Shown here: positions 1-64,000 of the stretch, piece by piece | How the letters are laid out: each line of letters begins with the position of its first letter | Numbering within the stretch: position 1 is the stretch's first letter | Assembly: GCA_021851875.1 (NCBI GenBank) | Contig: JAJZQI010000004.1 | Span: forward strand, 1-64,000 | Reading direction: 5' to 3' | Source of the DNA: Pseudomonadota bacterium | GTDB taxonomy: Bacteria > Pseudomonadota > Gammaproteobacteria > Burkholderiales > JAJZQI01 | DNA length: 64,000 nt | Translations under genes and position numbers: made by a program | Notes under the pieces: model-generated | Databases searched by the model: none | Seen by the model: only the letters and a program-made list of their open reading frames with translations | Told to the model about the DNA's origin: nothing

Positions 1-125
1 ATTACATCGAGATGTTTTATAACCCCAAGCGCCGGCATGGTTACACAAATCGGCTATCGCCGGTAGACTATGAAAAGCAGTATCTGGAGAGGCTCAACAG
101 TGTCTAGAAAATCGGGGGCGATTCA
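1..125 (+). mobile_element. Right end of an IS3-family insertion sequence (partial)
   Basis: The window opens inside an insertion sequence. The 3' end of an orfB-type transposase is followed by a terminal inverted repeat ending about position 125; read on the minus strand from 125 it begins TGAATCGCCCCCGATTTTC, the usual style of IS3-family ends. The rest of the element lies upstream of the window, so its length, other end and target duplication cannot be seen. It has inserted into the 3' part of the minus-strand gene ending at 94. Confidence 0.75.
3..107 (+). CDS. IS3-family transposase OrfB, C-terminal fragment
   Basis: The open frame from position 3 encodes 34 residues and stops at TAG 105-107. 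It reads YIEMFYNPKRRHGYTNRLSP followed by VDYEKQY, the hallmark C-terminus of the DDE integrase (rve) domain of IS3-family OrfB transposases. The catalytic residues lie upstream, outside the window. The fragment matches the family closely, but whether the full transposase is intact cannot be judged. Confidence 0.85.
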   Translation, partial: YIEMFYNPKRRHGYTNRLSPVDYEKQYLERLNSV

Positions 126-666
126 GTATTCCGTTCTCAGGCATGCCGTTGAAAAAGATTTTATGAACTCGCGGGTGAACTTTGAATTTTCCAATTAAGC
201 AGTCAAGATAATTAACTTCCCCTATTTGACTGAAATAGCTAAATAACTCCTTCCTATGGGAGTGAAAGAGGTCGATATTATTTTTCTGCTGCGTGATTTT
301 AATCTGCTTTGCAGTCTGCTTCGTCGCGTGAAGGCGTGATACAAGAACGGACATTGGTAGCGCGAGAGATAAAACACCTAAAGGGAGTCCGCTGATTGAA
401 AGAAATTTCTTTAATCCTTCGCTTGTCACGGATACGGAGTATCCATCCCAAGAAATGCCACCAAGAACGAGAAAGTATAAAAATGGTGACAGAATCGAAA
501 TCCATAACAAGCCCTGTTCGGAAAGTCCTCCATCCTCATTCAGTTTTAGAGTTGACTTGAAGCGCTCAAGAATCCAAGGTCCACTTCCAAAAATGCACGC
601 GCAGAATAAAGTGGGAATTAATACTGGCAACAATATAAGGGCCAAAAGTTTGGGTATTTCAGTCAA
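94..666 (-). pseudogene. Membrane-anchored hypothetical protein truncated by the IS3 element
   Basis: The frame encodes 190 residues from ATG 666. Three hydrophobic segments (about residues 6-28, 54-72 and 92-112) are followed by a polar, probably coiled-coil stretch rich in Lys and Gln (HATKQTAKQIKITQQKNN) and a His/Phe-rich segment. The last ten or so residues are encoded by the inverted repeat of the IS, so the native C-terminus has been replaced. The pattern of membrane anchor, Gln-rich helix and cytoplasmic domain is common in uncharacterised proteins of defence islands, but I do not recognise a named family. It lies downstream of, and on the same strand as, hheA. Confidence 0.6.
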
Positions 667-785
667 TCAAACTCTCCCTATGTAGGCTAACGGTTTAGTT
701 AACTGGCGCTTGAACACAAGTGCGGAAGACAACGACCAGTTGTGCTTCGGCGGCGTCAATACAGTGTTTCACTTGCATCGTGACT

Positions 786-1451
786 TTAGGGGTTGGGCGC
801 AATGCCCAATTCTTTTCGAAAACGCATTGTGATGCGTCGAAGCGCAGGCTCAATTGAGGCCTCATATGTGGCTATTAGGTTTTTCCGTTCCTCCTCAGTC
901 TTCTCAAGAATTACATCAATGGGCCAATCTTCGGCTCGGCCTTGCCGGATTGGGACGAGAACTTCAGCGACAGACATCCCGCATGTCCTTGCCAGGGCTC
1001 CCAGCTCTTCATATAACTCTGCATCTATGTAAATGGCATTGTCGGCAAGCGCTTTATGAAAAGTTATGCTTGCTTTGTGGGCCATCTCGCATAGGTTCGC
1101 GTAGAAGTTCACGTGCTCCACATTGTCAACATTGCGTAGAGGGGACTCATTGATAATTTTTGTGACGGGAGTAACCCAAGACCGGATTGCTGCATATATA
1201 GCGTGAATGGCTTGAGCGCGTTGTGCATCCACACGTGAAACCGCGACGTTTTGTTCATGTGCAAAGATGCCAAGCTGTGTTTTTAGAACATCAGCTCGCT
1301 CAGTGAGATGCGCTTCATGTTCTTTGAGCGCTTTGGTAAGTTGGTGCTCAATGAACCACTTTGACAGCAATTTCACTGAGGCGACCGCTGCAGCTGTCCC
1401 GCCAAATGCGCCAAATAGAAAAGACATCGTTTCAGAATATATGGGACCCAT
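786..1451 (-). CDS. Hypothetical membrane-anchored coiled-coil protein
   Basis: The product has 221 residues. An N-terminal hydrophobic segment (about residues 8-27, Gly/Ala-rich) is followed by a long helical region (about 30-85) with coiled-coil character and then a helical soluble domain. No catalytic motif is visible. The gene starts only 14 bp after the stop of hheA and is on the same strand, so it is probably cotranscribed with it. Topology suggests an N-in, membrane-tethered cytoplasmic protein. Function is unknown; a role in the defence locus is inferred from position only. Confidence 0.7.
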   Translation of the reverse strand: MGPIYSETMSFLFGAFGGTAAAVASVKLLSKWFIEHQLTKALKEHEAHLTERADVLKTQLGIFAHEQNVAVSRVDAQRAQAIHAIYAAIRSWVTPVTKIINESPLRNVDNVEHVNFYANLCEMAHKASITFHKALADNAIYIDAELYEELGALARTCGMSVAEVLVPIRQGRAEDWPIDVILEKTEEERKNLIATYEASIEPALRRITMRFRKELGIAPNP

Positions 1452-1465
1452 GGCTTGCCTTCTAT

Positions 1466-4400
1466 TTATCTTGGGAGGCTAACGAAACCATCCATGAATT
1501 TCACTAGTCCTTTTGCTTTTCCAGCTTGAAGTGCCAGAGTAATTTTTGCCTCGGCATCAGATGTAGTGCGGGCAATTCTCTGAAGGCGGCAAATGGTTCT
1601 AGCTAGTTCACTGATGCTGGTTGTCCCATGCTCTGACAGGATAAAAATTGCCAAATTTGCAAGCTCTTCCTGGCAAATCTCATTGAGCGGGCGCTTACTA
1701 GCATCACAGTCGTTTGCAACTCTGAAGTCTTGCCATTGCTCAGGATGAGTCGATTCTGGCCAGTAGTAAGTTACATCTCCTTCAAGGGTTTTGACGAATG
1801 CTCTAGGGATAAGGGAGCTAAGCAGTTCTTCAATACGGCTTCCGGTTCGAGTCAGCCCCCACGCTCGTGCTACTCTGCGGAAAAGAACTGTATCTCTAAT
1901 CGGCCCCTCTTTATTGATTACGTCTGACAGTTGTCCTGCGAGAATTTGCCGTGACTCATGGTCGTAGAATTGTTCTGGATTCTTGCCCACAATTTCGGCA
2001 ATACTGTAGGTAGGCAATTTCTGCTCTGGCACCATTTCAGGTTGAACCATCTTTGCATAAACAGCCTCAGCAACTTCTGGTTCGTTGTTATCCTCGACTT
2101 CGGTGCTGGTTTCATCTGCTTCATTAGCGTGCGAGGGTTCTACAGTCAGAAGTTGCTCAAGCTTTTCCTGAATCCTTCGCATTGGCTCGCTGGGGTTACG
2201 CCACCAATCAGTTGACCAAATCCTATGTAATTTCCAACCAAGGCTTTCCAGAACCAAATGACGCAAGCGGTCACGGTCACGAGCGGTGGCTGCAGAATGA
2301 TAAGTAGCCCCATCGCACTCAATGCCGAGCAAATAGCGACCAGGGGCGCGTGGGTCGACTACGCCGATGTCAATGCGGTAGCCTGATACACCCACCTGAG
2401 GATGAACAGTCCAGCCTTTCTCGCGCAGTTGGTTGATAACTTGTTTTTCAAATGGGCTATCAGGCTCCAATCCAGTTGGATTGATTTGTTCTACAAGTGC
2501 ACGATGTCCGCGAATGGCAAAATCGAGGTAGTTTTTGAGGTCTCGAACGCCTGCTGCACGCACGCGCGATAGGTCAATCTGTTCCGGCATCAGTGTGCTG
2601 AAGATAACTACGCCTTGTCGTGCGCGGGAGACCGCTACGTTAAGCCGGCGATGGCCTCCCTCAAGATTCAATGGACCAAAATTCAGGGCAACCTTACCTG
2701 CTGCATCAGGCCCATACGTAATTGAGAAATAGATAATATCTCGTTCATCGCCCTGAACGTTTTCGAGGTTTTTGATAAACAGCGGTTCGATAGATGCTTC
2801 TGCAAGCGCCTGGTCTAGCTTGGTAGATTCGCGGCGACGAGCATCCAGAAGATTTTCAATCAGTTTTTGCTGCGCTTGGTTAAACGTGACTACACCAAGA
2901 GACTGTTTCTTACCCTCTGGTGAGAGATAGTGTTTTTCGATGGAAGCAACAATCGCTTCTGCTTCTGCTCGGTTTGTACGTGAGCCGCCCCGGTCATATA
3001 CACCATGAACACGCTCGAAACGGACAGCAGTATCTTCTGTAACGGGGGAGGGGAATGTAATAAGTCGATTGTCGTAGTAGGTTACGTTACTAAAGGTAAT
3101 CAGGCTTTCGTGCAAGCTACGGTAGTGCCAATCCAATCCTAGTGTGGGCAGGCCAATGCTGAGACACTCATCAAGAATGCTTTCGAGGTCTTGTACTTCG
3201 TCCTCTCCAGAGGCGTCATCCTCATCAACTCGGTTGAAAAAGTTGGTCGGTGGGAGTTGTTTCGGGTCGCCAACACAAACAAGCTGTTTCCCTCGCGCAA
3301 TGGCCCCAACAGCATCCCAAACAGGAATTTGAGATGCTTCGTCAAAGATGACTACATCGAATGGCCGATGACCAGCTTCGAGGTACTGTGCGACAGATAA
3401 CGGGGACATGAGCAGGCATGGCTTCAGTTTTGGCAGAAGTGTTGGTAGGCCTTGAACAAGTTGGCGGATAGGGGCTTGTTTTCTTTGTTTTGCTAGCTCC
3501 CGACGGAGCTTTCCCATTTCCGAGTCAGCTCCAGGCGTAAGCGCAGTGCTTGAGGGAATTTGACCGGACAGCTTGGCAGCGACGTACTGCTGGGTTAATT
3601 TCTGGAATCGCTCATCAGATTCATTAAACTCGGCAATTTTTCTTTCGTGGTCGGCACTGGAAAATGAACAAAGTACCGGTTCTCGGTCCATGGCCTTGCG
3701 AACCCACCAGCTCCGATAGGCGTATTCAAAAAATTCCGCAATATTTGCGAGCGCCACCTCACCGGCTTCAAGCGAACGAACAACGCCAGTCAAGCCGTTA
3801 CTGATAGCTTTTTCTCTGTTGTTTTGCCAGAGGCACCATGGCTGAATTTGATGTGCTGCATGCTGCCAGGCCTGCAACGAAGAGAGAAGACGTGTGATTG
3901 CACCAGCAGCGTGCGGTTCCTCAATAAAAGAGTCCTTTGCTCCACTCAGTTCTGCAACTCGATGTGCCTCGCTCACAAGTTGCCGGTATGCGTCACGGAA
4001 ACGAACCAAGGCCCCTCCTAAAGCGCCATCTGCTCTAAGCATCGCTCGATTCTCAGTGATGTATGGCAGAAGCTTACTTTGCAGTGTGCCTTGAAGAACA
4101 GCATCGCCGGCAGCTAATTGCACCAAGGAGTCTGAATATTCTGTCGCCCACTTCTCATGTGCATCTACGTTATTCCAATCAGTTTTGTGCGCGTTGAACT
4201 CGTCTTGCAGAAGTGCTATTGCCTCGGCTTCCATGGCCGCCAGAGCCTTATCTTCCTCGTTCAGTTTGCGCAGTGCTGCGATGAGTGCATTAACGTCATT
4301 TTCGCTGGGTGCTTTGCGGTCTGTTCGGTAAAGACCAAAGCGCTTTGTGCATGCCCGTTTGGCAAACCAACTTTTGGGCCACCAAGTGCTGTTCGCTTCA

Positions 4401-7390
4401 CCCCACAGCATTTCGAGTTCTTGGCCATTCAAGTTGGCCACTTCTTCTCGATAGGTGGTCTCAAAAGTTTTCCATGCGACCTCGCGACGTAGGCCATGCT
4501 GACGCAGCATTTTGAGACGGTTACGAGCCACCTCGTCATTGGCTGCGCGAGCAACACCTGTTGGAACGCTCGATGCTTTTAGCAAGACGTCTGCAAGATG
4601 GTCTAGTGAGGCAAGCTCCGCCCAGGAAGAGCCATGTTCAGGTCTACCCAATAGGTGTAAAAATGGGGATACCAGCTCCTGAGTCGCTGAGGCAGAGGCT
4701 GACAAGCTATCGGCGGCATCAAGCAATTCCTGTTGCCAGGATGGGGTCCAAGATGTTCGCCTAATCGCGTGCAGTGGATGGACGTTTAGGTCATTTAACT
4801 GACCAGCAAGCGCAGCCATCTGTCGGCAAAGGGCACGTAAATCCTCTAGTTCCTTACGGCTATGCAGATTGGGGTCGGTCCAATCGAAAGAGGCTGGCTT
4901 CCAGTGAGCATATTTGATGCATGTCCCAATGGCGTCGTAAATGGTCAAATCATTAGGGTGCGTTTTGTGCAGCGCACTTACGAGCGAATTTAGCTCTCCC
5001 CGTAATGCGGCAAGACGTTCAGCTTCGAGCTCCCAATCTTTTACAGTACGTGCGCTCGCAGCGTCCAAGGATTTGCCCAGTTGAGCGAGAACTTCCGATT
5101 TCTTCGCCTTGGCCGAGTGCAACTCAAGACAGAATGGGCCGAGACCAATTGAATTCAAACGGCGATGAACTACCTCTAGAGCCGCCATCTTTTCTGACAC
5201 AAAAAGTACCGTTTTTCCGGTCGCAAGAAGATGGCAAATCAAGTTGGTAATGGTTTGGCTCTTGCCTGTTCCTGGTGGCCCTTCTAATACTAGGTTACTG
5301 CCCGAGTCCGCCACGCAAATCGCACGCACTTGGGAGGAGTCGGAAAGCATCGGAATATGGAGTTGCTGCGGTGCAAAACGCTCATCAAGCGTATTAATGG
5401 GAAATTCAGGGTCGGAGTGACTAAAAGCCTTACCAGGGTTGTTGATAAGGTGGGCAACTACCGTGTTCTCTTGAAGCTGATTTTGACGGTCCTGCAGGTC
5501 CTTCCACATAAGGTACTTCGTGAAAGAGAAGATGCCGAGGTGCACTTGTTCTTTCACCTCCCAGCCAGGCATGTCAGTGATGGCTAGCCGGAAGGTCTGA
5601 AAGATTTTTTCGACATCCAGGCCCTTATCATCTGTTGGCAGCACCTCAAAAGAAGGCATTTTGAGTTGAAAGTCATTCGCCAATTTTTGAAGCAGGGTAG
5701 GATTGACCAGCGCATCATCATCGTGTCGAATCAGCCGGAAACCAGTTTTAACTGACTGTCGAGTAATTGTGACGGGGATAAGCAGGATAGGGGCAAGATG
5801 ACTCACCTCAGAGTTTTTGTCTTCCCACCACTGCAAGAGGCCAAGAACAAGGAAAAGTGTATTTACCCCCCCTTCTTCCTTGCCAGTTTCCGCGGTGCGG
5901 AAAATCTCAGTCAAACGGTCATCGAGCTTGTCTTCAGGGATATCAACGACGAGCTCGTTTTTTGTGAGCGCGTCTTCAGCAAATGCGAGGAGTGGTGTTT
6001 GACCGGTGCGGTTCGTGTACACGGCAGCCACACGCGGGTCACTTCCATCCATAACTTGGGGGACTGATTTAATTCGGAACTCACAACCATCCGACAGTTT
6101 GTCCTCTAATGCGCCAGGGTCATGGGAAATGACCCTCAAATTGCTTTTGGTTGGCTTGAAATTAAGAAGACGGTTTCGTAATGTTAGGTCAAGAAGTTTG
6201 CTCTTCCATTTCGATAAGCGTCCTTCAGGCGTATCCGGGGTCGAAATTTCAGTCGCGGGCAGCAGTTCAGGGTCAAGGGGAGGTAAGGATGGCATATCCT
6301 CAATGGCGGGCGGCGCTTGCTCGGCAACGGTATCAACAGACGATTGCATACTTGAACGAGAGGGAAGTGCCCGAATTTGGAGTTCTCTGGCACGACGAAT
6401 GTCGACGGCGTAGTGAAACTTTTCTTCTTCGTCCAGATAGGCATCCCCGGTCGAGCAGGCCCAGCGAAGTGAAGGTTTCTGGTCGGATGTGATGCCAGTT
6501 GTCTCAAGGGTTATAAATTCCCCGGACTTCACCCGCTTGCGTACAGCCATTACATCATCAACAACCGAGGTCGGGAAACTTGTGTCAATCAGCCAGACGC
6601 CAATCCAAGCGTGCCCCTCTTTGAATAAAACAACCGAATTTAAACCTGCTTGCTCAAAGCAGGAGGCAAAGAGCATAGCCAAGTCGAGGCAGGTGGCTAC
6701 ACGACCATCCAGAATGCGTTCAGGCGTTCTGATTTTTTGACCGTCTGAGCCAAAGGATGCTGGTGGGTTGGAGTAATGAAGCCCTTCAGAGAGAAGTGAG
6801 CTGTAAATTGCTGAAACTTGCTTCCAAACCTTTTCGCGATGTTTGGATTGGTAACCGTCGAGGGATAGCGTCGCGTCACTGCCACGTAACAGCGTAGAAG
6901 CCTTACCCAGCAACCGGTCCACGATTAGTGAGTTGGGCATGCTAAAGGCGGCCAGTAATTCGGGCAGACTACGCGTCCCTGCCCACTGGTCATAGGCGAG
7001 CACCTCAATCGAGTGACCGATTTCAGCTAGAACTTTGCCATCAACAGTTGCCTTGATTTGAAGCGAAGCTTTTTCGGCCTCGTCGAGCTTGATTAAGTAA
7101 GCGTGGTCAGGCTGCAGGTCTACTGGCGAGATTACTCTGTGCTCTCCAGGGGCCAGTTTTTCGAAGTGGAAGCGGGCACCTTGAGCAAAGGCTGGTGAGC
7201 ACGAAATGACTACTTCAACAGAATTTAGGCTGGTGTCAGCATTGTTCCTGACAATAAGGGAACGAATAACTGGAATGTTGTTTTGAATCGAGGCGTACCC
7301 AGTAGTTGGGTCAGCAATGACTTCTAGCTCCAGACCCTGAGCGGCTTCGTTTGGAGTTGTTGTATCAGTATCCAGTGCTTCGTCAGACAT
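1466..7390 (-). CDS. hheA: HheA-type antiviral DUF4011-helicase-nuclease (DUF3320) protein
   Basis: This is a 1,974-residue single-protein defence effector. Visible parts in order: an N-terminal beta-rich region (about 20-130); a transglutaminase-like segment with Cys234, His260 and Asp269; the DUF4011 region starting near residue 390 (KWKSKLLDLTLRNRLLNF); a superfamily I helicase core with Walker A GPPGTGKS at about 704-711, DEAS motif II near 1350 followed by GDPKQLPP, and late motifs VQGDERD (about 1543) and LNVAVSRA (about 1575); a Vsr/MTES_1575-type nuclease domain (about 1645-1735, RIDIG then IECDG); and a C-terminal DUF3320-like segment (about 1795-1850). DUF4011-helicase-Vsr-DUF3320 is the architecture named Hhe among experimentally found antiphage systems. 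It is intact, with no frameshift seen. Lower GC than the core genes suggests transfer. Confidence 0.88.
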   Translation of the reverse strand: MSDEALDTDTTTPNEAAQGLELEVIADPTTGYASIQNNIPVIRSLIVRNNADTSLNSVEVVISCSPAFAQGARFHFEKLAPGEHRVISPVDLQPDHAYLIKLDEAEKASLQIKATVDGKVLAEIGHSIEVLAYDQWAGTRSLPELLAAFSMPNSLIVDRLLGKASTLLRGSDATLSLDGYQSKHREKVWKQVSAIYSSLLSEGLHYSNPPASFGSDGQKIRTPERILDGRVATCLDLAMLFASCFEQAGLNSVVLFKEGHAWIGVWLIDTSFPTSVVDDVMAVRKRVKSGEFITLETTGITSDQKPSLRWACSTGDAYLDEEEKFHYAVDIRRARELQIRALPSRSSMQSSVDTVAEQAPPAIEDMPSLPPLDPELLPATEISTPDTPEGRLSKWKSKLLDLTLRNRLLNFKPTKSNLRVISHDPGALEDKLSDGCEFRIKSVPQVMDGSDPRVAAVYTNRTGQTPLLAFAEDALTKNELVVDIPEDKLDDRLTEIFRTAETGKEEGGVNTLFLVLGLLQWWEDKNSEVSHLAPILLIPVTITRQSVKTGFRLIRHDDDALVNPTLLQKLANDFQLKMPSFEVLPTDDKGLDVEKIFQTFRLAITDMPGWEVKEQVHLGIFSFTKYLMWKDLQDRQNQLQENTVVAHLINNPGKAFSHSDPEFPINTLDERFAPQQLHIPMLSDSSQVRAICVADSGSNLVLEGPPGTGKSQTITNLICHLLATGKTVLFVSEKMAALEVVHRRLNSIGLGPFCLELHSAKAKKSEVLAQLGKSLDAASARTVKDWELEAERLAALRGELNSLVSALHKTHPNDLTIYDAIGTCIKYAHWKPASFDWTDPNLHSRKELEDLRALCRQMAALAGQLNDLNVHPLHAIRRTSWTPSWQQELLDAADSLSASASATQELVSPFLHLLGRPEHGSSWAELASLDHLADVLLKASSVPTGVARAANDEVARNRLKMLRQHGLRREVAWKTFETTYREEVANLNGQELEMLWGEANSTWWPKSWFAKRACTKRFGLYRTDRKAPSENDVNALIAALRKLNEEDKALAAMEAEAIALLQDEFNAHKTDWNNVDAHEKWATEYSDSLVQLAAGDAVLQGTLQSKLLPYITENRAMLRADGALGGALVRFRDAYRQLVSEAHRVAELSGAKDSFIEEPHAAGAITRLLSSLQAWQHAAHQIQPWCLWQNNREKAISNGLTGVVRSLEAGEVALANIAEFFEYAYRSWWVRKAMDREPVLCSFSSADHERKIAEFNESDERFQKLTQQYVAAKLSGQIPSSTALTPGADSEMGKLRRELAKQRKQAPIRQLVQGLPTLLPKLKPCLLMSPLSVAQYLEAGHRPFDVVIFDEASQIPVWDAVGAIARGKQLVCVGDPKQLPPTNFFNRVDEDDASGEDEVQDLESILDECLSIGLPTLGLDWHYRSLHESLITFSNVTYYDNRLITFPSPVTEDTAVRFERVHGVYDRGGSRTNRAEAEAIVASIEKHYLSPEGKKQSLGVVTFNQAQQKLIENLLDARRRESTKLDQALAEASIEPLFIKNLENVQGDERDIIYFSITYGPDAAGKVALNFGPLNLEGGHRRLNVAVSRARQGVVIFSTLMPEQIDLSRVRAAGVRDLKNYLDFAIRGHRALVEQINPTGLEPDSPFEKQVINQLREKGWTVHPQVGVSGYRIDIGVVDPRAPGRYLLGIECDGATYHSAATARDRDRLRHLVLESLGWKLHRIWSTDWWRNPSEPMRRIQEKLEQLLTVEPSHANEADETSTEVEDNNEPEVAEAVYAKMVQPEMVPEQKLPTYSIAEIVGKNPEQFYDHESRQILAGQLSDVINKEGPIRDTVLFRRVARAWGLTRTGSRIEELLSSLIPRAFVKTLEGDVTYYWPESTHPEQWQDFRVANDCDASKRPLNEICQEELANLAIFILSEHGTTSISELARTICRLQRIARTTSDAEAKITLALQAGKAKGLVKFMDGFVSLPR

Positions 7391-7670
7391 TTTGCCTCTC
7401 TATATTCTGAAGCTATCTGCGCCAAGCAAACAGGGCTCTTATTTCCGGACAGATTGCGTTTGAAAGCCCCAAAAACTCGCTTCGTTTTAGAGCGAGTAGT
7501 TTGCTGAGTACATTTAGTTAGATGTATTTAGTCGACCTTGAATCGCAGACATAGTTGCAAATGTAGCATTGTTATTCAGGCCATATTACCACTGGTTGAT
7601 ATTTGTTTTCTCACAATACTATTTAAAAAATCCATACTGGATTTTTATGTGATTCAGCGATGGCAACAAG
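7391..7670. other. Intergenic region upstream of hheA
   Basis: This 280-bp AT-rich gap separates hheA from the 156-residue gene upstream on the same strand. A GAGAGG ribosome-binding site sits just before the hheA ATG at 7390. It should hold the hheA promoter, but no convincing -35/-10 pair was found. No RNA gene or repeat was recognised. Confidence 0.4.
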
Positions 7671-8141
7671 CTAGGCCAGCTCTGGTCCATCTAATAGGCG
7701 GGCTGTCATATGTGGCTCAATTGCCACAAGGGTTGACGAGTAAATTTGATTGCCCTCAATTTGGGCCTGATAGTAGAACACAGTTCCTTTTGGGGTCTTG
7801 CAAGTGTATTTGGCTTCACCCTTGCCATGTCCTGTTTTAGTGATGTGCCTGCTGATGATTGTTGCATTGGCTCCGAGATAACGTCGTCCATTGAGGACAA
7901 TATCTTTTGTGCGCACATCGGTATCAAGCGCATTTTGTAACTCTTCAGCAAAATGCTTTGATAAACGATGGTGGGTTATCAGTCCAATAGCGATACAAAT
8001 GAATAGTAATGAGGTTCCGCCAAGCCCTTTCCATATCCAGGTCGCCAAAATGAGAAGGGCAATGACTGGATAAATAAACATGGCCCCCAGGAATGTGAGG
8101 CCAAAGGCAAAACGAAAATTTTGTTTCACGATATCAAGCAT
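7671..8141 (-). CDS. Hypothetical two-TM membrane protein
   Basis: The product has 156 residues, with two close hydrophobic segments (about residues 12-36 and 42-56) forming a hairpin, then a soluble C-terminal domain of about 95 residues ending in a beta-rich stretch. No motif is recognised. It resembles generic small membrane proteins found beside defence and secretion genes. It lies upstream of hheA on the same strand with a 280-bp gap, so it may be separately transcribed. Base composition matches the AT-richer island. Confidence 0.6.
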   Translation of the reverse strand: MLDIVKQNFRFAFGLTFLGAMFIYPVIALLILATWIWKGLGGTSLLFICIAIGLITHHRLSKHFAEELQNALDTDVRTKDIVLNGRRYLGANATIISRHITKTGHGKGEAKYTCKTPKGTVFYYQAQIEGNQIYSSTLVAIEPHMTARLLDGPELA

Positions 8142-8404
8142 ACAAACACCTCAGCCATGATGCTAACTGTCTTTAGTGTAGTCGCAAGATAGCTCATGGG
8201 ATGAGCCCATTGCGCAAGGAGAGACACTAAGGTTTGAGTGATTGGCTTCTACAGACTTTGACGGAAACCAACACAAGTTACCTAAGCAAAACTATACTGC
8301 TCGACTGACTTCCCAAGAGATTTGTTAATTTCGTCCCCCCTGCATTTATTGGGCTAGGAAGAAGGCTCCACGACAGACTTAATTGTTAACCATCAGCCCC
8401 TCTC

Positions 8405-8432
8405 AAAAAGCCGGGCATGCCCGGCTTTTTTT
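8405..8432 (+). terminator. Orphan intrinsic terminator
   Basis: A perfect stem GCCGGGC/GCCCGGC, preceded by A-run and followed by a run of seven T, gives a textbook rho-independent terminator. No gene on the plus strand leads into it within the window. It is probably the leftover 3' end of a host gene replaced or displaced by the island on its left. On the minus strand it is symmetrical enough to act too, but no minus-strand gene ends here. Confidence 0.8.
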
Positions 8433-8539
8433 ATTTCCCCCCCTTCAAACCGTGCACGCGCACCAAACCAGCACACACCCCAACCCCAACAAAAACATAC
8501 ATTCATATACAAATCATATAATTACCAAACATCTCGCCA

Positions 8540-8556
8540 TTGGCACAGTTACTGCT
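8540..8556 (+). promoter_or_regulatory. Sigma-54 (-24/-12) promoter
   Basis: The sequence TTGGCACAGTTACTGCT carries the invariant GG (8542-8543) and GC (8554-8555) with exactly 10 bp between them, matching TGGCAC-N5-TTGC with one change at the -12 element. Transcription would start near 8567, about 50 bp before the ATG at 8620. It implies activation by an RpoN-dependent enhancer-binding protein, most likely NtrC given the downstream nitrogen genes. No clear NtrC dyad was seen upstream. Confidence 0.8.
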
Positions 8557-8619
8557 TTATCTCCGATAGTATTACTCTATTTGTATTTAGTATTACCAAC
8601 CCGATACGGAGATATGACA

Positions 8620-9618
8620 ATGCGAAAGAAATTGCAGGGCAACCGTTTCAAACAATTCATCATAGCAGCCGCACTGCCAATCGCCCTGCTGGCCAGCCAG
8701 GCCCAGGCTGCCGGCCAGCCGCTGAAAATCGGCTACAGCGACTGGCCGGGCTGGGTGGCCTGGCAAGTGGCGATCGATAAAGGCTGGTTCAAGGAAGCCG
8801 GCGTGGCGGTGGATTTTGAATGGTTCGACTACTCCGCCTCCATGGATGCGTTTGCCGCCGGCAAGATCGACGCAGTGACCGTCACCAACGGCGACGCGCT
8901 GGTCACCGGCGCGGGCGGCGCCAAAAGCGTCATGATCCTGCTGACCGACTACTCCAACGGCAACGACATGATTATCGGCAAACCGGGCATCAAAAGCCTG
9001 CAGGACCTGAAGGGCAAGAAGGTGGCCGTGGAAGAAGGTCTGGTTGAGCATTTGCTGCTGCTCAACGGCCTGAAGAAAGCCGGCATGAAAGAAACCGACA
9101 TCAAGCTGGTGAACGCAAAAACCAACGAAATGCCGCAAGTGCTGTCTTCCGGCGATGTTGCCGCTGTGGGTGCCTGGCAACCGATCGCCGGTCAGGCCAT
9201 GAAAGCGCTGCCGGGTTCCAAACCGCTGTACACCTCGGCCAATGAGCCCGGTCTGATTTACGACGTGTTGACCGTCAGCCCCGCCAGCCTGGCAGGCCAC
9301 AAGGCCGACTGGGCCAAAGTGGTGAAGGTGTGGGACCGCGTGGTGAGCTACATCAACGACCCGAAAACCCAGCCCGACGCCGTCAAGATCATGGCGGCCC
9401 GCGTCGGCATCAGCCCGCAGGTGTATTTGCCGCTGCTCAAAGGCACCCACCTGCTGAGCCTGAGCGAGGGCAAGAAGATTTTCGCCAAGGGAGAAGGTTT
9501 CCAGTCGCTCTACGGCTCTTCGAAAATCGCCGACGACTTTAACGTAGCCAACGGTGTGTATAAGACCCACCAGGACATCAACAGCTACATCGACGGTTCG
9601 CTCGTCAATCTGCACTGA
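8620..9618 (+). CDS. NrtA/SsuA-type ABC transporter substrate-binding protein
   Basis: This 332-residue periplasmic solute-binding protein has a Sec signal peptide cleaved after about Ala30 (SQAQA). The mature part has the NMT1/THI5-like fold with GYSDWPGW near the N-terminus and TNGDAL and SNGNDMI motifs. ATG 8620 is preferred over 8614 because GGAGA (8608-8612) is 7 bp away. It opens a cluster with permease, ATPase, amidohydrolase and glutamine synthetase, and the family includes the periplasmic proteins of urea-carboxylase-linked importers. The ligand is therefore likely a nitrogen compound such as an amide, urea derivative, nitrate or cyanate. The exact ligand is not deducible here. Confidence 0.85.
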
Positions 9619-9650
9619 CATTCACCCACGGCCGCAGGGAACAACAGGAT

Positions 9651-10616
9651 ATGGCAAAGCAACGCTGGTTTTCCATTCGCCGGGACATGACGCCGCGTGC
9701 GCGACTGGCGCTGGGCATCGCCTCTTTCCTGCTGCCCCTGCTGCTTTGGTGCATCGTCAGCTACGTGCCGTTTGTATGGCACCCGAAAGTGCTCATCAGC
9801 GATCCCGGTGCCGTGGATTACATGGAACCGGGCATGCTGGTGGACAAAGACGTCTTCAACGACGAAGTGCGCAACATGCGACAGGAAAAGCTGGCGCCGC
9901 CCAAGGGCAGCCCGGCCAATCCGGTTTATCTGCCGGCCCCGCATGAGGTGGCCAAGGCATTCTACACCGCATTCACCACGCCGCCGGCGCAAAGCGACGA
10001 CCCCTGGCTGCACCAGAGCCTGTGGCACAGCATCAAAATCATCTTCTGGGGCTTCTTGCTGTCGTCTGTGATTGGCGTACCGCTGGGGATTATTTGCGGC
10101 ACCTATGGTCGACTGGCACGACTGGTCGAACCGTTTATCGAATTCTTCCGCTATTTGCCGGCTCCGGCATTTGGCGCGCTGATGGTGGCCATTCTGGGCA
10201 TTTACGACGGCCCCAAGGTCGCCATCATCGTTATCGGCACGCTGTTCCAGCAAGTTCTGGTGATCGCCAATACGGCGCGCAAGCTTGATTTCACGTTGCT
10301 GGAAGCGGCCATGACGCTGGGCACCACACGCTTCAAACTGATCACGCATGTGGTCGTTCCCGGCATTTTGCCCGACCTGTACCGCGACCAGCGCATCCTG
10401 CTCGGCTGGGCCTGGACCTACCTGATCGTGGCCGAACTGGTCGGCACCAGCAGCGGCATCACCTGGTTCATTACCCAGCAGGCGCGTTACCAGCATTTCG
10501 ACAATGTCTACGCCGCCATCATGATGATCGGCATTCTCGGTCTCGGCTTCGACCTGCTGCTGGCCCGCCTGGGCAAACGTCTGTTCCCGTGGGACCAGGC
10601 CACCGGCAAAGCCTGA
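9651..10616 (+). CDS. ABC transporter permease (SsuC/NrtB type)
   Basis: This 321-residue inner-membrane permease has a first membrane segment at about 18-40, an unusually long extracytoplasmic loop of about 75 residues, and then the core BPD_transp_1 domain. The EAA loop that docks the ATPase is visible (EAAMTLGTTRFKLITHVVVP, about residue 215). It lies 32 bp after the binding-protein gene and 23 bp before the ATPase gene, in one operon. The long loop is a feature of the urea/sulfonate-like subgroup rather than a sign of damage. Confidence 0.85.
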   Translation: MAKQRWFSIRRDMTPRARLALGIASFLLPLLLWCIVSYVPFVWHPKVLISDPGAVDYMEPGMLVDKDVFNDEVRNMRQEKLAPPKGSPANPVYLPAPHEVAKAFYTAFTTPPAQSDDPWLHQSLWHSIKIIFWGFLLSSVIGVPLGIICGTYGRLARLVEPFIEFFRYLPAPAFGALMVAILGIYDGPKVAIIVIGTLFQQVLVIANTARKLDFTLLEAAMTLGTTRFKLITHVVVPGILPDLYRDQRILLGWAWTYLIVAELVGTSSGITWFITQQARYQHFDNVYAAIMMIGILGLGFDLLLARLGKRLFPWDQATGKA

Positions 10617-10639
10617 AAGAATAGGCACAAGGAACAACC

Positions 10640-11545
10640 ATGAACACGGAACAGCCCCTTTATCTGCAACAGGAACCCGCGGTGCGCGAGCGCTTCGCCC
10701 GCATTCGTGAGCGCGAGGTCATCCTGGAGGTCAAACACCTGGGCAAAACCTACGACTCGGCGCAGGGACCGGTGCATGCGCTCAAGGACATCAACTTCCG
10801 CATCCACCGGCGCGAACTCATATGCGTGATTGGCCCGTCCGGCTGCGGCAAGTCCACCCTCATTCGCATGCTCGCAGGGCTGGACAATCATAGCGCGGGT
10901 GAAATTCTGCTCGACGGCAAATCGGTGGACGGCCCCGGCAGTGATCGCGGCATGGTGTTCCAGGGCTATACCCTGTTCCCCTGGCTGACGGTAAAACAGA
11001 ACGTCATGTTCGGCCCGCGCATGCAAGGCCAGGGCAAGACGCAGGCCGAGCGCGAAGCGCTGCAGTGGCTGGAACTGGTTGGTCTGGAAAAATTTGCCGA
11101 CGCCTACCCGCACCAGTTGTCGGGCGGCATGAAACAGCGCGTGGCCATCGCCCGCGCGCTGGTCAATCAGCCGCGCATTCTGCTGATGGACGAACCGTTC
11201 GGCGCGCTGGACGCGCAGACGCGGGCAAAAATGCAGGCTCACCTGCTGGATATCTGGAAAAACATCGATCTCACCATCCTGTTCATCACCCACGATCTGG
11301 ATGAAGCGACTTATCTGGCCGACCGCATTCTGGTGTTAAAAGCCCACCCAGGCGAAGTGCAGGAATTTATCGAAGTGCCGGTGCCGCGTCCACGCCATCC
11401 GGGGCAGAACCTGACCGAGGCTTACCGCGCCACCAAAGCCCGCCTGGAAGAACTGATCCACCCGCCGGAACCGCCCGCCAGCGAGGAAGAAGAAATCAAA
11501 CCGCACCTGATCCGCCTGACACGCGTCAACGATAACGTCGAATAA
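10640..11545 (+). CDS. ABC transporter ATP-binding protein (SsuB/NrtD type)
   Basis: This 301-residue ATPase energises the importer. Walker [10 protein letters not shown] is at 65-73, the Q-loop at 106-108, signature LSGGMKQR at 160-167, Walker B LLMDEP at 181-186 and the H-loop His at 218. The N-terminus (30 residues) and a C-terminal tail of about 50 residues, Glu/Pro-rich, extend beyond a minimal ATPase. It is followed after 10 bp by the creatininase-family gene, so transport and hydrolysis appear coupled. Confidence 0.87.
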
Positions 11546-11555
11546 GGAAACACAC

Positions 11556-12320
11556 ATGCTCTGGTCACAGCTCACCTGGGATGAATTGCCCGCCAAACTC
11601 GCCGCAGTGCAGGGTGCCGCCCTGCTGCCCATTGGCGCCACGGAACAGCACGGCCCGCACATGGGTTGCGGCATGGACACCGTGATCGCCGACAAACTCT
11701 GCCAGGAAGTCGCCCGTCGCACCCAGGTGCCCATGCTGCCGCCACTGCCCTACGGCTGCTCGCTCGGCCACAGTCATCGTTGGCCCGGCACCATTGCGCT
11801 GCAGCCGACGGCATTGATTGAGCTGGTCAAGCAGATCGGCGACTGGGCCTATCTGAGCGGCGTGCGCCGGCTGTTTCTGGTGAACGGTCATGTCACCAAC
11901 GAAGCCCCGCTGCGCTGCGCACTGGAGATGCTGCGCGCCGGCCACGACGACCTGATGGTGGCGCTGGTGAACACCTCCACCATCAGCGCACGCGTGCGCC
12001 AGTTCCATTTTGCCGATGCGCAGGACTGGCATGCCAACGACGCGGAAACCTCGCTCATGCTGGCCGTGGCGCCCGACATGGTGCGCCCGGACAAGCTGGC
12101 CGAGGCCGACGACCCCGACCGCACAGCCGACTGCGTGTTTGCCCACCCGGTCAACCGCACCAGCCTCAACGGCGTAACCGGCAAGCCGGGCCTGGCCACT
12201 GCTGCGAAAGGCGCGCAGTGGTTTGAATGGATGGCAAGCGACCTGAACCAGGTCGTCTTGCAAGGCATCCAGGAACAGCCGCCGCTGGATTTTTCTTACT
12301 TCGAATCAGTTACTGTCTAG
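11556..12320 (+). CDS. Creatininase-family amidohydrolase
   Basis: This 254-residue metal-dependent hydrolase has the family signature GATEQHGPH with Glu30, His32 and Asp41 as probable metal ligands, then NGH (His112) and [13 protein letters not shown] (His159, Glu164). The family cleaves cyclic or linear amides (creatinine, formamide groups of deazaflavin precursors, others). Placement between an ABC importer and a type III glutamine synthetase suggests it releases ammonia or an amine from the imported compound. The substrate is unknown and creatinine itself is only one option. Confidence 0.85.
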
Positions 12321-12363
12321 TCAAATACTGAATATTTTTACACTTACATACACAAAGGCCAGA

Positions 12364-13728
12364 ATGATGAAATCTAAAGAAGATATCGCCGCTTTGCAGC
12401 AGCAACTCAAAGCCAAAGGTATTAAATATTGTATCGGCGCCTACGTCGATATTCACGGCGAGCAAAAGGCCAAGGTTGTACCCATCGACCACCTGCCGCA
12501 AATGGCTGCCGGCTCCGAGCGTTACACCGGCTATGCACTGGATGGCCTGGGTCAGGAACCCAATGAAGACGAGCTGACTTCGGTGCCGGATCTGAACCAC
12601 ATCGTGCAGCTGCCGTGGGAACCGAGCGTGGCCTGGATGCCGGCCGACAACCATTTCCAGGGCACACCCTACCCGCTCAGCACCCGCGTGGCACTGCAAA
12701 ACCAGCTGGCCAAGGCCGCCGAAATGGGCTTCGGCATGAATCTGGGTATTGAATGCGAAGTCTATCTGCTGCGCAAGGAAGCCGACGGCAGCCTGAGCGT
12801 GCCGCACCCGGACGACAAGCTGACCAAGCCGTGCTACGATGTACGCGGCTTTCTCGACAATTTCGGCTGGCTCGACAAGGTGGCCAGCTGCATCAACGAC
12901 CTCGGCTGGGACCTGTACTCTTTCGACCACGAAGACGGCAACGGCCAGTTCGAATTCGACTTCCAGTACAGCGATGCGCTCACTACCTGCGACCGACTGA
13001 CCTTCTTCCGCATGATGGCCAAGCACTATGCCAGCGAGGAAGGCCTGATCGCCACCATGATGCCAAAGCCGTTTGCCGACAAGACCGGTACCGGCGCGCA
13101 TTTCAACATATCGCTGTATGACCTGGCCAACGGCTCAAACCTGTTCGCCTGCGATCCGCAAGACGACCCGCGCGGACTGGGCCTGACCCAACTGGGCTAC
13201 CAGTTCATCGCCGGCGTGCTGAAACACGGCCGCGCCCTGTGCGCCGTGTTCGCCCCCACCGTCAACAGCTACAAGCGTCTGGTTCGCCGCGGTGCCATGA
13301 GTTATTTCTCCTGGGCGCCGGTGTTCAATTCCTACGGCTCCAACAACCGCACCAACTCCGTCCGCGTGCCGGCCGGCGGCGGACGTTGCGAGTCGCGCAA
13401 TGCCGACGGCGCGGTCAATCCCTATCTGGCTGCCACGCTGGTTCTGGCGGCCGGGCTGGAAGGCATTCGCGAAGGGCTTGATCCGGGCGAGCCAAATGAG
13501 GACAATCTGTATGCCATCTCCGATGCCGAGCGCCACGCACGCGGCATCGAGTTCCTGCCGCAAACCCTGCAGGAAGCCGTAGCCGCCTTCGCCGCCGACC
13601 CGTTGGTGGAGCAAACGCTGGGCAAGGGCTTGCGCGATGAGTTCATCAAATACAAGACCCAGGAATGGGAGGGCTACCACCTGTCCATCAGCCAGTGGGA
13701 AATCGAGCGGTACAGCCGCATGTTCTAA
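12364..13728 (+). CDS. glnT: Type III glutamine synthetase (GlnT)
   Basis: This 454-residue enzyme belongs to the GlnT group of type III glutamate-ammonia ligases. Visible are the N-terminal beta-grasp ([14 protein letters not shown]), the catalytic region with IECEVY and HEDGNGQFE, the ATP-binding GAHFNIS, and the [10 protein letters not shown] and [10 protein letters not shown] motifs. Relatives make glutamine, or gamma-glutamylmethylamide from methylamine in methylotrophs. It could thus capture either ammonia or an alkylamine freed by the upstream amidohydrolase. ATG at 12364 or 12367 are both possible; the ribosome-binding site is weak. Confidence 0.88.
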
Positions 13729-13740
13729 AGAGAGAAAATC

Positions 13741-14220
13741 ATGAGCAAGCCTGCGAGCAAGACCAACCAGCCGGTCAGCCGCATCAGCGTATCCATGCCG
13801 CAGGATCTGCTACAGGAACTGGATCGCATGGTCGAGCAACGCGGTTTCGAGAGCCGCTCGCAGGCCCTGAGCGACATGATCAACCAGCAGCTGGCGGAAC
13901 ATAAACGCCAGCTGGGGGACGAGGTCATGGCCGGCACGCTCACCCTGTTCTACGACCGCACCGTGTCAGGCGTGCAAAAGCGCCTGTCCGACCTGCAATA
14001 CAAGCATATCGACGAAGTGGTCAGCTCCCTGCATGTGCACCTGACGGAAGACAAGGTCATGGATGTGTTGCTGGTACAGGGGCCGGCTCGTCAGCTGCAG
14101 CAGATCGCCGATGAAATCATCGCCCTGCGCGGCATCATCACCGGCCGCCTGCAACTCATGGGCGCCGTCATTCCGCCATTGCACCCTCTGCCGCCCACGT
14201 CAGGTAAAACCGACAGATGA
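13741..14220 (+). CDS. NikR-like ribbon-helix-helix regulator lacking two nickel ligands
   Basis: This 159-residue protein has an N-terminal ribbon-helix-helix (RISVSMPQDLLQELDRM) and a C-terminal ACT-like domain ending GRLQLMG, as in NikR. Of the four NikR nickel ligands, two are kept (His98 and His100 in LHVHL), but the position of E. coli His76 is Tyr87 and that of Cys95 is Val106. It therefore probably does not sense nickel in the usual square-planar site. It sits 12 bp after glnT and is likely the local regulator of the cluster, sensing an unknown ligand. Confidence 0.8.
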   Translation: MSKPASKTNQPVSRISVSMPQDLLQELDRMVEQRGFESRSQALSDMINQQLAEHKRQLGDEVMAGTLTLFYDRTVSGVQKRLSDLQYKHIDEVVSSLHVHLTEDKVMDVLLVQGPARQLQQIADEIIALRGIITGRLQLMGAVIPPLHPLPPTSGKTDR

Positions 14221-14849
14221 AAACCCAGCTGTGCGTCGTGCGCCATGGCGAGACGGACTGGAATGTCGCCCGGCGCATCCAGGGGCAAACCGACATTCCA
14301 CTCAACGCCACCGGCCGTGCCCAGGCGCTAGCCATGGCCTACAATGCCGGCCACCACCATTTCCAGGCGCTATTCAGCAGCGATTTGAGTCGAGCCCGCG
14401 ACACCGCGCAGGCACTGGCCGATCATCTGGATTTAAAACTCGAAACGACAGCCGGCCTGCGCGAACGCCATTACGGCATTTTCCAGGGCATCACGGCCGA
14501 TGAAGGCGCCCGGCGCTATCCGGATGCCCACGCGCATTACATCCAGCGCGACCTGCACTACGATTTTGCAACCGGTGAGAGCCTGCAGGACTTTGCCGCG
14601 CGTATCCGGCAAAGTCTGGACTGGATTGTGCGCCACCACACCGGCCAAACGATTGCCATCGTCACGCATGCCGGCGTGCTGGACATCCTTTACCGCCAGG
14701 CAACCGGACGGCCGCTGGAAACAGCCCGGGATTTCCTCATCCCCAACTGCGCCCTTAACTGGTTTCATGTCGATGGACAGGGACTGCACCTGGAAAAATG
14801 GGCCGACCGCCACCATCTCACCCAGGTACTGACCGAAACACCCGAATAG
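14217..14849 (+). CDS. Histidine phosphatase family protein (GpmB/CobC-like)
   Basis: This 210-residue branch-1 histidine phosphatase has the RHGE motif (His10), the second-Arg region, ERHYG near 82 and a late THAG histidine. Its start codon overlaps the stop of the NikR-like gene by 4 bp (ATGA), indicating translational coupling. Relatives act on phosphoglycerate, cobalamin phosphate or other phosphoesters. The substrate here is not known. Confidence 0.82.
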   Translation: MKTQLCVVRHGETDWNVARRIQGQTDIPLNATGRAQALAMAYNAGHHHFQALFSSDLSRARDTAQALADHLDLKLETTAGLRERHYGIFQGITADEGARRYPDAHAHYIQRDLHYDFATGESLQDFAARIRQSLDWIVRHHTGQTIAIVTHAGVLDILYRQATGRPLETARDFLIPNCALNWFHVDGQGLHLEKWADRHHLTQVLTETPE

Positions 14850-14857
14850 GCACTGCC

Positions 14858-15553
14858 ATGGATGCCCAACTGGTTCTTCTGCGTCACGGCCACAGCGAAT
14901 GGAACATCAGCAACCGTTTCACCGGCTGGACCGACATTGTCCTTACCGAACAGGGCCTCGCCGAGGCAACCCAGGCGGGGCGTCAGCTGGGCGAAGCCGA
15001 CTGGCGTTTCGACGAAGTCCATCTTTCCCTGCTGCAACGCACGCGCCAGACCGCCGAAACGCTGTTGCAGGCGATGCAGCATCCGCCGGTTCCGCTGTTC
15101 GCCAGCTGGCGCCTGAACGAGCGCCACTACGGCGCGCTGCAGGGTCTCGACAAGCAGGCGATTTTCACTGCCTGGGGCGAGGAACAGTCGTTCAAATGGT
15201 GGCGCGGCTACGCCGAGCGTCCGCCCGCCCTGGCCTATGACGACCCGCGCCATCCGCGTTTCGACGCGCTGTATCGGCAGCTTCCCGCCAAGCATTTGCC
15301 GGCAACGGAAAGTCTGGCCGACTGCCAGCGACGCCTGCTGCCCTACTGGCATGACACCCTGCTGCCGCGGTTGCGGGCGAACCGGCGTCTTTTAGTCGTC
15401 AGCCATGGCAACACCTTGCGCGGCCTGCTCATGCACCTGCAAAAACTCACCGCCAACGAAGTCGAACGCCTGGAAATCCCTGCGGCCGCTCCGCTGTTCT
15501 GCCGCCTGGACGACCATGGCGAACTGCTGGATATCCGCAGCGACTCGGCCTGA
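14858..15553 (+). CDS. gpmA: 2,3-bisphosphoglycerate-dependent phosphoglycerate mutase
   Basis: The 231-residue product interconverts 2- and 3-phosphoglycerate. It shows LLRHGHSEWN (catalytic His10), FTGWTDI, NERHYGALQG and VVSHGNTLRG, all typical of GpmA. The start at 14858 puts the RHG motif at the family position; the open frame extends further upstream without homology. It follows the other histidine phosphatase by 8 bp. Length is slightly shorter than E. coli GpmA (250). Confidence 0.88.
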   Translation: MDAQLVLLRHGHSEWNISNRFTGWTDIVLTEQGLAEATQAGRQLGEADWRFDEVHLSLLQRTRQTAETLLQAMQHPPVPLFASWRLNERHYGALQGLDKQAIFTAWGEEQSFKWWRGYAERPPALAYDDPRHPRFDALYRQLPAKHLPATESLADCQRRLLPYWHDTLLPRLRANRRLLVVSHGNTLRGLLMHLQKLTANEVERLEIPAAAPLFCRLDDHGELLDIRSDSA

Positions 15554-15626
15554 TACATCATCGGCTGCCTGACAACGGCAAAAGGATTGACTATGATTGG
15601 GAAAGTACCGTTGCACTCGGCCGCCC

Positions 15627-17109
<1,483 letters not shown>

Positions 17110-17129
<20 letters not shown>

Positions 17130-17808
17130 GCAATCCGGCTTCACTCTGGTCGAAATGGCCATCGTCCTGCTCATCATCACGCTGGCGCTGGGAGGGCTGC
17201 TGACGCCCATGGCGCGCCAGTCCGAACGCAAGCATATGGATGACACGCAAGCGCAACTGGACGACATTCGGGCCGCCCTGCTGGGTTATGCCGTCAGCCA
17301 CAAGCACCTGCCCTGCCCCGACAGCGATTTACCCCCTGACGGACTGGAAAACCGCAACGGCGCCAACTGCATCGGCTACAGCGGCACCCTGCCCTGGCAG
17401 GACCTGGGCATAGGCGCGGAAGACGCCTGGGGACGTCACTTCAGCTACGCCGCGACACCGGCTTTCGCCAGTTCAAGCCCGGCCTTCAGCCTCAACGACA
17501 GCGGCAATCTCACGGTGAAAAGCAGCAGCGGTAGCGGCGGCGTCACCTACTTGAGCAATGCGGTCGCCGTCGTCGTTTCGCATGGCATCAACGGCCTGGG
17601 CGCGCCGGGCACCGGCACAAGCCCGGCCAGCGCCGATGAACTCGATAACAGCAACGGCGGCACGACCTTCGTCAGCCGGGGAATCACCACGGCCTATGAT
17701 ATTTCGCAGAGCAACACGCAAAGCGAATTCGACGACCTGGTCATGTGGCTGCCAAGCTCCCTGCTCTTTAACCAGATGGTTGCCGCGGGACAGCTGACTT
17801 CGCCATAA
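17110..17808 (+). CDS. Prepilin-type N-terminal methylation domain protein (pseudopilin)
   Basis: From ATG 17110 the product has 232 residues. A class III prepilin signal is clear: short leader ending in Gly, then FTLVEMAIVLLIITLALGG with Glu at +5. After the membrane helix come coiled-coil sequence, LPCPDSD and a Ser/Gly-rich beta domain. It overlaps the upstream PilX-like gene and shares its ALLGYAV...LPCPD motif. Likely a minor pilin or pseudopilin processed by a PilD-type peptidase. Confidence 0.82.
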
Positions 17809-19498
17809 GGCTGAAGCAGACCCGTCCCGGCCGGTTTTCTTCCAGGCCAATCTCATAGCCCTGCTGCAAGGCGAGACGGGATACCTGATAAAGCCCCACC
17901 CCCAGCCCCCATTCGGATGGCACGGGCCCTGCAAAAAGCCGGTCGAGCACGCTTGGCGCGACCGGCTGGCCGCTGTCGCACACGCGCAGCCCTTCCGGCA
18001 GCAGATCCACTTCAATCACCAGTGACGGATCGCTGCGCTGCTTGAGCCAGGCATTTTGCAAAAAATTTTCCAGCGCGGCCGTATACAACTCGCCCGGCAC
18101 GCTTTGCTCCCCCGCCGGACCGATCTCGCACAGGACGACCGCCTCACCGCCATAGCGCTGCTTGACCGCCTGCCACCACAGCCGCAGAGGCTGCTGCTCG
18201 GCCATTTGCGGGTGGGGCATTTGCAATTTCGCCAGGGTAAGCTGCAAACGCTCGGTTATTTGCGGCAGCTGGCGTTTCAGCATGTTCTGCAACTCCACCG
18301 CCTCGCTTTCCCGGCTGGATTCGGCGGCAGCGCACAACGCCGTCATGGACTGCAGCAGATTCTTCACATCGTGCGTCAAGCGGGCGCCGGTCTGGAATAT
18401 CGCTTCGTTGTACGCCGCTTCGCGGATCAAGCGCTCTCTGTGCTTGGCTTGATAAAAGTGGGCAATCAGCTGCGCCAGCAAGCGCAAATGCACGCCGTAT
18501 ACCCAGGATATGGCGTGACGGGAAAACAGCCGCAAGGTCACGCCGTCGTTGGCGTACACCAGCACATGACTGCTTTCACGGCCCCAGCCGCCCTGCCGCC
18601 GGGCTGTCTGCCAGCGCCCCCCGACCAAGCCGGGCACCTGCCGCACGCCTGCGCTGGCCTGCTGCAAAAACGCCTCCGGCTGGATTTCCTGTTCGGCCCA
18701 ATCCGCCAGCTGGTGCAGCCACCTTTCGAACGGCAAGCCGATGCTCAGGCCGTAGCGGGACGTCACCAGCGCCAGCCCCCCGAAACCGCCAAAGGGACTC
18801 CACAAGGCCCCCAGCAACAGCAGGATGCCGGCCATCCCCAGCAGGCTGTAGCTGACCGCCAGCGGATAAGGCAGGCGGAACAGCAGCATCACCATAAAAC
18901 TGCCCATGACCAGCAAGGCCACCAATAAAAACAGCAGCAGACCGGAGAAAAAGTCCACGCTGTAGCCCACCGACCTATCCGAACGATCCTCCCCCAGCGA
19001 CAAGGCCATGACAGGCAAGGCCAACAGGAGGTATTGCCACATCTGCAGCACCTCCGTGCCGGGGTAACGCGCCGGCAGCACGTGCGGAATAGCGGTAATG
19101 AACAACTCGCCGAGCAAATAAGCCAGGGCGAACAGGTGCCCCAAACGCTGACGCCGCCCGGCGGCAGCGGAGAAATTGCCCCCCAGCAGACTGATCAGAA
19201 TGGCCAGCCAGAGCAAATCAAACCAGGTATTGCGTATCGCGGCGAGTGCGACCGCCATCAGCAATACAAAAAAGGTATAGGCGGGCGGCATGGGGCGCCC
19301 GGAGCTCCATATCGGCTGCCACAGCAGGAACATGCCCAAATGCGCGAGGAACAGGGCACGTGCAATCGGCACGTCAGCCCCCAGCACCAGCGCGCCGTGC
19401 AAGGTGAGAAGCATACCCCCGAGCCACCAGCGGGAATGTTGCGGCACAAATTCGACTATGGCTGACGGCAAACGCCACAGCCACCCCGTCCGATTCAT
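17768..19498 (-). CDS. Membrane sensor histidine kinase
   Basis: From ATG 19498 (with AGGGGG 5 bp upstream) the protein has 576 residues. About eight hydrophobic segments fill the first 270 residues, followed by a GAF-like region, a phosphoacceptor box THDVKNLLQSM and a C-terminal HATPase domain with NFLQNA and GLGVGLY. The layout and H-box resemble the PrsK group of kinases. No partner response regulator is adjacent. Its 3' end overlaps the convergent pseudopilin gene by 41 bp. Confidence 0.82.
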   Translation of the reverse strand: MNRTGWLWRLPSAIVEFVPQHSRWWLGGMLLTLHGALVLGADVPIARALFLAHLGMFLLWQPIWSSGRPMPPAYTFFVLLMAVALAAIRNTWFDLLWLAILISLLGGNFSAAAGRRQRLGHLFALAYLLGELFITAIPHVLPARYPGTEVLQMWQYLLLALPVMALSLGEDRSDRSVGYSVDFFSGLLLFLLVALLVMGSFMVMLLFRLPYPLAVSYSLLGMAGILLLLGALWSPFGGFGGLALVTSRYGLSIGLPFERWLHQLADWAEQEIQPEAFLQQASAGVRQVPGLVGGRWQTARRQGGWGRESSHVLVYANDGVTLRLFSRHAISWVYGVHLRLLAQLIAHFYQAKHRERLIREAAYNEAIFQTGARLTHDVKNLLQSMTALCAAAESSRESEAVELQNMLKRQLPQITERLQLTLAKLQMPHPQMAEQQPLRLWWQAVKQRYGGEAVVLCEIGPAGEQSVPGELYTAALENFLQNAWLKQRSDPSLVIEVDLLPEGLRVCDSGQPVAPSVLDRLFAGPVPSEWGLGVGLYQVSRLALQQGYEIGLEENRPGRVCFSLMAKSAVPRQPSG

Positions 19499-19693
19499 TG
19501 CAGCCCCCTGTCTCATTGACTGTTTATCGTCACCCTTGTTGAAATTTCGACAGGATGCCCACGCCATGCCCGCCGCCCGCTCCCGCACGAACAAGCCGGC
19601 AACGTTCGCCGCACCGCGCAGAACGTGCGCTGCCAAAGCTCATTTAAAACTATAGCCGCAGACAAAACAGTTATGGCAACATGCCAAAAAAAG

Positions 19694-19709
19694 TGGCACA
19701 CTTTATGCA
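19694..19709 (+). promoter_or_regulatory. Sigma-54 (-24/-12) promoter of the pilin gene
   Basis: TGGCACACTTTATGCA has the required GG (19695-19696) and GC (19707-19708) separated by 10 bp. Transcription would begin near 19720, about 70 bp before the pilin ATG. Pilin genes are classic RpoN targets, usually driven by a PilR-type activator. Its cognate activator is not in the window; the kinase at 17768-19498 is the nearest regulatory gene. Confidence 0.78.
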
Positions 19710-19789
19710 ATTGATATAGTCAACACAGTCAAAACAATCAATACAGCAGCACAAAAAAGAACCATCTCACAGACACGGGAGACATAATC

Positions 19790-20431
19790 ATGAAGCGCCA
19801 GAACGGTTTCACCCTGATCGAAATCGCCATCGTGCTGGTCATTATCGGCTTGCTGTTGGGCGGTGTGCTAAAAGGCCAGGAAATGATCACCCAGGCAAAA
19901 ATCCGCAATGTGGCCAACGATTTCAACGGCACTTCGGCCGCCTACTATGCTTATCAGGACCGCTATCGCGCGATGCCGGGCGACGACCCGAATGCCGCGA
20001 CCCGCTGGACTGCCGCGTCGGGCACGGTCGGCAACGGCGATGCCAAAGTCAGCGGCGAATACAACTCCGCTACCGACACGGATGAATCCCGCCTGTTCTG
20101 GCTTGATTTGCGTCTGGCCGGCCTGACCGCAGGTCCGACCAGCGGCGCCGGCGCGAAAAACCAGCCGCAGAACGCCGCAGGCGGCATGACCGGCGTCACC
20201 TCGCTCGGCATGTTCGGCCTGAACGGCCTGGTGGTCTGCTCGGACAATCTGCCAGGCAAGATTGCCAATGCGATCGACAGCCAGTTCGATGACGGCGTGC
20301 CGAACACCGGCAGCGTGCGGGCCGGCGTGGTTCCTGCCGGCGGCGCCACGACGCCGCATACGCTTGGCGCAGCTCAACCGGCCTATGTCGACGACGGCTC
20401 CACCATGTATATCGTGTGCAAAAACATCTGA
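19790..20431 (+). CDS. Type IV pilin-like protein (prepilin-type)
   Basis: The 213-residue product has a class III leader, MKRQNG, followed by FTLIEIAIVLVIIGLLLGGV with Glu at +5. The mature protein has an amphipathic helix and a Gly/Ala-rich beta domain with two late cysteines (VVCSDN, IVCKNI) that could form the pilin D-loop disulphide. GGGAG-type ribosome-binding site, own sigma-54 promoter and strong terminator point to a separately and strongly expressed pilin. Confidence 0.87.
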   Translation: MKRQNGFTLIEIAIVLVIIGLLLGGVLKGQEMITQAKIRNVANDFNGTSAAYYAYQDRYRAMPGDDPNAATRWTAASGTVGNGDAKVSGEYNSATDTDESRLFWLDLRLAGLTAGPTSGAGAKNQPQNAAGGMTGVTSLGMFGLNGLVVCSDNLPGKIANAIDSQFDDGVPNTGSVRAGVVPAGGATTPHTLGAAQPAYVDDGSTMYIVCKNI

Positions 20432-20458
20432 ACGCACGCCGCAAACCAGCGCAAACGA

Positions 20459-20485
20459 TAAACGCCCCGCATGCGGGGCGTTTTT
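20459..20485 (+). terminator. Intrinsic terminator after the pilin gene
   Basis: ACGCCCCGC and GCGGGGCGT form a perfect hairpin followed by five T. It ends the pilin transcript and lies between convergent genes, so may also stop transcripts from the antiporter gene. Confidence 0.88.
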
Positions 20486-20513
20486 ATTTCTGCCGGGCAC
20501 GCCCGGTCAACGG

Positions 20514-22487
20514 CTAACCCTGCAGCAGCCTGATTTCCGCAGCCGCCAGGCCTTCCGGCACGCCGCGCAGGACCAGCACGTCGCCCACCTCGATGCGCGT
20601 CTCGCCGGAGGGGTCCAGCCCGCGAATATTGTGCCGGCGGACGGCCACCACTTCGACCAGCAGCGCGCTCAGCTCCAATTCGCTCAGGGTCTTGCCCACC
20701 GCATAGGCGCCGGCCGCGATGCCGATGGTCTGCAAGCGCGGCTGAACGTCCTCGGCCAGATCGGCGTCGCTATCGGATGCCCCGCGGAAAAAGCCTTTGA
20801 ACAAACCATAGCGCTGCTCGCGCACATCGCGGATGCGCTTGAGCACGCGCGTCAGCGGCACGCCCATCATCATCAGCGCGTGTGACGCCAGCATGAGGGA
20901 ACCTTCGAGAATCTCCGGCACCACCTCGGTGGCGCCGGCGGCCAGCAATTTTTCGATATCGCTGTCGTCCTGCGTGCGCACGATAACAGGCAAATCGGGC
21001 CGCACCTCCTGCACCTGATGCAGCACGCGCATGGCCGACGCCACGTCGGCATACGTCACCACCACCGCCTTGGCGCGCAGCAAACCGGCCGCCACCAGCA
21101 CTTCGCGCTTGGCCGCATCGCCGTATACCACGCTTTCGCCCGCCGCCGCCGCTGCGCGCACCCGCTCCGGGTCCAGATCCAGCGCCATGAACGGTACATT
21201 TTCGTAATCCAGAATACGGGCAAAGTTCTGCCCGCTGCGACCGTAACCGCAGATCAGCACATGCCCGCTGGTGGCAAAGGATTTGACCACGATGTCGTGC
21301 AACTCCTTGGCCTTGCCCGCCCACTCGCTTTTGCACAGACGGCTGACGATGGCGGAGGAATAGTGCAACACGAACGGCGCCGTCAGCATGGACAGCACCA
21401 TGGCCGCCAGCACCACCTGCAACGCCGCGGCCGGAATCAGCCCCTGCCCGCCGGCCAGCGACAGCAGCACAAAACCGAACTCGCCGGCCTGCGCCAGGCC
21501 CAGGCCGGTGCGCAATGCCAGCGGCGTATCATTGCCCATGAGCCGGCCCAGTCCCACCAGCAAGGCGGTTTTACCCACCACCAGCAACACCACCAGCAGC
21601 AAGATCCAGTGAAATTCCTGCAGCACCACCTGGGCATTGAGCATCATGCCGATGGTAATGAAAAACAGCCCCAGCAATACATCACGGAACGGTTTGATGT
21701 CCTCTTCCACCTGGTAGCGGTATTCCGTTTCCGAAATCAGCATGCCGGCAATGAAAGCGCCCAGCGCCAGCGACAGGCCGGCCAACTCGGTAAGGTAGGC
21801 CAGGCTGAGGGTGATCAGCAGGACGTTGAGCATGAACAGTTCGGCCGACTTCTTGCGCGCCACCAGATGAAACCACGGCCGCATGAGCTTCTGCCCCAGC
21901 CACAGCAGCACGGTCAGTACCACCGCCGCCTTGAGAAAAGCCCAGCCGAGCGCGCCGTACAACTGGTCGGCGCTTCTGGTCAGCGCCGGCAGCAGGATCA
22001 GCAGCGGCACCACCGCCAGATCCTGGAACAGCAGCACGCCGATAATCTGGCGACCGTGTTTGGACTGCAACTCCAGCCGCTCCGCCAGCATCTTGCTGAC
22101 AATGGCGGTGGACGACATGGCCAGCACACCGCCCAATGCCACGCCGGTCATCCAGGTCTCTCCCAGCAGGGTGACCAGAGCGGTCACCAGCAGCAACGTC
22201 AGTATCACCTGCGCTCCGCCCAGACCGAACACCAGGCGGCGCATGGACACCAGTTTGGGCAGGCTGAACTCCAGGCCGATGGTAAACATCAGGAACACCA
22301 CGCCGAACTCGGCCAGGTTGCCGGTTTCCCGGCTGTCGGTGATCAGTCCCAGCGCATGCGGACCGATCAACACCCCGACCAGCAGATAGCCCAGCATGGG
22401 CGGCAGCTTGAACGAACGGAACACCACGACCACCAGAACGGCGGCGGAAAGCAGCATGATGACCAATTGCAGGGTGTCATGAGTCAT
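20514..22487 (-). CDS. CPA2-family monovalent cation:proton antiporter (KefB-like)
   Basis: From ATG 22487 the protein has 657 residues. Twelve or so membrane helices form the Na+/H+ exchanger domain (residues about 5-380). They are followed by a TrkA-N/RCK domain with nucleotide-binding CGYGRSGQNFARIL (about 408) and a TrkA-C domain at the end. It exchanges K+ or Na+ for H+ at the inner membrane under nucleotide control. It is divergent from kdsD across 73 bp, the usual betaproteobacterial arrangement. Confidence 0.88.
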   Translation of the reverse strand: MTHDTLQLVIMLLSAAVLVVVVFRSFKLPPMLGYLLVGVLIGPHALGLITDSRETGNLAEFGVVFLMFTIGLEFSLPKLVSMRRLVFGLGGAQVILTLLLVTALVTLLGETWMTGVALGGVLAMSSTAIVSKMLAERLELQSKHGRQIIGVLLFQDLAVVPLLILLPALTRSADQLYGALGWAFLKAAVVLTVLLWLGQKLMRPWFHLVARKKSAELFMLNVLLITLSLAYLTELAGLSLALGAFIAGMLISETEYRYQVEEDIKPFRDVLLGLFFITIGMMLNAQVVLQEFHWILLLVVLLVVGKTALLVGLGRLMGNDTPLALRTGLGLAQAGEFGFVLLSLAGGQGLIPAAALQVVLAAMVLSMLTAPFVLHYSSAIVSRLCKSEWAGKAKELHDIVVKSFATSGHVLICGYGRSGQNFARILDYENVPFMALDLDPERVRAAAAAGESVVYGDAAKREVLVAAGLLRAKAVVVTYADVASAMRVLHQVQEVRPDLPVIVRTQDDSDIEKLLAAGATEVVPEILEGSLMLASHALMMMGVPLTRVLKRIRDVREQRYGLFKGFFRGASDSDADLAEDVQPRLQTIGIAAGAYAVGKTLSELELSALLVEVVAVRRHNIRGLDPSGETRIEVGDVLVLRGVPEGLAAAEIRLLQG

Positions 22488-22560
22488 ATATTGTTTTTGT
22501 CTCCAATGACAGCGTGCCCGCCACAGCAGGGCGGGACACGTTGGTGTATACTTGTGCGCC

Positions 22561-23547
22561 ATGAACCAGACTGTTTCCATTCCACCTCACGCGCTGGAAC
22601 TGGCCCGCCGGGTCATTACAACCGAAGCGCAGGCCGTCGCCGCATTGGCAGACAGGCTGAATCAGGACTTTATTCGTGCTGTCGAACTGATTCTACACTG
22701 CCGCGGGCGGGTTGTGGTGAGCGGCATGGGCAAGTCCGGCCACATCGCCCGCAAGATCGCCGCCACCCTGGCCAGCACCGGCACGCCGGCCTTTTTCGTG
22801 CATCCGGCCGAGGCCAGCCACGGCGACCTGGGCATGATCACCGCCGACGATGTTCTGCTGGCGCTGTCCAATTCCGGCGAAAGCCCCGAACTGACCAGCA
22901 TCCTGCCGCTCATCAAACGCAACGGCACACGGCTGATCGCCATGACCGGCAAACCCGACTCGACGCTGGCGCGGCAGGCCGACGTGCACCTGGATGCCTC
23001 GGTGGCGGAGGAAGCCTGCCCGCTGGGCCTGGCGCCGACCTCCAGCACCACCGCCGCGCTGGCGCTGGGCGACGCGCTGGCCATCGCCCTGCTGGACACG
23101 CGCGGCTTCAGCGCCGAGGACTTCGCTTTTTCCCATCCCGGCGGCTCGCTGGGCAGACGCCTGCTGGTGCGCGTCAGCGATATCATGCACAGCGGCGACA
23201 GATTGCCGCGCAGCGCGCCGCAACAACTGTTGTCCGAAGCGCTGCTGGAAATGTCGCGCAAGGGCCTGGGCATGACCGCCGTGGTGGACGAGCATGAACG
23301 GCTGCTGGGCATTTTCACCGACGGCGACCTGCGCCGGGCGTTTGAAAACATCGTCGACATTCACGCGACGCAGGTGCGCGACGTCATGACCGCCCAGCCG
23401 GCCACCATCGGCGCCGACCGCCTGGCCGCGGAAGCCCTGCAGCTGCTGGAACAGAAAAAGATCAACGGCCTGCTGGTGGTGGACGAAAACAACCGCCTGG
23501 TCGGCGCGCTCAACATGCACGACCTGCTGCGCGCCGGCATTGTTTGA
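22561..23547 (+). CDS. kdsD: Arabinose-5-phosphate isomerase (KdsD)
   Basis: This 328-residue enzyme converts ribulose 5-phosphate to arabinose 5-phosphate for Kdo synthesis. The SIS domain shows SGMGKSGH and SNSGESPE; two CBS domains fill the C-terminal third (IMHSGD, VVDEHERLLGIFTDGDLRR, VMTAQPA). ATG 22561 is chosen over an upstream in-frame GTG at 22552. No ribosome-binding site is visible and a TATACT box lies only 8 bp upstream. It heads the Kdo/Lpt gene string. Confidence 0.92.
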   Translation: MNQTVSIPPHALELARRVITTEAQAVAALADRLNQDFIRAVELILHCRGRVVVSGMGKSGHIARKIAATLASTGTPAFFVHPAEASHGDLGMITADDVLLALSNSGESPELTSILPLIKRNGTRLIAMTGKPDSTLARQADVHLDASVAEEACPLGLAPTSSTTAALALGDALAIALLDTRGFSAEDFAFSHPGGSLGRRLLVRVSDIMHSGDRLPRSAPQQLLSEALLEMSRKGLGMTAVVDEHERLLGIFTDGDLRRAFENIVDIHATQVRDVMTAQPATIGADRLAAEALQLLEQKKINGLLVVDENNRLVGALNMHDLLRAGIV

Positions 23548-23560
23548 ACGAAAGACCGAC

Positions 23561-24103
23561 ATGCATCTGAGCAACATCTCTCCCGACTGCCTGGCCCGCG
23601 CAGCCAAGGTCCGTCTGGCCATTTTCGATGTCGACGGCGTCATGACCGACGGCAGCCTGTTTTTGGGCGACGACGGTCAGGAGTACAAGGCCTTCAACTC
23701 GCTCGACGGACACGGCTTGAAAATGTTGCGCAAGAGCGGCGTGGAGCTGGCCATCATCACCGGCCGCACCTCCAATGTCGTGCTGCAGCGCGCCAGAAAT
23801 TTGGGCATTCCCCACATCCACCAGGGCGCCGAAGACAAACTGGCGGTCTATCAGGATTTGTTGCGTGAACTGAATGTCAGTCCGGAGGAAACCAGCTACA
23901 TGGGCGACGACGTGGTCGATCTGCCGGTATTGCGCCGCGCCGGCCTGGCCGTCACCGTACCGGCCTCGCCGCTGCTGGTAAAGGAACACTGCCATTTCGT
24001 CACCCCGCGCATGGCCGGTCAAGGCGCGGTGCGCGACCTGTGTGAACTGCTGCTGATCGCGCAGGGCAAATGGGACGAGCAAATGGCGCCCTACCTGACC
24101 TGA
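23561..24103 (+). CDS. kdsC: Kdo-8-phosphate phosphatase (KdsC)
   Basis: This 180-residue HAD-family phosphatase removes phosphate from Kdo-8-phosphate. FDVDGVMTDG carries the nucleophile Asp, followed by TGRTS and the late acidic motif MGDDVVDLP. It follows kdsD by 13 bp, the conserved order. The small C1-type HAD without a large cap fits KdsC length. Confidence 0.92.
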   Translation: MHLSNISPDCLARAAKVRLAIFDVDGVMTDGSLFLGDDGQEYKAFNSLDGHGLKMLRKSGVELAIITGRTSNVVLQRARNLGIPHIHQGAEDKLAVYQDLLRELNVSPEETSYMGDDVVDLPVLRRAGLAVTVPASPLLVKEHCHFVTPRMAGQGAVRDLCELLLIAQGKWDEQMAPYLT

Positions 24104-24123
24104 TGCCGATGCCAGACTGAACC

Positions 24124-24693
24124 ATGTCGACCCGGCTGAGCGCATTGATTCCCGTGCTGATGATGCTGCTGCTGGCAGCGCTGACGTACTTTCTCGACCG
24201 CTGGGTCCAGCCGCCCCCGCCGCCCACCGACGGCCGCAACCGTCACGACCCCGACTATTTCATCGACAACTTCGAGGCCCTGCGCTACAACCTGGACGGC
24301 AGCCTGCGCTACCGGCTGACCGCCAGCCATCTGACGCACTACCCCGACACCGACAGCGCCGATCTCAGCCACACGCGCCTGGTCAGTTACAGCAAGAACG
24401 CCGGTCCGGTCACGCTGACCGGAGACGCGGCCCACACGACTTCACAAGGCAAACGCATCGACCTGGCCGGCCACGTCGAAGTGACTCGCCCCAGCAATAC
24501 CCGTCAGGGTACACTATATGTGCGTACCGAAGCGTTGACCATTTACCCCGATGAGCAGACCGCCACCACCCGCGCAGCGGTGGTCATCGACACCGACCAC
24601 CTGCACCTGACAGGCGTCGGCATGGACTTCGACCAGACGAACCATATTCTGAAACTGCATGCCAATGTAAGGGCCCGCTATGTCAAACAATAA
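24124..24693 (+). CDS. lptC: LPS export ABC transporter periplasmic protein LptC
   Basis: This 189-residue bitopic protein has one N-terminal membrane helix (about 6-24) and a periplasmic beta-jellyroll of the LptC/LptA type. It passes lipopolysaccharide from LptBFG to LptA. It overlaps lptA by 14 bp. Sequence conservation in this family is weak, so the call rests on topology and fixed gene order between kdsC and lptA. Confidence 0.9.
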   Translation: MSTRLSALIPVLMMLLLAALTYFLDRWVQPPPPPTDGRNRHDPDYFIDNFEALRYNLDGSLRYRLTASHLTHYPDTDSADLSHTRLVSYSKNAGPVTLTGDAAHTTSQGKRIDLAGHVEVTRPSNTRQGTLYVRTEALTIYPDEQTATTRAAVVIDTDHLHLTGVGMDFDQTNHILKLHANVRARYVKQ

Positions 24694-25213
24694 GCTGCTG
24701 CGCTTTGCCTTGCTGGCACCGCTGCTTGCCAGTCCGCTGGCCGGGGCGGAGAAAGCCGATCGCGATCAACCGGTCTATCTGGAGGCCGACAACGTGATGG
24801 TGGACGACGCCAAACAGGTCAGCGTCTACACCGGCAAGGTCGTCATCACCCAGGGCACCCTGATGATCCGCGGCGACAAGGTAACGGTATGGCAGGACAA
24901 CGGCGCCTTCGACCACGGCACGGTACTGGGCCAGCCGGCTTATTTCCGCCAGAAGCGCGACAACTCGGACGAATACGTGCAGGGCTGGGCCCAGCGCATC
25001 GAATACAGCGCCAAGGAAAACAAGGCCGACCTGTATACCCAGGCCAAGGTGAAAAACGGTGCAGACGAAGTGCATGGCAACGTCATCCACTACGATGCCA
25101 ACACCGAGTACTACCAGGTCGAAGGCGGCCAGAAAGACAGCGCCACGCCGGGCAGCGGCCGGGTACGCGCCGTCATCCAGCCGAAAAACAAGGACGCGAA
25201 GCCGGCACCATGA
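24680..25213 (+). CDS. lptA: LPS transport periplasmic protein LptA
   Basis: This 177-residue periplasmic protein has a signal peptide of about 22 residues (ending SPLAGA) and the OstA-like beta-jellyroll (residues about 30-150, [29 protein letters not shown]). It forms the bridge that carries lipopolysaccharide across the periplasm. TAAGGG lies upstream as ribosome-binding site and its stop overlaps the lptB start. Confidence 0.92.
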
Positions 25214-25932
25214 GCGAACTGCTTGTTGAACATTTGCAAAAACGCTACAAGGCGCGTCAGGTGGTCAAAGACGTGTCGCTGCGCGTTGCCAGCGGCGAAA
25301 TCATCGGCCTGCTCGGCCCCAACGGCGCCGGCAAAACCACCAGCTTTTACATGATCGTCGGCCTGGTGCCGGCCGACCAGGGCCGCATCATGCTCGACGA
25401 CAAGGAACTGTCACGCCTGCCCATGCATCGCCGGGCGCAGATGGGACTGAGCTACCTGCCGCAGGAAGCCTCCATTTTCCGCAAAATGACCGTGGCGGAA
25501 AACATTCTGTCGGTGCTGGAAATCAACGTATCCGGCAAGAAGCAGCGGCAGGAACAGCTGGAAGCCCTGCTGGAAGAGCTGCACATCAGCCACATCCGCG
25601 ACAACGCCGCCATTTCCCTCTCCGGCGGCGAACGCCGGCGGGTGGAAATCGCCCGCGCGCTGGCCACCAACCCCAGTTTCATCCTGCTGGACGAGCCTTT
25701 CGCCGGCGTCGACCCGATTGCCGTGATCGACATCCAGAAAATCATCCGCTTTCTGGCGCAACGGGGCATCGGAGTGGTCATCACCGACCACAATGTGCGG
25801 GAAACGCTGGGAATTTGCGACAAGGCCTACATTATCAACGAGGGGAGCGTGCTGGCGCAGGGCACGGCAGACGAAATCGTCTATAATGAAAGCGTCCGAC
25901 AAGTATATTTGGGCGAACACTTCAAACTTTAG
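25210..25932 (+). CDS. lptB: LPS export ABC transporter ATPase LptB
   Basis: This 240-residue ATPase powers lipopolysaccharide extraction by LptFG. Walker [10 protein letters not shown], signature LSGGERRR and Walker [13 protein letters not shown] are present, with the LptB-typical [10 protein letters not shown] segment. Start ATG overlaps the lptA stop by 4 bp. The open frame continues upstream of 25210 but that part is antisense-like lptA sequence in another frame. Confidence 0.94.
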
Positions 25933-25968
25933 CAAACAGAATCGACAGCCGGACGGTTAGCCCTTCAG

Positions 25969-27426
25969 ATGAAGCAGTCACTGCAACTTAAACTCTCCCA
26001 GCAGCTTACGCTGACGCCGCAGCTGCAGCAGTCGATCAGACTGCTGCAGCTGTCGACGATGGAGCTGGATCAGGAAGTCGAAATGCTGATCCAGGAAAAC
26101 CCGCTGCTCGAGCGGGTGGACAGTGACAGCGACGAGGTCAGCCAGCAGGAAACGGAAGACGGCCCGAGCGAATTCCAGTCGTCCAGCGAAATGCGCTATG
26201 AAGCCACGCCGGACGCCGAAGCCCCCTTGCCGTCGGAGTCGCCCGACGACGAAGCGCTGGAAAACCCCTGGACCAACGACAGCGTGCCGGTCATCGGCGG
26301 CCAGCCGAGCGACGAAGACGACAGCGATTATCCGCAGCAGGCGCGCTCCAGCACCCTGCGCGAACACCTGCTGTGGCAGTTGCAAATGTCCCAGATGCCG
26401 CAGCAGGATGCCCAACTGATCGCTTTGCTGATCGACGCGCTGGACGAGGACGGCTACCTCAGCCAGCCGCTGGAAGAAATTGCCGAACTGCTGCCGGAAG
26501 AGCTGGAGCTGTCCAGCGAAGACCTGGAAATCGCGCTGAAATACCTGCAGCACTTCGACCCGATCGGCGTCGGCGCGCGTGATCTGGCCGAATGCCTCGC
26601 GCTGCAGCTGACCGCCCTGCCGGAAGACGTGCCGGGACGCGCTTTGGCGCTGACCCTGGCGAGCAAGCACCTTGATCTGCTGGCCGGCCGCGATTTCACC
26701 AAACTCAAGCGGCTGCTCAACTGCAACGATATGGAACTGCGCGGCGCCCAGCAGCTGATCACCCATCTGAACCCGCGCCCCGGCGCCGCCTTCGCTCCGG
26801 TGGAAACACGCTACATCGTGCCCGACGTGCTGGTGCGCAAAATGCGCGGCGGCTGGTCGGCCAGCCTGAATCCGGACGCCATCCCCAAGCTGCGCATCAA
26901 CCGCATGTACGCCGATATCCTGCAACACCACCGCAGCAGCCATCAGCAGCTGACGACGCAGCTGCAGGAAGCCAAGTGGTTCATCAAAAACATCCAGCAG
27001 CGCTTTGATACCATCCTGCGCGTGTCGCAAGCCATCGTCGAACGGCAAAAGCATTTTTTCGAACACGGCGAGGTGGCCATGCGTCCGCTGGTGCTGCGCG
27101 AAATCGCCGATGCGGTCGGCCTGCACGAATCGACCATTTCACGCGTGACGACGCAAAAATTCATGCACACGCCGCGCGGCATTTTCGAATTGAAATATTT
27201 CTTCGGCAGCCATGTGGCCACCGACACCGGCGGCGCCTGCTCGGCCACCGCCATCCGCGCCCTGATCAAGCAGCTGGTGGGCGCGGAAGATCCCAAGCAC
27301 CCGCTGTCGGACAACCAGATTGCCGAATTGCTGGCCAAACAGGGCATCATGGTGGCCCGCCGCACCATCGCCAAATACCGCGAAGGCCTGCATATTCCGC
27401 CGGCCAGCCAGCGCAAGAGCATTTAA
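25969..27426 (+). CDS. rpoN: RNA polymerase sigma-54 factor (RpoN)
   Basis: This 485-residue sigma factor recognises -24/-12 promoters. Region I is Gln-rich and activator-interacting ([20 protein letters not shown]), an acidic linker spans about 50-125, then come the core-binding domain, the HTH (ISRVTTQKF) and the RpoN box ([10 protein letters not shown]) near the C-terminus. It lies 36 bp after lptB, as in most betaproteobacteria. Two probable target promoters occur in this window. Confidence 0.95.
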
Positions 27427-27458
27427 CCCGCAGTACCTTTCAATCAAGGAGAGCCTTC

Positions 27459-27785
27459 ATGAACATCAAAATTTCCGGCCATCATCTCGAAGTTACCCCG
27501 GCAATCCGCGATTACGTAACCGCAAAAATGGAGCGCATTGCACGCCATTTCGACCAGGTCATCGACATCTCCGTCATCCTGTCGGTCGACAAGCTGGTGC
27601 AGAAAATCGAAGCCAATGTTCACATCAGCGGCAAGGATATCTTCGTGCAGACGGAAGACGCCGACATGTACGCCGCCATCGATGCGCTGACCGACAAGCT
27701 GGATCGCCAGGTGCTCAAGCACAAGGAAAAATACACCGATTCCGCCCGTCATGGCTCCAGCATCAAACACCAGGCTGTCGAATAA
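27459..27785 (+). CDS. hpf: Ribosome hibernation-promoting factor (HPF)
   Basis: This 108-residue short HPF/YfiA-type protein binds the decoding region of the 30S subunit and promotes ribosome dimerisation in stationary phase. [16 protein letters not shown] opens the single beta-alpha domain; the long-form dimerisation domain is absent. AAGGAGAG upstream is a strong ribosome-binding site. It sits between rpoN and ptsN, the conserved place. Confidence 0.93.
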
Positions 27786-27787
27786 CC

Positions 27788-28243
27788 ATGAACCACGTCG
27801 TCGGACTGCTGCGCCCGGCCACCATCGCGGTGGACATGGACGTCAGCAGTAAAAAACGCCTGTTTGAAACGATCGGCGACCTGTTTGCCAGCCAGGGCCT
27901 GTCCGCCAGCCTGGTATTCGACAGCCTGCTGGCGCGGGAAAAACTGGGTTCCACCGGCCTCGGCCAGGGCATCGCCATTCCCCACGGCCGCATCAAGGGC
28001 CTCAAGGAAGCCGCGGGCGCATTCGTGCGCCTGCGCACCCCCATTGCATTTGACGCGCCGGACAATCAACCCGTCAACATGGTATTCGTGCTGCTGGTTC
28101 CCGAGCAGGCGACTGATCTGCATCTGCATATTCTGGGCGAGCTGGCGCAATTGTTCAGCGACCCCGCCATGCGTACCACCCTTTCTGCACTGCCGGACGC
28201 AGACGCTGTTCTGCAGGCACTGGGAAACTGGCACGCCAGCTAG
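27788..28243 (+). CDS. ptsN: Nitrogen-PTS EIIA component (PtsN)
   Basis: This 151-residue EIIA-Ntr protein is phosphorylated by NPr and links carbon and nitrogen status to potassium transport and RpoN-dependent genes. The phosphorylated His is in GIAIPHGRI (about residue 67). The start ATG is 3 bp after the hpf stop; a longer open frame upstream is in a different reading frame over hpf. Confidence 0.92.
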   Translation: MNHVVGLLRPATIAVDMDVSSKKRLFETIGDLFASQGLSASLVFDSLLAREKLGSTGLGQGIAIPHGRIKGLKEAAGAFVRLRTPIAFDAPDNQPVNMVFVLLVPEQATDLHLHILGELAQLFSDPAMRTTLSALPDADAVLQALGNWHAS

Positions 28244-28257
28244 GACTCAACACCGGC

Positions 28258-29211
28258 ATGAGCGAAATCAGCGTCTCGCAAATGTATGAAGAAACCGGCA
28301 AAACCCTGGAACTGACCTGGGTTGCCGGCCTGGCGGGAGGCAGCAAGAAGCTGACCAGCGAAACGGTACAGAAGCCTTCGCTGGCGCTCATCGGCCACCT
28401 CAACTTCGTCCACCCCAATCGCGTGCAGGTGATGGGCTGCGCCGAAATGGATTATCTGCGGCAACTGGATGAAACCAGCCTGTCGCAGGCCATCACCAAT
28501 CTGTTCTCGGCCGAACTGGCGGCCATCATCGTCGCCAACAACGAACCGGTCCCGCGCCAATTGCTGGAAGCGGCCGAACGCACCCAGACCCCCCTGTTCA
28601 CCTCGCGCCAGCCCAGCCCGTCGCTGATGGATGTGCTGCAGCATTACCTCACCCGCATCCTGGCCGAAAACACCACCCGCCACGGCGTGTTCCTCGAAGT
28701 GCTGGGCATGGGCGTGCTGATCATCGGCGATGCCGCCATCGGTAAAAGCGAACTGGCGCTGGAACTGATCACCCGCGGCCATCGCCTGATCGCGGACGAC
28801 ATCGTCGAGCTGTTTCAGGTTTCCCCCGACACGCTGGAAGGGCGCTGCCCCACCCTGCTGCAGGACTTTCTTGAGGTGCGCGGGCTGGGGCTGCTGAACG
28901 TCCGCGCCCTGTTCGGCGAAACCGCCATCAAGCTGAAAAAGAACCTGCGCTTGATTGTGCAGCTGCGCGACCCGGCCGACATGAGCGACCTGACGCTGGA
29001 TCGGCTGCAGATCAACGCCTCGACCGAAATCATTCTCGACGTGCCGGTGCCCAAGGTTTGCATCCCGGTGGCGGCCGGCCGCAACATCGCCGTGCTGGTG
29101 GAAGTGGCGGTACGCAACCATATTCTTCATCTGCGCGGCATCGACAGTGCGGCGCAATTCATCGAGCGGCAACAGCACTTCCTGCACAGTCAGTCGGAAA
29201 TGGACGAATAA
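28258..29211 (+). CDS. hprK: HPr kinase/phosphorylase (HprK)
   Basis: This 317-residue bifunctional enzyme phosphorylates and dephosphorylates HPr on Ser. The C-terminal kinase domain has Walker A GDAAIGKSEL (about 157-166), the HPrK motif EVRGLGLLNVRALFG (about 205), and acidic catalytic residues in ADDIVEL. Together with ptsN it belongs to the truncated PTS regulatory system common in betaproteobacteria. Confidence 0.93.
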   Translation: MSEISVSQMYEETGKTLELTWVAGLAGGSKKLTSETVQKPSLALIGHLNFVHPNRVQVMGCAEMDYLRQLDETSLSQAITNLFSAELAAIIVANNEPVPRQLLEAAERTQTPLFTSRQPSPSLMDVLQHYLTRILAENTTRHGVFLEVLGMGVLIIGDAAIGKSELALELITRGHRLIADDIVELFQVSPDTLEGRCPTLLQDFLEVRGLGLLNVRALFGETAIKLKKNLRLIVQLRDPADMSDLTLDRLQINASTEIILDVPVPKVCIPVAAGRNIAVLVEVAVRNHILHLRGIDSAAQFIERQQHFLHSQSEMDE

Positions 29212-29235
29212 GCGCCGTGAACAAGGTGTGTCATT

Positions 29236-30108
29236 GTGTCTAAGTACTCAGGCATGCAACTGGTCATCATCACCGGTCTGTCCGGTTCGGGCAAGAGCAT
29301 TGCCCTGGCGGTGCTGGAAGACGCCGGCTTTTACTGTGTCGACAACCTGCCGGCAACGCTGCTGACCGAGACCATCGGCTTCCTGCAGACCAACGGTTTC
29401 AAACGGGTCGCCATCAGCATCGACGTGCGCAGCGGCAACAGTCTGCCGCAGCTGCCCGCCCTGCTGACCGACCTGGAAGCCAAGGGGCTGGACGTGCGGC
29501 CGCTGTTTCTTGAGGCCAAAACCGACACGCTGGTCAAGCGTTTCTCCGAAACGCGCCGGCGCCACCCGCTGTCCGATGGCGAGCGCTCGCTGACGGAAAG
29601 CATTGCGCTGGAGGCCGAATTGCTGGCTGAACTGCGCACGCTGGCCCACCGCATCGACACCAGCGATGTGCGCCCCAATGTCCTGCGCAACTGGGTACGC
29701 GACCTGATCGAATTCGATCGCTCGCAGTTGACCCTGGTGTTCCAGTCCTTCGGCTTCAAACACGGCATCCCGCTCGATGCGGACATGGTGTTCGACGTGC
29801 GCTGCCTGCCCAACCCGCATTACGATCCGGTCCTGCGCCCGCTGACCGGACTGGATGCGCCGGTGGCCGAGTTCCTGCGCCAGACCCCCCAGGCGATGTC
29901 CATGCTGGAGGATATTCGCGCCTATCTGGACAAATGGCTGCCCTGCTTTGTGCGCGACAACCGCAACTATCTCACCGTGGCCATCGGCTGTACCGGCGGG
30001 CAGCACCGCTCGGTATTTTTCTGCGCCGAATTGGCGGCCACCTTCTCCAGCCAGCAGCAGGTGCTGGTACGGCACCGCGAGCTGGCGGGCAATGTCGCAA
30101 GCCACTGA
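29236..30108 (+). CDS. rapZ: RNase adapter protein RapZ
   Basis: This 290-residue protein, or 284 if it starts at ATG 29254, binds glucosamine-6-phosphate and guides small-RNA turnover in relatives. Walker A GLSGSGKS is near the N-terminus; [14 protein letters not shown] and the C-terminal [10 protein letters not shown] motif are all present. The GTG at 29236 has AAGGTG 7 bp upstream and is preferred, although most family members start near the later Met. Confidence 0.93.
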
Positions 30109-30487
30109 TTCGTTTTTTCGCCTGTCGCTGCTGCGACCGGGCGACTGGCTGGTCGTCACCGCCGCCGCCGCACTCACCGTATGGCTGGCAATGACGGCCT
30201 GGACGGCCGGCACCCCGGAGCGCGCGGTCATCCGCCTGTCCGGCAAAATCGTGGCGGATGCCGCACTGGATCATGCCCAGACCTTCTCCATCCAGGGCCC
30301 GCTGGGCATCACCCGGGTGGAAATCGCGCCGGCCCGCGCCCGCATAGCCAGCGACCCCAGTCCCCGGCAAATTTGCGTCAGGCAGGGCTGGCTCACGCAT
30401 GCCGGCGACAGCGCCCTGTGCCTGCCGAACCAGACCAGTGTCGAATTGATAGGCAAGCATCGCCTGTACGATTCATTGAATTACTAG
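30092..30487 (+). CDS. NusG domain II-containing protein
   Basis: The 131-residue product has one membrane helix near residues 15-38, then a beta-rich NusG-II-like domain with the typical [15 protein letters not shown] and CVRQGWL...CLPN segments and a pair of cysteines. Members sit beside Gx-transporter and flavin-transfer genes. It overlaps the end of rapZ by 17 bp and precedes the Gx gene by 16 bp. Function is not established. Confidence 0.75.
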
Positions 30488-30503
30488 CGCGTGTTAACAC
30501 TTA

Positions 30504-31025
30504 ATGCGCATTGAACTGCACGCCACCCCGGCCGACCATCAGATCGCCAAACTGACGGCGCTGGCCATCGCCCTGTCGCTGGCCGAAGCCGCCATCCCCT
30601 CGCCGCTGCCGGGCGTCAAACCCGGCTTGGCCAATATCATCGTGCTGGTTGTGCTGTATCGCTTTGGCTGGACGACGGCCGCCTGGGTCAATCTGATGCG
30701 GGTCGCAACAGGCAGCCTGCTGCTGGGGCAATTGCTCGCGCCGGGGTTTTTTCTCGCCCTGGCAGGCGCCCTCGCCAGCCTGTCGGTTCTGGGGCTGGCC
30801 CAGGTGCTGCCGCGCCGCTGGTTCGGGCCGGTCAGCCTGAGCATTCTGGCGGCGCTCGCTCACATCAGCGGTCAGCTGCTGCTGGTCTACCTCTGGCTGA
30901 TTCCCAATGCCAGCCTGGCCAATCTGCTGCCGCTGTTCTTCGGCATGGCGCTCTTATCGGGGCTGATCAACGGGCTGATTGCCGCCCACTGGCTGGCCGC
31001 CGGACAGGAAACCGCCGGCGGCTAG
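30504..31025 (+). CDS. Gx transporter family protein
   Basis: This 173-residue membrane protein has about five hydrophobic helices and the family's glycine-rich signature PLPGVKPGLANII. The family includes the component I protein of heptaprenyl diphosphate synthase and is thought to be an S-component-like transporter. Pairing with the NusG-II protein is conserved. The substrate is unknown. The gene ends convergently on the cytochrome c pseudogene. Confidence 0.8.
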   Translation: MRIELHATPADHQIAKLTALAIALSLAEAAIPSPLPGVKPGLANIIVLVVLYRFGWTTAAWVNLMRVATGSLLLGQLLAPGFFLALAGALASLSVLGLAQVLPRRWFGPVSLSILAALAHISGQLLLVYLWLIPNASLANLLPLFFGMALLSGLINGLIAAHWLAAGQETAGG

Positions 31026-31421
31026 CGCTCCACCACGATGCGGTAGGCCGCATGGCAGGCAACGCATTTTTGCATCACGTTCCCCAACTGGGTCATGCTA
31101 TGGCGGATATCGCCCATGGATTCGGCATCCAGCGCCAACTGATCGAAATCCTGGTGCATGGAGAAGCCCAGTTTGCGGAACTCCAGCGGCATGGCCTCGC
31201 GCACCACCGGCGGCGGCAAAATCGTCTTTTGCCAGAGCCGCCGCAATCAGTTGAACGCTGGCCAGCGTTTGCCGCATTTCTTCCAACACCACGGCCTGCC
31301 CCTCACGCTGCAGCACGATCGGCGTACGCTGATCCATGCCGGACGGCAGATCGTCCGCCCCGGCCGGCATGGCAAGGGCCAGCAAAGCTGGCGCGAGAAT
31401 CTTACGGTACAACGGCTTCAT
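31022..31421 (-). pseudogene. Frameshifted cytochrome c-type protein
   Basis: From ATG 31421, with AGGGAGAAGG upstream, one frame encodes a signal peptide (cleaved after about PAGA) and a helical domain up to about ALAKDDF. The homologous C-terminal part, LEFRKLGFSMHQDFDQL to the haem motif CVACH and AYRI, is in another frame starting near 31230. The two parts together match small periplasmic cytochromes c of the c'-like type. A short deletion or indel around 31210-31235 therefore breaks the gene. The start overlaps the end of bioA by 20 bp. Confidence 0.7.
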
Positions 31422-32757
31422 CGCCTTCTCCCTGCGGATTGGATAACACTTCTTCCAGCGCGCCCTGCGTCGCCGCAACCAACAGGCGCATGTCGGCCTC
31501 TTCAATGACATAGGGCGGCATCCAGTACACCGTGTTGCCGATCGGCCGCAGCAGCACGCCGCGGCGCAGAGCGGCGGCAAACAGATTGCGGGCGAAAAGC
31601 GGCGGCGCAGCGGCAATATCGAACGCCCAGATCATGCCGGTATGGCGGAAATGCCGCACACGCGGATGGTTTTTCAGCGGTTCGGCCAAACGGGTCAGGA
31701 GTTCCGCCTTACGGCGATTGTTTGCCAGCACATCGTCCGCCGCAAAAATGTCCAGCACCGCCAGCGCGGCACTGCAGGCGAGCGGATTGCCGGTATAGGA
31801 ATGCGAATGCAAAAAACCCTGCGCCACCCGGTCGGCGTAAAAATCGGCGTAAATAGCCGGGGTTGTCATGACCACCGACAGCGGCAGGAAACCGCCGGTG
31901 ATGCCTTTGGACAGGCAGAGAAAATCCGGCGCGATGCCGGCCTGTTCGCAAGCGAACAACGTGCCGGTCCGGCCGAAACCGACGGCGATTTCGTCGGCGA
32001 TCAGGTGCACGCCGTAGCGGTCGCAGATCTGCCTTAGCTGCTGCAGATACAGCGGGTGATGCATCGCCATGCCGGCCGCGCCCTGCACCAGCGGCTCGAC
32101 AATCACGGCGGCGGTCGTGCCGTGATGCTGCGCCAGATGCGCTTCCAATACGTGTGCCGCGCGGCGCGCCACGTCTTCCGCCGATTCGCCCGGCTGTGCC
32201 GTGCGCCAGTCGGGACTGGGCACTTGCACGCTCTGCCGCAGCAAGGGCGCGTAGGTATCGCTGAAAATGGCCACATCGGTCACCGACAGCGCGCCCAGCG
32301 TTTCACCGTGGTAGCTGTTTTGCAGGCTGATGAAACGGTTTTTTTCCGCCTGGCCGCGATTACGCCAGCTGTGAAAACTCATTTTCAGGGCGATTTCCAC
32401 CGCCGAAGCGCCATCCGAACCGTAAAAACAGTGCCCCAGCTCACCCGGCGCCAGACTGGCAAGCCGCTCGGACAGTTCCACCACCGGCCGGTGGGTAAAC
32501 CCCGCCAGCATGACATGCTCCAGCGTGTCGAGCTGTTGCCGGATGGCTGCGCCGATCACCGGATTGGCATGACCGAACAGATTGACCCACCAGGAACTGA
32601 TCGCGTCGAGATAGCGCTGGCCGTCAAAATCCTCCAGCCACACCCCCTGGCCGCGCGCAATCGGCACCAACGGCAGGGTTTCATGCTGCTTCATTTGCGT
32701 GCAGGGGTGCCAGACGGCTTGTTTGCTGCGCTGCAGCCAGTCAGAATTGTTTTGCAT
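31402..32757 (-). CDS. bioA: Adenosylmethionine-8-amino-7-oxononanoate aminotransferase (BioA)
   Basis: This class III PLP aminotransferase of biotin synthesis uses S-adenosylmethionine as amino donor. From ATG 32757 it has 451 residues; an in-frame ATG at 32793 would add 12. The N-terminus WHPCTQM, SSWWVNLFGH, SYHGET, DEIAVGFGRTG and the PLP lysine in LSKGITGG are all present. Neither start has a clear ribosome-binding site. No other bio genes are in the window. Confidence 0.92.
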   Translation of the reverse strand: MQNNSDWLQRSKQAVWHPCTQMKQHETLPLVPIARGQGVWLEDFDGQRYLDAISSWWVNLFGHANPVIGAAIRQQLDTLEHVMLAGFTHRPVVELSERLASLAPGELGHCFYGSDGASAVEIALKMSFHSWRNRGQAEKNRFISLQNSYHGETLGALSVTDVAIFSDTYAPLLRQSVQVPSPDWRTAQPGESAEDVARRAAHVLEAHLAQHHGTTAAVIVEPLVQGAAGMAMHHPLYLQQLRQICDRYGVHLIADEIAVGFGRTGTLFACEQAGIAPDFLCLSKGITGGFLPLSVVMTTPAIYADFYADRVAQGFLHSHSYTGNPLACSAALAVLDIFAADDVLANNRRKAELLTRLAEPLKNHPRVRHFRHTGMIWAFDIAAAPPLFARNLFAAALRRGVLLRPIGNTVYWMPPYVIEEADMRLLVAATQGALEEVLSNPQGEGDEAVVP

Positions 32758-32854
32758 GTTTCGGGCGACAGGAAGGTAACTCAATACATGCACATTATGC
32801 CAGACGGGATACAGATACCGAACGCCTCAGCGCATGATTGTAGAGTAGCCGCAA

Positions 32855-32895
32855 CTAATATATTATTGTTCGCTAATACATTTTATTATCGCAGA
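32855..32895. promoter_or_regulatory. AT-rich direct repeat upstream of the metal-efflux genes
   Basis: CTAATATATTATTG at 32855 and CTAATACATTTTATTA at 32873 form an 18-bp-spaced direct repeat just before the 108-residue gene. It lies in the 139-bp divergent region between bioA and the efflux locus. Such a pair could be a metal-regulator site, but no known consensus was matched. Confidence 0.35.
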
Positions 32896-32896
32896 C

Positions 32897-33223
32897 ATGA
32901 TGCGCATTCCAGATATGAAACCGCCCGCACCCGGCAATGACAAATGGTTGTCAGGCCTGCTGCTGGCCTTTTGTCTGCTGTTTTCCGTGCTGGTCATCAC
33001 CGCGCCGGCGCACGTTCCCGATCTGGATGACGCCACCCTGGAGCAGATGCATTCCGCTGCCAGCATGGAAGCGACCGACCACACCGGGGACGATGCAGTG
33101 TTGCCATTAATGTCGTTGAATTCCCCCACAAGGCCGCACCATAGCAGTGCACACCCTCCCTTCTTAGTGCCCCGTATGTCTGCCGAATTCATTCCCGGCA
33201 GCAGACCTCCCAACCTGTCCTGA
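32897..33223 (+). CDS. Small exported protein preceding the RND efflux genes
   Basis: The 108-residue product has one hydrophobic segment (about residues 19-38) ending in an AHVP site, probably a signal peptide or anchor, then an Asp/His/Met-containing tail (HHSSAH). Small His-bearing exported proteins often precede czc-type operons and are thought to help sense or bind metal. I do not recognise a specific family. It is followed by a 126-bp gap and the outer-membrane component gene. Confidence 0.55.
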   Translation: MMRIPDMKPPAPGNDKWLSGLLLAFCLLFSVLVITAPAHVPDLDDATLEQMHSAASMEATDHTGDDAVLPLMSLNSPTRPHHSSAHPPFLVPRMSAEFIPGSRPPNLS

Positions 33224-33349
33224 ACCGGGACAGGAAGTGCGCAAGCCGCGCCAAGTCTTAAGTTCCATTAATATACCGGCCGCATCGCGCATCAGGCATG
33301 GCTTTTGCGATGTTGCGCCTGTTCATCGCATTTTGTTTCTGGATCAAAC

Positions 33350-34618
33350 ATGAATACTGCACCACACAGGCTCAAGCGCCTTTTGCACCTCTTGCCGGCG
33401 GGCATGGTGCTGGCGCTGTTGGCCTCACCCTTGCACGCCGCCTCGCTCACCCTGGATCAGGCGCTCTCGCTGGCGAAACAGAACAGTCCCCTGCTGCAAG
33501 CTGCCAAAGCCGGCCTGGAGGCCAGCCAGGCGGCGGCGCGAACAGCCAGCGCCTACCCCAATCCGGAGCTGGAAATCATGGGCGGACAAATTCGCCCGCG
33601 CCAAAGTCAAAACGGCGCGGAAACCACCCGCATCGACACCGCCACGCTGTCGCAGCCGCTGGAACTGCCCAATGTGCGTGCCGCGCGCAAACAAGTAGCA
33701 GCCGCCGGCATAGGCATCGGCCAGTCGCAATACGATCAGACCCGGCTCAACCTGATCAGCCAGATCAGGCTGGCTTTCTTTGACGCCGTCCGCTGGGAAG
33801 AAGCCAGCCGGGTCATCGGCGAGAACCGCGAACTGCTGCAGCAGATGCGTGACCGGGTAAAACTCAAGGTCAACGTGGGCGAAGCGCCGCGCTATGAATT
33901 GATCAAGGCGGAAGCCGAAACCCTGGCCGCCAATAACGCCCTGAAAAATGCCGAACTGCGCACCCGCCAGGCCAAAACCCTGCTGCGCAGCCTGATCGGC
34001 GCCCCCTTGCCGGACACGCTGCAACTGGAGCATCGCGAAACCACGCCCACGCAGCCGCCGTCGCTGGCGGAGCTGCAGCAGGAGCTGCTGCAAAACCATC
34101 CACAGCTGCATCTGGCCCAGGCACAAACCGAACAGGCCCTGGCCCGCGTGGATTACGAACGCAGCCAGCGCCTGCCGCAACCCACCCTCAAGCTGAACCA
34201 GGAACGCACCCGCGACAGCAACCAGTGGATGGTCGGCATCGCTCTGCCCTTGCCCTTGTGGAATCAGCGTTCCGGCCCCATCGGCGAGGCAGTGGCCGGC
34301 TTGCACCAGACCGAGGCCCAGGCGCAGCAGACCCGCCTGACACTAACGGCCGAACTGGAACAGGCCTACAGCCGTTATGAAATCGCTTCCAGCCAGGTAA
34401 AAACCTTCGAAACCGGTCTGCTGCAGGAAGCCGAGGCCGCCATGAAGGTGGCCGAGGCCGCCTACCGCTACGGCGAGCGCAGCATCCTGGACTACATCGA
34501 CGCCCAGCGCGTGCTGCGCTCGACCCAGCTGGAATTTCTCAATGCCCGTTATGAACTGCAAGCCGCACTGGTAGAACTCGAACGCCTGCGCGCCATCCCT
34601 GCCGGAGACCCATCATGA
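33350..34618 (+). CDS. CzcC/TolC-family outer-membrane efflux protein
   Basis: This 422-residue outer-membrane channel subunit has a signal peptide of about 30 residues (SPLHAA) and two outer-membrane-efflux domains of long helices (SLTLDQALSLAKQNSP, YRYGERSILDYIDAQR). It would trimerise and dock the RND pump. ATG 33350 gives a proper leader. Its stop overlaps the adaptor start by 4 bp. Confidence 0.87.
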   Translation: MNTAPHRLKRLLHLLPAGMVLALLASPLHAASLTLDQALSLAKQNSPLLQAAKAGLEASQAAARTASAYPNPELEIMGGQIRPRQSQNGAETTRIDTATLSQPLELPNVRAARKQVAAAGIGIGQSQYDQTRLNLISQIRLAFFDAVRWEEASRVIGENRELLQQMRDRVKLKVNVGEAPRYELIKAEAETLAANNALKNAELRTRQAKTLLRSLIGAPLPDTLQLEHRETTPTQPPSLAELQQELLQNHPQLHLAQAQTEQALARVDYERSQRLPQPTLKLNQERTRDSNQWMVGIALPLPLWNQRSGPIGEAVAGLHQTEAQAQQTRLTLTAELEQAYSRYEIASSQVKTFETGLLQEAEAAMKVAEAAYRYGERSILDYIDAQRVLRSTQLEFLNARYELQAALVELERLRAIPAGDPS

Positions 34619-35760
34619 AGTATGCATCGCCTTTATTGCTCAGCCTCGTTCTTGCCGCCGCCCTGACTGCCTGCGGCCACAAGGAGACGCCGCCTGCTGC
34701 GGGAGCGCAAACCGACCCCAATCTGGTCGCGGTGCAGCCCGATTTTCTCAAACGCCTGAAAATTGCTCCGGCCGGTGAAGGCAGCGCCGTCGACACACTG
34801 CGCGTGCCGGCGCGCGTGAGCGCCGACGAACGCCATATTGCCCGTATCGGCGCCGCCGTGACCGGACGCGTCGCGCAGATCCACGCCGGGCTGGGGCAGA
34901 AGGTCAAGGCCGGCGAGGTGCTGGCAACCCTGCACAGCACCGAACTGTCAGCCGCGCAGCTGGCATACCTGAAAGCGCTGTCGCAGGAAAACCTGCAACG
35001 CCGCGCGGTCGAACGGGCCAAACTGCTGTTCGCTTCGGATGTCATCAGCGCCGCCGAACTGCAGCGGCGCGAAAGCGAACTGGCGCAAGCCCAGGCCGAA
35101 CTGCAGGCCTCGCACGACCAGCTCAGCATTCTGGGCATGACCGAGAGCACCATCCGCACATTGTCGGCCAACGGCAATGTGCGCTCGCTGTCCGACGTGA
35201 GCGCCACAATCGACGGCCAGGTCATCGAACGCAAGATCACCCAGGGCCAGGTGGTGCAGCCGGCTGACGCCCTGTTCACCGTAGCCGACCTGTCGCATGT
35301 CTGGGTCGTGGCGGAAGTGCCTGAACAACAAGCCGATCTGGTTACCGTGGGCGAGGAGACCGAAGCGGAAATCGCCGCGCTGGGCGACCGTCGCATCGCC
35401 GGTCAGCTGATTTTCGTGGCCGACACGGTCAACCCGTCCACCCGGACGGTGACGGTACGCATGGACGTGCCCAACCCGGACCACAGCATCAAGCCGGGAA
35501 TGCTGGCCACCGTGCTGATCAAGAGCAAGCCGCGCCGCCAGCTGGTCATTCCTTCTGCCGCCATCGTGCGTGACGAGAACCGGGACTACGTTTTCGTCCA
35601 GAAGGATGCGCAGCGTTTCGTGCTGCGCAAAGTCACCCTGGGTGAAGAGAACAACGGCACCGTCCCGGTAGTTGAAGGTATCAAGAAAGGCGAAAACATC
35701 GTGATCGACGGCGCCTTCCACCTCAACAACGAGCGCCGCCGCAAAGAACTGGAGGGCTAA
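34615..35760 (+). CDS. Efflux RND periplasmic adaptor (CzcB type)
   Basis: This 381-residue membrane-fusion protein has a lipoprotein signal (LTACGHK, lipobox Cys near 20), lipoyl/barrel-sandwich halves around a helical hairpin (about 105-170), and beta-barrel and membrane-proximal domains. It links the inner-membrane pump to the outer-membrane channel and may bind the metal first. It shares a TAATG junction with the pump gene. Confidence 0.88.
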   Translation: MKYASPLLLSLVLAAALTACGHKETPPAAGAQTDPNLVAVQPDFLKRLKIAPAGEGSAVDTLRVPARVSADERHIARIGAAVTGRVAQIHAGLGQKVKAGEVLATLHSTELSAAQLAYLKALSQENLQRRAVERAKLLFASDVISAAELQRRESELAQAQAELQASHDQLSILGMTESTIRTLSANGNVRSLSDVSATIDGQVIERKITQGQVVQPADALFTVADLSHVWVVAEVPEQQADLVTVGEETEAEIAALGDRRIAGQLIFVADTVNPSTRTVTVRMDVPNPDHSIKPGMLATVLIKSKPRRQLVIPSAAIVRDENRDYVFVQKDAQRFVLRKVTLGEENNGTVPVVEGIKKGENIVIDGAFHLNNERRRKELEG

Positions 35761-38700
35761 TGTTAGAAGCCATCATTCGCGGGGCGCTCAAACAGCGCCT
35801 CATTATCGTGGTTCTGGCAGCCTGCGCGCTGTTCTTCGGCCTGCATGCCGCGCAGAACCTGTCGGTTGACGCCTTCCCCGACGTCACCAACGTGCAGGTG
35901 CAGATCGCCACCGAAGCCAAGGGCCGCTCGCCCGAGGAAGTCGAGCGCTTTGTCACCGTACCGCTGGAAATGGCCATGACCGGCCTGCCGGGACTGGAAG
36001 AGATGCGCTCGCTCAACAAGCCGGGGCTGTCGCTGATCACGCTGGTCTTCACCGATGCCACCGACGTGTATTTCTCCCGCCAGCTGGTCATGGAACGCCT
36101 GATCGAGGTCGGCGGCCGCATGCCGCAAGGCGTGACGCCGGTGCTGGGACCGGTATCCACCGGTCTGGGCGAGGTGTACCAGTACACGCTGGAAAAGCCG
36201 GATGACGGCGACAAGGCACTGAGCGAAGACGAGCTGACCCGCCGCCGCATCGCCCAGGACTGGGTGGTGCGCCCGCTGCTGCGCGGCATTCCCGGCGTAG
36301 CCGAGATCAACTCGCAGGGCGGCTTCGCCAAACAGTACCAGGTGCTGGCCAACCCCGACCGCATGGCGCACTACCATGTGACGCTGCAGGACGTGTACAA
36401 GGCATTGGCGCTCAATAACGCCAACTCCGGCGGCGGTATTCTGCCGCACTATTCGGAACAGTACCTGATCCGCGGGGTCGGCCTGATCAAGAACCTGGAC
36501 GACATCCGCAGTATCGTGCTGAAGGAACAGGACGGCGTGCCGGTGCTGATCCGCGACGTGGCCGAAGTGACCATCGGCCATGAAGTGCGGCAGGGCGCGG
36601 TGGTGAAAAACGGCGTGACCGAATCGGTCGGCGGCGTGGTCATGATGATGCGCGGCGGCAACGCCAAGGAAGTGGTCTCGCGCATCAAGCAGCGCGTGGC
36701 CGAAATCAACAGCAAGGGCATGCTGCCGGACGGTCTGCAGATTGTGCCCTACTACGACCGCAGCGAACTGGTTGACGCCGCCCTGCACACCGTCACCAAG
36801 GTGCTGATCGAAGGCGTGATCCTGGTGATCGTGGTGCTGTTCCTGTTCCTCGGCGATGTGCGCTCGTCCATCATCGTGGTCAGCACGCTGGTGCTCACGC
36901 CGCTGCTCACCTTCTTCGCCATGAACCAGATCGGCCTGTCGGCCAACCTCATGTCGCTGGGCGGGCTGGCCATCGCCATCGGCCTGATGGTGGACGGCTC
37001 GGTGGTGGTGGTGGAAAACGCCTTCAAGCAGCTGGCGCACAACAAGGGCCGCAGCCTGAGCCGTGTGCGCGTGGTGATGGAAGCGGCGGCGGAAGTGGGT
37101 ACGCCGGTGGTGTTCGGCGTTTCCATCATCATTCTGGTATTCCTGCCATTGATGACGCTGGAGGGCATGGAAGGCAAAATGTTTGCGCCATTGGCCTTCA
37201 CCATTGCCATTGCCCTGGCGATTTCGCTGCTCCTGTCGCTCACGCTGACGCCGGTGCTCACCTCTTATCTGCTGCAAGGCAAGGAAGAGCATGACACCCG
37301 TCTGGTGGCCGCCCTCAAGCGGCCGTACGTGAAACTGCTGGATGCCGCGCTGCGCAACCCGCGCAAGACGGTGATCGCCGGCGTCGGAACGTTTGTCGGT
37401 GCGGTACTGCTGCTGCCCTTCCTGGGCACGGCGTTCATTCCGGAAATGAAGGAAGGCTCGATCGTACCGGGTATCAACCGTGTCCCCAACATCTCGCTGG
37501 ATGAATCCATCAAGATGGAGCAGGAAGGCATGCGGCTGGTGATGCAGGTGCCCGGCGTGAAATCCGCCGTGTCCGGCGTGGGCCGCGGCGAAAGCCCGGC
37601 CGACCCGCAGGGGCAGAACGAGTCCACGCCGATTGTCAGCCTGAAACCGCGCGACGCGTGGCCCAAGGGCTGGACGCAGGACGACATCGCCGAAGCCATT
37701 CGCGCCAAACTGCAGCAATTGCCCGGCGTGCAGGTCGTCATGGCCCAGCCGATTTCCGACCGGGTGGACGAGATGGTCACCGGCGTGCGGTCCGACGTCG
37801 CCATCAAGGTATTCGGCGATGACCTTGAAGAACTCAAGCGCAAGGCCGACGAAATCGCCAAAGTGGCCAGCACCATCCGGGGTGCGCAGGATCTGCGGGT
37901 AGAGCGCGTCACCGGCCAGCAGTACCTGACCATTGAGATCGACCGCCAGGCCATTGCCCGCTACGGCCTGAACGCCTCCGACATTCACGACGTGATCGAG
38001 GCGGCCATTGGCGGCAAGGAGGCCACCGACATCTACGAGGGCGAGCGCCGCTTCAGCGCCACGGTGCGCCTGCCGGAAGCCTTCCGTAACGACATCGGCA
38101 CCATCCGGAAACTCCTGGTCACCTCGCCCAACGGCGCCCAGGTGGCGCTGCAGGATCTGGCCCGCATCGAGCTGACCGATGGTCCGGCGCAGATCAGCCG
38201 CGAACTGGGCAAACGCCGCATCGTGGTCGGCATCAACGTCAAGGATCGCGATCTGGGCGGCTTTGTGGCCGAGCTGCAAAAGGCGGTCGAACAGAAGATC
38301 AAACTCAAGGAAGGTTACTATCTCGAGTGGGGCGGCCAGTTCCAGAACATGGAACGGGCCATGGGGCACCTGATGATTATCGTACCGATCACCATCGCGG
38401 CGATTTTCTTCCTGCTGTTTCTGCTGTTCAACTCGCTGCGCTATGCCAGCCTGATCATTCTGGTACTGCCCTTCGCCTCCATCGGCGGGGTCATTGGCCT
38501 TTTTCTCACCGGCGAATACCTGTCGGTGCCCGCCTCGGTCGGCTTTATCGCCCTGTGGGGGATTGCGGTGCTCAACGGCGTGGTGCTGGTATCCTATATC
38601 CGCAGCCTGCGGGATGACGGCATGAGCCAGGACGAAGCCGTCCGGCAGGGCTGCCACGAGCGTTTCCGGCCGGTGCTGATGACCGCCACCGTCGCGCTGC

Positions 38701-38861
38701 TGGGTCTGATCCCGATGCTGTTCGCCACCGGCCCGGGCTCGGAAGTGCAACGCCCGCTCGCCATTGTGGTGATTGGCGGCCTGGTCACATCCACGTTGCT
38801 CACGCTGATCGTGTTGCCGACCCTGTATAAATGGTTCGAAGAAAAGCACTACGAAGCTTAA
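35760..38861 (+). CDS. CusA/CzcA-family heavy-metal efflux RND transporter
   Basis: This 1,033-residue inner-membrane proton/metal antiporter has twelve membrane helices and two large periplasmic loops. The helix-4 region reads GGLAIAIGLMVDGSVVVVEN: the second Asp and Glu of the CzcA proton relay are kept, but the first Asp of the DFG motif is replaced (AIG). This places it in a side branch of the heavy-metal group rather than canonical CzcA. The exported metal cannot be told from the sequence. A PII-like gene follows by 9 bp. Confidence 0.9.
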   Translation: MLEAIIRGALKQRLIIVVLAACALFFGLHAAQNLSVDAFPDVTNVQVQIATEAKGRSPEEVERFVTVPLEMAMTGLPGLEEMRSLNKPGLSLITLVFTDATDVYFSRQLVMERLIEVGGRMPQGVTPVLGPVSTGLGEVYQYTLEKPDDGDKALSEDELTRRRIAQDWVVRPLLRGIPGVAEINSQGGFAKQYQVLANPDRMAHYHVTLQDVYKALALNNANSGGGILPHYSEQYLIRGVGLIKNLDDIRSIVLKEQDGVPVLIRDVAEVTIGHEVRQGAVVKNGVTESVGGVVMMMRGGNAKEVVSRIKQRVAEINSKGMLPDGLQIVPYYDRSELVDAALHTVTKVLIEGVILVIVVLFLFLGDVRSSIIVVSTLVLTPLLTFFAMNQIGLSANLMSLGGLAIAIGLMVDGSVVVVENAFKQLAHNKGRSLSRVRVVMEAAAEVGTPVVFGVSIIILVFLPLMTLEGMEGKMFAPLAFTIAIALAISLLLSLTLTPVLTSYLLQGKEEHDTRLVAALKRPYVKLLDAALRNPRKTVIAGVGTFVGAVLLLPFLGTAFIPEMKEGSIVPGINRVPNISLDESIKMEQEGMRLVMQVPGVKSAVSGVGRGESPADPQGQNESTPIVSLKPRDAWPKGWTQDDIAEAIRAKLQQLPGVQVVMAQPISDRVDEMVTGVRSDVAIKVFGDDLEELKRKADEIAKVASTIRGAQDLRVERVTGQQYLTIEIDRQAIARYGLNASDIHDVIEAAIGGKEATDIYEGERRFSATVRLPEAFRNDIGTIRKLLVTSPNGAQVALQDLARIELTDGPAQISRELGKRRIVVGINVKDRDLGGFVAELQKAVEQKIKLKEGYYLEWGGQFQNMERAMGHLMIIVPITIAAIFFLLFLLFNSLRYASLIILVLPFASIGGVIGLFLTGEYLSVPASVGFIALWGIAVLNGVVLVSYIRSLRDDGMSQDEAVRQGCHERFRPVLMTATVALLGLIPMLFATGPGSEVQRPLAIVVIGGLVTSTLLTLIVLPTLYKWFEEKHYEA

Positions 38862-38870
38862 GGAGGTCTC

Positions 38871-39203
38871 ATGAAAGAAATCAAAGCAGTGATTCAGCCG
38901 AACCGGCTCACCCGGCTACGCGATGCCTTCCGGGAAGTGCAGAACTTCCCCGGCATGACCATCATCAAAGTGCAAGGCTGCCGCCAGCACAGCGGCGTGG
39001 AACGACATGACTCGATCAAGGAAGAGCTGACGGATTTTTCCGACAAGATCAGGCTGGAAATTCTGGCGGAAGACCACCAGGTCGATGAAATCGTCCGCGT
39101 TATCCATGCCGCCACCCACACCGGCCAGGCCGGCGATGGGCTGGTGTGGGTGACCGACGTGCTGGAATTGAAGCGCCTGTGTCACCCCGCCGCGGACAAT
39201 TGA
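38871..39203 (+). CDS. PII-NG-type PII signalling protein
   Basis: This 110-residue PII-fold protein starts MKEIKAVIQPNRL, with GLVWVTDVLELKRL near the C-terminus. The T-loop (VQGCRQHSGVER) lacks the uridylylated Tyr51 of GlnB. This matches the PII-NG group, described as encoded beside heavy-metal RND pumps and thought to serve metal rather than nitrogen homeostasis. AAGGAGG upstream is a strong ribosome-binding site, and it belongs to the efflux operon. Confidence 0.87.
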   Translation: MKEIKAVIQPNRLTRLRDAFREVQNFPGMTIIKVQGCRQHSGVERHDSIKEELTDFSDKIRLEILAEDHQVDEIVRVIHAATHTGQAGDGLVWVTDVLELKRLCHPAADN

Positions 39204-39287
39204 GCGATGATACCCGCCGGTTAAGTCTGGGTTAATTCTCGCCGTGCAACACTTGTTTTTGCACCAGAACAGGGTCAAAAATTTGCG

Positions 39288-40442
39288 ATGCACGGCAATC
39301 ACAATTTCACGCACCGCCTTGCCGCCACCAGTGGCGGCATCGCTCTTTATGGCGCCACCCGCGTGCAGGCCGAGCAGGCCCACGAAGCCATGCTTGCCTA
39401 CCTGGACAGCCTCGGGCTGGCCGATCTTGTCCAAGCGGAATCCCTCGCCTCTGCAAGCCGCAACGGCACCCGCTATTGCCTGACGACACGCTACGCCGGC
39501 TGGTGCGCCCCCGGCTATGACACGCTGCAATTACGCCGTCAGCTCGATCTTAACCCGCACAACGACCCGCAAGACCGGCAAAGGGAAATCATGCTCAGCC
39601 TGCTGCTGGGTCCGCTGCCGTTCGAGTTTCCCAGTCATGCCGAACTGATGTCGGCCGTGCGCATGCGCCAGCGTATTGTCGAAGCCGGTTACAAAACGGC
39701 CATGAACTTCAAGACGGAAGAAGCCGACCGGCCTGAAGAATACTGGCGTTATGACGAGGACACCGGCTTCACCCTGAAACCGGGCACATCCCTTATTACC
39801 GCGCTGCAAATGGCCACTCAGCCGGCGCACTCCGGCCGGCTGTACGCCTTCTCCTGCTACCGCGCCACCGAATACGTCATCCTGCTGGGCATCGCGCAGG
39901 AGCTGGCGCACTGCAACCCGGCCCTGCTGGAGCGGCTGCAGCGGCAGTGGGAAACCCGCGCCATCATGTCGGCCAAGTTTCACGACAGCTTCCTGCGCGA
40001 ATACGGCTCGATGGAACAGCCCTTGCCGCCCTGTTATTACGTGCCCGGCGACCGGCTGTGGTTCCGCAACCCCGACGCACTGTCGTCAGACGTGACCGGC
40101 TATGAGGGATCGTGGGTGGTGTATCTGGGCAACGGCGAATTCACCCGCTTCTGGCGGCAAGGCAAACCCTACTCACTGGCGGAAAAATGTATCGAGCTGT
40201 ACCACTGGCGGCACGGCGTTTACCGCGACGGCGGCGGCACCTTGCGCATGAACGAAGACACCGTGGCCGAACTCACCCGGCGCGATCTGAACGACCCGCT
40301 GGCAACCGAATTGATTCTGCAACGCATGATGCGTTACCGCGACCCGTCCGGCACCTACCGCCAGGGCGGCTGCATCGACACTACCCGCGAACAGCCCCGC
40401 TGGATCCATCCGGAAACCAGCGACCTGCTGCTGCCGCAATAA
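39288..40442 (+). CDS. Tgl-like protein-glutamine gamma-glutamyltransferase homologue
   Basis: The 384-residue product resembles the Bacillus spore-coat transglutaminase Tgl over residues about 112-295. Matching blocks are FPSHAELMSAVRMRQRIV, YWRYDEDTGFTLKPG, LYAFSCYRATEYVILLG, YYVPGDRLWFRNPD and WVVYLGNGEFTRFW. The nucleophile Cys is kept as Cys190, but the two Glu that assist it in B. subtilis (Glu115 and Glu187 there) align with Ser189 and Ser275. An extra N-terminal region of about 110 residues and a 90-residue C-terminus are unique. It follows the PII-like gene by 84 bp; no signal peptide is seen. Confidence 0.72.
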   Translation: MHGNHNFTHRLAATSGGIALYGATRVQAEQAHEAMLAYLDSLGLADLVQAESLASASRNGTRYCLTTRYAGWCAPGYDTLQLRRQLDLNPHNDPQDRQREIMLSLLLGPLPFEFPSHAELMSAVRMRQRIVEAGYKTAMNFKTEEADRPEEYWRYDEDTGFTLKPGTSLITALQMATQPAHSGRLYAFSCYRATEYVILLGIAQELAHCNPALLERLQRQWETRAIMSAKFHDSFLREYGSMEQPLPPCYYVPGDRLWFRNPDALSSDVTGYEGSWVVYLGNGEFTRFWRQGKPYSLAEKCIELYHWRHGVYRDGGGTLRMNEDTVAELTRRDLNDPLATELILQRMMRYRDPSGTYRQGGCIDTTREQPRWIHPETSDLLLPQ

Positions 40443-40512
40443 ATAAAACGCGGCGCCCGGCCGAATGCCGCGGGTCGGGTCGCTACTGTATTTGTGTATT
40501 TGCCGCTCGCGC

Positions 40513-41130
40513 TCAGTTATGCGCAGGCGGCACGTGCTCGGCGCAAAAACGCGCCACTTGCGTCAGCACCTGTTGCACCACATGGTTTGCCGCGACCACG
40601 CCCCCATAGGGATCCTCGCTGGCAGCCGCTTCGGCAGCATCGAATTCGCGCGTTGCCAGCACTTTGCCCGCCTTCACATCAACCAGCTGGGCGCGCAAGG
40701 TAAAGCGCACCCGGCTCGGCTGCGTCAGAAATTCCTGCTGCAGCCGAACAACCTCCGTCTCCAGCCGCAAATCGCCCCGCATGCGGCTGGGCCCCTGGAT
40801 AACCGTGGCGAACCCGCCCTCGCTCTCCAATGCCTTGACCAATAACGGTGTAAGCATCTTGCCCGGCGTATCCACCCACTTGTTGCGGGCGAAATACTCC
40901 AGTTTGTGCGGTGTTTTCACATACCCCATCCTCGCCGTGGCAAATCCGGCCGCCTCCCGCGGGCTGGCCACCAGCACTGTGGCGGCATGCGATGCGGCTG
41001 TAGCCGGTGGCGCAAAAACCGCCTCCAGCATGTAACTGTTCACCGCTTCGCCGCGTTGCGGCAGGGAACCGCAACCGCCCAGCCCCAGCAGCAACAGCAG
41101 TGCCGCCGCAATTCGTACCCTTGTTCTCAT
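40513..41130 (-). CDS. ABC-type transport auxiliary lipoprotein
   Basis: From ATG 41130 the product has 205 residues with a lipoprotein signal ending LGGCGS. The rest is the ABC-type auxiliary (PqiC-like) fold found with MCE transporters. It probably sits at the outer membrane and accepts or delivers lipid for the MlaD-like protein encoded 4 bp upstream. GGAGTGATGG precedes the start. Confidence 0.83.
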   Translation of the reverse strand: MRTRVRIAAALLLLLGLGGCGSLPQRGEAVNSYMLEAVFAPPATAASHAATVLVASPREAAGFATARMGYVKTPHKLEYFARNKWVDTPGKMLTPLLVKALESEGGFATVIQGPSRMRGDLRLETEVVRLQQEFLTQPSRVRFTLRAQLVDVKAGKVLATREFDAAEAAASEDPYGGVVAANHVVQQVLTQVARFCAEHVPPAHN

Positions 41131-41134
41131 TCCA

Positions 41135-42034
41135 TCACTCCCCCGGACCACTCGGTGCCGGCTGCCTGCCAAACAGCAAGGCGTTCGGATTACGCGACAG
41201 CTCCTCGCTCAAGCCCTGCACTTCCCCCAGTGTTTGCGTCAGCTGCGGCAACACTTCCTCGTTCAACCGATTCACGCTGTCATCCGCCTTGTCCATCGTG
41301 CGGTTGACTGCCGCCGACGAGCGCGAAACATCCTTGCCCATCTGCCCCAGCGCCTGCGCGCTTGCCTGCATCTGCCCGATCAGTTCGTGCAGCTGTGCGC
41401 TCGCCTGCGCCGTGTTTTCCGTCGTGCGCGCCATGGCGCGCAAACTGGTTTCGATATCCGCCTTGTGCGCCACCAGGGTATCCGACAGGATGGCCATGTC
41501 AGCCAGCGTTTTCTTCAGCGCTTTGCGATTATCCGCATCCATGACATCCTCCAGGCTGTTGGACACCCGGTTAAGCGTGGTCAAGAGGTCCGTAACGGCC
41601 GTATCCAGCCGCACCAGCAAAGACGGTTTGGTTTTGATAACCGGATAGGCATCGCCGTTTTCCGCCTGCAGGGCAGGCGCATTGCGCGTGCCGCCCTCCA
41701 GTTCGATATACGCCACGCCGGTCAACCCCTGCACCCGCAGCACGGCCACCGTATCCACTTTAATCGGCGTGCCGCGTTCGATTTGCAGCTCCAGCCGCAC
41801 CCGTTCGCCATGATCCAGCGACAGACCCTTCACCCGCCCCACCTCCACGCCGCGATACTTGACCGGCGCTTCGTAATTGAGACCGGACACGGATTCGCTC
41901 ATGTAAACCAGATAGGTGTCGTACACCTTGCGATTGAAACCGCCCGCGCTCAGCCACAATACGGCGGCCACCAACGACGTGCCGAGCAGCAGCACGAAGA
42001 GCCCGACCCAGGTGTAACTTACTTTTGATTCCAT
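41135..42034 (-). CDS. MCE-family substrate-binding protein (MlaD-like)
   Basis: From ATG 42034 the product has 299 residues: one N-terminal membrane helix (about 9-30), the MCE/MlaD beta-barrel domain (about 35-115, LNYEAPVKYRGVEVGRV), and a long alpha-helical, coiled-coil C-terminus that can form a periplasm-spanning tube. It binds lipid in a hexamer. The start overlaps the ATPase gene by 16 bp. Confidence 0.87.
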   Translation of the reverse strand: MESKVSYTWVGLFVLLLGTSLVAAVLWLSAGGFNRKVYDTYLVYMSESVSGLNYEAPVKYRGVEVGRVKGLSLDHGERVRLELQIERGTPIKVDTVAVLRVQGLTGVAYIELEGGTRNAPALQAENGDAYPVIKTKPSLLVRLDTAVTDLLTTLNRVSNSLEDVMDADNRKALKKTLADMAILSDTLVAHKADIETSLRAMARTTENTAQASAQLHELIGQMQASAQALGQMGKDVSRSSAAVNRTMDKADDSVNRLNEEVLPQLTQTLGEVQGLSEELSRNPNALLFGRQPAPSGPGE

Positions 42035-42801
42035 TGCTGTTCCCACGCCGCCCGCCCACGGGGGCCATAAAAATATTCGCGCACCAGCGGGTGCTCGGAC
42101 TGCGACAGTTCATCCATCGTGCCGAGCCCCAGCACGCGGTTTTCCCCCAGCACCGCCACGCGGTCGGCCGCGCGCCAGAGCAGGTCCAGGTCGTGCGTCA
42201 CCATCAGGATGGTCAGCCCGAGCGACTCCCGCAGGCCGATCACCAGCTCATCGAAACCGCTGGCGCTCAAAGGATCGAGACCGGCGGTGGGTTCGTCCAG
42301 AAAAACCAGTTCCGGATCCAGCACCAGCGCCCGCGCCAAGGCGGCGCGCTTGCGCATGCCGCCGGACAGTTCGTTGGGATATTTGCTCGCGGCATCGGGC
42401 GACAGTCCCGCCAGCTGGACCTTGAGCATCGCCAGTTCGTCGATCAGACGCTCATCCAGCCTGGCATGCTCGCGCAGAGGCAAGCCGACATTTTCCAGCA
42501 CCGTCAGCGAGCTGAACAATGCCCCCCGCTCGAACATCACGCCCCAGCGGCGCCGCAAGGCGAGCGCCGCCTCGTCATCCAGGCCCACCACTTCTTCGCC
42601 GAACACCCTGATCGACCCCGACTGGGGCGCCTGCAGGGCAATCATTTCGCGCAGCAGGGTGGACTTGCCGCAGCCGCTGCTGCCCGCCAGAGCGAATATT
42701 TCCCCTTGCCGCACGCTCAGGCTCACATGATCGTGCACCACCTTGTCGCCAAAGCGGGTGCAGATATCCTTCACCTCGACCACGGTCGGACCGGCGCTCA
42801 T
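42019..42801 (-). CDS. ABC transporter ATP-binding protein (MlaF-like)
   Basis: This 260-residue ATPase has Walker [10 protein letters not shown], signature [15 protein letters not shown] and Walker [14 protein letters not shown]; the [17 protein letters not shown] segment is typical of MlaF. It drives lipid movement by the MlaE-like permease, whose stop it overlaps by 4 bp. Confidence 0.88.
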
Positions 42802-43910
42802 ATTTTCAACCGGCTGAACACAATTGAGAAGAGGGCATCGACCAGAATCACCAGGAAAATAGCCTGCACGACGGATACGGTGGTTTGCCGCCCCACGCTG
42901 TCGGCGCTGCCTTCCACCCGGAATCCCTGGAAGCAGCCCACCAGCGCCACAATCATGGAGAATACCAAAGCCTTGCCGATACCCACCAGAAAAGACGACA
43001 ACGAGACTGCCCGGTCGAAGCGATCGAGAAAATCATGGAAGTTGATCCCCAGCTGCACCTTTGCCAGCATCATGCCGCCCAACACCCCCAGAATATCGGC
43101 ATACACCGTCAGCAAGGGCAGGGCAATCGCCAGGGCAAACAGCTTGGGCAACACCAGCAAATCCATCGGCGCGATGCCGATGGTACGCATGGCGTCGATC
43201 TCCTCGGTCACCTTCATGGTGCCGATCTGCGCCGTAAAGGCCGAACCGGAGCGCCCGGCGACAATAATGGCTGTCAGCAGCGGCCCCATTTCACGCAGCA
43301 TGGACAAACCGACCAGGTCGGCGACAAAGATATTGGCGCCGTACCGCACCAACTGGTCGGCCCCCTGATACGACACCACCACGCCCATCAAAAACGACAG
43401 CAAGCCGACAATGGGCAATGCCTCGAAACCGGTCAGCTGAATGTTGTGCAGCAACGGCAGGAAGCGCGCGCGCGACGGCTGACGCAGCAGGCGAAGAAAC
43501 GCCTGCGCCGTTTCGCCGGTGAACGCCAGCATGGCGACCACCTGCTCCAGATGCCCGACAAAATTGCGGCCCATGTGTTCCAGCCACGGTATCGGCCGGG
43601 CTTTCGCCACCGCCGCATCCTTCGACCTGACCATGGCGAACAGCGCCGCGAACTCGGGCCTGAGTCCGGACAGCTCGACTGGGCGGCCGGCCGCTTCCAG
43701 GTCGCGCAGCGCGCGCGCCAGCACCCAGGCGCCGGCCGTGTCCAGCCCTGTCAGCTCGCCCGCCTCGATGCGCACAGCGCCCGGCGGCCAGGCGAAACCG
43801 GCCACCGCGCGCTGCAGTTCTGCGGCATTGGATAACACCCAGGCGCCGTTCAGCGCAACAGCGCAATGACTGGAACCGGCAACGGAAGAATGAATGAAGG
43901 GCAATGGCAT
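42798..43910 (-). CDS. MlaE-family ABC permease with N-terminal STAS domain
   Basis: From ATG 43910 the protein has 370 residues. The first 100 form a STAS-like domain ([17 protein letters not shown]), which in the classical Mla system is the separate MlaB protein; the rest is the MlaE permease with about five helices ([16 protein letters not shown]-type motif and [15 protein letters not shown]). The gene set STAS-permease, ATPase, MCE protein and lipoprotein is a full lipid transporter. Confidence 0.87.
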
Positions 43911-43982
43911 AACAGGATTGTGGGCAGATAATGCCCGAAGATCAAGGGCGATCCGCTTGCAGGTCTCCGCCCGCACAGCCCG

Positions 43983-44309
43983 CTAATAGAAAAACTCAAA
44001 TGAAAATGCGATTGCGCCGAACACCATCAGCAACAGCCCCAGCATGAAGGCGTTATCGGCCCAGTTCTCCAGCGGGGCGGCCCGGCGCACGGAACGGATC
44101 GACAAATAGGACAGAAAGGTGCTGCCCAGGAACAACACGCTGTCCGCGGCCAGGATCTTGTCGATCACGTGTCCGACCGAGCCCGTATGCAGCACCTTGA
44201 TAATGCTGATGACCGTCATGCACACGCCGACCATGGTGGCCGAAGTCGGCATGATGTGGCTCGGCAGATTGCGCACCGTGGCGTTCGCTACACTTTGTTC
44301 TTCTTGCAT
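43983..44309 (-). CDS. Small hypothetical membrane protein
   Basis: The product has 108 residues with three hydrophobic segments (about 24-46, 52-70 and 85-107). No motif is recognised. It resembles small membrane proteins of unknown function common in betaproteobacteria. It lies 72 bp upstream of the permease gene on the same strand and divergent from groES. Confidence 0.65.
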   Translation of the reverse strand: MQEEQSVANATVRNLPSHIMPTSATMVGVCMTVISIIKVLHTGSVGHVIDKILAADSVLFLGSTFLSYLSIRSVRRAAPLENWADNAFMLGLLLMVFGAIAFSFEFFY

Positions 44310-44455
44310 AGTCCAATACCTGTCACATTGGCGTGCTAGTTTTGTCGTTGCCGGCAGCTTAATGCCTGCCGGCGTACTACTGCATAAGACGCTCGGGCCA
44401 AAGGGCGGGTTCCAGCATCGCGGCAGGAAAAGCGTTACAAGTTATAATCGGAACC

Positions 44456-44482
44456 CTTGAAATTTACCCCCCTCGCCACTAT
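44456..44482 (+). promoter_or_regulatory. Sigma-32-like promoter of groESL
   Basis: CTTGAAA (44456-44462) and CCACTAT (44476-44482) are separated by 13 bp, close to the heat-shock consensus CTTGAAA-N13-CCCCAT. It lies directly before the CIRCE element and would start transcription near 44490. Confidence 0.65.
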
Positions 44483-44484
44483 TA

Positions 44485-44511
44485 TTAGCACTCGTCGGCA
44501 ATGAGTGCTAA
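44485..44511 (+). promoter_or_regulatory. CIRCE element (HrcA operator)
   Basis: TTAGCACTC-N9-GAGTGCTAA is a perfect CIRCE inverted repeat. HrcA bound here would repress groESL at normal temperature. Its overlap with the predicted transcription start fits repression. Confidence 0.95.
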
Positions 44512-44602
44512 TAACTGCCGGCACCGAAATTTGTTTTGCCTGCCCAGACGGGCAGATAAAACGCTTCAATACGGTAAATTAGTTAAATCAGGAGAACTTA
44601 CG

Positions 44603-44893
44603 ATGAAAATTCGTCCCTTGCATGACCGCGTAATCGTTAAACGCATGGAAGCCGAAGAAAAAACCGCTTCCGGCATCGTGCTGGCCGCTACCGCCACCGA
44701 AAAGCCGGACCAGGGTGAAGTCATCGCTGTGGGCCCGGGCAAGAAAGACGACAGCGGCAAGACCATCGCCATGGACGTTAAAGTCGGCGACCGCGTGCTG
44801 TTCGGCAAATATGCCGGCCAGGCCGTTAAAGTAGACGGCGAAGAAGTGCTGGTCATGCGCGAAGAAGACATCATGGGTGTTGTGGAAGCCTAA
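44603..44893 (+). CDS. groES: Co-chaperonin GroES
   Basis: This 96-residue GroEL lid protein starts [14 protein letters not shown] and has the mobile loop around [24 protein letters not shown] sits 7 bp before ATG 44603. Controlled by the CIRCE element and sigma-32-like promoter upstream; groEL follows by 40 bp. Confidence 0.97.
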
Positions 44894-44924
44894 GTCGCCT
44901 CCCACCTGAACTGATTACTATTAG

Positions 44925-46577
<1,653 letters not shown>

Positions 46578-46605
46578 TCGCCCGGCACGCTGTAACGCCA
46601 TGAAC

Positions 46606-46634
46606 AAAACCCCGCTGCGGCGGGGTTTTGTTTT
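46606..46634 (+). terminator. Intrinsic terminator of groESL
   Basis: AAAACCCCGC-TGCG-GCGGGGTTTT forms a stable hairpin, followed by GTTTTT. It lies 28 bp after the groEL stop. Confidence 0.88.
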
Positions 46635-46718
46635 TGCATCGGAACATTTGACCAGAATCGCATAACACCGCTATAATTGCCGACTTCGTTGATTGCTGTT
46701 GCAATTACGAGTGTTGGA

Positions 46719-46775
46719 CTTTAGCTCAGTTGGTAAAGACACACCGCGCAGCGGTTTGTTACGGTGCAGGCTAAC
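46719..46775 (+). pseudogene. Degenerate tRNA-like 5' half
   Basis: TTAGCTCAGTTGGTA at 46721-46735 is identical to the D-arm of tRNA-Phe 224 bp downstream. It is followed by a broken D-stem (AAGAC) and a short ACCGC/GCGGT hairpin, with no T-arm or CCA end. It is best read as a decayed tRNA or a partial duplication of the neighbouring tRNA gene. The rest of 46635-46938 shows short repeats (GGCTAAC and GCGAACGCT each twice) and small hairpins, but no gene. Confidence 0.5.
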
Positions 46776-46938
46776 TTGCGCAGCAAGTTAAGGGCGCAGC
46801 CCGGCCGAAACCAAAATCTGCCTATGGCAGAAACGGTGAAGGCTAACGTGAGCACAGCGAACGCTAAGCTTGCGTAAGCAAGCGCTGTAACAAAAATCCG
46901 CGTTTCAGCGGAAAAACCGAGCGAACGCTCACACATTT

Positions 46939-47014
46939 GGCCAGTTAGCTCAGTTGGTAGAGCAGCGGATTGAAAATCCGCGTGTCCGTGGTTCGATTCC
47001 GCGACTGGCCACCA
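46939..47014 (+). tRNA. tRNA-Phe (GAA)
   Basis: The 76-bp cloverleaf has a 7-bp acceptor stem GGCCAGT/ACTGGCC, D-arm AGCTCAGTTGGTAGAGC, anticodon arm CGGATTGAAAATCCG with GAA, T-arm with GGTTCGATTCC and an encoded CCA end. It is complete. Confidence 0.97.
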
Positions 47015-47021
47015 ATATTCC

Positions 47022-47052
47022 AAAAACCAACCGCTATCGGTTGGTTTTTTTT
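47022..47052 (+). terminator. Intrinsic terminator of tRNA-Phe
   Basis: AACCAACCG-CTAT-CGGTTGGTT forms a perfect stem followed by eight T. It lies 8 bp after the tRNA and just before the IS21 end. Confidence 0.88.
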
Positions 47053-47130
47053 CGCCTATTGTTGATTCATGCGCCAAACTGAGCCAGGTTTCACGTTTAA
47101 AATTGAGCCACCCAATTTTGATGCGTTAGC

Positions 47131-47943
47131 CTACGTTTCTGTGGATAAGTCTAATCCATTTTCTACCTCGCGCCCTCCTTTCGTTGATTGAGATTTTGTT
47201 GTTTTGCTCGATGTAGTTGGTTTTGCAGTCGAGTTCTTGAAGCGCCAGCTCTGATTGCCTGTTTCCACGATGTGGCAATGATAGGTCAGCCGATCCAGTA
47301 AGGCCGTGTTCATCTTTGCATCACCGAACACACTGGTCCATTCCGAGAACGTCAGGTTGGTCGTAATGACCACGCTCGTGCGTTCATAGAGTTTGGACAG
47401 CAAGTGGAACAGCAAGGCGCCACCGCTCTGGGTGAACGGCAGATAGCCCAGCTCATCGAGAATCACCAGGTCCACATACATCAGGCGGTGTGTCATCTGA
47501 CCGGCCTTTCCCTGGGCCTTCTCCTGTTCCAGTGCATTAACCAGCTCCACCGTGAAGAAGAAGCGTACCCGTTTGCCATGCACACGGATCGCCTCGATTC
47601 CGAGGCTGGTAGCCAGATGGGTCTTGCCCGTTCCCGGCCCTCCCACGAACACAACGTTGTTGGCTGTGTCCAGGAATGCCATCTGATGCAGCTGCCGTAT
47701 GAGCGGCTCATCGAGCTTTCCTTGGGTAAAGTCGAATCCGGTCAGATCGCGATAGCAGGGGAAACGAGCGGCACGCATCTGGTACGCCATGGAACGGACC
47801 TCCCGTTGTGCGCTCTCTGCCTTGAGAAGCTGATGCAGCATGGTTTCATGGTCCAGAGATTTCATGCGTGCCGTACCCAACACTTCCGGCCAGGCACTGG
47901 CCATGCCGTGCAGACTCAATTGCCGCAGAGCGCACGATGTCAT
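47131..47943 (-). CDS. istB: IS21-family helper ATPase IstB
   Basis: This 270-residue AAA+ ATPase helps the transposase choose and insert into target DNA. Walker [11 protein letters not shown], Walker [13 protein letters not shown] and the sensor motif [12 protein letters not shown] are intact. Its start overlaps the istA stop by 4 bp. The C-terminal tail is Ser/Thr/Lys-rich. Confidence 0.94.
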
Positions 47944-49472
47944 TGGGCATGATCGACCTCCTGTGACGCTTCCTGGCTGGCCCGGAGCCAGTCATATCGC
48001 TGTACATTGGCCTGTGGTGGCTCGGTCAGGGTCAGTGCCGTATGCGCGGATTCAATACCGGGCCGTTGTTCCTTCAGGCGCAACAGCACATTGAGAACAT
48101 GTTCTGCACTCACTCGGCCCGCCTGCAATGCCAGCTCCACCGCAACTTGCACCGCCTCCAGCCCGTGCAGGGTGACTGCACTGAGCACTTGCGCCATGGC
48201 GCGGTCACCGCCAGGATGTTTCAGCAGTTGCCGTTGCAGTTCCTGCAATGGCTCGGGCATGCTCTTGAAGGGTGCGCCGTTTCTGAGGGCACCAGGTTTG
48301 CGCTCGATCAGGCTGATGTAGTGGGTCCAGTCATAACAGGTCTGGTCGCGTTCGAAGCGGCGCGCCAGCCTGACACTGCTGCCATCCGGCCCCACGGCCA
48401 GCAGATGGTCGGGGTATGCGCGCAAGCTGACCACGCTGTTGACCCACTCGCACGGCACGCTGTAGCGGTTGCGCTGGTAGTGGATCAGTGCCGTGGCGGA
48501 TACCCGGAGCGGTTGTTCCAAATAGCCATCAAACGCGCTCGGGCAAGGCATGAGATGGGCTTGTTCATCCTGCAGCAGGTCGGCGACGGTCAGCTCACGC
48601 CATTCGGGATGTGGGAGTTCGGCCCAGCTCGCACGGCAGGCGCCAACCAGCCACACGTTCAGTTCTTCCAGGTTGCTCCAGCGTCGTTCGCCCGCTTCGC
48701 GCCAGATGCTGTGGCGACGGTCCTGCACGTTCTTCTCGACGATGCCTTTCTCCCAGCCAGCAGCCCGGTTGCAGAATCCCGCCTCAAACAGGTAATGGCC
48801 TGTCATGGCCTCAAAGCGCGCGTTGATGCTGCGTTGCTTGCCGGTGCCCACCTTGTCCACGGCGGTCTTCATGTTGTCGTAAATACCACGCTTGGGAATG
48901 CCGCCTAGAATGGCAAATGCCCGGGCATGGGCGTCAAACAGCATTTCGTGGGATTGGCTGTAATACGCGACCAGCACGAAGGCACGGCTGGCTGCCAGCT
49001 TGAGATGGGCGACTTCGAGCCGCCGGCGCAGGCCTGCAACAAAGGCGTATTCGCAACTCCAGTCAAACTGGAACGCTTCGCCCAGTTCAAAGCGCATCGG
49101 GACAAAGCCAGTATGCCGTGGCGCATTGGCCTGCTCATCGCGCCAGCGCTTGCAGAATTCGTAGACCGGCCCACGACTGCCACCATACCCCATGGCCCGA
49201 ATCGCCTGAAACATCGCCTTGATGTCGCGTCGTTCCTGCTTGGGACGATGGCTATCCGCCTTCATCCAGTTTGTCAGCTGGTCCTTGTACGGATCCAGAA
49301 TGCTGGCCATCGCGGCCCGCTTGTGATAGCCCGGCTCAACCATCTCCTCCTGCGCCAGCCATTTGGATACGGTGTTTCTGGATAAACCAAGGCGCCGTGC
49401 CGCCTCTCGCTGGCTCATCCCATCCCGCCGAACCAGCCGTCGTAATTTGCTTAATGTTCCCACGTCGATCAC
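47940..49472 (-). CDS. istA: IS21-family transposase IstA
   Basis: This 510-residue DDE transposase has an N-terminal HTH ([20 protein letters not shown]), the catalytic Asp in FQFDWS, the second Asp in IYDNMKTAV, the Glu in KGIVEKNV, and a C-terminal beta-barrel domain. No frameshift is visible, so the element may be active. Confidence 0.94.
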
Positions 49473-49576
49473 TCCTGTACCCCTGCTTAAAAAATAAGCA
49501 GGATATGTGAATAACGTGGCTCAAATTTCGACGTGAATCTCCGCTAAAACGGCTCAGGTTTCAGAATGAATCAACA

Positions 49577-49757
49577 CTCCGGCGCCAGGTGGGCATATCG
49601 CTCCACCATCGCCCCGGTGCGCCACCCGCCCAATCGTTGCAGCTCATGGGTCGGGGTGCCTGCCTGTCATTGCCAGGTCGCCCAGGTGTGCCGAAGATCG
49701 TGCCAGCGGAAAAGTCGATGATGCGCACGCAAACCTTGCCAGCGTGCTTGCCAAGGC
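49577..49757 (-). pseudogene. Tyrosine integrase C-terminal remnant
   Basis: Read on the minus strand, the frame gives FRWHDLRHTWATWQ, a TGA stop, then QAGTPTHELQRLGGW and MVERYAHLAPE in the same frame. These are the catalytic HxxR, W and Tyr regions of phage-type integrases. The gene lacks its N-terminal part (the fimbrial gene ends at once at 49764), carries an in-frame stop and runs straight into the IS21 end. It marks a former integrative element. Confidence 0.78.
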
Positions 49758-49763
49758 GACGTG

Positions 49764-50204
49764 TTAAAAGTCGAGGGTGACGGTAATGGTGTCCGTGTAG
49801 GCGCCTGCGCCCACGTTCTGCTGAGCTGGCACACGCCCGTAGACGGTGTGGTCGATGGCGCCCGGCAGGGCGAACGCGCCGCTGACTGTCGCGGTGCCGC
49901 CGCTGCCGTCGCCCCAGACAACGCTGCGCAGCGCGTCGGCGTAGAGGTTGTAGGCAAGCGTATAGGCTCCCCCGTCAAGTCGGCGGGGCGAGTACGACCC
50001 GGCCCCGCCGGAGGTTAACAGCAGCGTGTAGCCCAAGGTGGCCGCGTCGCAGCTCACGCGGAGCGTTCCGGCCGTGTCTGTCGGTGCGACGTAGAGCGGG
50101 GAGTAGGTGCCAAAGGCAACGGGGGTCGAATTCACACTGCACGCAGCGTGGGTAAGCCCTGGGGCGAGGAGCAACGTCCCCATCAACATCTCGTGGATTC
50201 TCAT
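49764..50204 (-). CDS. Spore coat U-domain fimbrial subunit (probable tip)
   Basis: This 146-residue secreted protein has a signal peptide (THAA cleavage near residue 21) and one SCPU/spore coat U domain: CSVNSTPVAFGTYSPL at the start and YTDTITVTLDF as C-terminal beta-strand. It is the last gene of the fimbrial operon, the place of the tip adhesin CsuE in Acinetobacter Csu pili, but has only one domain instead of two. GGGAGG precedes the start. Confidence 0.83.
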   Translation of the reverse strand: MRIHEMLMGTLLLAPGLTHAACSVNSTPVAFGTYSPLYVAPTDTAGTLRVSCDAATLGYTLLLTSGGAGSYSPRRLDGGAYTLAYNLYADALRSVVWGDGSGGTATVSGAFALPGAIDHTVYGRVPAQQNVGAGAYTDTITVTLDF

Positions 50205-52540
50205 GGCCGTGCCTCCCTGCAGGGCACCGCCCCCAGATGGGGCAACGGGTCGCGTGTTTCCGGAACCTGCAGCGCAAAGACGCAGTGCCGGCCATTCCAC
50301 TCGGCTCGCCCATGCTGGCTTGCGCCGAGTCCGGTGAGATAGACTTCCCCGTCCAGGCCCAGCGGGAAGCGTTCCGCTAGGTCGTCGAGCTGCACCTGCG
50401 CACCGGGTGGCGGGTTCTTGCCGTCTTCCAGGACGAGATGCAGCAGCGCGCCGCGCGCCGGGCGCACCGGAAAGGACACCAGCAGGCCGCTGCGGTAATA
50501 CGGCACGGCTTCGTGCTCCATCGCCCCGATCTCGGCATCGAGCGGCAAGTCGGCCTGCTCGATGCGCAGCAGGTTGCGGTCGTAGGCGCGCAGCCGCGGC
50601 ACCAGGGCGTGTCCCTGCGCATCCGTGCGTGCCACGGGCTGATTGTCCGCATACACCTGTACGCCGGCGTATTCGCCCACGCGCACCAGCGCAAAGCTGT
50701 CGCTGATGCGCCGCGTGAGAAACACGCTATCGTCGAGCCATGCGAGACCGCCCGCCGCGCCCAGGCGATACGCCATGTCGCCCCGGCTGCTCGCCGCCTC
50801 GGCGGTGTAGGTCCCAATCGCGCCTTGCGCGCTGGCACCAGCTTGTACCAGTTCCCCGGTCCCCGATCGCGCGAGCAGCCGGTAGCCCATGCCTTCGCCG
50901 GCCGGCAGGTTGCGCTGCACCTGCACGGTGCCGGAATTGCGGCCCGCCTGGCGCACGGCGCCGGCGCTCGCGCTGGTGCGTCCATCGAGGGGCAGGGTGA
51001 AAGTCACCGACAGCGTGTGTTCGGCACGGCGTTCGCCGCTGTCCAGGGTTTCGATGCGGAACGCGGAAAACAGCAGCGAACCGGCCCCCGCCTTCGTCTG
51101 ATAACTCAGACTGGCAAGACGTACGTCCGGTCGGTCGCGGTGTTCCTGTTCGACATAGCCCAGGCCCAGGGTGCCGGCGCCGGCGATGGGAAAGCCGGCG
51201 CGCGCCTCGCTGATTCTGGCCGGCGCCCGCTGCCCGGGCGGCAGGCCGAGCTGGACGAAGTCCGCGCTTGACACCTGTGTGCGCAGGTTCATGCTGAAGC
51301 TGCGCGACTGGTGCTCGAACTCAACCGACGACAGCGCGCCATTGCCGCGGTCGCTATGGCTGCCCGCGGCCGATAGCGTGAACACGCCGAGCCTGTCCCA
51401 CAGGAAGGTGACGCTCGCGCCTGCCGTCTGCTGCTCGCGGAGCAGTTCGGCGCTGACCTCGCCCGTGAAGCGTTCGCTCAAGCCGGTGCGGTAGGCCGCG
51501 GCCGCGAACGCATGCCCGTAATCGTTGCTCTCGAGGCCGAAGTTGTCGCGCAGGAAACCGGCCTGGTATGCAAAATCCACAAGCCCGGGCCGTAGCAGCC
51601 GGGGGCTCGCATAGTAGCGCTCGCTGAGCACCTGCTCGCGTCCCAGGAGATCGCGCACCACCACCCGCAGTTCGCCTTCGCCGGTGATGACCGGGAGATT
51701 GGGCAGCGTGAACGGCCCGGGCGGCAGTGTTTCGCGCCCGCGCAGGGCATCGTTGATGAAGAGATCGACGGTGGACGGCAGCGCCGACTCCCCCGACAGG
51801 GCGGGCAGGGGAAAGGCGACGAAGCCCGGCCGCACGGCAAAATTGGTGGCCCACTGCACGCCGCCGAAACGCACCGGCAGGCTCCATGCGCCGGTGCGCG
51901 ATACGGCATCACCCGCGCGGAAACTGGCGAGTGCGTCGGGCGCATCGCGCGTCCAGGTGGTTTCCAGGCGAATCAGGTGCGCCCGCTCCCCGAGGTCGCG
52001 CGCCAGCGCGGTGGCCGTGCCCACCCCGGCGCCGTTGAACGCGCCCAATTCGATGAGCCCGTCGAGACGCGTTTGTCCCAGGACCCGTTGGGCGACAAAG
52101 TCGTAATTGAGAAATGCGCCTGGCGGCGACAAGGCGGGCGCGGGCAGGGCGGGGCGGGCAAAACGGCTCGTCGGCGCAAACAGCGCGGCGGGAGCCTGGA
52201 TCGCGAGCGTTTGCGCGCCAGCATCCAGCTCGCTGGCGATGCCGGGCAGGGCGTCAAGCGCGTAATACGCCTCCCCGTCATGCCACAGCGGATCGGCCTG
52301 CGGCAACCCGAGGCGCCAGTGCTCGAAATCACCGCGCCGCGCGAACAGGCGGCCGTCCGCACGCAGCAGCAGCGTCACTTCCGGGTCCTGGCGGTTGACG
52401 CTGACCGCGAGCCACAACGCTTCGGGGGGCGCCGTTTGTGCCGCCGCATCCGGCTCCGCGGCACGGGCTTGCGCAACGCCACCGAATAAGGCGAGGCCGG
52501 CCAGGAAGACAACACGCTTATTCCAGCACCACATCGGCAT
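50201..52540 (-). CDS. Fimbrial outer-membrane usher (CsuD-like)
   Basis: The 779-residue product has a signal peptide (ending ARAA) and the usher order: N-terminal chaperone-binding domain, 24-strand barrel with plug (YDFVAQRVLGQTRLDG opens the barrel), and a C-terminal domain. It secretes and assembles subunits across the outer membrane. Both ends overlap neighbours: 23 bp with the chaperone gene and 4 bp with the SCPU gene. Confidence 0.88.
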   Translation of the reverse strand: MPMWCWNKRVVFLAGLALFGGVAQARAAEPDAAAQTAPPEALWLAVSVNRQDPEVTLLLRADGRLFARRGDFEHWRLGLPQADPLWHDGEAYYALDALPGIASELDAGAQTLAIQAPAALFAPTSRFARPALPAPALSPPGAFLNYDFVAQRVLGQTRLDGLIELGAFNGAGVGTATALARDLGERAHLIRLETTWTRDAPDALASFRAGDAVSRTGAWSLPVRFGGVQWATNFAVRPGFVAFPLPALSGESALPSTVDLFINDALRGRETLPPGPFTLPNLPVITGEGELRVVVRDLLGREQVLSERYYASPRLLRPGLVDFAYQAGFLRDNFGLESNDYGHAFAAAAYRTGLSERFTGEVSAELLREQQTAGASVTFLWDRLGVFTLSAAGSHSDRGNGALSSVEFEHQSRSFSMNLRTQVSSADFVQLGLPPGQRAPARISEARAGFPIAGAGTLGLGYVEQEHRDRPDVRLASLSYQTKAGAGSLLFSAFRIETLDSGERRAEHTLSVTFTLPLDGRTSASAGAVRQAGRNSGTVQVQRNLPAGEGMGYRLLARSGTGELVQAGASAQGAIGTYTAEAASSRGDMAYRLGAAGGLAWLDDSVFLTRRISDSFALVRVGEYAGVQVYADNQPVARTDAQGHALVPRLRAYDRNLLRIEQADLPLDAEIGAMEHEAVPYYRSGLLVSFPVRPARGALLHLVLEDGKNPPPGAQVQLDDLAERFPLGLDGEVYLTGLGASQHGRAEWNGRHCVFALQVPETRDPLPHLGAVPCREARP

Positions 52541-53243
52541 TCACCTCGCCTGCGGTGGTCTTCGCGCGCACGCGCAATGGCGCGCCCGCGGCCGGCACGG
52601 GCGAAACAGCGAACCGCCACCGCCACGACTGGCCGGCAAGCACGTAGGCCGCGGTCGCCTTGGCAACCGTCCGCGAACCGGAAAGAAACGTCAGCTCCAG
52701 GATTCTTGCGTGCGACCGGCCCGTGTTTTGCGCATGCAGCACGATCGCATTGCCGTCGCGCTGCGCCCGCCAGTGCAGGCGCGGCGCGGCCGGCGCGTCG
52801 GGCGGCACGAATACCGGCACGCCGATGCGCAGCGCGATGCGCACGCCCGTGCCGTTTGCCGCCACCGCATCGGGGATTTCCTGGAGGTACAGCCGGTAGG
52901 CGAGTTCGCGCTCGGGATCGGCCGCGCGCCGCAGCCCCACGCGCACCGTTTGCACCGCGCCCGGCGCGAGCGTGAAAATGGGCGGCGTCGCGAGCAGTTC
53001 GCGGGTCGCCGCATACTGATCGGCGGCGTCGGCCTGCGTCCACGCCATGATTTGCAGATGAAGGCCGGCGGGCTGCGTTCCCGCGTTGCGCACGGTGAGG
53101 GCGGCAACGGGTTGCGCGGCGGAAAGCGTGAGGCGGACCGGATTGACCTCAAGCGAGGCCCCGGCCGCGCAAACGCTCCACAGCGCGCAAACGCACCCCA
53201 TCCAGCCGGCGGTACGGACCGCCCGGCTCGATGGGCGCGGCAT
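52518..53243 (-). CDS. Fimbrial periplasmic chaperone (CsuC-like)
   Basis: The 241-residue PapD-type chaperone has two immunoglobulin-like domains. A signal peptide ends near AAGA; VNPVRLTLSAAQPVAALTVRN is the first strand pair and RIALRIGVPVFV the linker region. It donates a strand to unfolded subunits. Its start overlaps the major subunit stop by 1 bp. Confidence 0.87.
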   Translation of the reverse strand: MPRPSSRAVRTAGWMGCVCALWSVCAAGASLEVNPVRLTLSAAQPVAALTVRNAGTQPAGLHLQIMAWTQADAADQYAATRELLATPPIFTLAPGAVQTVRVGLRRAADPERELAYRLYLQEIPDAVAANGTGVRIALRIGVPVFVPPDAPAAPRLHWRAQRDGNAIVLHAQNTGRSHARILELTFLSGSRTVAKATAAYVLAGQSWRWRFAVSPVPAAGAPLRVRAKTTAGEVNADVVLE

Positions 53244-53740
53244 CAGAACGTGATCGTGGCGGTGACCGTATCGGCGTAATTGCCGGCCGGTACATTCTGT
53301 CCGGCCGGGATTTTGCCGAACACGGTGTGATCGATCGCCAGCCCCGTGCCCAACCCCGTGATCACGTCCACGCCCAGCGTATTGCCCAATACCACGAGGC
53401 GGTCGGCCGCTTGGTACAGCGAATAATTCAGCATTTCGGTGCCGCCGACGCGCGTCATTTTGCGGCTTGCGGCGCTTGCGCCTGTTCCTGTGCCGATATC
53501 GAGCCCGATGGAATAAGGCACAGCCAGCGTGCAGGTGGCGGTAAGGGTGTTGCTGCCGTTGATGTTGTCCGCGAGCGATGACGGCGTATAGACGCCGAAG
53601 TCGTGGTTGGTGGCCGTGATCACGCAGCCGGAGGATACCGTTGCGGTGACCTGGAAGGTGGTGGCGGACGTCGCCGCGTAAGCGCTGGCGGTGGCAAGCA
53701 GCAGAATGCCGAATAGAGTGGATCGGGATATGGTTTTCAT
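53243..53740 (-). CDS. Spore coat U-domain major fimbrial subunit
   Basis: The 165-residue product has a signal peptide (AYAA near residue 23) and one SCPU domain: VTATVSSGCVITATNHDFG with paired cysteines and ADTVTATITF at the C-terminus. It matches CsuA/B-type subunits of archaic chaperone-usher pili. TAAGGAGAG is a strong ribosome-binding site, as expected for the first and most abundant product. Confidence 0.87.
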   Translation of the reverse strand: MKTISRSTLFGILLLATASAYAATSATTFQVTATVSSGCVITATNHDFGVYTPSSLADNINGSNTLTATCTLAVPYSIGLDIGTGTGASAASRKMTRVGGTEMLNYSLYQAADRLVVLGNTLGVDVITGLGTGLAIDHTVFGKIPAGQNVPAGNYADTVTATITF

Positions 53741-53949
53741 GTGTCTCTCCTTAGTGTCGTCTCATGCCAGGCTGTCATGGAAAAACTCAGCAGTGTTTCC
53801 ATGGAGAACAGGATTTGCGACCAGAAACTGCGACCTCTTTTTGCAGCGTCTTTTCACCTGCACGATCAGTTTCGGTGGCCGGAGGAGGAAATACCAGATG
53901 TCTTATGGCCCGGTGCCGAACGGCTCCGGAGTCATCGGGCCGGATGGCC
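53741..53949 (-). promoter_or_regulatory. Fimbrial promoter region with long palindrome
   Basis: This 209-bp region upstream of the major subunit holds CATGGAAA-N12-TTTCCATG at 53776-53803, a perfect 8-bp inverted repeat. It lies 36-63 bp before the start codon, where the LuxR-type regulator encoded next door could bind. No clear -35/-10 pair or terminator for the regulator gene was found. Confidence 0.5.
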
Positions 53950-54603
53950 CTATCGGCCGGAGGTGGTGCGCACGAAGCGGACGGCCGCCTCGGAACGGCG
54001 CGTGACTTGCAGCTTCTGGAAAATGTGGCTGAGATAATTCTTGACGGTCTTGGGCGAAAGATGCATCGCCAGAGCGATTTCCTTGTTGGTCTTGCCCTCC
54101 GCCACCAGTTCGAGCACGCGGTGTTCCTGCGCGGAAAGCTCGCCGTTTCCGGCATTGGGGAGCGCGGTCGTCTGCGCGCGCTCCAGAACCCGCCGCTTGC
54201 TGGCCGGGTCCAGCACCGATAAGCCGTGCGCCGCCGCCCGGATGGCCTGAACCAGATTTTCACCGCCGATTTCTTTCAGCAAATAGCCGTCGGCATTGGC
54301 GAAAACCGTCGCCAGCAGGGCATCTTCGTCCTCGAATGCGGTGAGGAACAAGATATTCGTTTCCGGCTGCGCGGCGTGTATTTCGCGGCAGGCTTCGACG
54401 CCGCTGCCGTCGGGCAGGCGAACGTCCATCAGCACTATGTCCGGCGTCAGGCGCGCCGCCGCATCGATCGCTTCTGCAACTGTCGAGGCCTCCCCGGCGA
54501 TTTCCATGCCGGCGTCGGCGAGCAGCGCCCGCAAGCCGGTGCGCACGATCTCGTGGTCGTCGACCAGCAGCACCCGCAGCGGGCGGTTTTCAGCGGATGT
54601 CAT
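53950..54603 (-). CDS. LuxR/NarL-family response regulator
   Basis: From ATG 54603 the product has 217 residues: a receiver domain (VLLVDDHEIVRTG, phosphorylated Asp in IVLMDVRLPDGSG) and a C-terminal LuxR HTH (LSAQEHRVLELVAEGKTNKEIALAMHLSPKTVKNYL). It overlaps the kinase gene upstream by 14 bp and lies just upstream of the fimbrial operon, so it probably controls fimbriation. Confidence 0.9.
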   Translation of the reverse strand: MTSAENRPLRVLLVDDHEIVRTGLRALLADAGMEIAGEASTVAEAIDAAARLTPDIVLMDVRLPDGSGVEACREIHAAQPETNILFLTAFEDEDALLATVFANADGYLLKEIGGENLVQAIRAAAHGLSVLDPASKRRVLERAQTTALPNAGNGELSAQEHRVLELVAEGKTNKEIALAMHLSPKTVKNYLSHIFQKLQVTRRSEAAVRFVRTTSGR

Positions 54604-55612
54604 CGGTCTGTGCCTCGTTCGGGATGTGCAGGGCGAGGATTGCGCCATGGCCGGGCGAGGACAGAACCTCGAACCGTCCGCCCATCTGTCGGGTGCGGAA
54701 TTCCATATTGCGCAGTCCGCCGGCATGTTGTCTTGCCGCCACGGGATCGAACCCCACGCCGTCGTCGCTTATTTCGAGCAGGACGCCGGTATCCGTGCCC
54801 TGGAGCAACAACCAGGCCTGTCTGGCGCGCGAATGCCGCAAGCTGTTGCTCAAGGCCTCGCGCGCGATATGCAGGACGTGTTCCGCCTGTGACGGGGCAA
54901 GCCGCGCAACGGCCCGGGAATCCATCTCGAGGCGGAAGCGCAGTGTTCCCGTTGCACCCATCGTCTCGACCAGGCTGGCAAGCCTGGCGCGCAAATCCTG
55001 CCTGCCCGGAATCGGCGGTCCGGAACCCGAAATATAGCCGCGCACGTCGCGGATGACGCCGTTCAGGCCACGGATGGCGTGCGCCAACTGCCTGGTCAAG
55101 TACTTCGGGTCGTCGCGCGGCAGCCGCTGGCAGGCTTCCAGTTGCATGCCGATGGCGTAAATGGCCTGAATGATGTTGTCGTGCAGATCCCGCGACAGGC
55201 GCTCCCGATCCTCGAAGGCCAGGCGCAGCCTGCGCTTGTTCTCGCGGAGCGCCTGCTCCGCGCGCTTGAGCCCGGTGATGTCCTGAACGATTCCGGCCAT
55301 GCGCCGCATCTGTCCTGTCTCATCGCGTTGATGTTCGCCGGCCGCCCAGATCCAGCGCACTTCGCCATCGACACGACGGATACGGCATTCGAAACTCCAG
55401 TCAGTCTGGGCCTCGGTGGCTTCGCGGAAACGCCGGTCCACCTCGGTGCGATCCTCAGGCAGCACGTGCGCCAGAAACATCTCGTAAGTCCACTGAGGCA
55501 GGAGTGAGCCGTAACCGAAGATACGGTCGTGTTCCAGCGTGCGATGCGCGGTGTGGTCCACCAGATCGAGATCCCATCCTCCGGTGTGGCTCATTCGCAG
55601 AGAGAAATTCAA
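54590..55612 (-). CDS. PAS-containing HisKA_3 sensor kinase
   Basis: The 340-residue product has a PAS/PAC domain (about 8-120, MSHTGGWDLDL to GIVQDITGLKR), a HisKA_3 phosphoacceptor box (RLSRDLHDNIIQAIYAIG) and an HATPase (EALSNSLRHS, DDGVGFD). The start codon is TTG 55612 overlapping the stop of the upstream gene (TTGA); ATG 55594 is an alternative. The PAS starts abruptly, so this may be the downstream part of a larger sensor. Confidence 0.83.
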   Translation of the reverse strand: MNFSLRMSHTGGWDLDLVDHTAHRTLEHDRIFGYGSLLPQWTYEMFLAHVLPEDRTEVDRRFREATEAQTDWSFECRIRRVDGEVRWIWAAGEHQRDETGQMRRMAGIVQDITGLKRAEQALRENKRRLRLAFEDRERLSRDLHDNIIQAIYAIGMQLEACQRLPRDDPKYLTRQLAHAIRGLNGVIRDVRGYISGSGPPIPGRQDLRARLASLVETMGATGTLRFRLEMDSRAVARLAPSQAEHVLHIAREALSNSLRHSRARQAWLLLQGTDTGVLLEISDDGVGFDPVAARQHAGGLRNMEFRTRQMGGRFEVLSSPGHGAILALHIPNEAQTDDIR

Positions 55613-56367
55613 CCGCGCTTCACTTTGGCAAGCTGCTCGCGCTCGCGATTCTCGAACTCGGCACGCATGCGGTCCGTGATGTCCTGCGTGAAGGATCGGC
55701 TGTAGATAAAGCGCCCGTCCTTCTGGTGGACATTGCTCGAAATCAGCACATGCCGCAGCGACCCATCCTTGTGCCGCAGGCGCGCCGCGAAATTCCCGGG
55801 AAGCCGTGTCGTACCGAGCCTGTGGAGCATGTCTTCGGCGGTCTTCCGGTCAACGTGGAAATCGACGACGTTGCGGCCGATGTATTCTTGCCTGTCGTAG
55901 CCCAGCAAGTCGAGTTCCTGCCGGTTGGCCCACAGGATCTTTCCGTCCTGCGCAATCCAGTGAATACCCACCGGGGCATTCTCGATCAGGTCCGTCAATT
56001 CGCGTTCCCGCTCGTGAAGAGCGTCGACAGCTTTTCGGTAGGCCCGTCCGGAATAGACCAGAAACCAGACGGCAAGCAGCGTCATCGCGCGGTTCACCAG
56101 ACCGAACCGCAGGTCGCTCCCGGGAGACAGAAACAACCCGGCAAGGGTCAGCGCGGAAATCACTGCGGCGATGCCGAACGTCTGGCGCGAGCTTGCCCAC
56201 GGCATCGCGGCCCACAGGATAGGGAGATACAAAAAGTCGATGGCGAAGCCGAGTGGCGTCATCCAGTCGAGCACGAATACCGCTGCGATCGCCAGCCCAG
56301 TGACCCTCGGCGGCAAGCCGGAGCGTGCGAGAATCACCGTTCCGGCAGACGGTATGTCGGTTGCCAC
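55609..56367 (-). CDS. Membrane PAS-domain sensory protein (N-terminal half of a split sensor?)
   Basis: The 252-residue product has about four hydrophobic helices in the first 110 residues, a linker helix (VDALHERERELTDLIENAP), one PAS domain (about 127-240, GIHWIAQDGKILWANR, NVVDFHVDR) and ends in a helix EREQLAKVKRG that should lead into another domain. It has no kinase of its own and overlaps the kinase gene by 4 bp. The two form either a coupled pair or one kinase broken by a frameshift. Confidence 0.75.
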   Translation of the reverse strand: MATDIPSAGTVILARSGLPPRVTGLAIAAVFVLDWMTPLGFAIDFLYLPILWAAMPWASSRQTFGIAAVISALTLAGLFLSPGSDLRFGLVNRAMTLLAVWFLVYSGRAYRKAVDALHERERELTDLIENAPVGIHWIAQDGKILWANRQELDLLGYDRQEYIGRNVVDFHVDRKTAEDMLHRLGTTRLPGNFAARLRHKDGSLRHVLISSNVHQKDGRFIYSRSFTQDITDRMRAEFENREREQLAKVKRG

Positions 56368-56372
56368 GTGGC

Positions 56373-56540
56373 CTACCTCAAGTTGAGTTGAACCAGCGCT
56401 TTACCTGGTCTGGTACAGGTCTCAAGACCTGAGCATGCAACGGGACTGACAGCAGCTTGCTTGGTTGCCCCATCGGCCACCACATATGAGGTGGTCCAGG
56501 TCTTTGGGTCGAAGAAAGGTTGGATGGCGATGCGGGCCAT
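56373..56540 (-). pseudogene. Metallo-beta-lactamase-fold hydrolase, N-terminal remnant
   Basis: From ATG 56540, with GGAGGG upstream, the first 28 or so residues match persulfide-dioxygenase/Blh-type enzymes (IQPFFDPKTWTTSYVVADGA). The match ends near 56456 and the rest of the 55-codon frame is unrelated. The zinc-binding HxHxDH motif is lost. The gene is divergent from an ArsR remnant, as in BigR-type operons. Confidence 0.72.
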
Positions 56541-56549
56541 GGAGCCCTC

Positions 56550-56603
56550 CAAATCAGGATATTGATTATATTAATAATATATTGCGAGCTGCAGAGCAAG
56601 CCG
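56550..56603. promoter_or_regulatory. Divergent AT-rich promoter of the broken ArsR/hydrolase pair
   Basis: The sequence around 56558-56585 (ATATTGATTATATT, AATAATATATTG) is strongly AT-rich and partly palindromic in an otherwise GC-rich region, like BigR-type operator promoters. It is probably still able to start transcription on both sides, although both genes are broken. Confidence 0.5.
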
Positions 56604-56757
56604 ATGGCATCCAATTCGTTCATCGTCGATCTTGAGGCACTGTGCGGAGCTGCAGGCGAGGCAGTTGCTGCCCTCAAGGTTCTTGCGAACGAGGACAGGC
56701 TGCTGCTATGCCGGCTCTCGCACGGTGAGATGTGCGTCAGCGAGCTGGAAGCTGGTT
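56604..56757 (+). pseudogene. ArsR-family regulator (BigR-like), N-terminal remnant
   Basis: From ATG 56604 about 50 residues match ArsR regulators of sulfide/persulfide operons (EAVAALKVLANEDRLLLCRL, MCVSELEA). The match then stops in the middle of the winged-helix domain and the frame continues to 56930 in unrelated sequence that is the antisense of an HTH gene. It is thus a decapitated regulator fused to foreign DNA. Confidence 0.75.
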
Positions 56758-57122
56758 GCCGACCAGCATCAGGTGTGGCACGCGTTTTCGATTACGTTCG
56801 GCCTGATCACGAAACAGATGGATCGGTAGCGATGCGGCGTCGGCAATTTCCTTGGCCGCGAGATAGTGGCCTGCATCGACATCAAGCTCCTCCCCGACCT
56901 CCACATCGGCGGGCTTGTACTCCCGATTGATGCCGCGCAGGGTCATCAGGTGCTGCGCGCTGCGGCGCTCGAATTCGAGGATGTCGGCTTCGTGGTAACG
57001 AACGTGGCGGAACAGCTTGTACCAGACGGGCCCTTCGTTATCGAGCCGCCGCGCCGCAGGGTCTTGAGGCTGACCTGCCAGCGGTCGGCGAGGTACCTTT
57101 CGGTCATCACGGGGTAATGCAT
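56755..57122 (-). pseudogene. Frameshifted HTH-domain protein
   Basis: From ATG 57122 (GGAGAG upstream) the frame gives MTERYLADRWQVSLKTLRR, an excisionase/MerR-like HTH start. Near 57050 the homologous continuation (LDNEGPVWYKLFRHVRYHEA, DILEFERR) shifts to another frame and runs to about 56755, where it meets the ArsR remnant. One indel therefore breaks it and the 3' end is truncated. It lies just downstream of the toxin gene on the same strand. Confidence 0.65.
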
Positions 57123-57181
57123 CTTTTGCTCTCCAAGACAGATGACCCCATGACAACGCTGTTCGCCACTGAAGCCAAGCC

Positions 57182-57688
57182 TTATGGTGCAATGCCGGCG
57201 GCGAACCGTTGCAGACGCTGCCCCTCGGCACGCGCTTGGGCCAGCAACTGATTCCAGTCGTCAGGCGGATGACCGCTTTCCAGCATTTTGCGGAATACCC
57301 GGTAGGCGTCGTCACTACTCTCATAGGCGCGCTTGGTGTCATCATCATTGACCCAAGCAAACACGATCACCTTGCTGGGCGCGTGGTAGCGGAAGAACAA
57401 CCGGTACTGCTGGAAGAATTTGGCTCGAAACCAGTGCTTGTGATCGTCGCCGAGGGTGCCGCCTTGTCTGTACTCCGGACGGGCCGGGTCCTGCGGAATG
57501 ACATCGAACGCGAGCTTGGTGATCGCCGCCAGGCGCTTGCTGGCGTTCTTCTTCACGTATCCGACTGGGTCCTTTTTCTCGAGGGACTCTACCTGCTGGG
57601 CCAGAACTTCAAGCTGGGCCAGGAACAACGGGTGCGCGAAGATCGTCCAGCCGTGAATGACCAGAGGCGTGGGCTTGCCCGCACTCAT
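57182..57688 (-). CDS. yhaV: YhaV-family toxin (type II toxin-antitoxin)
   Basis: This 168-residue RelE-fold mRNA interferase has VIHGWTIFAHPLF near the N-terminus and FRAKFFQQYRLFFRYH with VFAWVNDDDTKRAYES in the catalytic half, as in YhaV. Its start overlaps the antitoxin stop by 4 bp (ATGA). No defect is visible. Confidence 0.87.
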   Translation of the reverse strand: MSAGKPTPLVIHGWTIFAHPLFLAQLEVLAQQVESLEKKDPVGYVKKNASKRLAAITKLAFDVIPQDPARPEYRQGGTLGDDHKHWFRAKFFQQYRLFFRYHAPSKVIVFAWVNDDDTKRAYESSDDAYRVFRKMLESGHPPDDWNQLLAQARAEGQRLQRFAAGIAP

Positions 57689-58014
57689 TCATCGTCTGCC
57701 GACAGGGCAGCATCGAGATTAACTTCAACGCCATCAACCAGCGACTGAATGCGCTGAACGAGACCGGCGTCGATGACTTGTAGCCGTTCCGGGTGGCTGG
57801 CGATGTCGCGAGCAAGGAAGCCCAGGAACTGACCGAGTACCGGATCATCGCCCTCGGAAGCCTCGACGCGCGTCAGTATGACTTCGCCGCCGGGGCGGAT
57901 CGTGTAGTGAATCTTGTCGCGCTTGCCGAGCCGAAGGGCGCGGCGCACGGTTTCCGGCACCGTGGTCTGGTAACGGTCGGTCAGCGTGGATTCGACTTCG
58001 AGGGTGGCAGGCAT
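57685..58014 (-). CDS. prlF: PrlF/SohA-type antitoxin
   Basis: The 109-residue product has an N-terminal AbrB/SpoVT-like swapped-hairpin domain (LTDRYQTTVPETVRRAL, KIHYTIRPGGEVIL) that binds DNA and a C-terminal part that blocks YhaV. It is the first gene of the pair and probably represses its own promoter through the palindromes at 58043-58088. Confidence 0.88.
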   Translation of the reverse strand: MPATLEVESTLTDRYQTTVPETVRRALRLGKRDKIHYTIRPGGEVILTRVEASEGDDPVLGQFLGFLARDIASHPERLQVIDAGLVQRIQSLVDGVEVNLDAALSADDE

Positions 58015-58042
58015 GGCGCTCTCCGGTCAAAGAGGATAGTTC

Positions 58043-58088
58043 TTGCATGGTAATGCAATCGCCTTACCCTGTCAATGCAGATGCATTG
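58043..58088. promoter_or_regulatory. Paired palindromic operators of prlF-yhaV
   Basis: TTGCAT-GGTA-ATGCAA (58043-58058) and CAATGCA-GA-TGCATTG (58073-58088) are two perfect inverted repeats 30 bp apart. A half-site (GCATTG) follows near 58098. They lie 30-75 bp upstream of the antitoxin start and share the core TGCA, so they are probably PrlF sites. Confidence 0.7.
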
Positions 58089-58325
58089 TCATGCGCATTG
58101 CCATCCTTATCGGGAAATTCGGAAGGCGACTGGTTACCACTTGCCCGCATCGAACATCGCGAACCGGGCTGTCCATCCAATCTGGCAAATGTCCACGAAA
58201 ACGGCCAAATAATCCAAAATCGGGACTGCGCTCTTGCGGACGGACTCCTCTTCAGAGGACGGACGCGGGTTCAGTTCCGGATTCCACCACCAGATGCTTC
58301 AAAGGCCACCTTACGGTGGCCTTTT
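58089..58325. other. Non-coding stretch with tmRNA 3'-end-like sequence
   Basis: No gene is seen between the operators and the DUF3820 gene. At 58261-58292 GGACGCGGGTTCAGTTCC...TCCACCACCA resembles the 3' end of tmRNA (GGACGCGGGTTCAATTCC...CACCA), but its T-stem cannot pair. It is followed by a terminator. It may be an old attachment site at the edge of the accessory region. Confidence 0.35.
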
Positions 58326-58326
58326 C
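58301..58326. terminator. Intrinsic terminator
   Basis: AAAGGCCACC-TTAC-GGTGGCCTTTT is a symmetrical terminator that works on both strands. It ends the minus-strand DUF3820 gene; on the plus strand it follows only the tmRNA-like sequence. Confidence 0.82.
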
Positions 58327-58541
58327 TATTTCTTTCCCCGCAACGGATCAAGCAAGGGCTTCAAGCCATTGTGATCCAGCTCATGCATCAGCGCCAGCAG
58401 GCGACCGATCTCGCCCGGCGGAAAACCCTCGCGGGCAAACCAGTTGAGGTAATTCCCCGGCAGGTCGGCGATCAGGCGCCCCTTGTATTTGCCGAAAGGC
58501 ATTTCACGGGTGACCAGCAGGGTAAGCAGTTCGGGATCCAT
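58326..58541 (-). CDS. DUF3820 family protein
   Basis: The 71-residue product from ATG 58541 has the DUF3820 core MPFGKYKGRLIADLPGNYL and WFAREGFPPGEIG. The family is widespread in proteobacteria; some members are fused to nucleases, but its role is unknown. ATG 58541 fits the family start better than ATG 58562. Confidence 0.85.
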   Translation of the reverse strand: MDPELLTLLVTREMPFGKYKGRLIADLPGNYLNWFAREGFPPGEIGRLLALMHELDHNGLKPLLDPLRGKK

Positions 58542-58679
58542 TGGATGCCTAAGAGAAAACAATCAAGCCATTATATCGCCCTGTTGTTTGCAATCGAAAA
58601 AACGCTAATTGTCGGCTAATTTTCGCTTGCTAACTTTATAACCACGCGAATATCCGCGGAATATACAGGAGCACACATC

Positions 58680-59012
58680 ATGCAACGCAGCACCTATCTC
58701 GCCACTCTGGCAGCCTTGTCCGCCCTGGCTCTTGGCAGTGCTTACGCAGCCGGCCCGCAGGAGAACGATGCACTGGCCATCGCTACGGCAAAAATCAGCC
58801 TGAGCCAGGCCGTCAGCGCAGCCGAGCGGCATGTCGGCGGCAAAGCGTCACGGGCAGAATATGAGCAGCACAACGGCAAATGGGTTTTCGACGTGGAAGT
58901 GGTCAAAGGCAAAGATGTCATGGATGTAAAAGTGGACCCGGCCAGCGCCAAGGTTCTCGCCGCCAGCCAGGATGAAGCCGATCAGGATGACGGCAACGAC
59001 AAGGCAGACTGA
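58680..59012 (+). CDS. PepSY domain-containing periplasmic protein
   Basis: The 110-residue product has a signal peptide (GSAYAA near residue 24) and one PepSY domain (ISLSQAVSAAERHVGGKASRAEYEQ, WVFDVEVV, DVKVDPASAKVL), ending in an acidic tail. Such small proteins often sit beside two-component systems and are thought to modulate them or peptidases. GGAG lies 9 bp upstream. It heads a likely operon with the COG4705 genes. Confidence 0.85.
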   Translation: MQRSTYLATLAALSALALGSAYAAGPQENDALAIATAKISLSQAVSAAERHVGGKASRAEYEQHNGKWVFDVEVVKGKDVMDVKVDPASAKVLAASQDEADQDDGNDKAD

Positions 59013-59074
59013 TCCACCCATCAGCCGGGGCTTGCTGATCCCCCGGCTGGTTTGCAAAGCGCGGGAGCAAATTC

Positions 59075-59863
59075 ATGCACACACTCTCTCAACCACCCCG
59101 GTTACGGCAAGCACTCAACAAGGTGCCGGAAGTCACGCTGGTTTTCTGGCTGGTCAAGATGATGTCCACTACGGTGGGCGAAACGGCGGCCGATTACCTC
59201 AATTTTGACCTGCATTTCGGCCTGGTCGGCACATCGCTGGTGATGGGTCTTTTGCTTGCCGTCACACTGTTTTTCCAGATTCGGGCCAAGCGCTACACAC
59301 CCTCGCTGTACTGGATTGCGGTCGTGTTTATCAGCGTCTTCGGCACACTGATCACGGATAATCTGAGTGACAACCTGAGCGTACCGCTGGCGACATCGAC
59401 AGCAGGTTTCGGTATTGCGCTGATTGCCACCTTCGCCATCTGGTATGCCCGGGAAAAGACGCTGTCCATTCACGCCGTAGACAGTGTCAAACGGGAACTC
59501 TTTTACTGGACAGCCATTCTGTTCACTTTTGCCCTCGGCACCGCCGCGGGGGACTGGGTAGCCGAGGGTCTGAATCTGGGTTACGCCCATTCTGTTTTGT
59601 TGTTCGGCGGGTTGATCGCCGCCACGGCGCTGGCACACTACGGCTTTAAAGCAAACGCTGTAGCCAGTTTCTGGATCGCCTACGTGCTGACCCGACCATT
59701 TGGCGCCTCGTGCGGCGACCTGCTGTCGCAGCCGGTACAAAACGGCGGCCTCGGCTGGGGCACGACGGGAACCAGCATCGTTTTTCTGAGCCTGATTGTC
59801 CTGCTGGTGACTTACTTATCTTTCACCCGACAAAATTCGCAACAACCGGAGACACATGCATGA
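59075..59863 (+). CDS. COG4705-type membrane protein, copy 1
   Basis: The 262-residue integral membrane protein has about eight helices built from four similar units, each with an acidic glycine motif: TTVGETAADYL, GTLITDNLSD, GTAAGDWVAEG and GASCGDLLSQP. It belongs to an uncharacterised membrane family found beside two-component and PepSY genes. Its stop overlaps the start of copy 2. Confidence 0.8.
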   Translation: MHTLSQPPRLRQALNKVPEVTLVFWLVKMMSTTVGETAADYLNFDLHFGLVGTSLVMGLLLAVTLFFQIRAKRYTPSLYWIAVVFISVFGTLITDNLSDNLSVPLATSTAGFGIALIATFAIWYAREKTLSIHAVDSVKRELFYWTAILFTFALGTAAGDWVAEGLNLGYAHSVLLFGGLIAATALAHYGFKANAVASFWIAYVLTRPFGASCGDLLSQPVQNGGLGWGTTGTSIVFLSLIVLLVTYLSFTRQNSQQPETHA

Positions 59864-60618
59864 ACAAGACGCTGGAAGAAAGTCTCAGTAAAGTACCGCA
59901 GGTGACACTGGGCTTCTGGCTGATCAAAATTGCCGCCACCACGCTGGGCGAAACCGGCGGCGATGCCGTTTCCATGTCGCTGCAACTGGGGTATCTGCTC
60001 AGCACGGGCATCTTTGCAGTGATTTTCGCCGTCGCCGTGCTGACCCAGATCAGGGCGCGCCAATTTCATCCGGTGCTGTACTGGACGACCATCATCGCCA
60101 CGACTACGGTAGGCACCACGCTGGCCGATTTTGCCGACCGTTCGCTGGGTATCGGCTATGCCGGCGGCACTGCACTGCTGCTGAGTTTGCTGCTGCTGTC
60201 GCTGTTCGTCTGGCACCGCACGCTGGGCACGGTGGATGTCGCCAGTGTCAGCTCGCCGAAGTCGGAAATGTTTTACTGGCTAACCATCATGTTCTCGCAG
60301 ACACTCGGCACGGCGCTGGGCGACTGGACGGCCGACACTGCCGGTCTGGGCTACAGCGGCGGCGCGCTGCTGTTCGGCGCTTTGTTGCTGGCTCTGGTTG
60401 CGGCATACTACTGGACCAGACTGTCGCATACCCTGCTGTTTTGGGCGGCTTTTATTCTGACCAGACCGCTGGGCGCGGTGGTCGGCGATTTTCTCGACAA
60501 GCCGGTGAGCGCAGGCGGAATGGCTCTCAGCCGCTATGCGGCATCGGCCACCCTGCTGGCGTTTATCGCGCTCAGCCTGGCGCTATTTCGCCAGCGCGCA
60601 GCGGCACGCGCGCATTAG
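59860..60618 (+). CDS. COG4705-type membrane protein, copy 2
   Basis: This 252-residue paralogue of the preceding gene has matching units TTLGETGGDAVS, GTTLADFADRSL, GTALGDWTADTAGLG and GAVVGDFLDKP. ATG 59860 overlaps the upstream stop by 4 bp, so the two are translationally coupled and may act as a heterodimer. The function is unknown; paired acidic helices suggest ion or small-solute handling. Confidence 0.8.
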   Translation: MNKTLEESLSKVPQVTLGFWLIKIAATTLGETGGDAVSMSLQLGYLLSTGIFAVIFAVAVLTQIRARQFHPVLYWTTIIATTTVGTTLADFADRSLGIGYAGGTALLLSLLLLSLFVWHRTLGTVDVASVSSPKSEMFYWLTIMFSQTLGTALGDWTADTAGLGYSGGALLFGALLLALVAAYYWTRLSHTLLFWAAFILTRPLGAVVGDFLDKPVSAGGMALSRYAASATLLAFIALSLALFRQRAAARAH

Positions 60619-60629
60619 GATGGAACACC

Positions 60630-61289
60630 ATGCGGATTTTGCTGGTTGAAGACGATCACATGATTGCCGACGCAGTCATCGTGGCACTGCGCGATGCGGC
60701 CTATGCAATAGACTGGGTAGAGGATGGCATGAGCGCCAGCCGGACGCTGGCACTCGGCGAATACCAGCTGGTGCTGCTCGACCTCGGCCTGCCCGGGCGC
60801 GACGGACTGGAGGTGCTGCGCCGCCTGCGTCAGTCGGGCAGCAGCGTGCCGGTCATCATTCTCACTGCCCGCGACCGGCTGGAAGACCGCGTCATCGGTC
60901 TCGATCTGGGGGCGGACGATTACCTCGTCAAACCGTTCCAGATACCGGAACTGCTGGCTCGCCTGCGAGCCATAACCCGCCGGCAAAGCGGCCACGCCAC
61001 CCCATTGCTCGGCAATGGTCGCATCACGCTTGACCCGGCCACCCATGAAGCGAGTGCAAACGACACTACCGTGCTGCTCAGTGCACGCGAGTTCTCGCTG
61101 CTGCAGACGCTGTTGCTGCGCCCAGGCACCATCTTCACCCGACGAGAGCTGGAAGAGCAGATTTACGGCTGGAACGAGGAAGTGGAAAGCAACGCCGTCG
61201 ACTTTCTCATTCACGGCATCCGTAAAAAACTGGGGGCAGACAGCATCAAAAACATCCGCGGAGCGGGCTGGATGGTGGAAAAAACATGA
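60630..61289 (+). CDS. OmpR-family response regulator (QseB/PmrA-like)
   Basis: The 219-residue product has a receiver (ILLVEDDHMIADAV, Asp in LVLLDLGLPGRDG, LTARD, VKPF) and a winged-helix DNA-binding domain (LSAREFSLLQTLLLRPG, FTRRELEEQIYG, IRGAGWMV). It follows the COG4705 pair by 11 bp and overlaps the kinase gene by 4 bp. Confidence 0.92.
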   Translation: MRILLVEDDHMIADAVIVALRDAAYAIDWVEDGMSASRTLALGEYQLVLLDLGLPGRDGLEVLRRLRQSGSSVPVIILTARDRLEDRVIGLDLGADDYLVKPFQIPELLARLRAITRRQSGHATPLLGNGRITLDPATHEASANDTTVLLSAREFSLLQTLLLRPGTIFTRRELEEQIYGWNEEVESNAVDFLIHGIRKKLGADSIKNIRGAGWMVEKT

Positions 61290-62602
61290 CCCCGGCCTCC
61301 CTGCAACGCCGACTGTCTCTCGCCATCGGCAGCGCGATCCTGCTCGCCGCACTGATTGTCGGTGCCGTCTCGTTTCTGCTCGCCTACTCGGAAGCCAAGG
61401 AATTTCAGGACGACATGCTGCGTCAGATTGCCACCCTGGCAGGCCCTCCCGGCAATTCCGCCGCACTTGCCACCAGAAGGTTAAGCGACCCGGAATCGCG
61501 CATAACCGTCATTCGGCTGCCGGACGACCCGCAGCCCAAGTGGTTGAGGCACCCCCTGCCGCCCGGCCTGCACACGGTTCACAACGGCATGGATGAGCTG
61601 CGCATTTACATTCACGACACCGCGCGAGGCGAGCGGATTATTGTTGCCCAACCCACCGACACGCGTGACGAACTGGCGGGCAACAGCGCCCTGCGCAGTG
61701 TTGTGCCGCTGATTCTGTTGCTGCCAGTGGCAGCATGGCTGATTATCCGCAGCGTACGCCGCGCATTGGCGCCGGTTACCCGTCTGGCCACCCGCCTTGA
61801 CGCACAGCGGCCGGAGCAGCTTGAACCCCTGCCGGCGCAAGATACGCCGACGGAAATCAGCCCCTTCGTGCATGCCATCAACCGGCTGCTGCAGCGAGTC
61901 AATTTGCTGACCAACCAGCAGCGGCGCTTCATTGCGGACGCAGCGCATGAGCTACGCTCACCGCTGACCGCCCTGTCACTGCAGGCACAGAATCTGCACA
62001 AAGCGCATACCCCCGAGGAAATGCGCGAACGCATCCCGCCCCTGTTCGCCGGCATCGAGCGGGCTCAAGTGCTGACGGAACAACTGCTCAACCTGGCACG
62101 CATACAAGCCGCAGCGGAACAGCCGGTCACCATCGACATCCCGACCCTTGCACGCGAACTGATTGCCGAGAACCTGCCGGCCGCGGAAGCCAGACAAATC
62201 GACCTGGGATTGCATGAAACCGCTCGACTGCAGCTCCAGGCAAGGCCCGAAGCACTGCGTCTGATCATGAAAAACGCCCTGGAAAATGCCATCAAATACG
62301 CACCCGCAGGCACGGCGGTCACCCTGCACGTGCGTGAAGAGGCCGGTGCCGCCGTCATCGAAGTCAGCGATGCCGGTCCGGGTATTGCAACGGAAGATCG
62401 CGAACGGGTTTTCGCGCCGTTTTATCGCCTGCCGGGCAGCGGCACCGGCGGCAGCGGCCTGGGTCTTTCCATTGCGCAGGAAGCGGCGCATCAACTGGGC
62501 GGCGAAATCAGCCTGCACACCGCGAAATCCGGCCACGGACTGCTGTTCCGTTACCGGCAAACGCTGCCCCTCCAGGAACCAGACAGGGGCAAGCCGGTCT
62601 GA
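61286..62602 (+). CDS. Sensor histidine kinase (QseC/PmrB-like)
   Basis: The 438-residue kinase has two membrane helices (about 10-32 and 150-170) around a periplasmic sensor, a HAMP linker, H-box ADAAHELRSPLTAL, N-box NALENAIKYAP and G-boxes EVSDAGPGI and GTGGSGLGLSI. It is the partner of the upstream regulator; the PepSY protein may tune it. Confidence 0.92.
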   Translation: MTPASLQRRLSLAIGSAILLAALIVGAVSFLLAYSEAKEFQDDMLRQIATLAGPPGNSAALATRRLSDPESRITVIRLPDDPQPKWLRHPLPPGLHTVHNGMDELRIYIHDTARGERIIVAQPTDTRDELAGNSALRSVVPLILLLPVAAWLIIRSVRRALAPVTRLATRLDAQRPEQLEPLPAQDTPTEISPFVHAINRLLQRVNLLTNQQRRFIADAAHELRSPLTALSLQAQNLHKAHTPEEMRERIPPLFAGIERAQVLTEQLLNLARIQAAAEQPVTIDIPTLARELIAENLPAAEARQIDLGLHETARLQLQARPEALRLIMKNALENAIKYAPAGTAVTLHVREEAGAAVIEVSDAGPGIATEDRERVFAPFYRLPGSGTGGSGLGLSIAQEAAHQLGGEISLHTAKSGHGLLFRYRQTLPLQEPDRGKPV

Positions 62603-62682
62603 CTCGACAGACAGAAGTCCTGGCGGCAACCCGCCCCAGGCACTAAAAAGAATATGTGTTGTGCCAACCAAACGGAGATGCC

Positions 62683-63129
62683 ATGTACAAACGTATTCTT
62701 GTTGCCGTGGACGGCAGCCACACCTCGACCGAAGCCGTGCATGAAGCCATTCGCCTTGCCGGAGATCAGCGGGCCTCGTTGTGTTTTGTTTATGTGGTGG
62801 AAGAAATCACCATCAACTGGGATGCCGAATTCGCCGACCCGGCGGAAATCTGGCAGGCGCAGCGCCAGGCTGGCCAGAAACTGCTCGATCATGCAGTCGC
62901 TGTCGCGCAAAAGTGTGGTATCCACGCCGACACCCGGCTGGTGGAAATTCTCAAGCTGGGCCAACGCATTCCGGAGGCAGTGGCGCAAGCCGCCAACGAC
63001 TGGCAAGCCGACCTGATCGTGGTCGGCACCCACGGTCGCCGGGGCCTGAGTCATGTGTTTCTCGGCAGCGTGGCGGAAGGCATTGTCCGTGTTGCCAACC
63101 AGCCGGTGCTGCTGGTACGCGGCAACTGA
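62683..63129 (+). CDS. Universal stress protein (UspA family)
   Basis: The 148-residue product has an alpha/beta nucleotide-binding fold: YKRILVAVDGSHTS at the N-terminus and ADLIVVGTHGRRGLSHVFLG with SVAEGIVR at the C-terminus, the ATP-binding G-2x-G-9x-G(S/T) motif. ATG 62683, preceded by GGAG 6 bp upstream, is chosen over in-frame ATGs further upstream. Confidence 0.93.
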   Translation: MYKRILVAVDGSHTSTEAVHEAIRLAGDQRASLCFVYVVEEITINWDAEFADPAEIWQAQRQAGQKLLDHAVAVAQKCGIHADTRLVEILKLGQRIPEAVAQAANDWQADLIVVGTHGRRGLSHVFLGSVAEGIVRVANQPVLLVRGN

Positions 63130-63141
63130 GGAGCGGTTTCC

Positions 63142-64000
63142 ATCGCCGCCCGCCCCCATACCGACAGCAACGGACTCAGTCAGACCGAGGCAGCACGCCT
63201 GCTGCACCGGTATGGGCCCAACGAAGTCGCGCAGGAACGCCGGCAACCCTGGCGCCTGCTGCTGCGCAAGCTTTGGGCGCCGGTGCCGTGGATGCTGGAG
63301 GCGACCATTGTCCTGCAACTGTTGCTGGGCAAGGGCGAGGAAGCATTCGTCATCGCCTTGCTGCTGGTGGTCAACGCGCTGCTGAGCTTCCTGCAGGAAA
63401 ATCACGCCGACAACGCCCTGGCCCTATTGCGCCAGCGTCTTAACGTGCAGGCGCGGGTGCGGCGCGATGGCCGCTGGCAGCTGCGGCCGGCGCGCGAACT
63501 GGTACCGGGCGACGCCGTGCATCTGCGCCTGGGCGACCTGGTGCCGGCCGACATTATCCTGCACGATGGCAACCTGCAGCTCGACCAGTCCAGCCTGACC
63601 GGGGAATCATTGCCTGTGGAAGCGATGGCCGGCGCAACCGCCTACTCCGGCTCCATCGTGCGGCGCGGCGAGGCAACCGGCGAAGTGCTGGCCACCGGCG
63701 GCCGCACCCGCTTCGGCCAAACCGCCGATCTGGTGCGCACGGCCGGCGGCGGCAGCCACCTGCAAACTGTCATCTTCGCCATCGTCAAATACCTCATCGC
63801 GCTCGACGTGCTGCTGGTAGCCACCCTGCTCATCTACGCCGCGCTGACAGGCATGCCGATGAGCGAGGCGCTGCCCTTTGCCCTGATTCTGCTGGTGGCA
63901 TCCGTACCGGTGGCATTGCCCGCCACCTTTACCCTGGCCACCGCCATCGGCGCGATGGAGCTGGCCCGCCACGGCGTGCTGGTCACCCACCTGACCGCCA
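63142..64000 (+). CDS. Plasma-membrane-type proton-exporting P-type ATPase, N-terminal part
   Basis: The frame stays open to the window end (286 codons seen). It has the cation-ATPase N-terminal domain (LSQTEAARLLHRYGPNEVAQ), first membrane helices, actuator domain with PGDAV and SSLTGESLPVE, and helix M4 with VASVPVALPATFTLA, typical of type IIIA H+-ATPases. The phosphorylation motif lies beyond 64000. No ATG, GTG or TTG exists at the expected start: TGAGGAG (63127-63133) points to ATC at 63142, and the frame has a stop at 63127. Confidence 0.85.
   Translation, partial: MAARPHTDSNGLSQTEAARLLHRYGPNEVAQERRQPWRLLLRKLWAPVPWMLEATIVLQLLLGKGEEAFVIALLLVVNALLSFLQENHADNALALLRQRLNVQARVRRDGRWQLRPARELVPGDAVHLRLGDLVPADIILHDGNLQLDQSSLTGESLPVEAMAGATAYSGSIVRRGEATGEVLATGGRTRFGQTADLVRTAGGGSHLQTVIFAIVKYLIALDVLLVATLLIYAALTGMPMSEALPFALILLVASVPVALPATFTLATAIGAMELARHGVLVTHLTA

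Follow-up and report, generated by a model that had tools for sequence, protein, structure and literature searches.

The window analyzed here, a 64,000-nt stretch of contig JAJZQI010000004.1, contains an open reading frame of 384 amino acids whose product belongs to the TGL family (Table 1). The TGL gene starts 84 bp after the PII gene of a czcCBA-PII operon and lies on the same strand. The PII-family gene (38871 to 39203), located directly behind czcCBA, scored under the GlnB/GlnK equivalog cutoffs, and its product is presumably one of the PII proteins that belong to metal transport operons. Neither a sigma-70-like promoter nor an intrinsic terminator was found on the plus strand between the PII and TGL genes.

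Table 1. Features at and around the TGL gene (positions in the window)
Feature	Position	Strand	Description	Basis
czcC, czcB, czcA and PII-family gene	33305..39203	+	Adjoin the TGL gene; adjacency not conserved	Profile identity; locus comparison
Upstream element	39220..39255	+	Conserved with the same-genus gene; TTAA-N7-TTAA direct repeat at 39221-39235; putative regulatory site	Sequence comparison
TGL gene	39288..40442	+	PF20085 (TGL) protein of the cyanophycin-linked subfamily, 384 aa	ORF; Pfam E=1.2e-35; AlphaFold mean pLDDT 92.8; PDB fold match to Tgl 4p8i
N-terminal domain	39336..39482	+	Beta-alpha-beta-beta, residues 17-65; not in Bacillus Tgl, also in the secreted sister clade	Secondary structure of models
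Ser189-Cys190 codons	39852..39857	+	Tgl Glu115-Cys116; nucleophile retained, helper Glu gone	Alignment of 57 relatives
Glu273-Gly274-Ser275 codons	40104..40112	+	Ser275 = Tgl Glu187 and Glu273 = Tgl Arg185, both 57/57	Alignment
Arg287 codon	40146..40148	+	Asn in all 50 cytosolic relatives, Asp in the 7 secreted ones	Alignment

The original prediction had described the protein as a homolog of the Bacillus spore coat transglutaminase Tgl, and both the sequence searches and the predicted fold bore this out. The Pfam TGL model covered residues 91 to 357 with a score of 123.4 bits (curated cutoff, 23.7), and phmmer searches with the protein retrieved two Bacillus Tgl chains of known structure, 7c9j (1.8e-8) and 4p8i (9e-4). 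With NF002869, the equivalog model for the spore coat transglutaminase Tgl, it scored 44.5 bits, which is under the curated cutoff of 307. An AlphaFold model was obtained from 49 sequences (pTM 0.93), and a Foldseek search against the PDB returned Tgl 4p8i as the single significant match (E=1.1e-8, probability 1.00, TM score of 0.64 by target length). Cys190 opens the central helix of the model (residues 190 to 209), as expected for a member of the Tgl fold. The reference sequence of Bacillus subtilis Tgl was identical to 4p8i along its whole length except for one residue. In addition to the fold, the Pfam family and the catalytic Cys, the window protein shares W153 and the PGD..NP block with B. 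subtilis Tgl, but it carries an additional domain at the N terminus (residues 17 to 65) and, beyond approximately residue 345, a conserved C-terminal segment; the extensions that had been predicted for both ends are thus real. The host also agrees with the predicted nonsporulating lineage: no SpoIVA gene was found in the window genome by a search that detected SpoIVA in the B. subtilis control. Comparison with the gene of a congener (locus L028) indicated purifying selection (dN 0.18, dS 0.84, dN/dS 0.22).

The active site was examined in a residue alignment of 57 relatives, 50 of them cytosolic and 7 secreted. Cys190 aligned with Tgl Cys116 and was invariant in all 57, and the same held for its neighbor Tyr191. 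Neither a deviating fold nor a variable Cys190, the two outcomes that would have contradicted the original prediction, was observed. The position of Tgl Glu115 was occupied by Ser in every cytosolic member and by Gly in every secreted member, the position of Glu187 was Ser throughout (57/57), and His200 of Tgl was not conserved. The predicted retention of the Cys and replacement of both assisting Glu by Ser (Ser189 and Ser275) were therefore confirmed, with the loss of His200 as an additional change. In Tgl, Cys116 pairs with Glu187, and Glu115 can replace Glu187; the E115A, H200A, and C116A mutants lose all activity, while E187A retains about 60% (PMC6490927). The product of the TGL gene is thus a distant, rewired relative of the spore coat enzyme. 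Arg185 of Tgl, which is located at the front tunnel entrance on the docking side of the acyl donor substrate (PMC6490927), is exchanged for Glu273, and this Glu was invariant in 57 of 57 relatives. Glu273 precedes Ser275 by two residues at the beginning of one strand, and it is therefore the best candidate for an acid of shifted position that would act in catalysis or substrate binding. Migrations of catalytic residues and the replacement of histidine by Ser or Thr are on record for the papain-like superfamily (PMC10318531).

Loss of the helper residues from all members could also mean that the fold was kept in an inactive protein with a binding or regulatory role in the cyanophycin system described below. 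The window copy, which departs from the clade-invariant columns at 1 of 62 positions (Asn287 to Arg) and is the only copy to do so, would fit such a role. However, Cys190 and Tyr191 have been maintained in 57/57 proteins across the deep split between cytosolic and secreted members, which is not expected for a dead site, and we regard an inactive binder as quite improbable.

The adjacent metal efflux/PII operon had been put forward as the genomic context of the protein. This adjacency is real, and the short distance and shared strand would fit a component of the czc/PII operon with no tie to cyanophycin. The implied link was not supported by other loci. At L028, the locus from the same genus, PII is missing upstream even though the directly upstream element and the downstream lipoprotein/MlaD genes are retained, and neither PII nor CzcA was present in the examined flank of any other TGL locus. 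Membership of the TGL gene in the czc/PII operon was therefore rejected; the adjacency is incidental, and a function in metal efflux or PII signaling without a connection to cyanophycin is highly improbable.

Instead, the survey of homologs and their neighbors identified the cyanophycin system as the conserved partner. Cyanophycin is a nitrogen storage polymer. Among 25 relatives across GTDB species, 11 TGL genes were located inside a cluster with cphA' and cphA that also comprised genes for a CphA-associated ABC transporter (NF052233) and a DUF1854 protein (NF052234), both of which are labeled cyanophycin associated in NCBIfam; a profile search found no such NCBIfam family for the TGL protein. 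Beyond these 11, contiguity with cphA/cphA' was also observed at L080, L083, and L084. At L003, the sequence ATGA holds both the stop codon of cphA and the start codon of the TGL gene, and this overlap suggests translational coupling of the two genes. The genomes of the remaining 14 relatives all encoded cphA elsewhere (14/14, a set that partly overlaps the genome survey described below). This is also the arrangement in the window genome, where cphA, cphA', and the ABC transporter and DUF1854 genes are found on another contig and the TGL gene is outside the cph cluster.

Two further observations were made at these loci. A gene for an acyltransferase-3 membrane protein adjoins the TGL gene at L005 (4681 to 5787), L006 (4863 to 5876), and L010 (4820 to 5935), with PF01757 detected in L005 and L010; at L010, it is inserted between cphA and the TGL gene. 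The motif Cx19HxxEH, known as the primer-making motif (PMC9262961), was present in CphA' and lost from CphA in every pair that was read fully (L078, L103, L003, L010, L080, L084, and G000:C38 of the window genome). This distribution suggests that the two synthetases may divide their labor. A primer-making role for the TGL protein was considered and is unnecessary, since CphA' carries the motif.

To quantify the association, 399 genomes of the window's order were surveyed; TGL hits were present in 39 and CphA in 146. CphA was encoded by 37 of the 39 genomes with any TGL hit (p=1e-15). Clade statistics leave out genomes G674 and G719, which contain other types of TGL protein. For the linked clades, CphA was found in 36/37 genomes compared to 110/362 genomes without the TGL protein (Fisher p=2e-16, with kinship ignored). 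The single exception was G518, where the clade member is cut by a contig end and CphA is absent. When the secreted clade was considered alone, CphA was present in 9 of 9 survey genomes. Counting genera for all TGL hits resulted in 23/25 versus 40/134 (p=5e-9), the genus being the level to which the kinship correction reaches. In the betaproteobacteria that encode it, the protein is found almost exclusively alongside the cyanophycin synthesis genes. Based on clustering and co-occurrence, we consider a functional link of the TGL protein to cyanophycin very likely. The protein was present in only about a quarter of the CphA-bearing genomes of the order and is therefore not essential to cyanophycin metabolism. 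It differs in this respect from the NF052233 transporter and the NF052234 protein, which likewise travel with CphA/CphA' as accessory genes but accompany nearly every pair examined. Our search of the open literature, with subscription papers outside its scope, retrieved no paper that links cyanophycin to a transglutaminase or Tgl.

A possible trace of shared regulation was detected in the upstream element, in which the TTAA-N7-TTAA repeat lies 52 bp before the TGL start codon and is shared with the congener. In both the window genome and the congener, which contain 19 sites each, a pair of overlapping sites of this form lies just upstream of cphA'. The form was chosen after it had been sighted upstream of the TGL gene, and a region of this kind would contain a site by chance in approximately 1% of cases; putative coregulation of the TGL gene and cphA' through this repeat is therefore suggestive only.

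Transglutaminase chemistry proceeds from a side chain carboxamide via a thioester to an amine (PMC6490927), and cyanophycin presents an amide on every aspartate side chain in the form of beta-Asp-Arg (PMC10206079), which makes it a natural substrate for a transglutaminase-type enzyme. We propose that the cyanophycin system with two synthetases (CphA/CphA') may have gained a cytosolic Tgl-fold enzyme as an accessory. In this enzyme, Cys190 would attack the carbonyl of a side chain amide to form a thioester. The likeliest acyl donor is cyanophycin through its beta-aspartyl-arginine isopeptide, which is chemically analogous to the glutamine side chain. The acyl group would then pass to an amine, leading to cross-linking, side chain exchange, or anchoring of the polymer, and in part perhaps to water. 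Glu273 at the front tunnel mouth may bind the cationic substrate or assist Cys190; as an acidic residue in place of Tgl Arg185, it would suit an arginine-rich substrate. Since an amide-rich polymer coincides with an acid at the substrate entrance, a cytosolic, Cys-dependent enzyme that transfers acyl groups on cyanophycin or its granules is the function that we favor, tentatively and at close to even chances. Its parts differ in strength: given the link to cyanophycin, the protein likely acts through the chemistry of Cys190, and it seems reasonably probable that the acyl donor is the polymer and not a protein. The narrower version, in which the rewired enzyme would cross-link, decorate, or anchor cyanophycin via its beta-aspartyl-arginine side chains and the secreted sister would act outside the cytoplasm, is conceivable but rather doubtful. 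Several points speak against this proposal: the Tgl residues besides Cys that are important for activity (Glu115, Glu187, and His200) are all missing, most CphA-bearing genomes of the order do without the protein, the gene is outside the cph cluster in the window genome, and the window protein alone has Arg287 where its cytosolic relatives have Asn. The original prediction had offered either a protein cross-linker with altered chemistry or a different acyl transfer enzyme; altered chemistry agrees with family, fold, and residues, and the evidence leans to the latter of the two options.

Like Tgl on the spore coat, a protein cross-linker would connect Gln with Lys, here in proteins of cells that produce cyanophycin, whether these proteins are bound to the granules or not. 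The protein shares the fold and nucleophile with Tgl, and an insoluble granule is a plausible analog of a spore coat. However, Glu187 and His200 are gone together with Glu115, whose exchange for Ala abolishes Tgl activity, and apart from the cph genes no conserved protein partner was seen next to the TGL gene. We thus regard protein cross-linking as unlikely.

A hydrolase that cuts the isopeptide or the backbone of cyanophycin could mobilize the polymer where cyanophycinase is missing. No cyanophycinase was found in the window genome, known cyanophycinase was absent from 35 of the 37 genomes with both TGL hits and CphA, and papain-like folds are mostly hydrolases (PMC10318531). However, CphA genomes without the TGL protein also mostly lacked cyanophycinase, with no significant difference between the two groups, so a general replacement of cyanophycinase by the TGL protein is not supported. 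Furthermore, the Cys of Tgl is insulated in a tunnel, which favors transfer over hydrolysis (PMC6490927). A hydrolase is therefore improbable, and we continue to prefer an enzyme that transfers acyl groups on the polymer or its granules.

Cyanophycinase and isoaspartyl dipeptidases differ from the TGL protein in fold and chemistry. They are comparable to it in their accessory role in cyanophycin metabolism and are often clustered with cphA (PMC10206079). Clusters with two cphA genes and without cphB have been described (PMC10687191). Bacteria with CphA/CphA' are mostly without a recognized cyanophycinase, and an enzyme with a conserved Cys that accompanies their synthetases constitutes a concrete, testable candidate for processing of the polymer. 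The Tgl family is known, and its Pfam model already covers the window protein; the open literature searched contains no description of the rewired subfamily, of its occurrence in bacteria that do not form spores, or of its connection with cyanophycin. The protein is probably an undescribed cyanophycin-processing enzyme and not a spore or metal resistance protein. The findings place Tgl-like proteins outside spore formers, where the Tgl fold was apparently reused with a different active site. If the enzyme modifies the polymer, this would add a new enzymatic step to storage polymer metabolism and could be of use for modifying cyanophycin, a polymer of industrial interest.

In the phylogenetic tree, the cytosolic clade (51 rows) and the secreted clade (7 rows, with N-terminal hydrophobic leaders) each formed one branch, with supports of 96 and 99, respectively. 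Both stand apart from Bacillus Tgl and from other gammaproteobacterial TGL proteins, and their deeper placement is unsure because of long branches. Other gammaproteobacterial PF20085 proteins (L039 to L041 and L043) share the family and have the Cys in the same position, but they carry Asp or Glu ahead of it and fall outside both cyanophycin-linked clades. The N-terminal beta-alpha-beta-beta domain is common to both clades in AlphaFold models, of which the secreted one reached a pLDDT of 59.5 and was too poor to be included in the fold search. Members of the secreted clade (L091, L093 to L097, and L089 at 14233 to 15498) display a Gly-Cys-Tyr motif, leaders, and an invariant His347 (L097 numbering). 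The window genome contains one cytosolic and one secreted TGL copy. The latter (G000:C35, 27.3 to 28.5 kb; L002 at 1369 to 2510, minus strand) is split over two reading frames, with the leader and N-terminal domain in one and the catalytic part in the other, due to either a frameshift or an assembly error.

Treating all TGL hits as one linked family was rejected on account of the two other types. In G719, a proteobacterium, the TGL protein (L100, 2374 to 4041) is secreted, contains a GEN motif, and belongs to the canonical Glu-Cys type. The G674 protein (L099, 3551 to 4891) is longer: its N-terminal part resembles DUF4157, and it ends in a canonical TGL domain that has kept the GEN and GH motifs of Tgl. 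It is followed by another protein whose N-terminal part is similar, an arrangement reminiscent of polymorphic or injected proteins.
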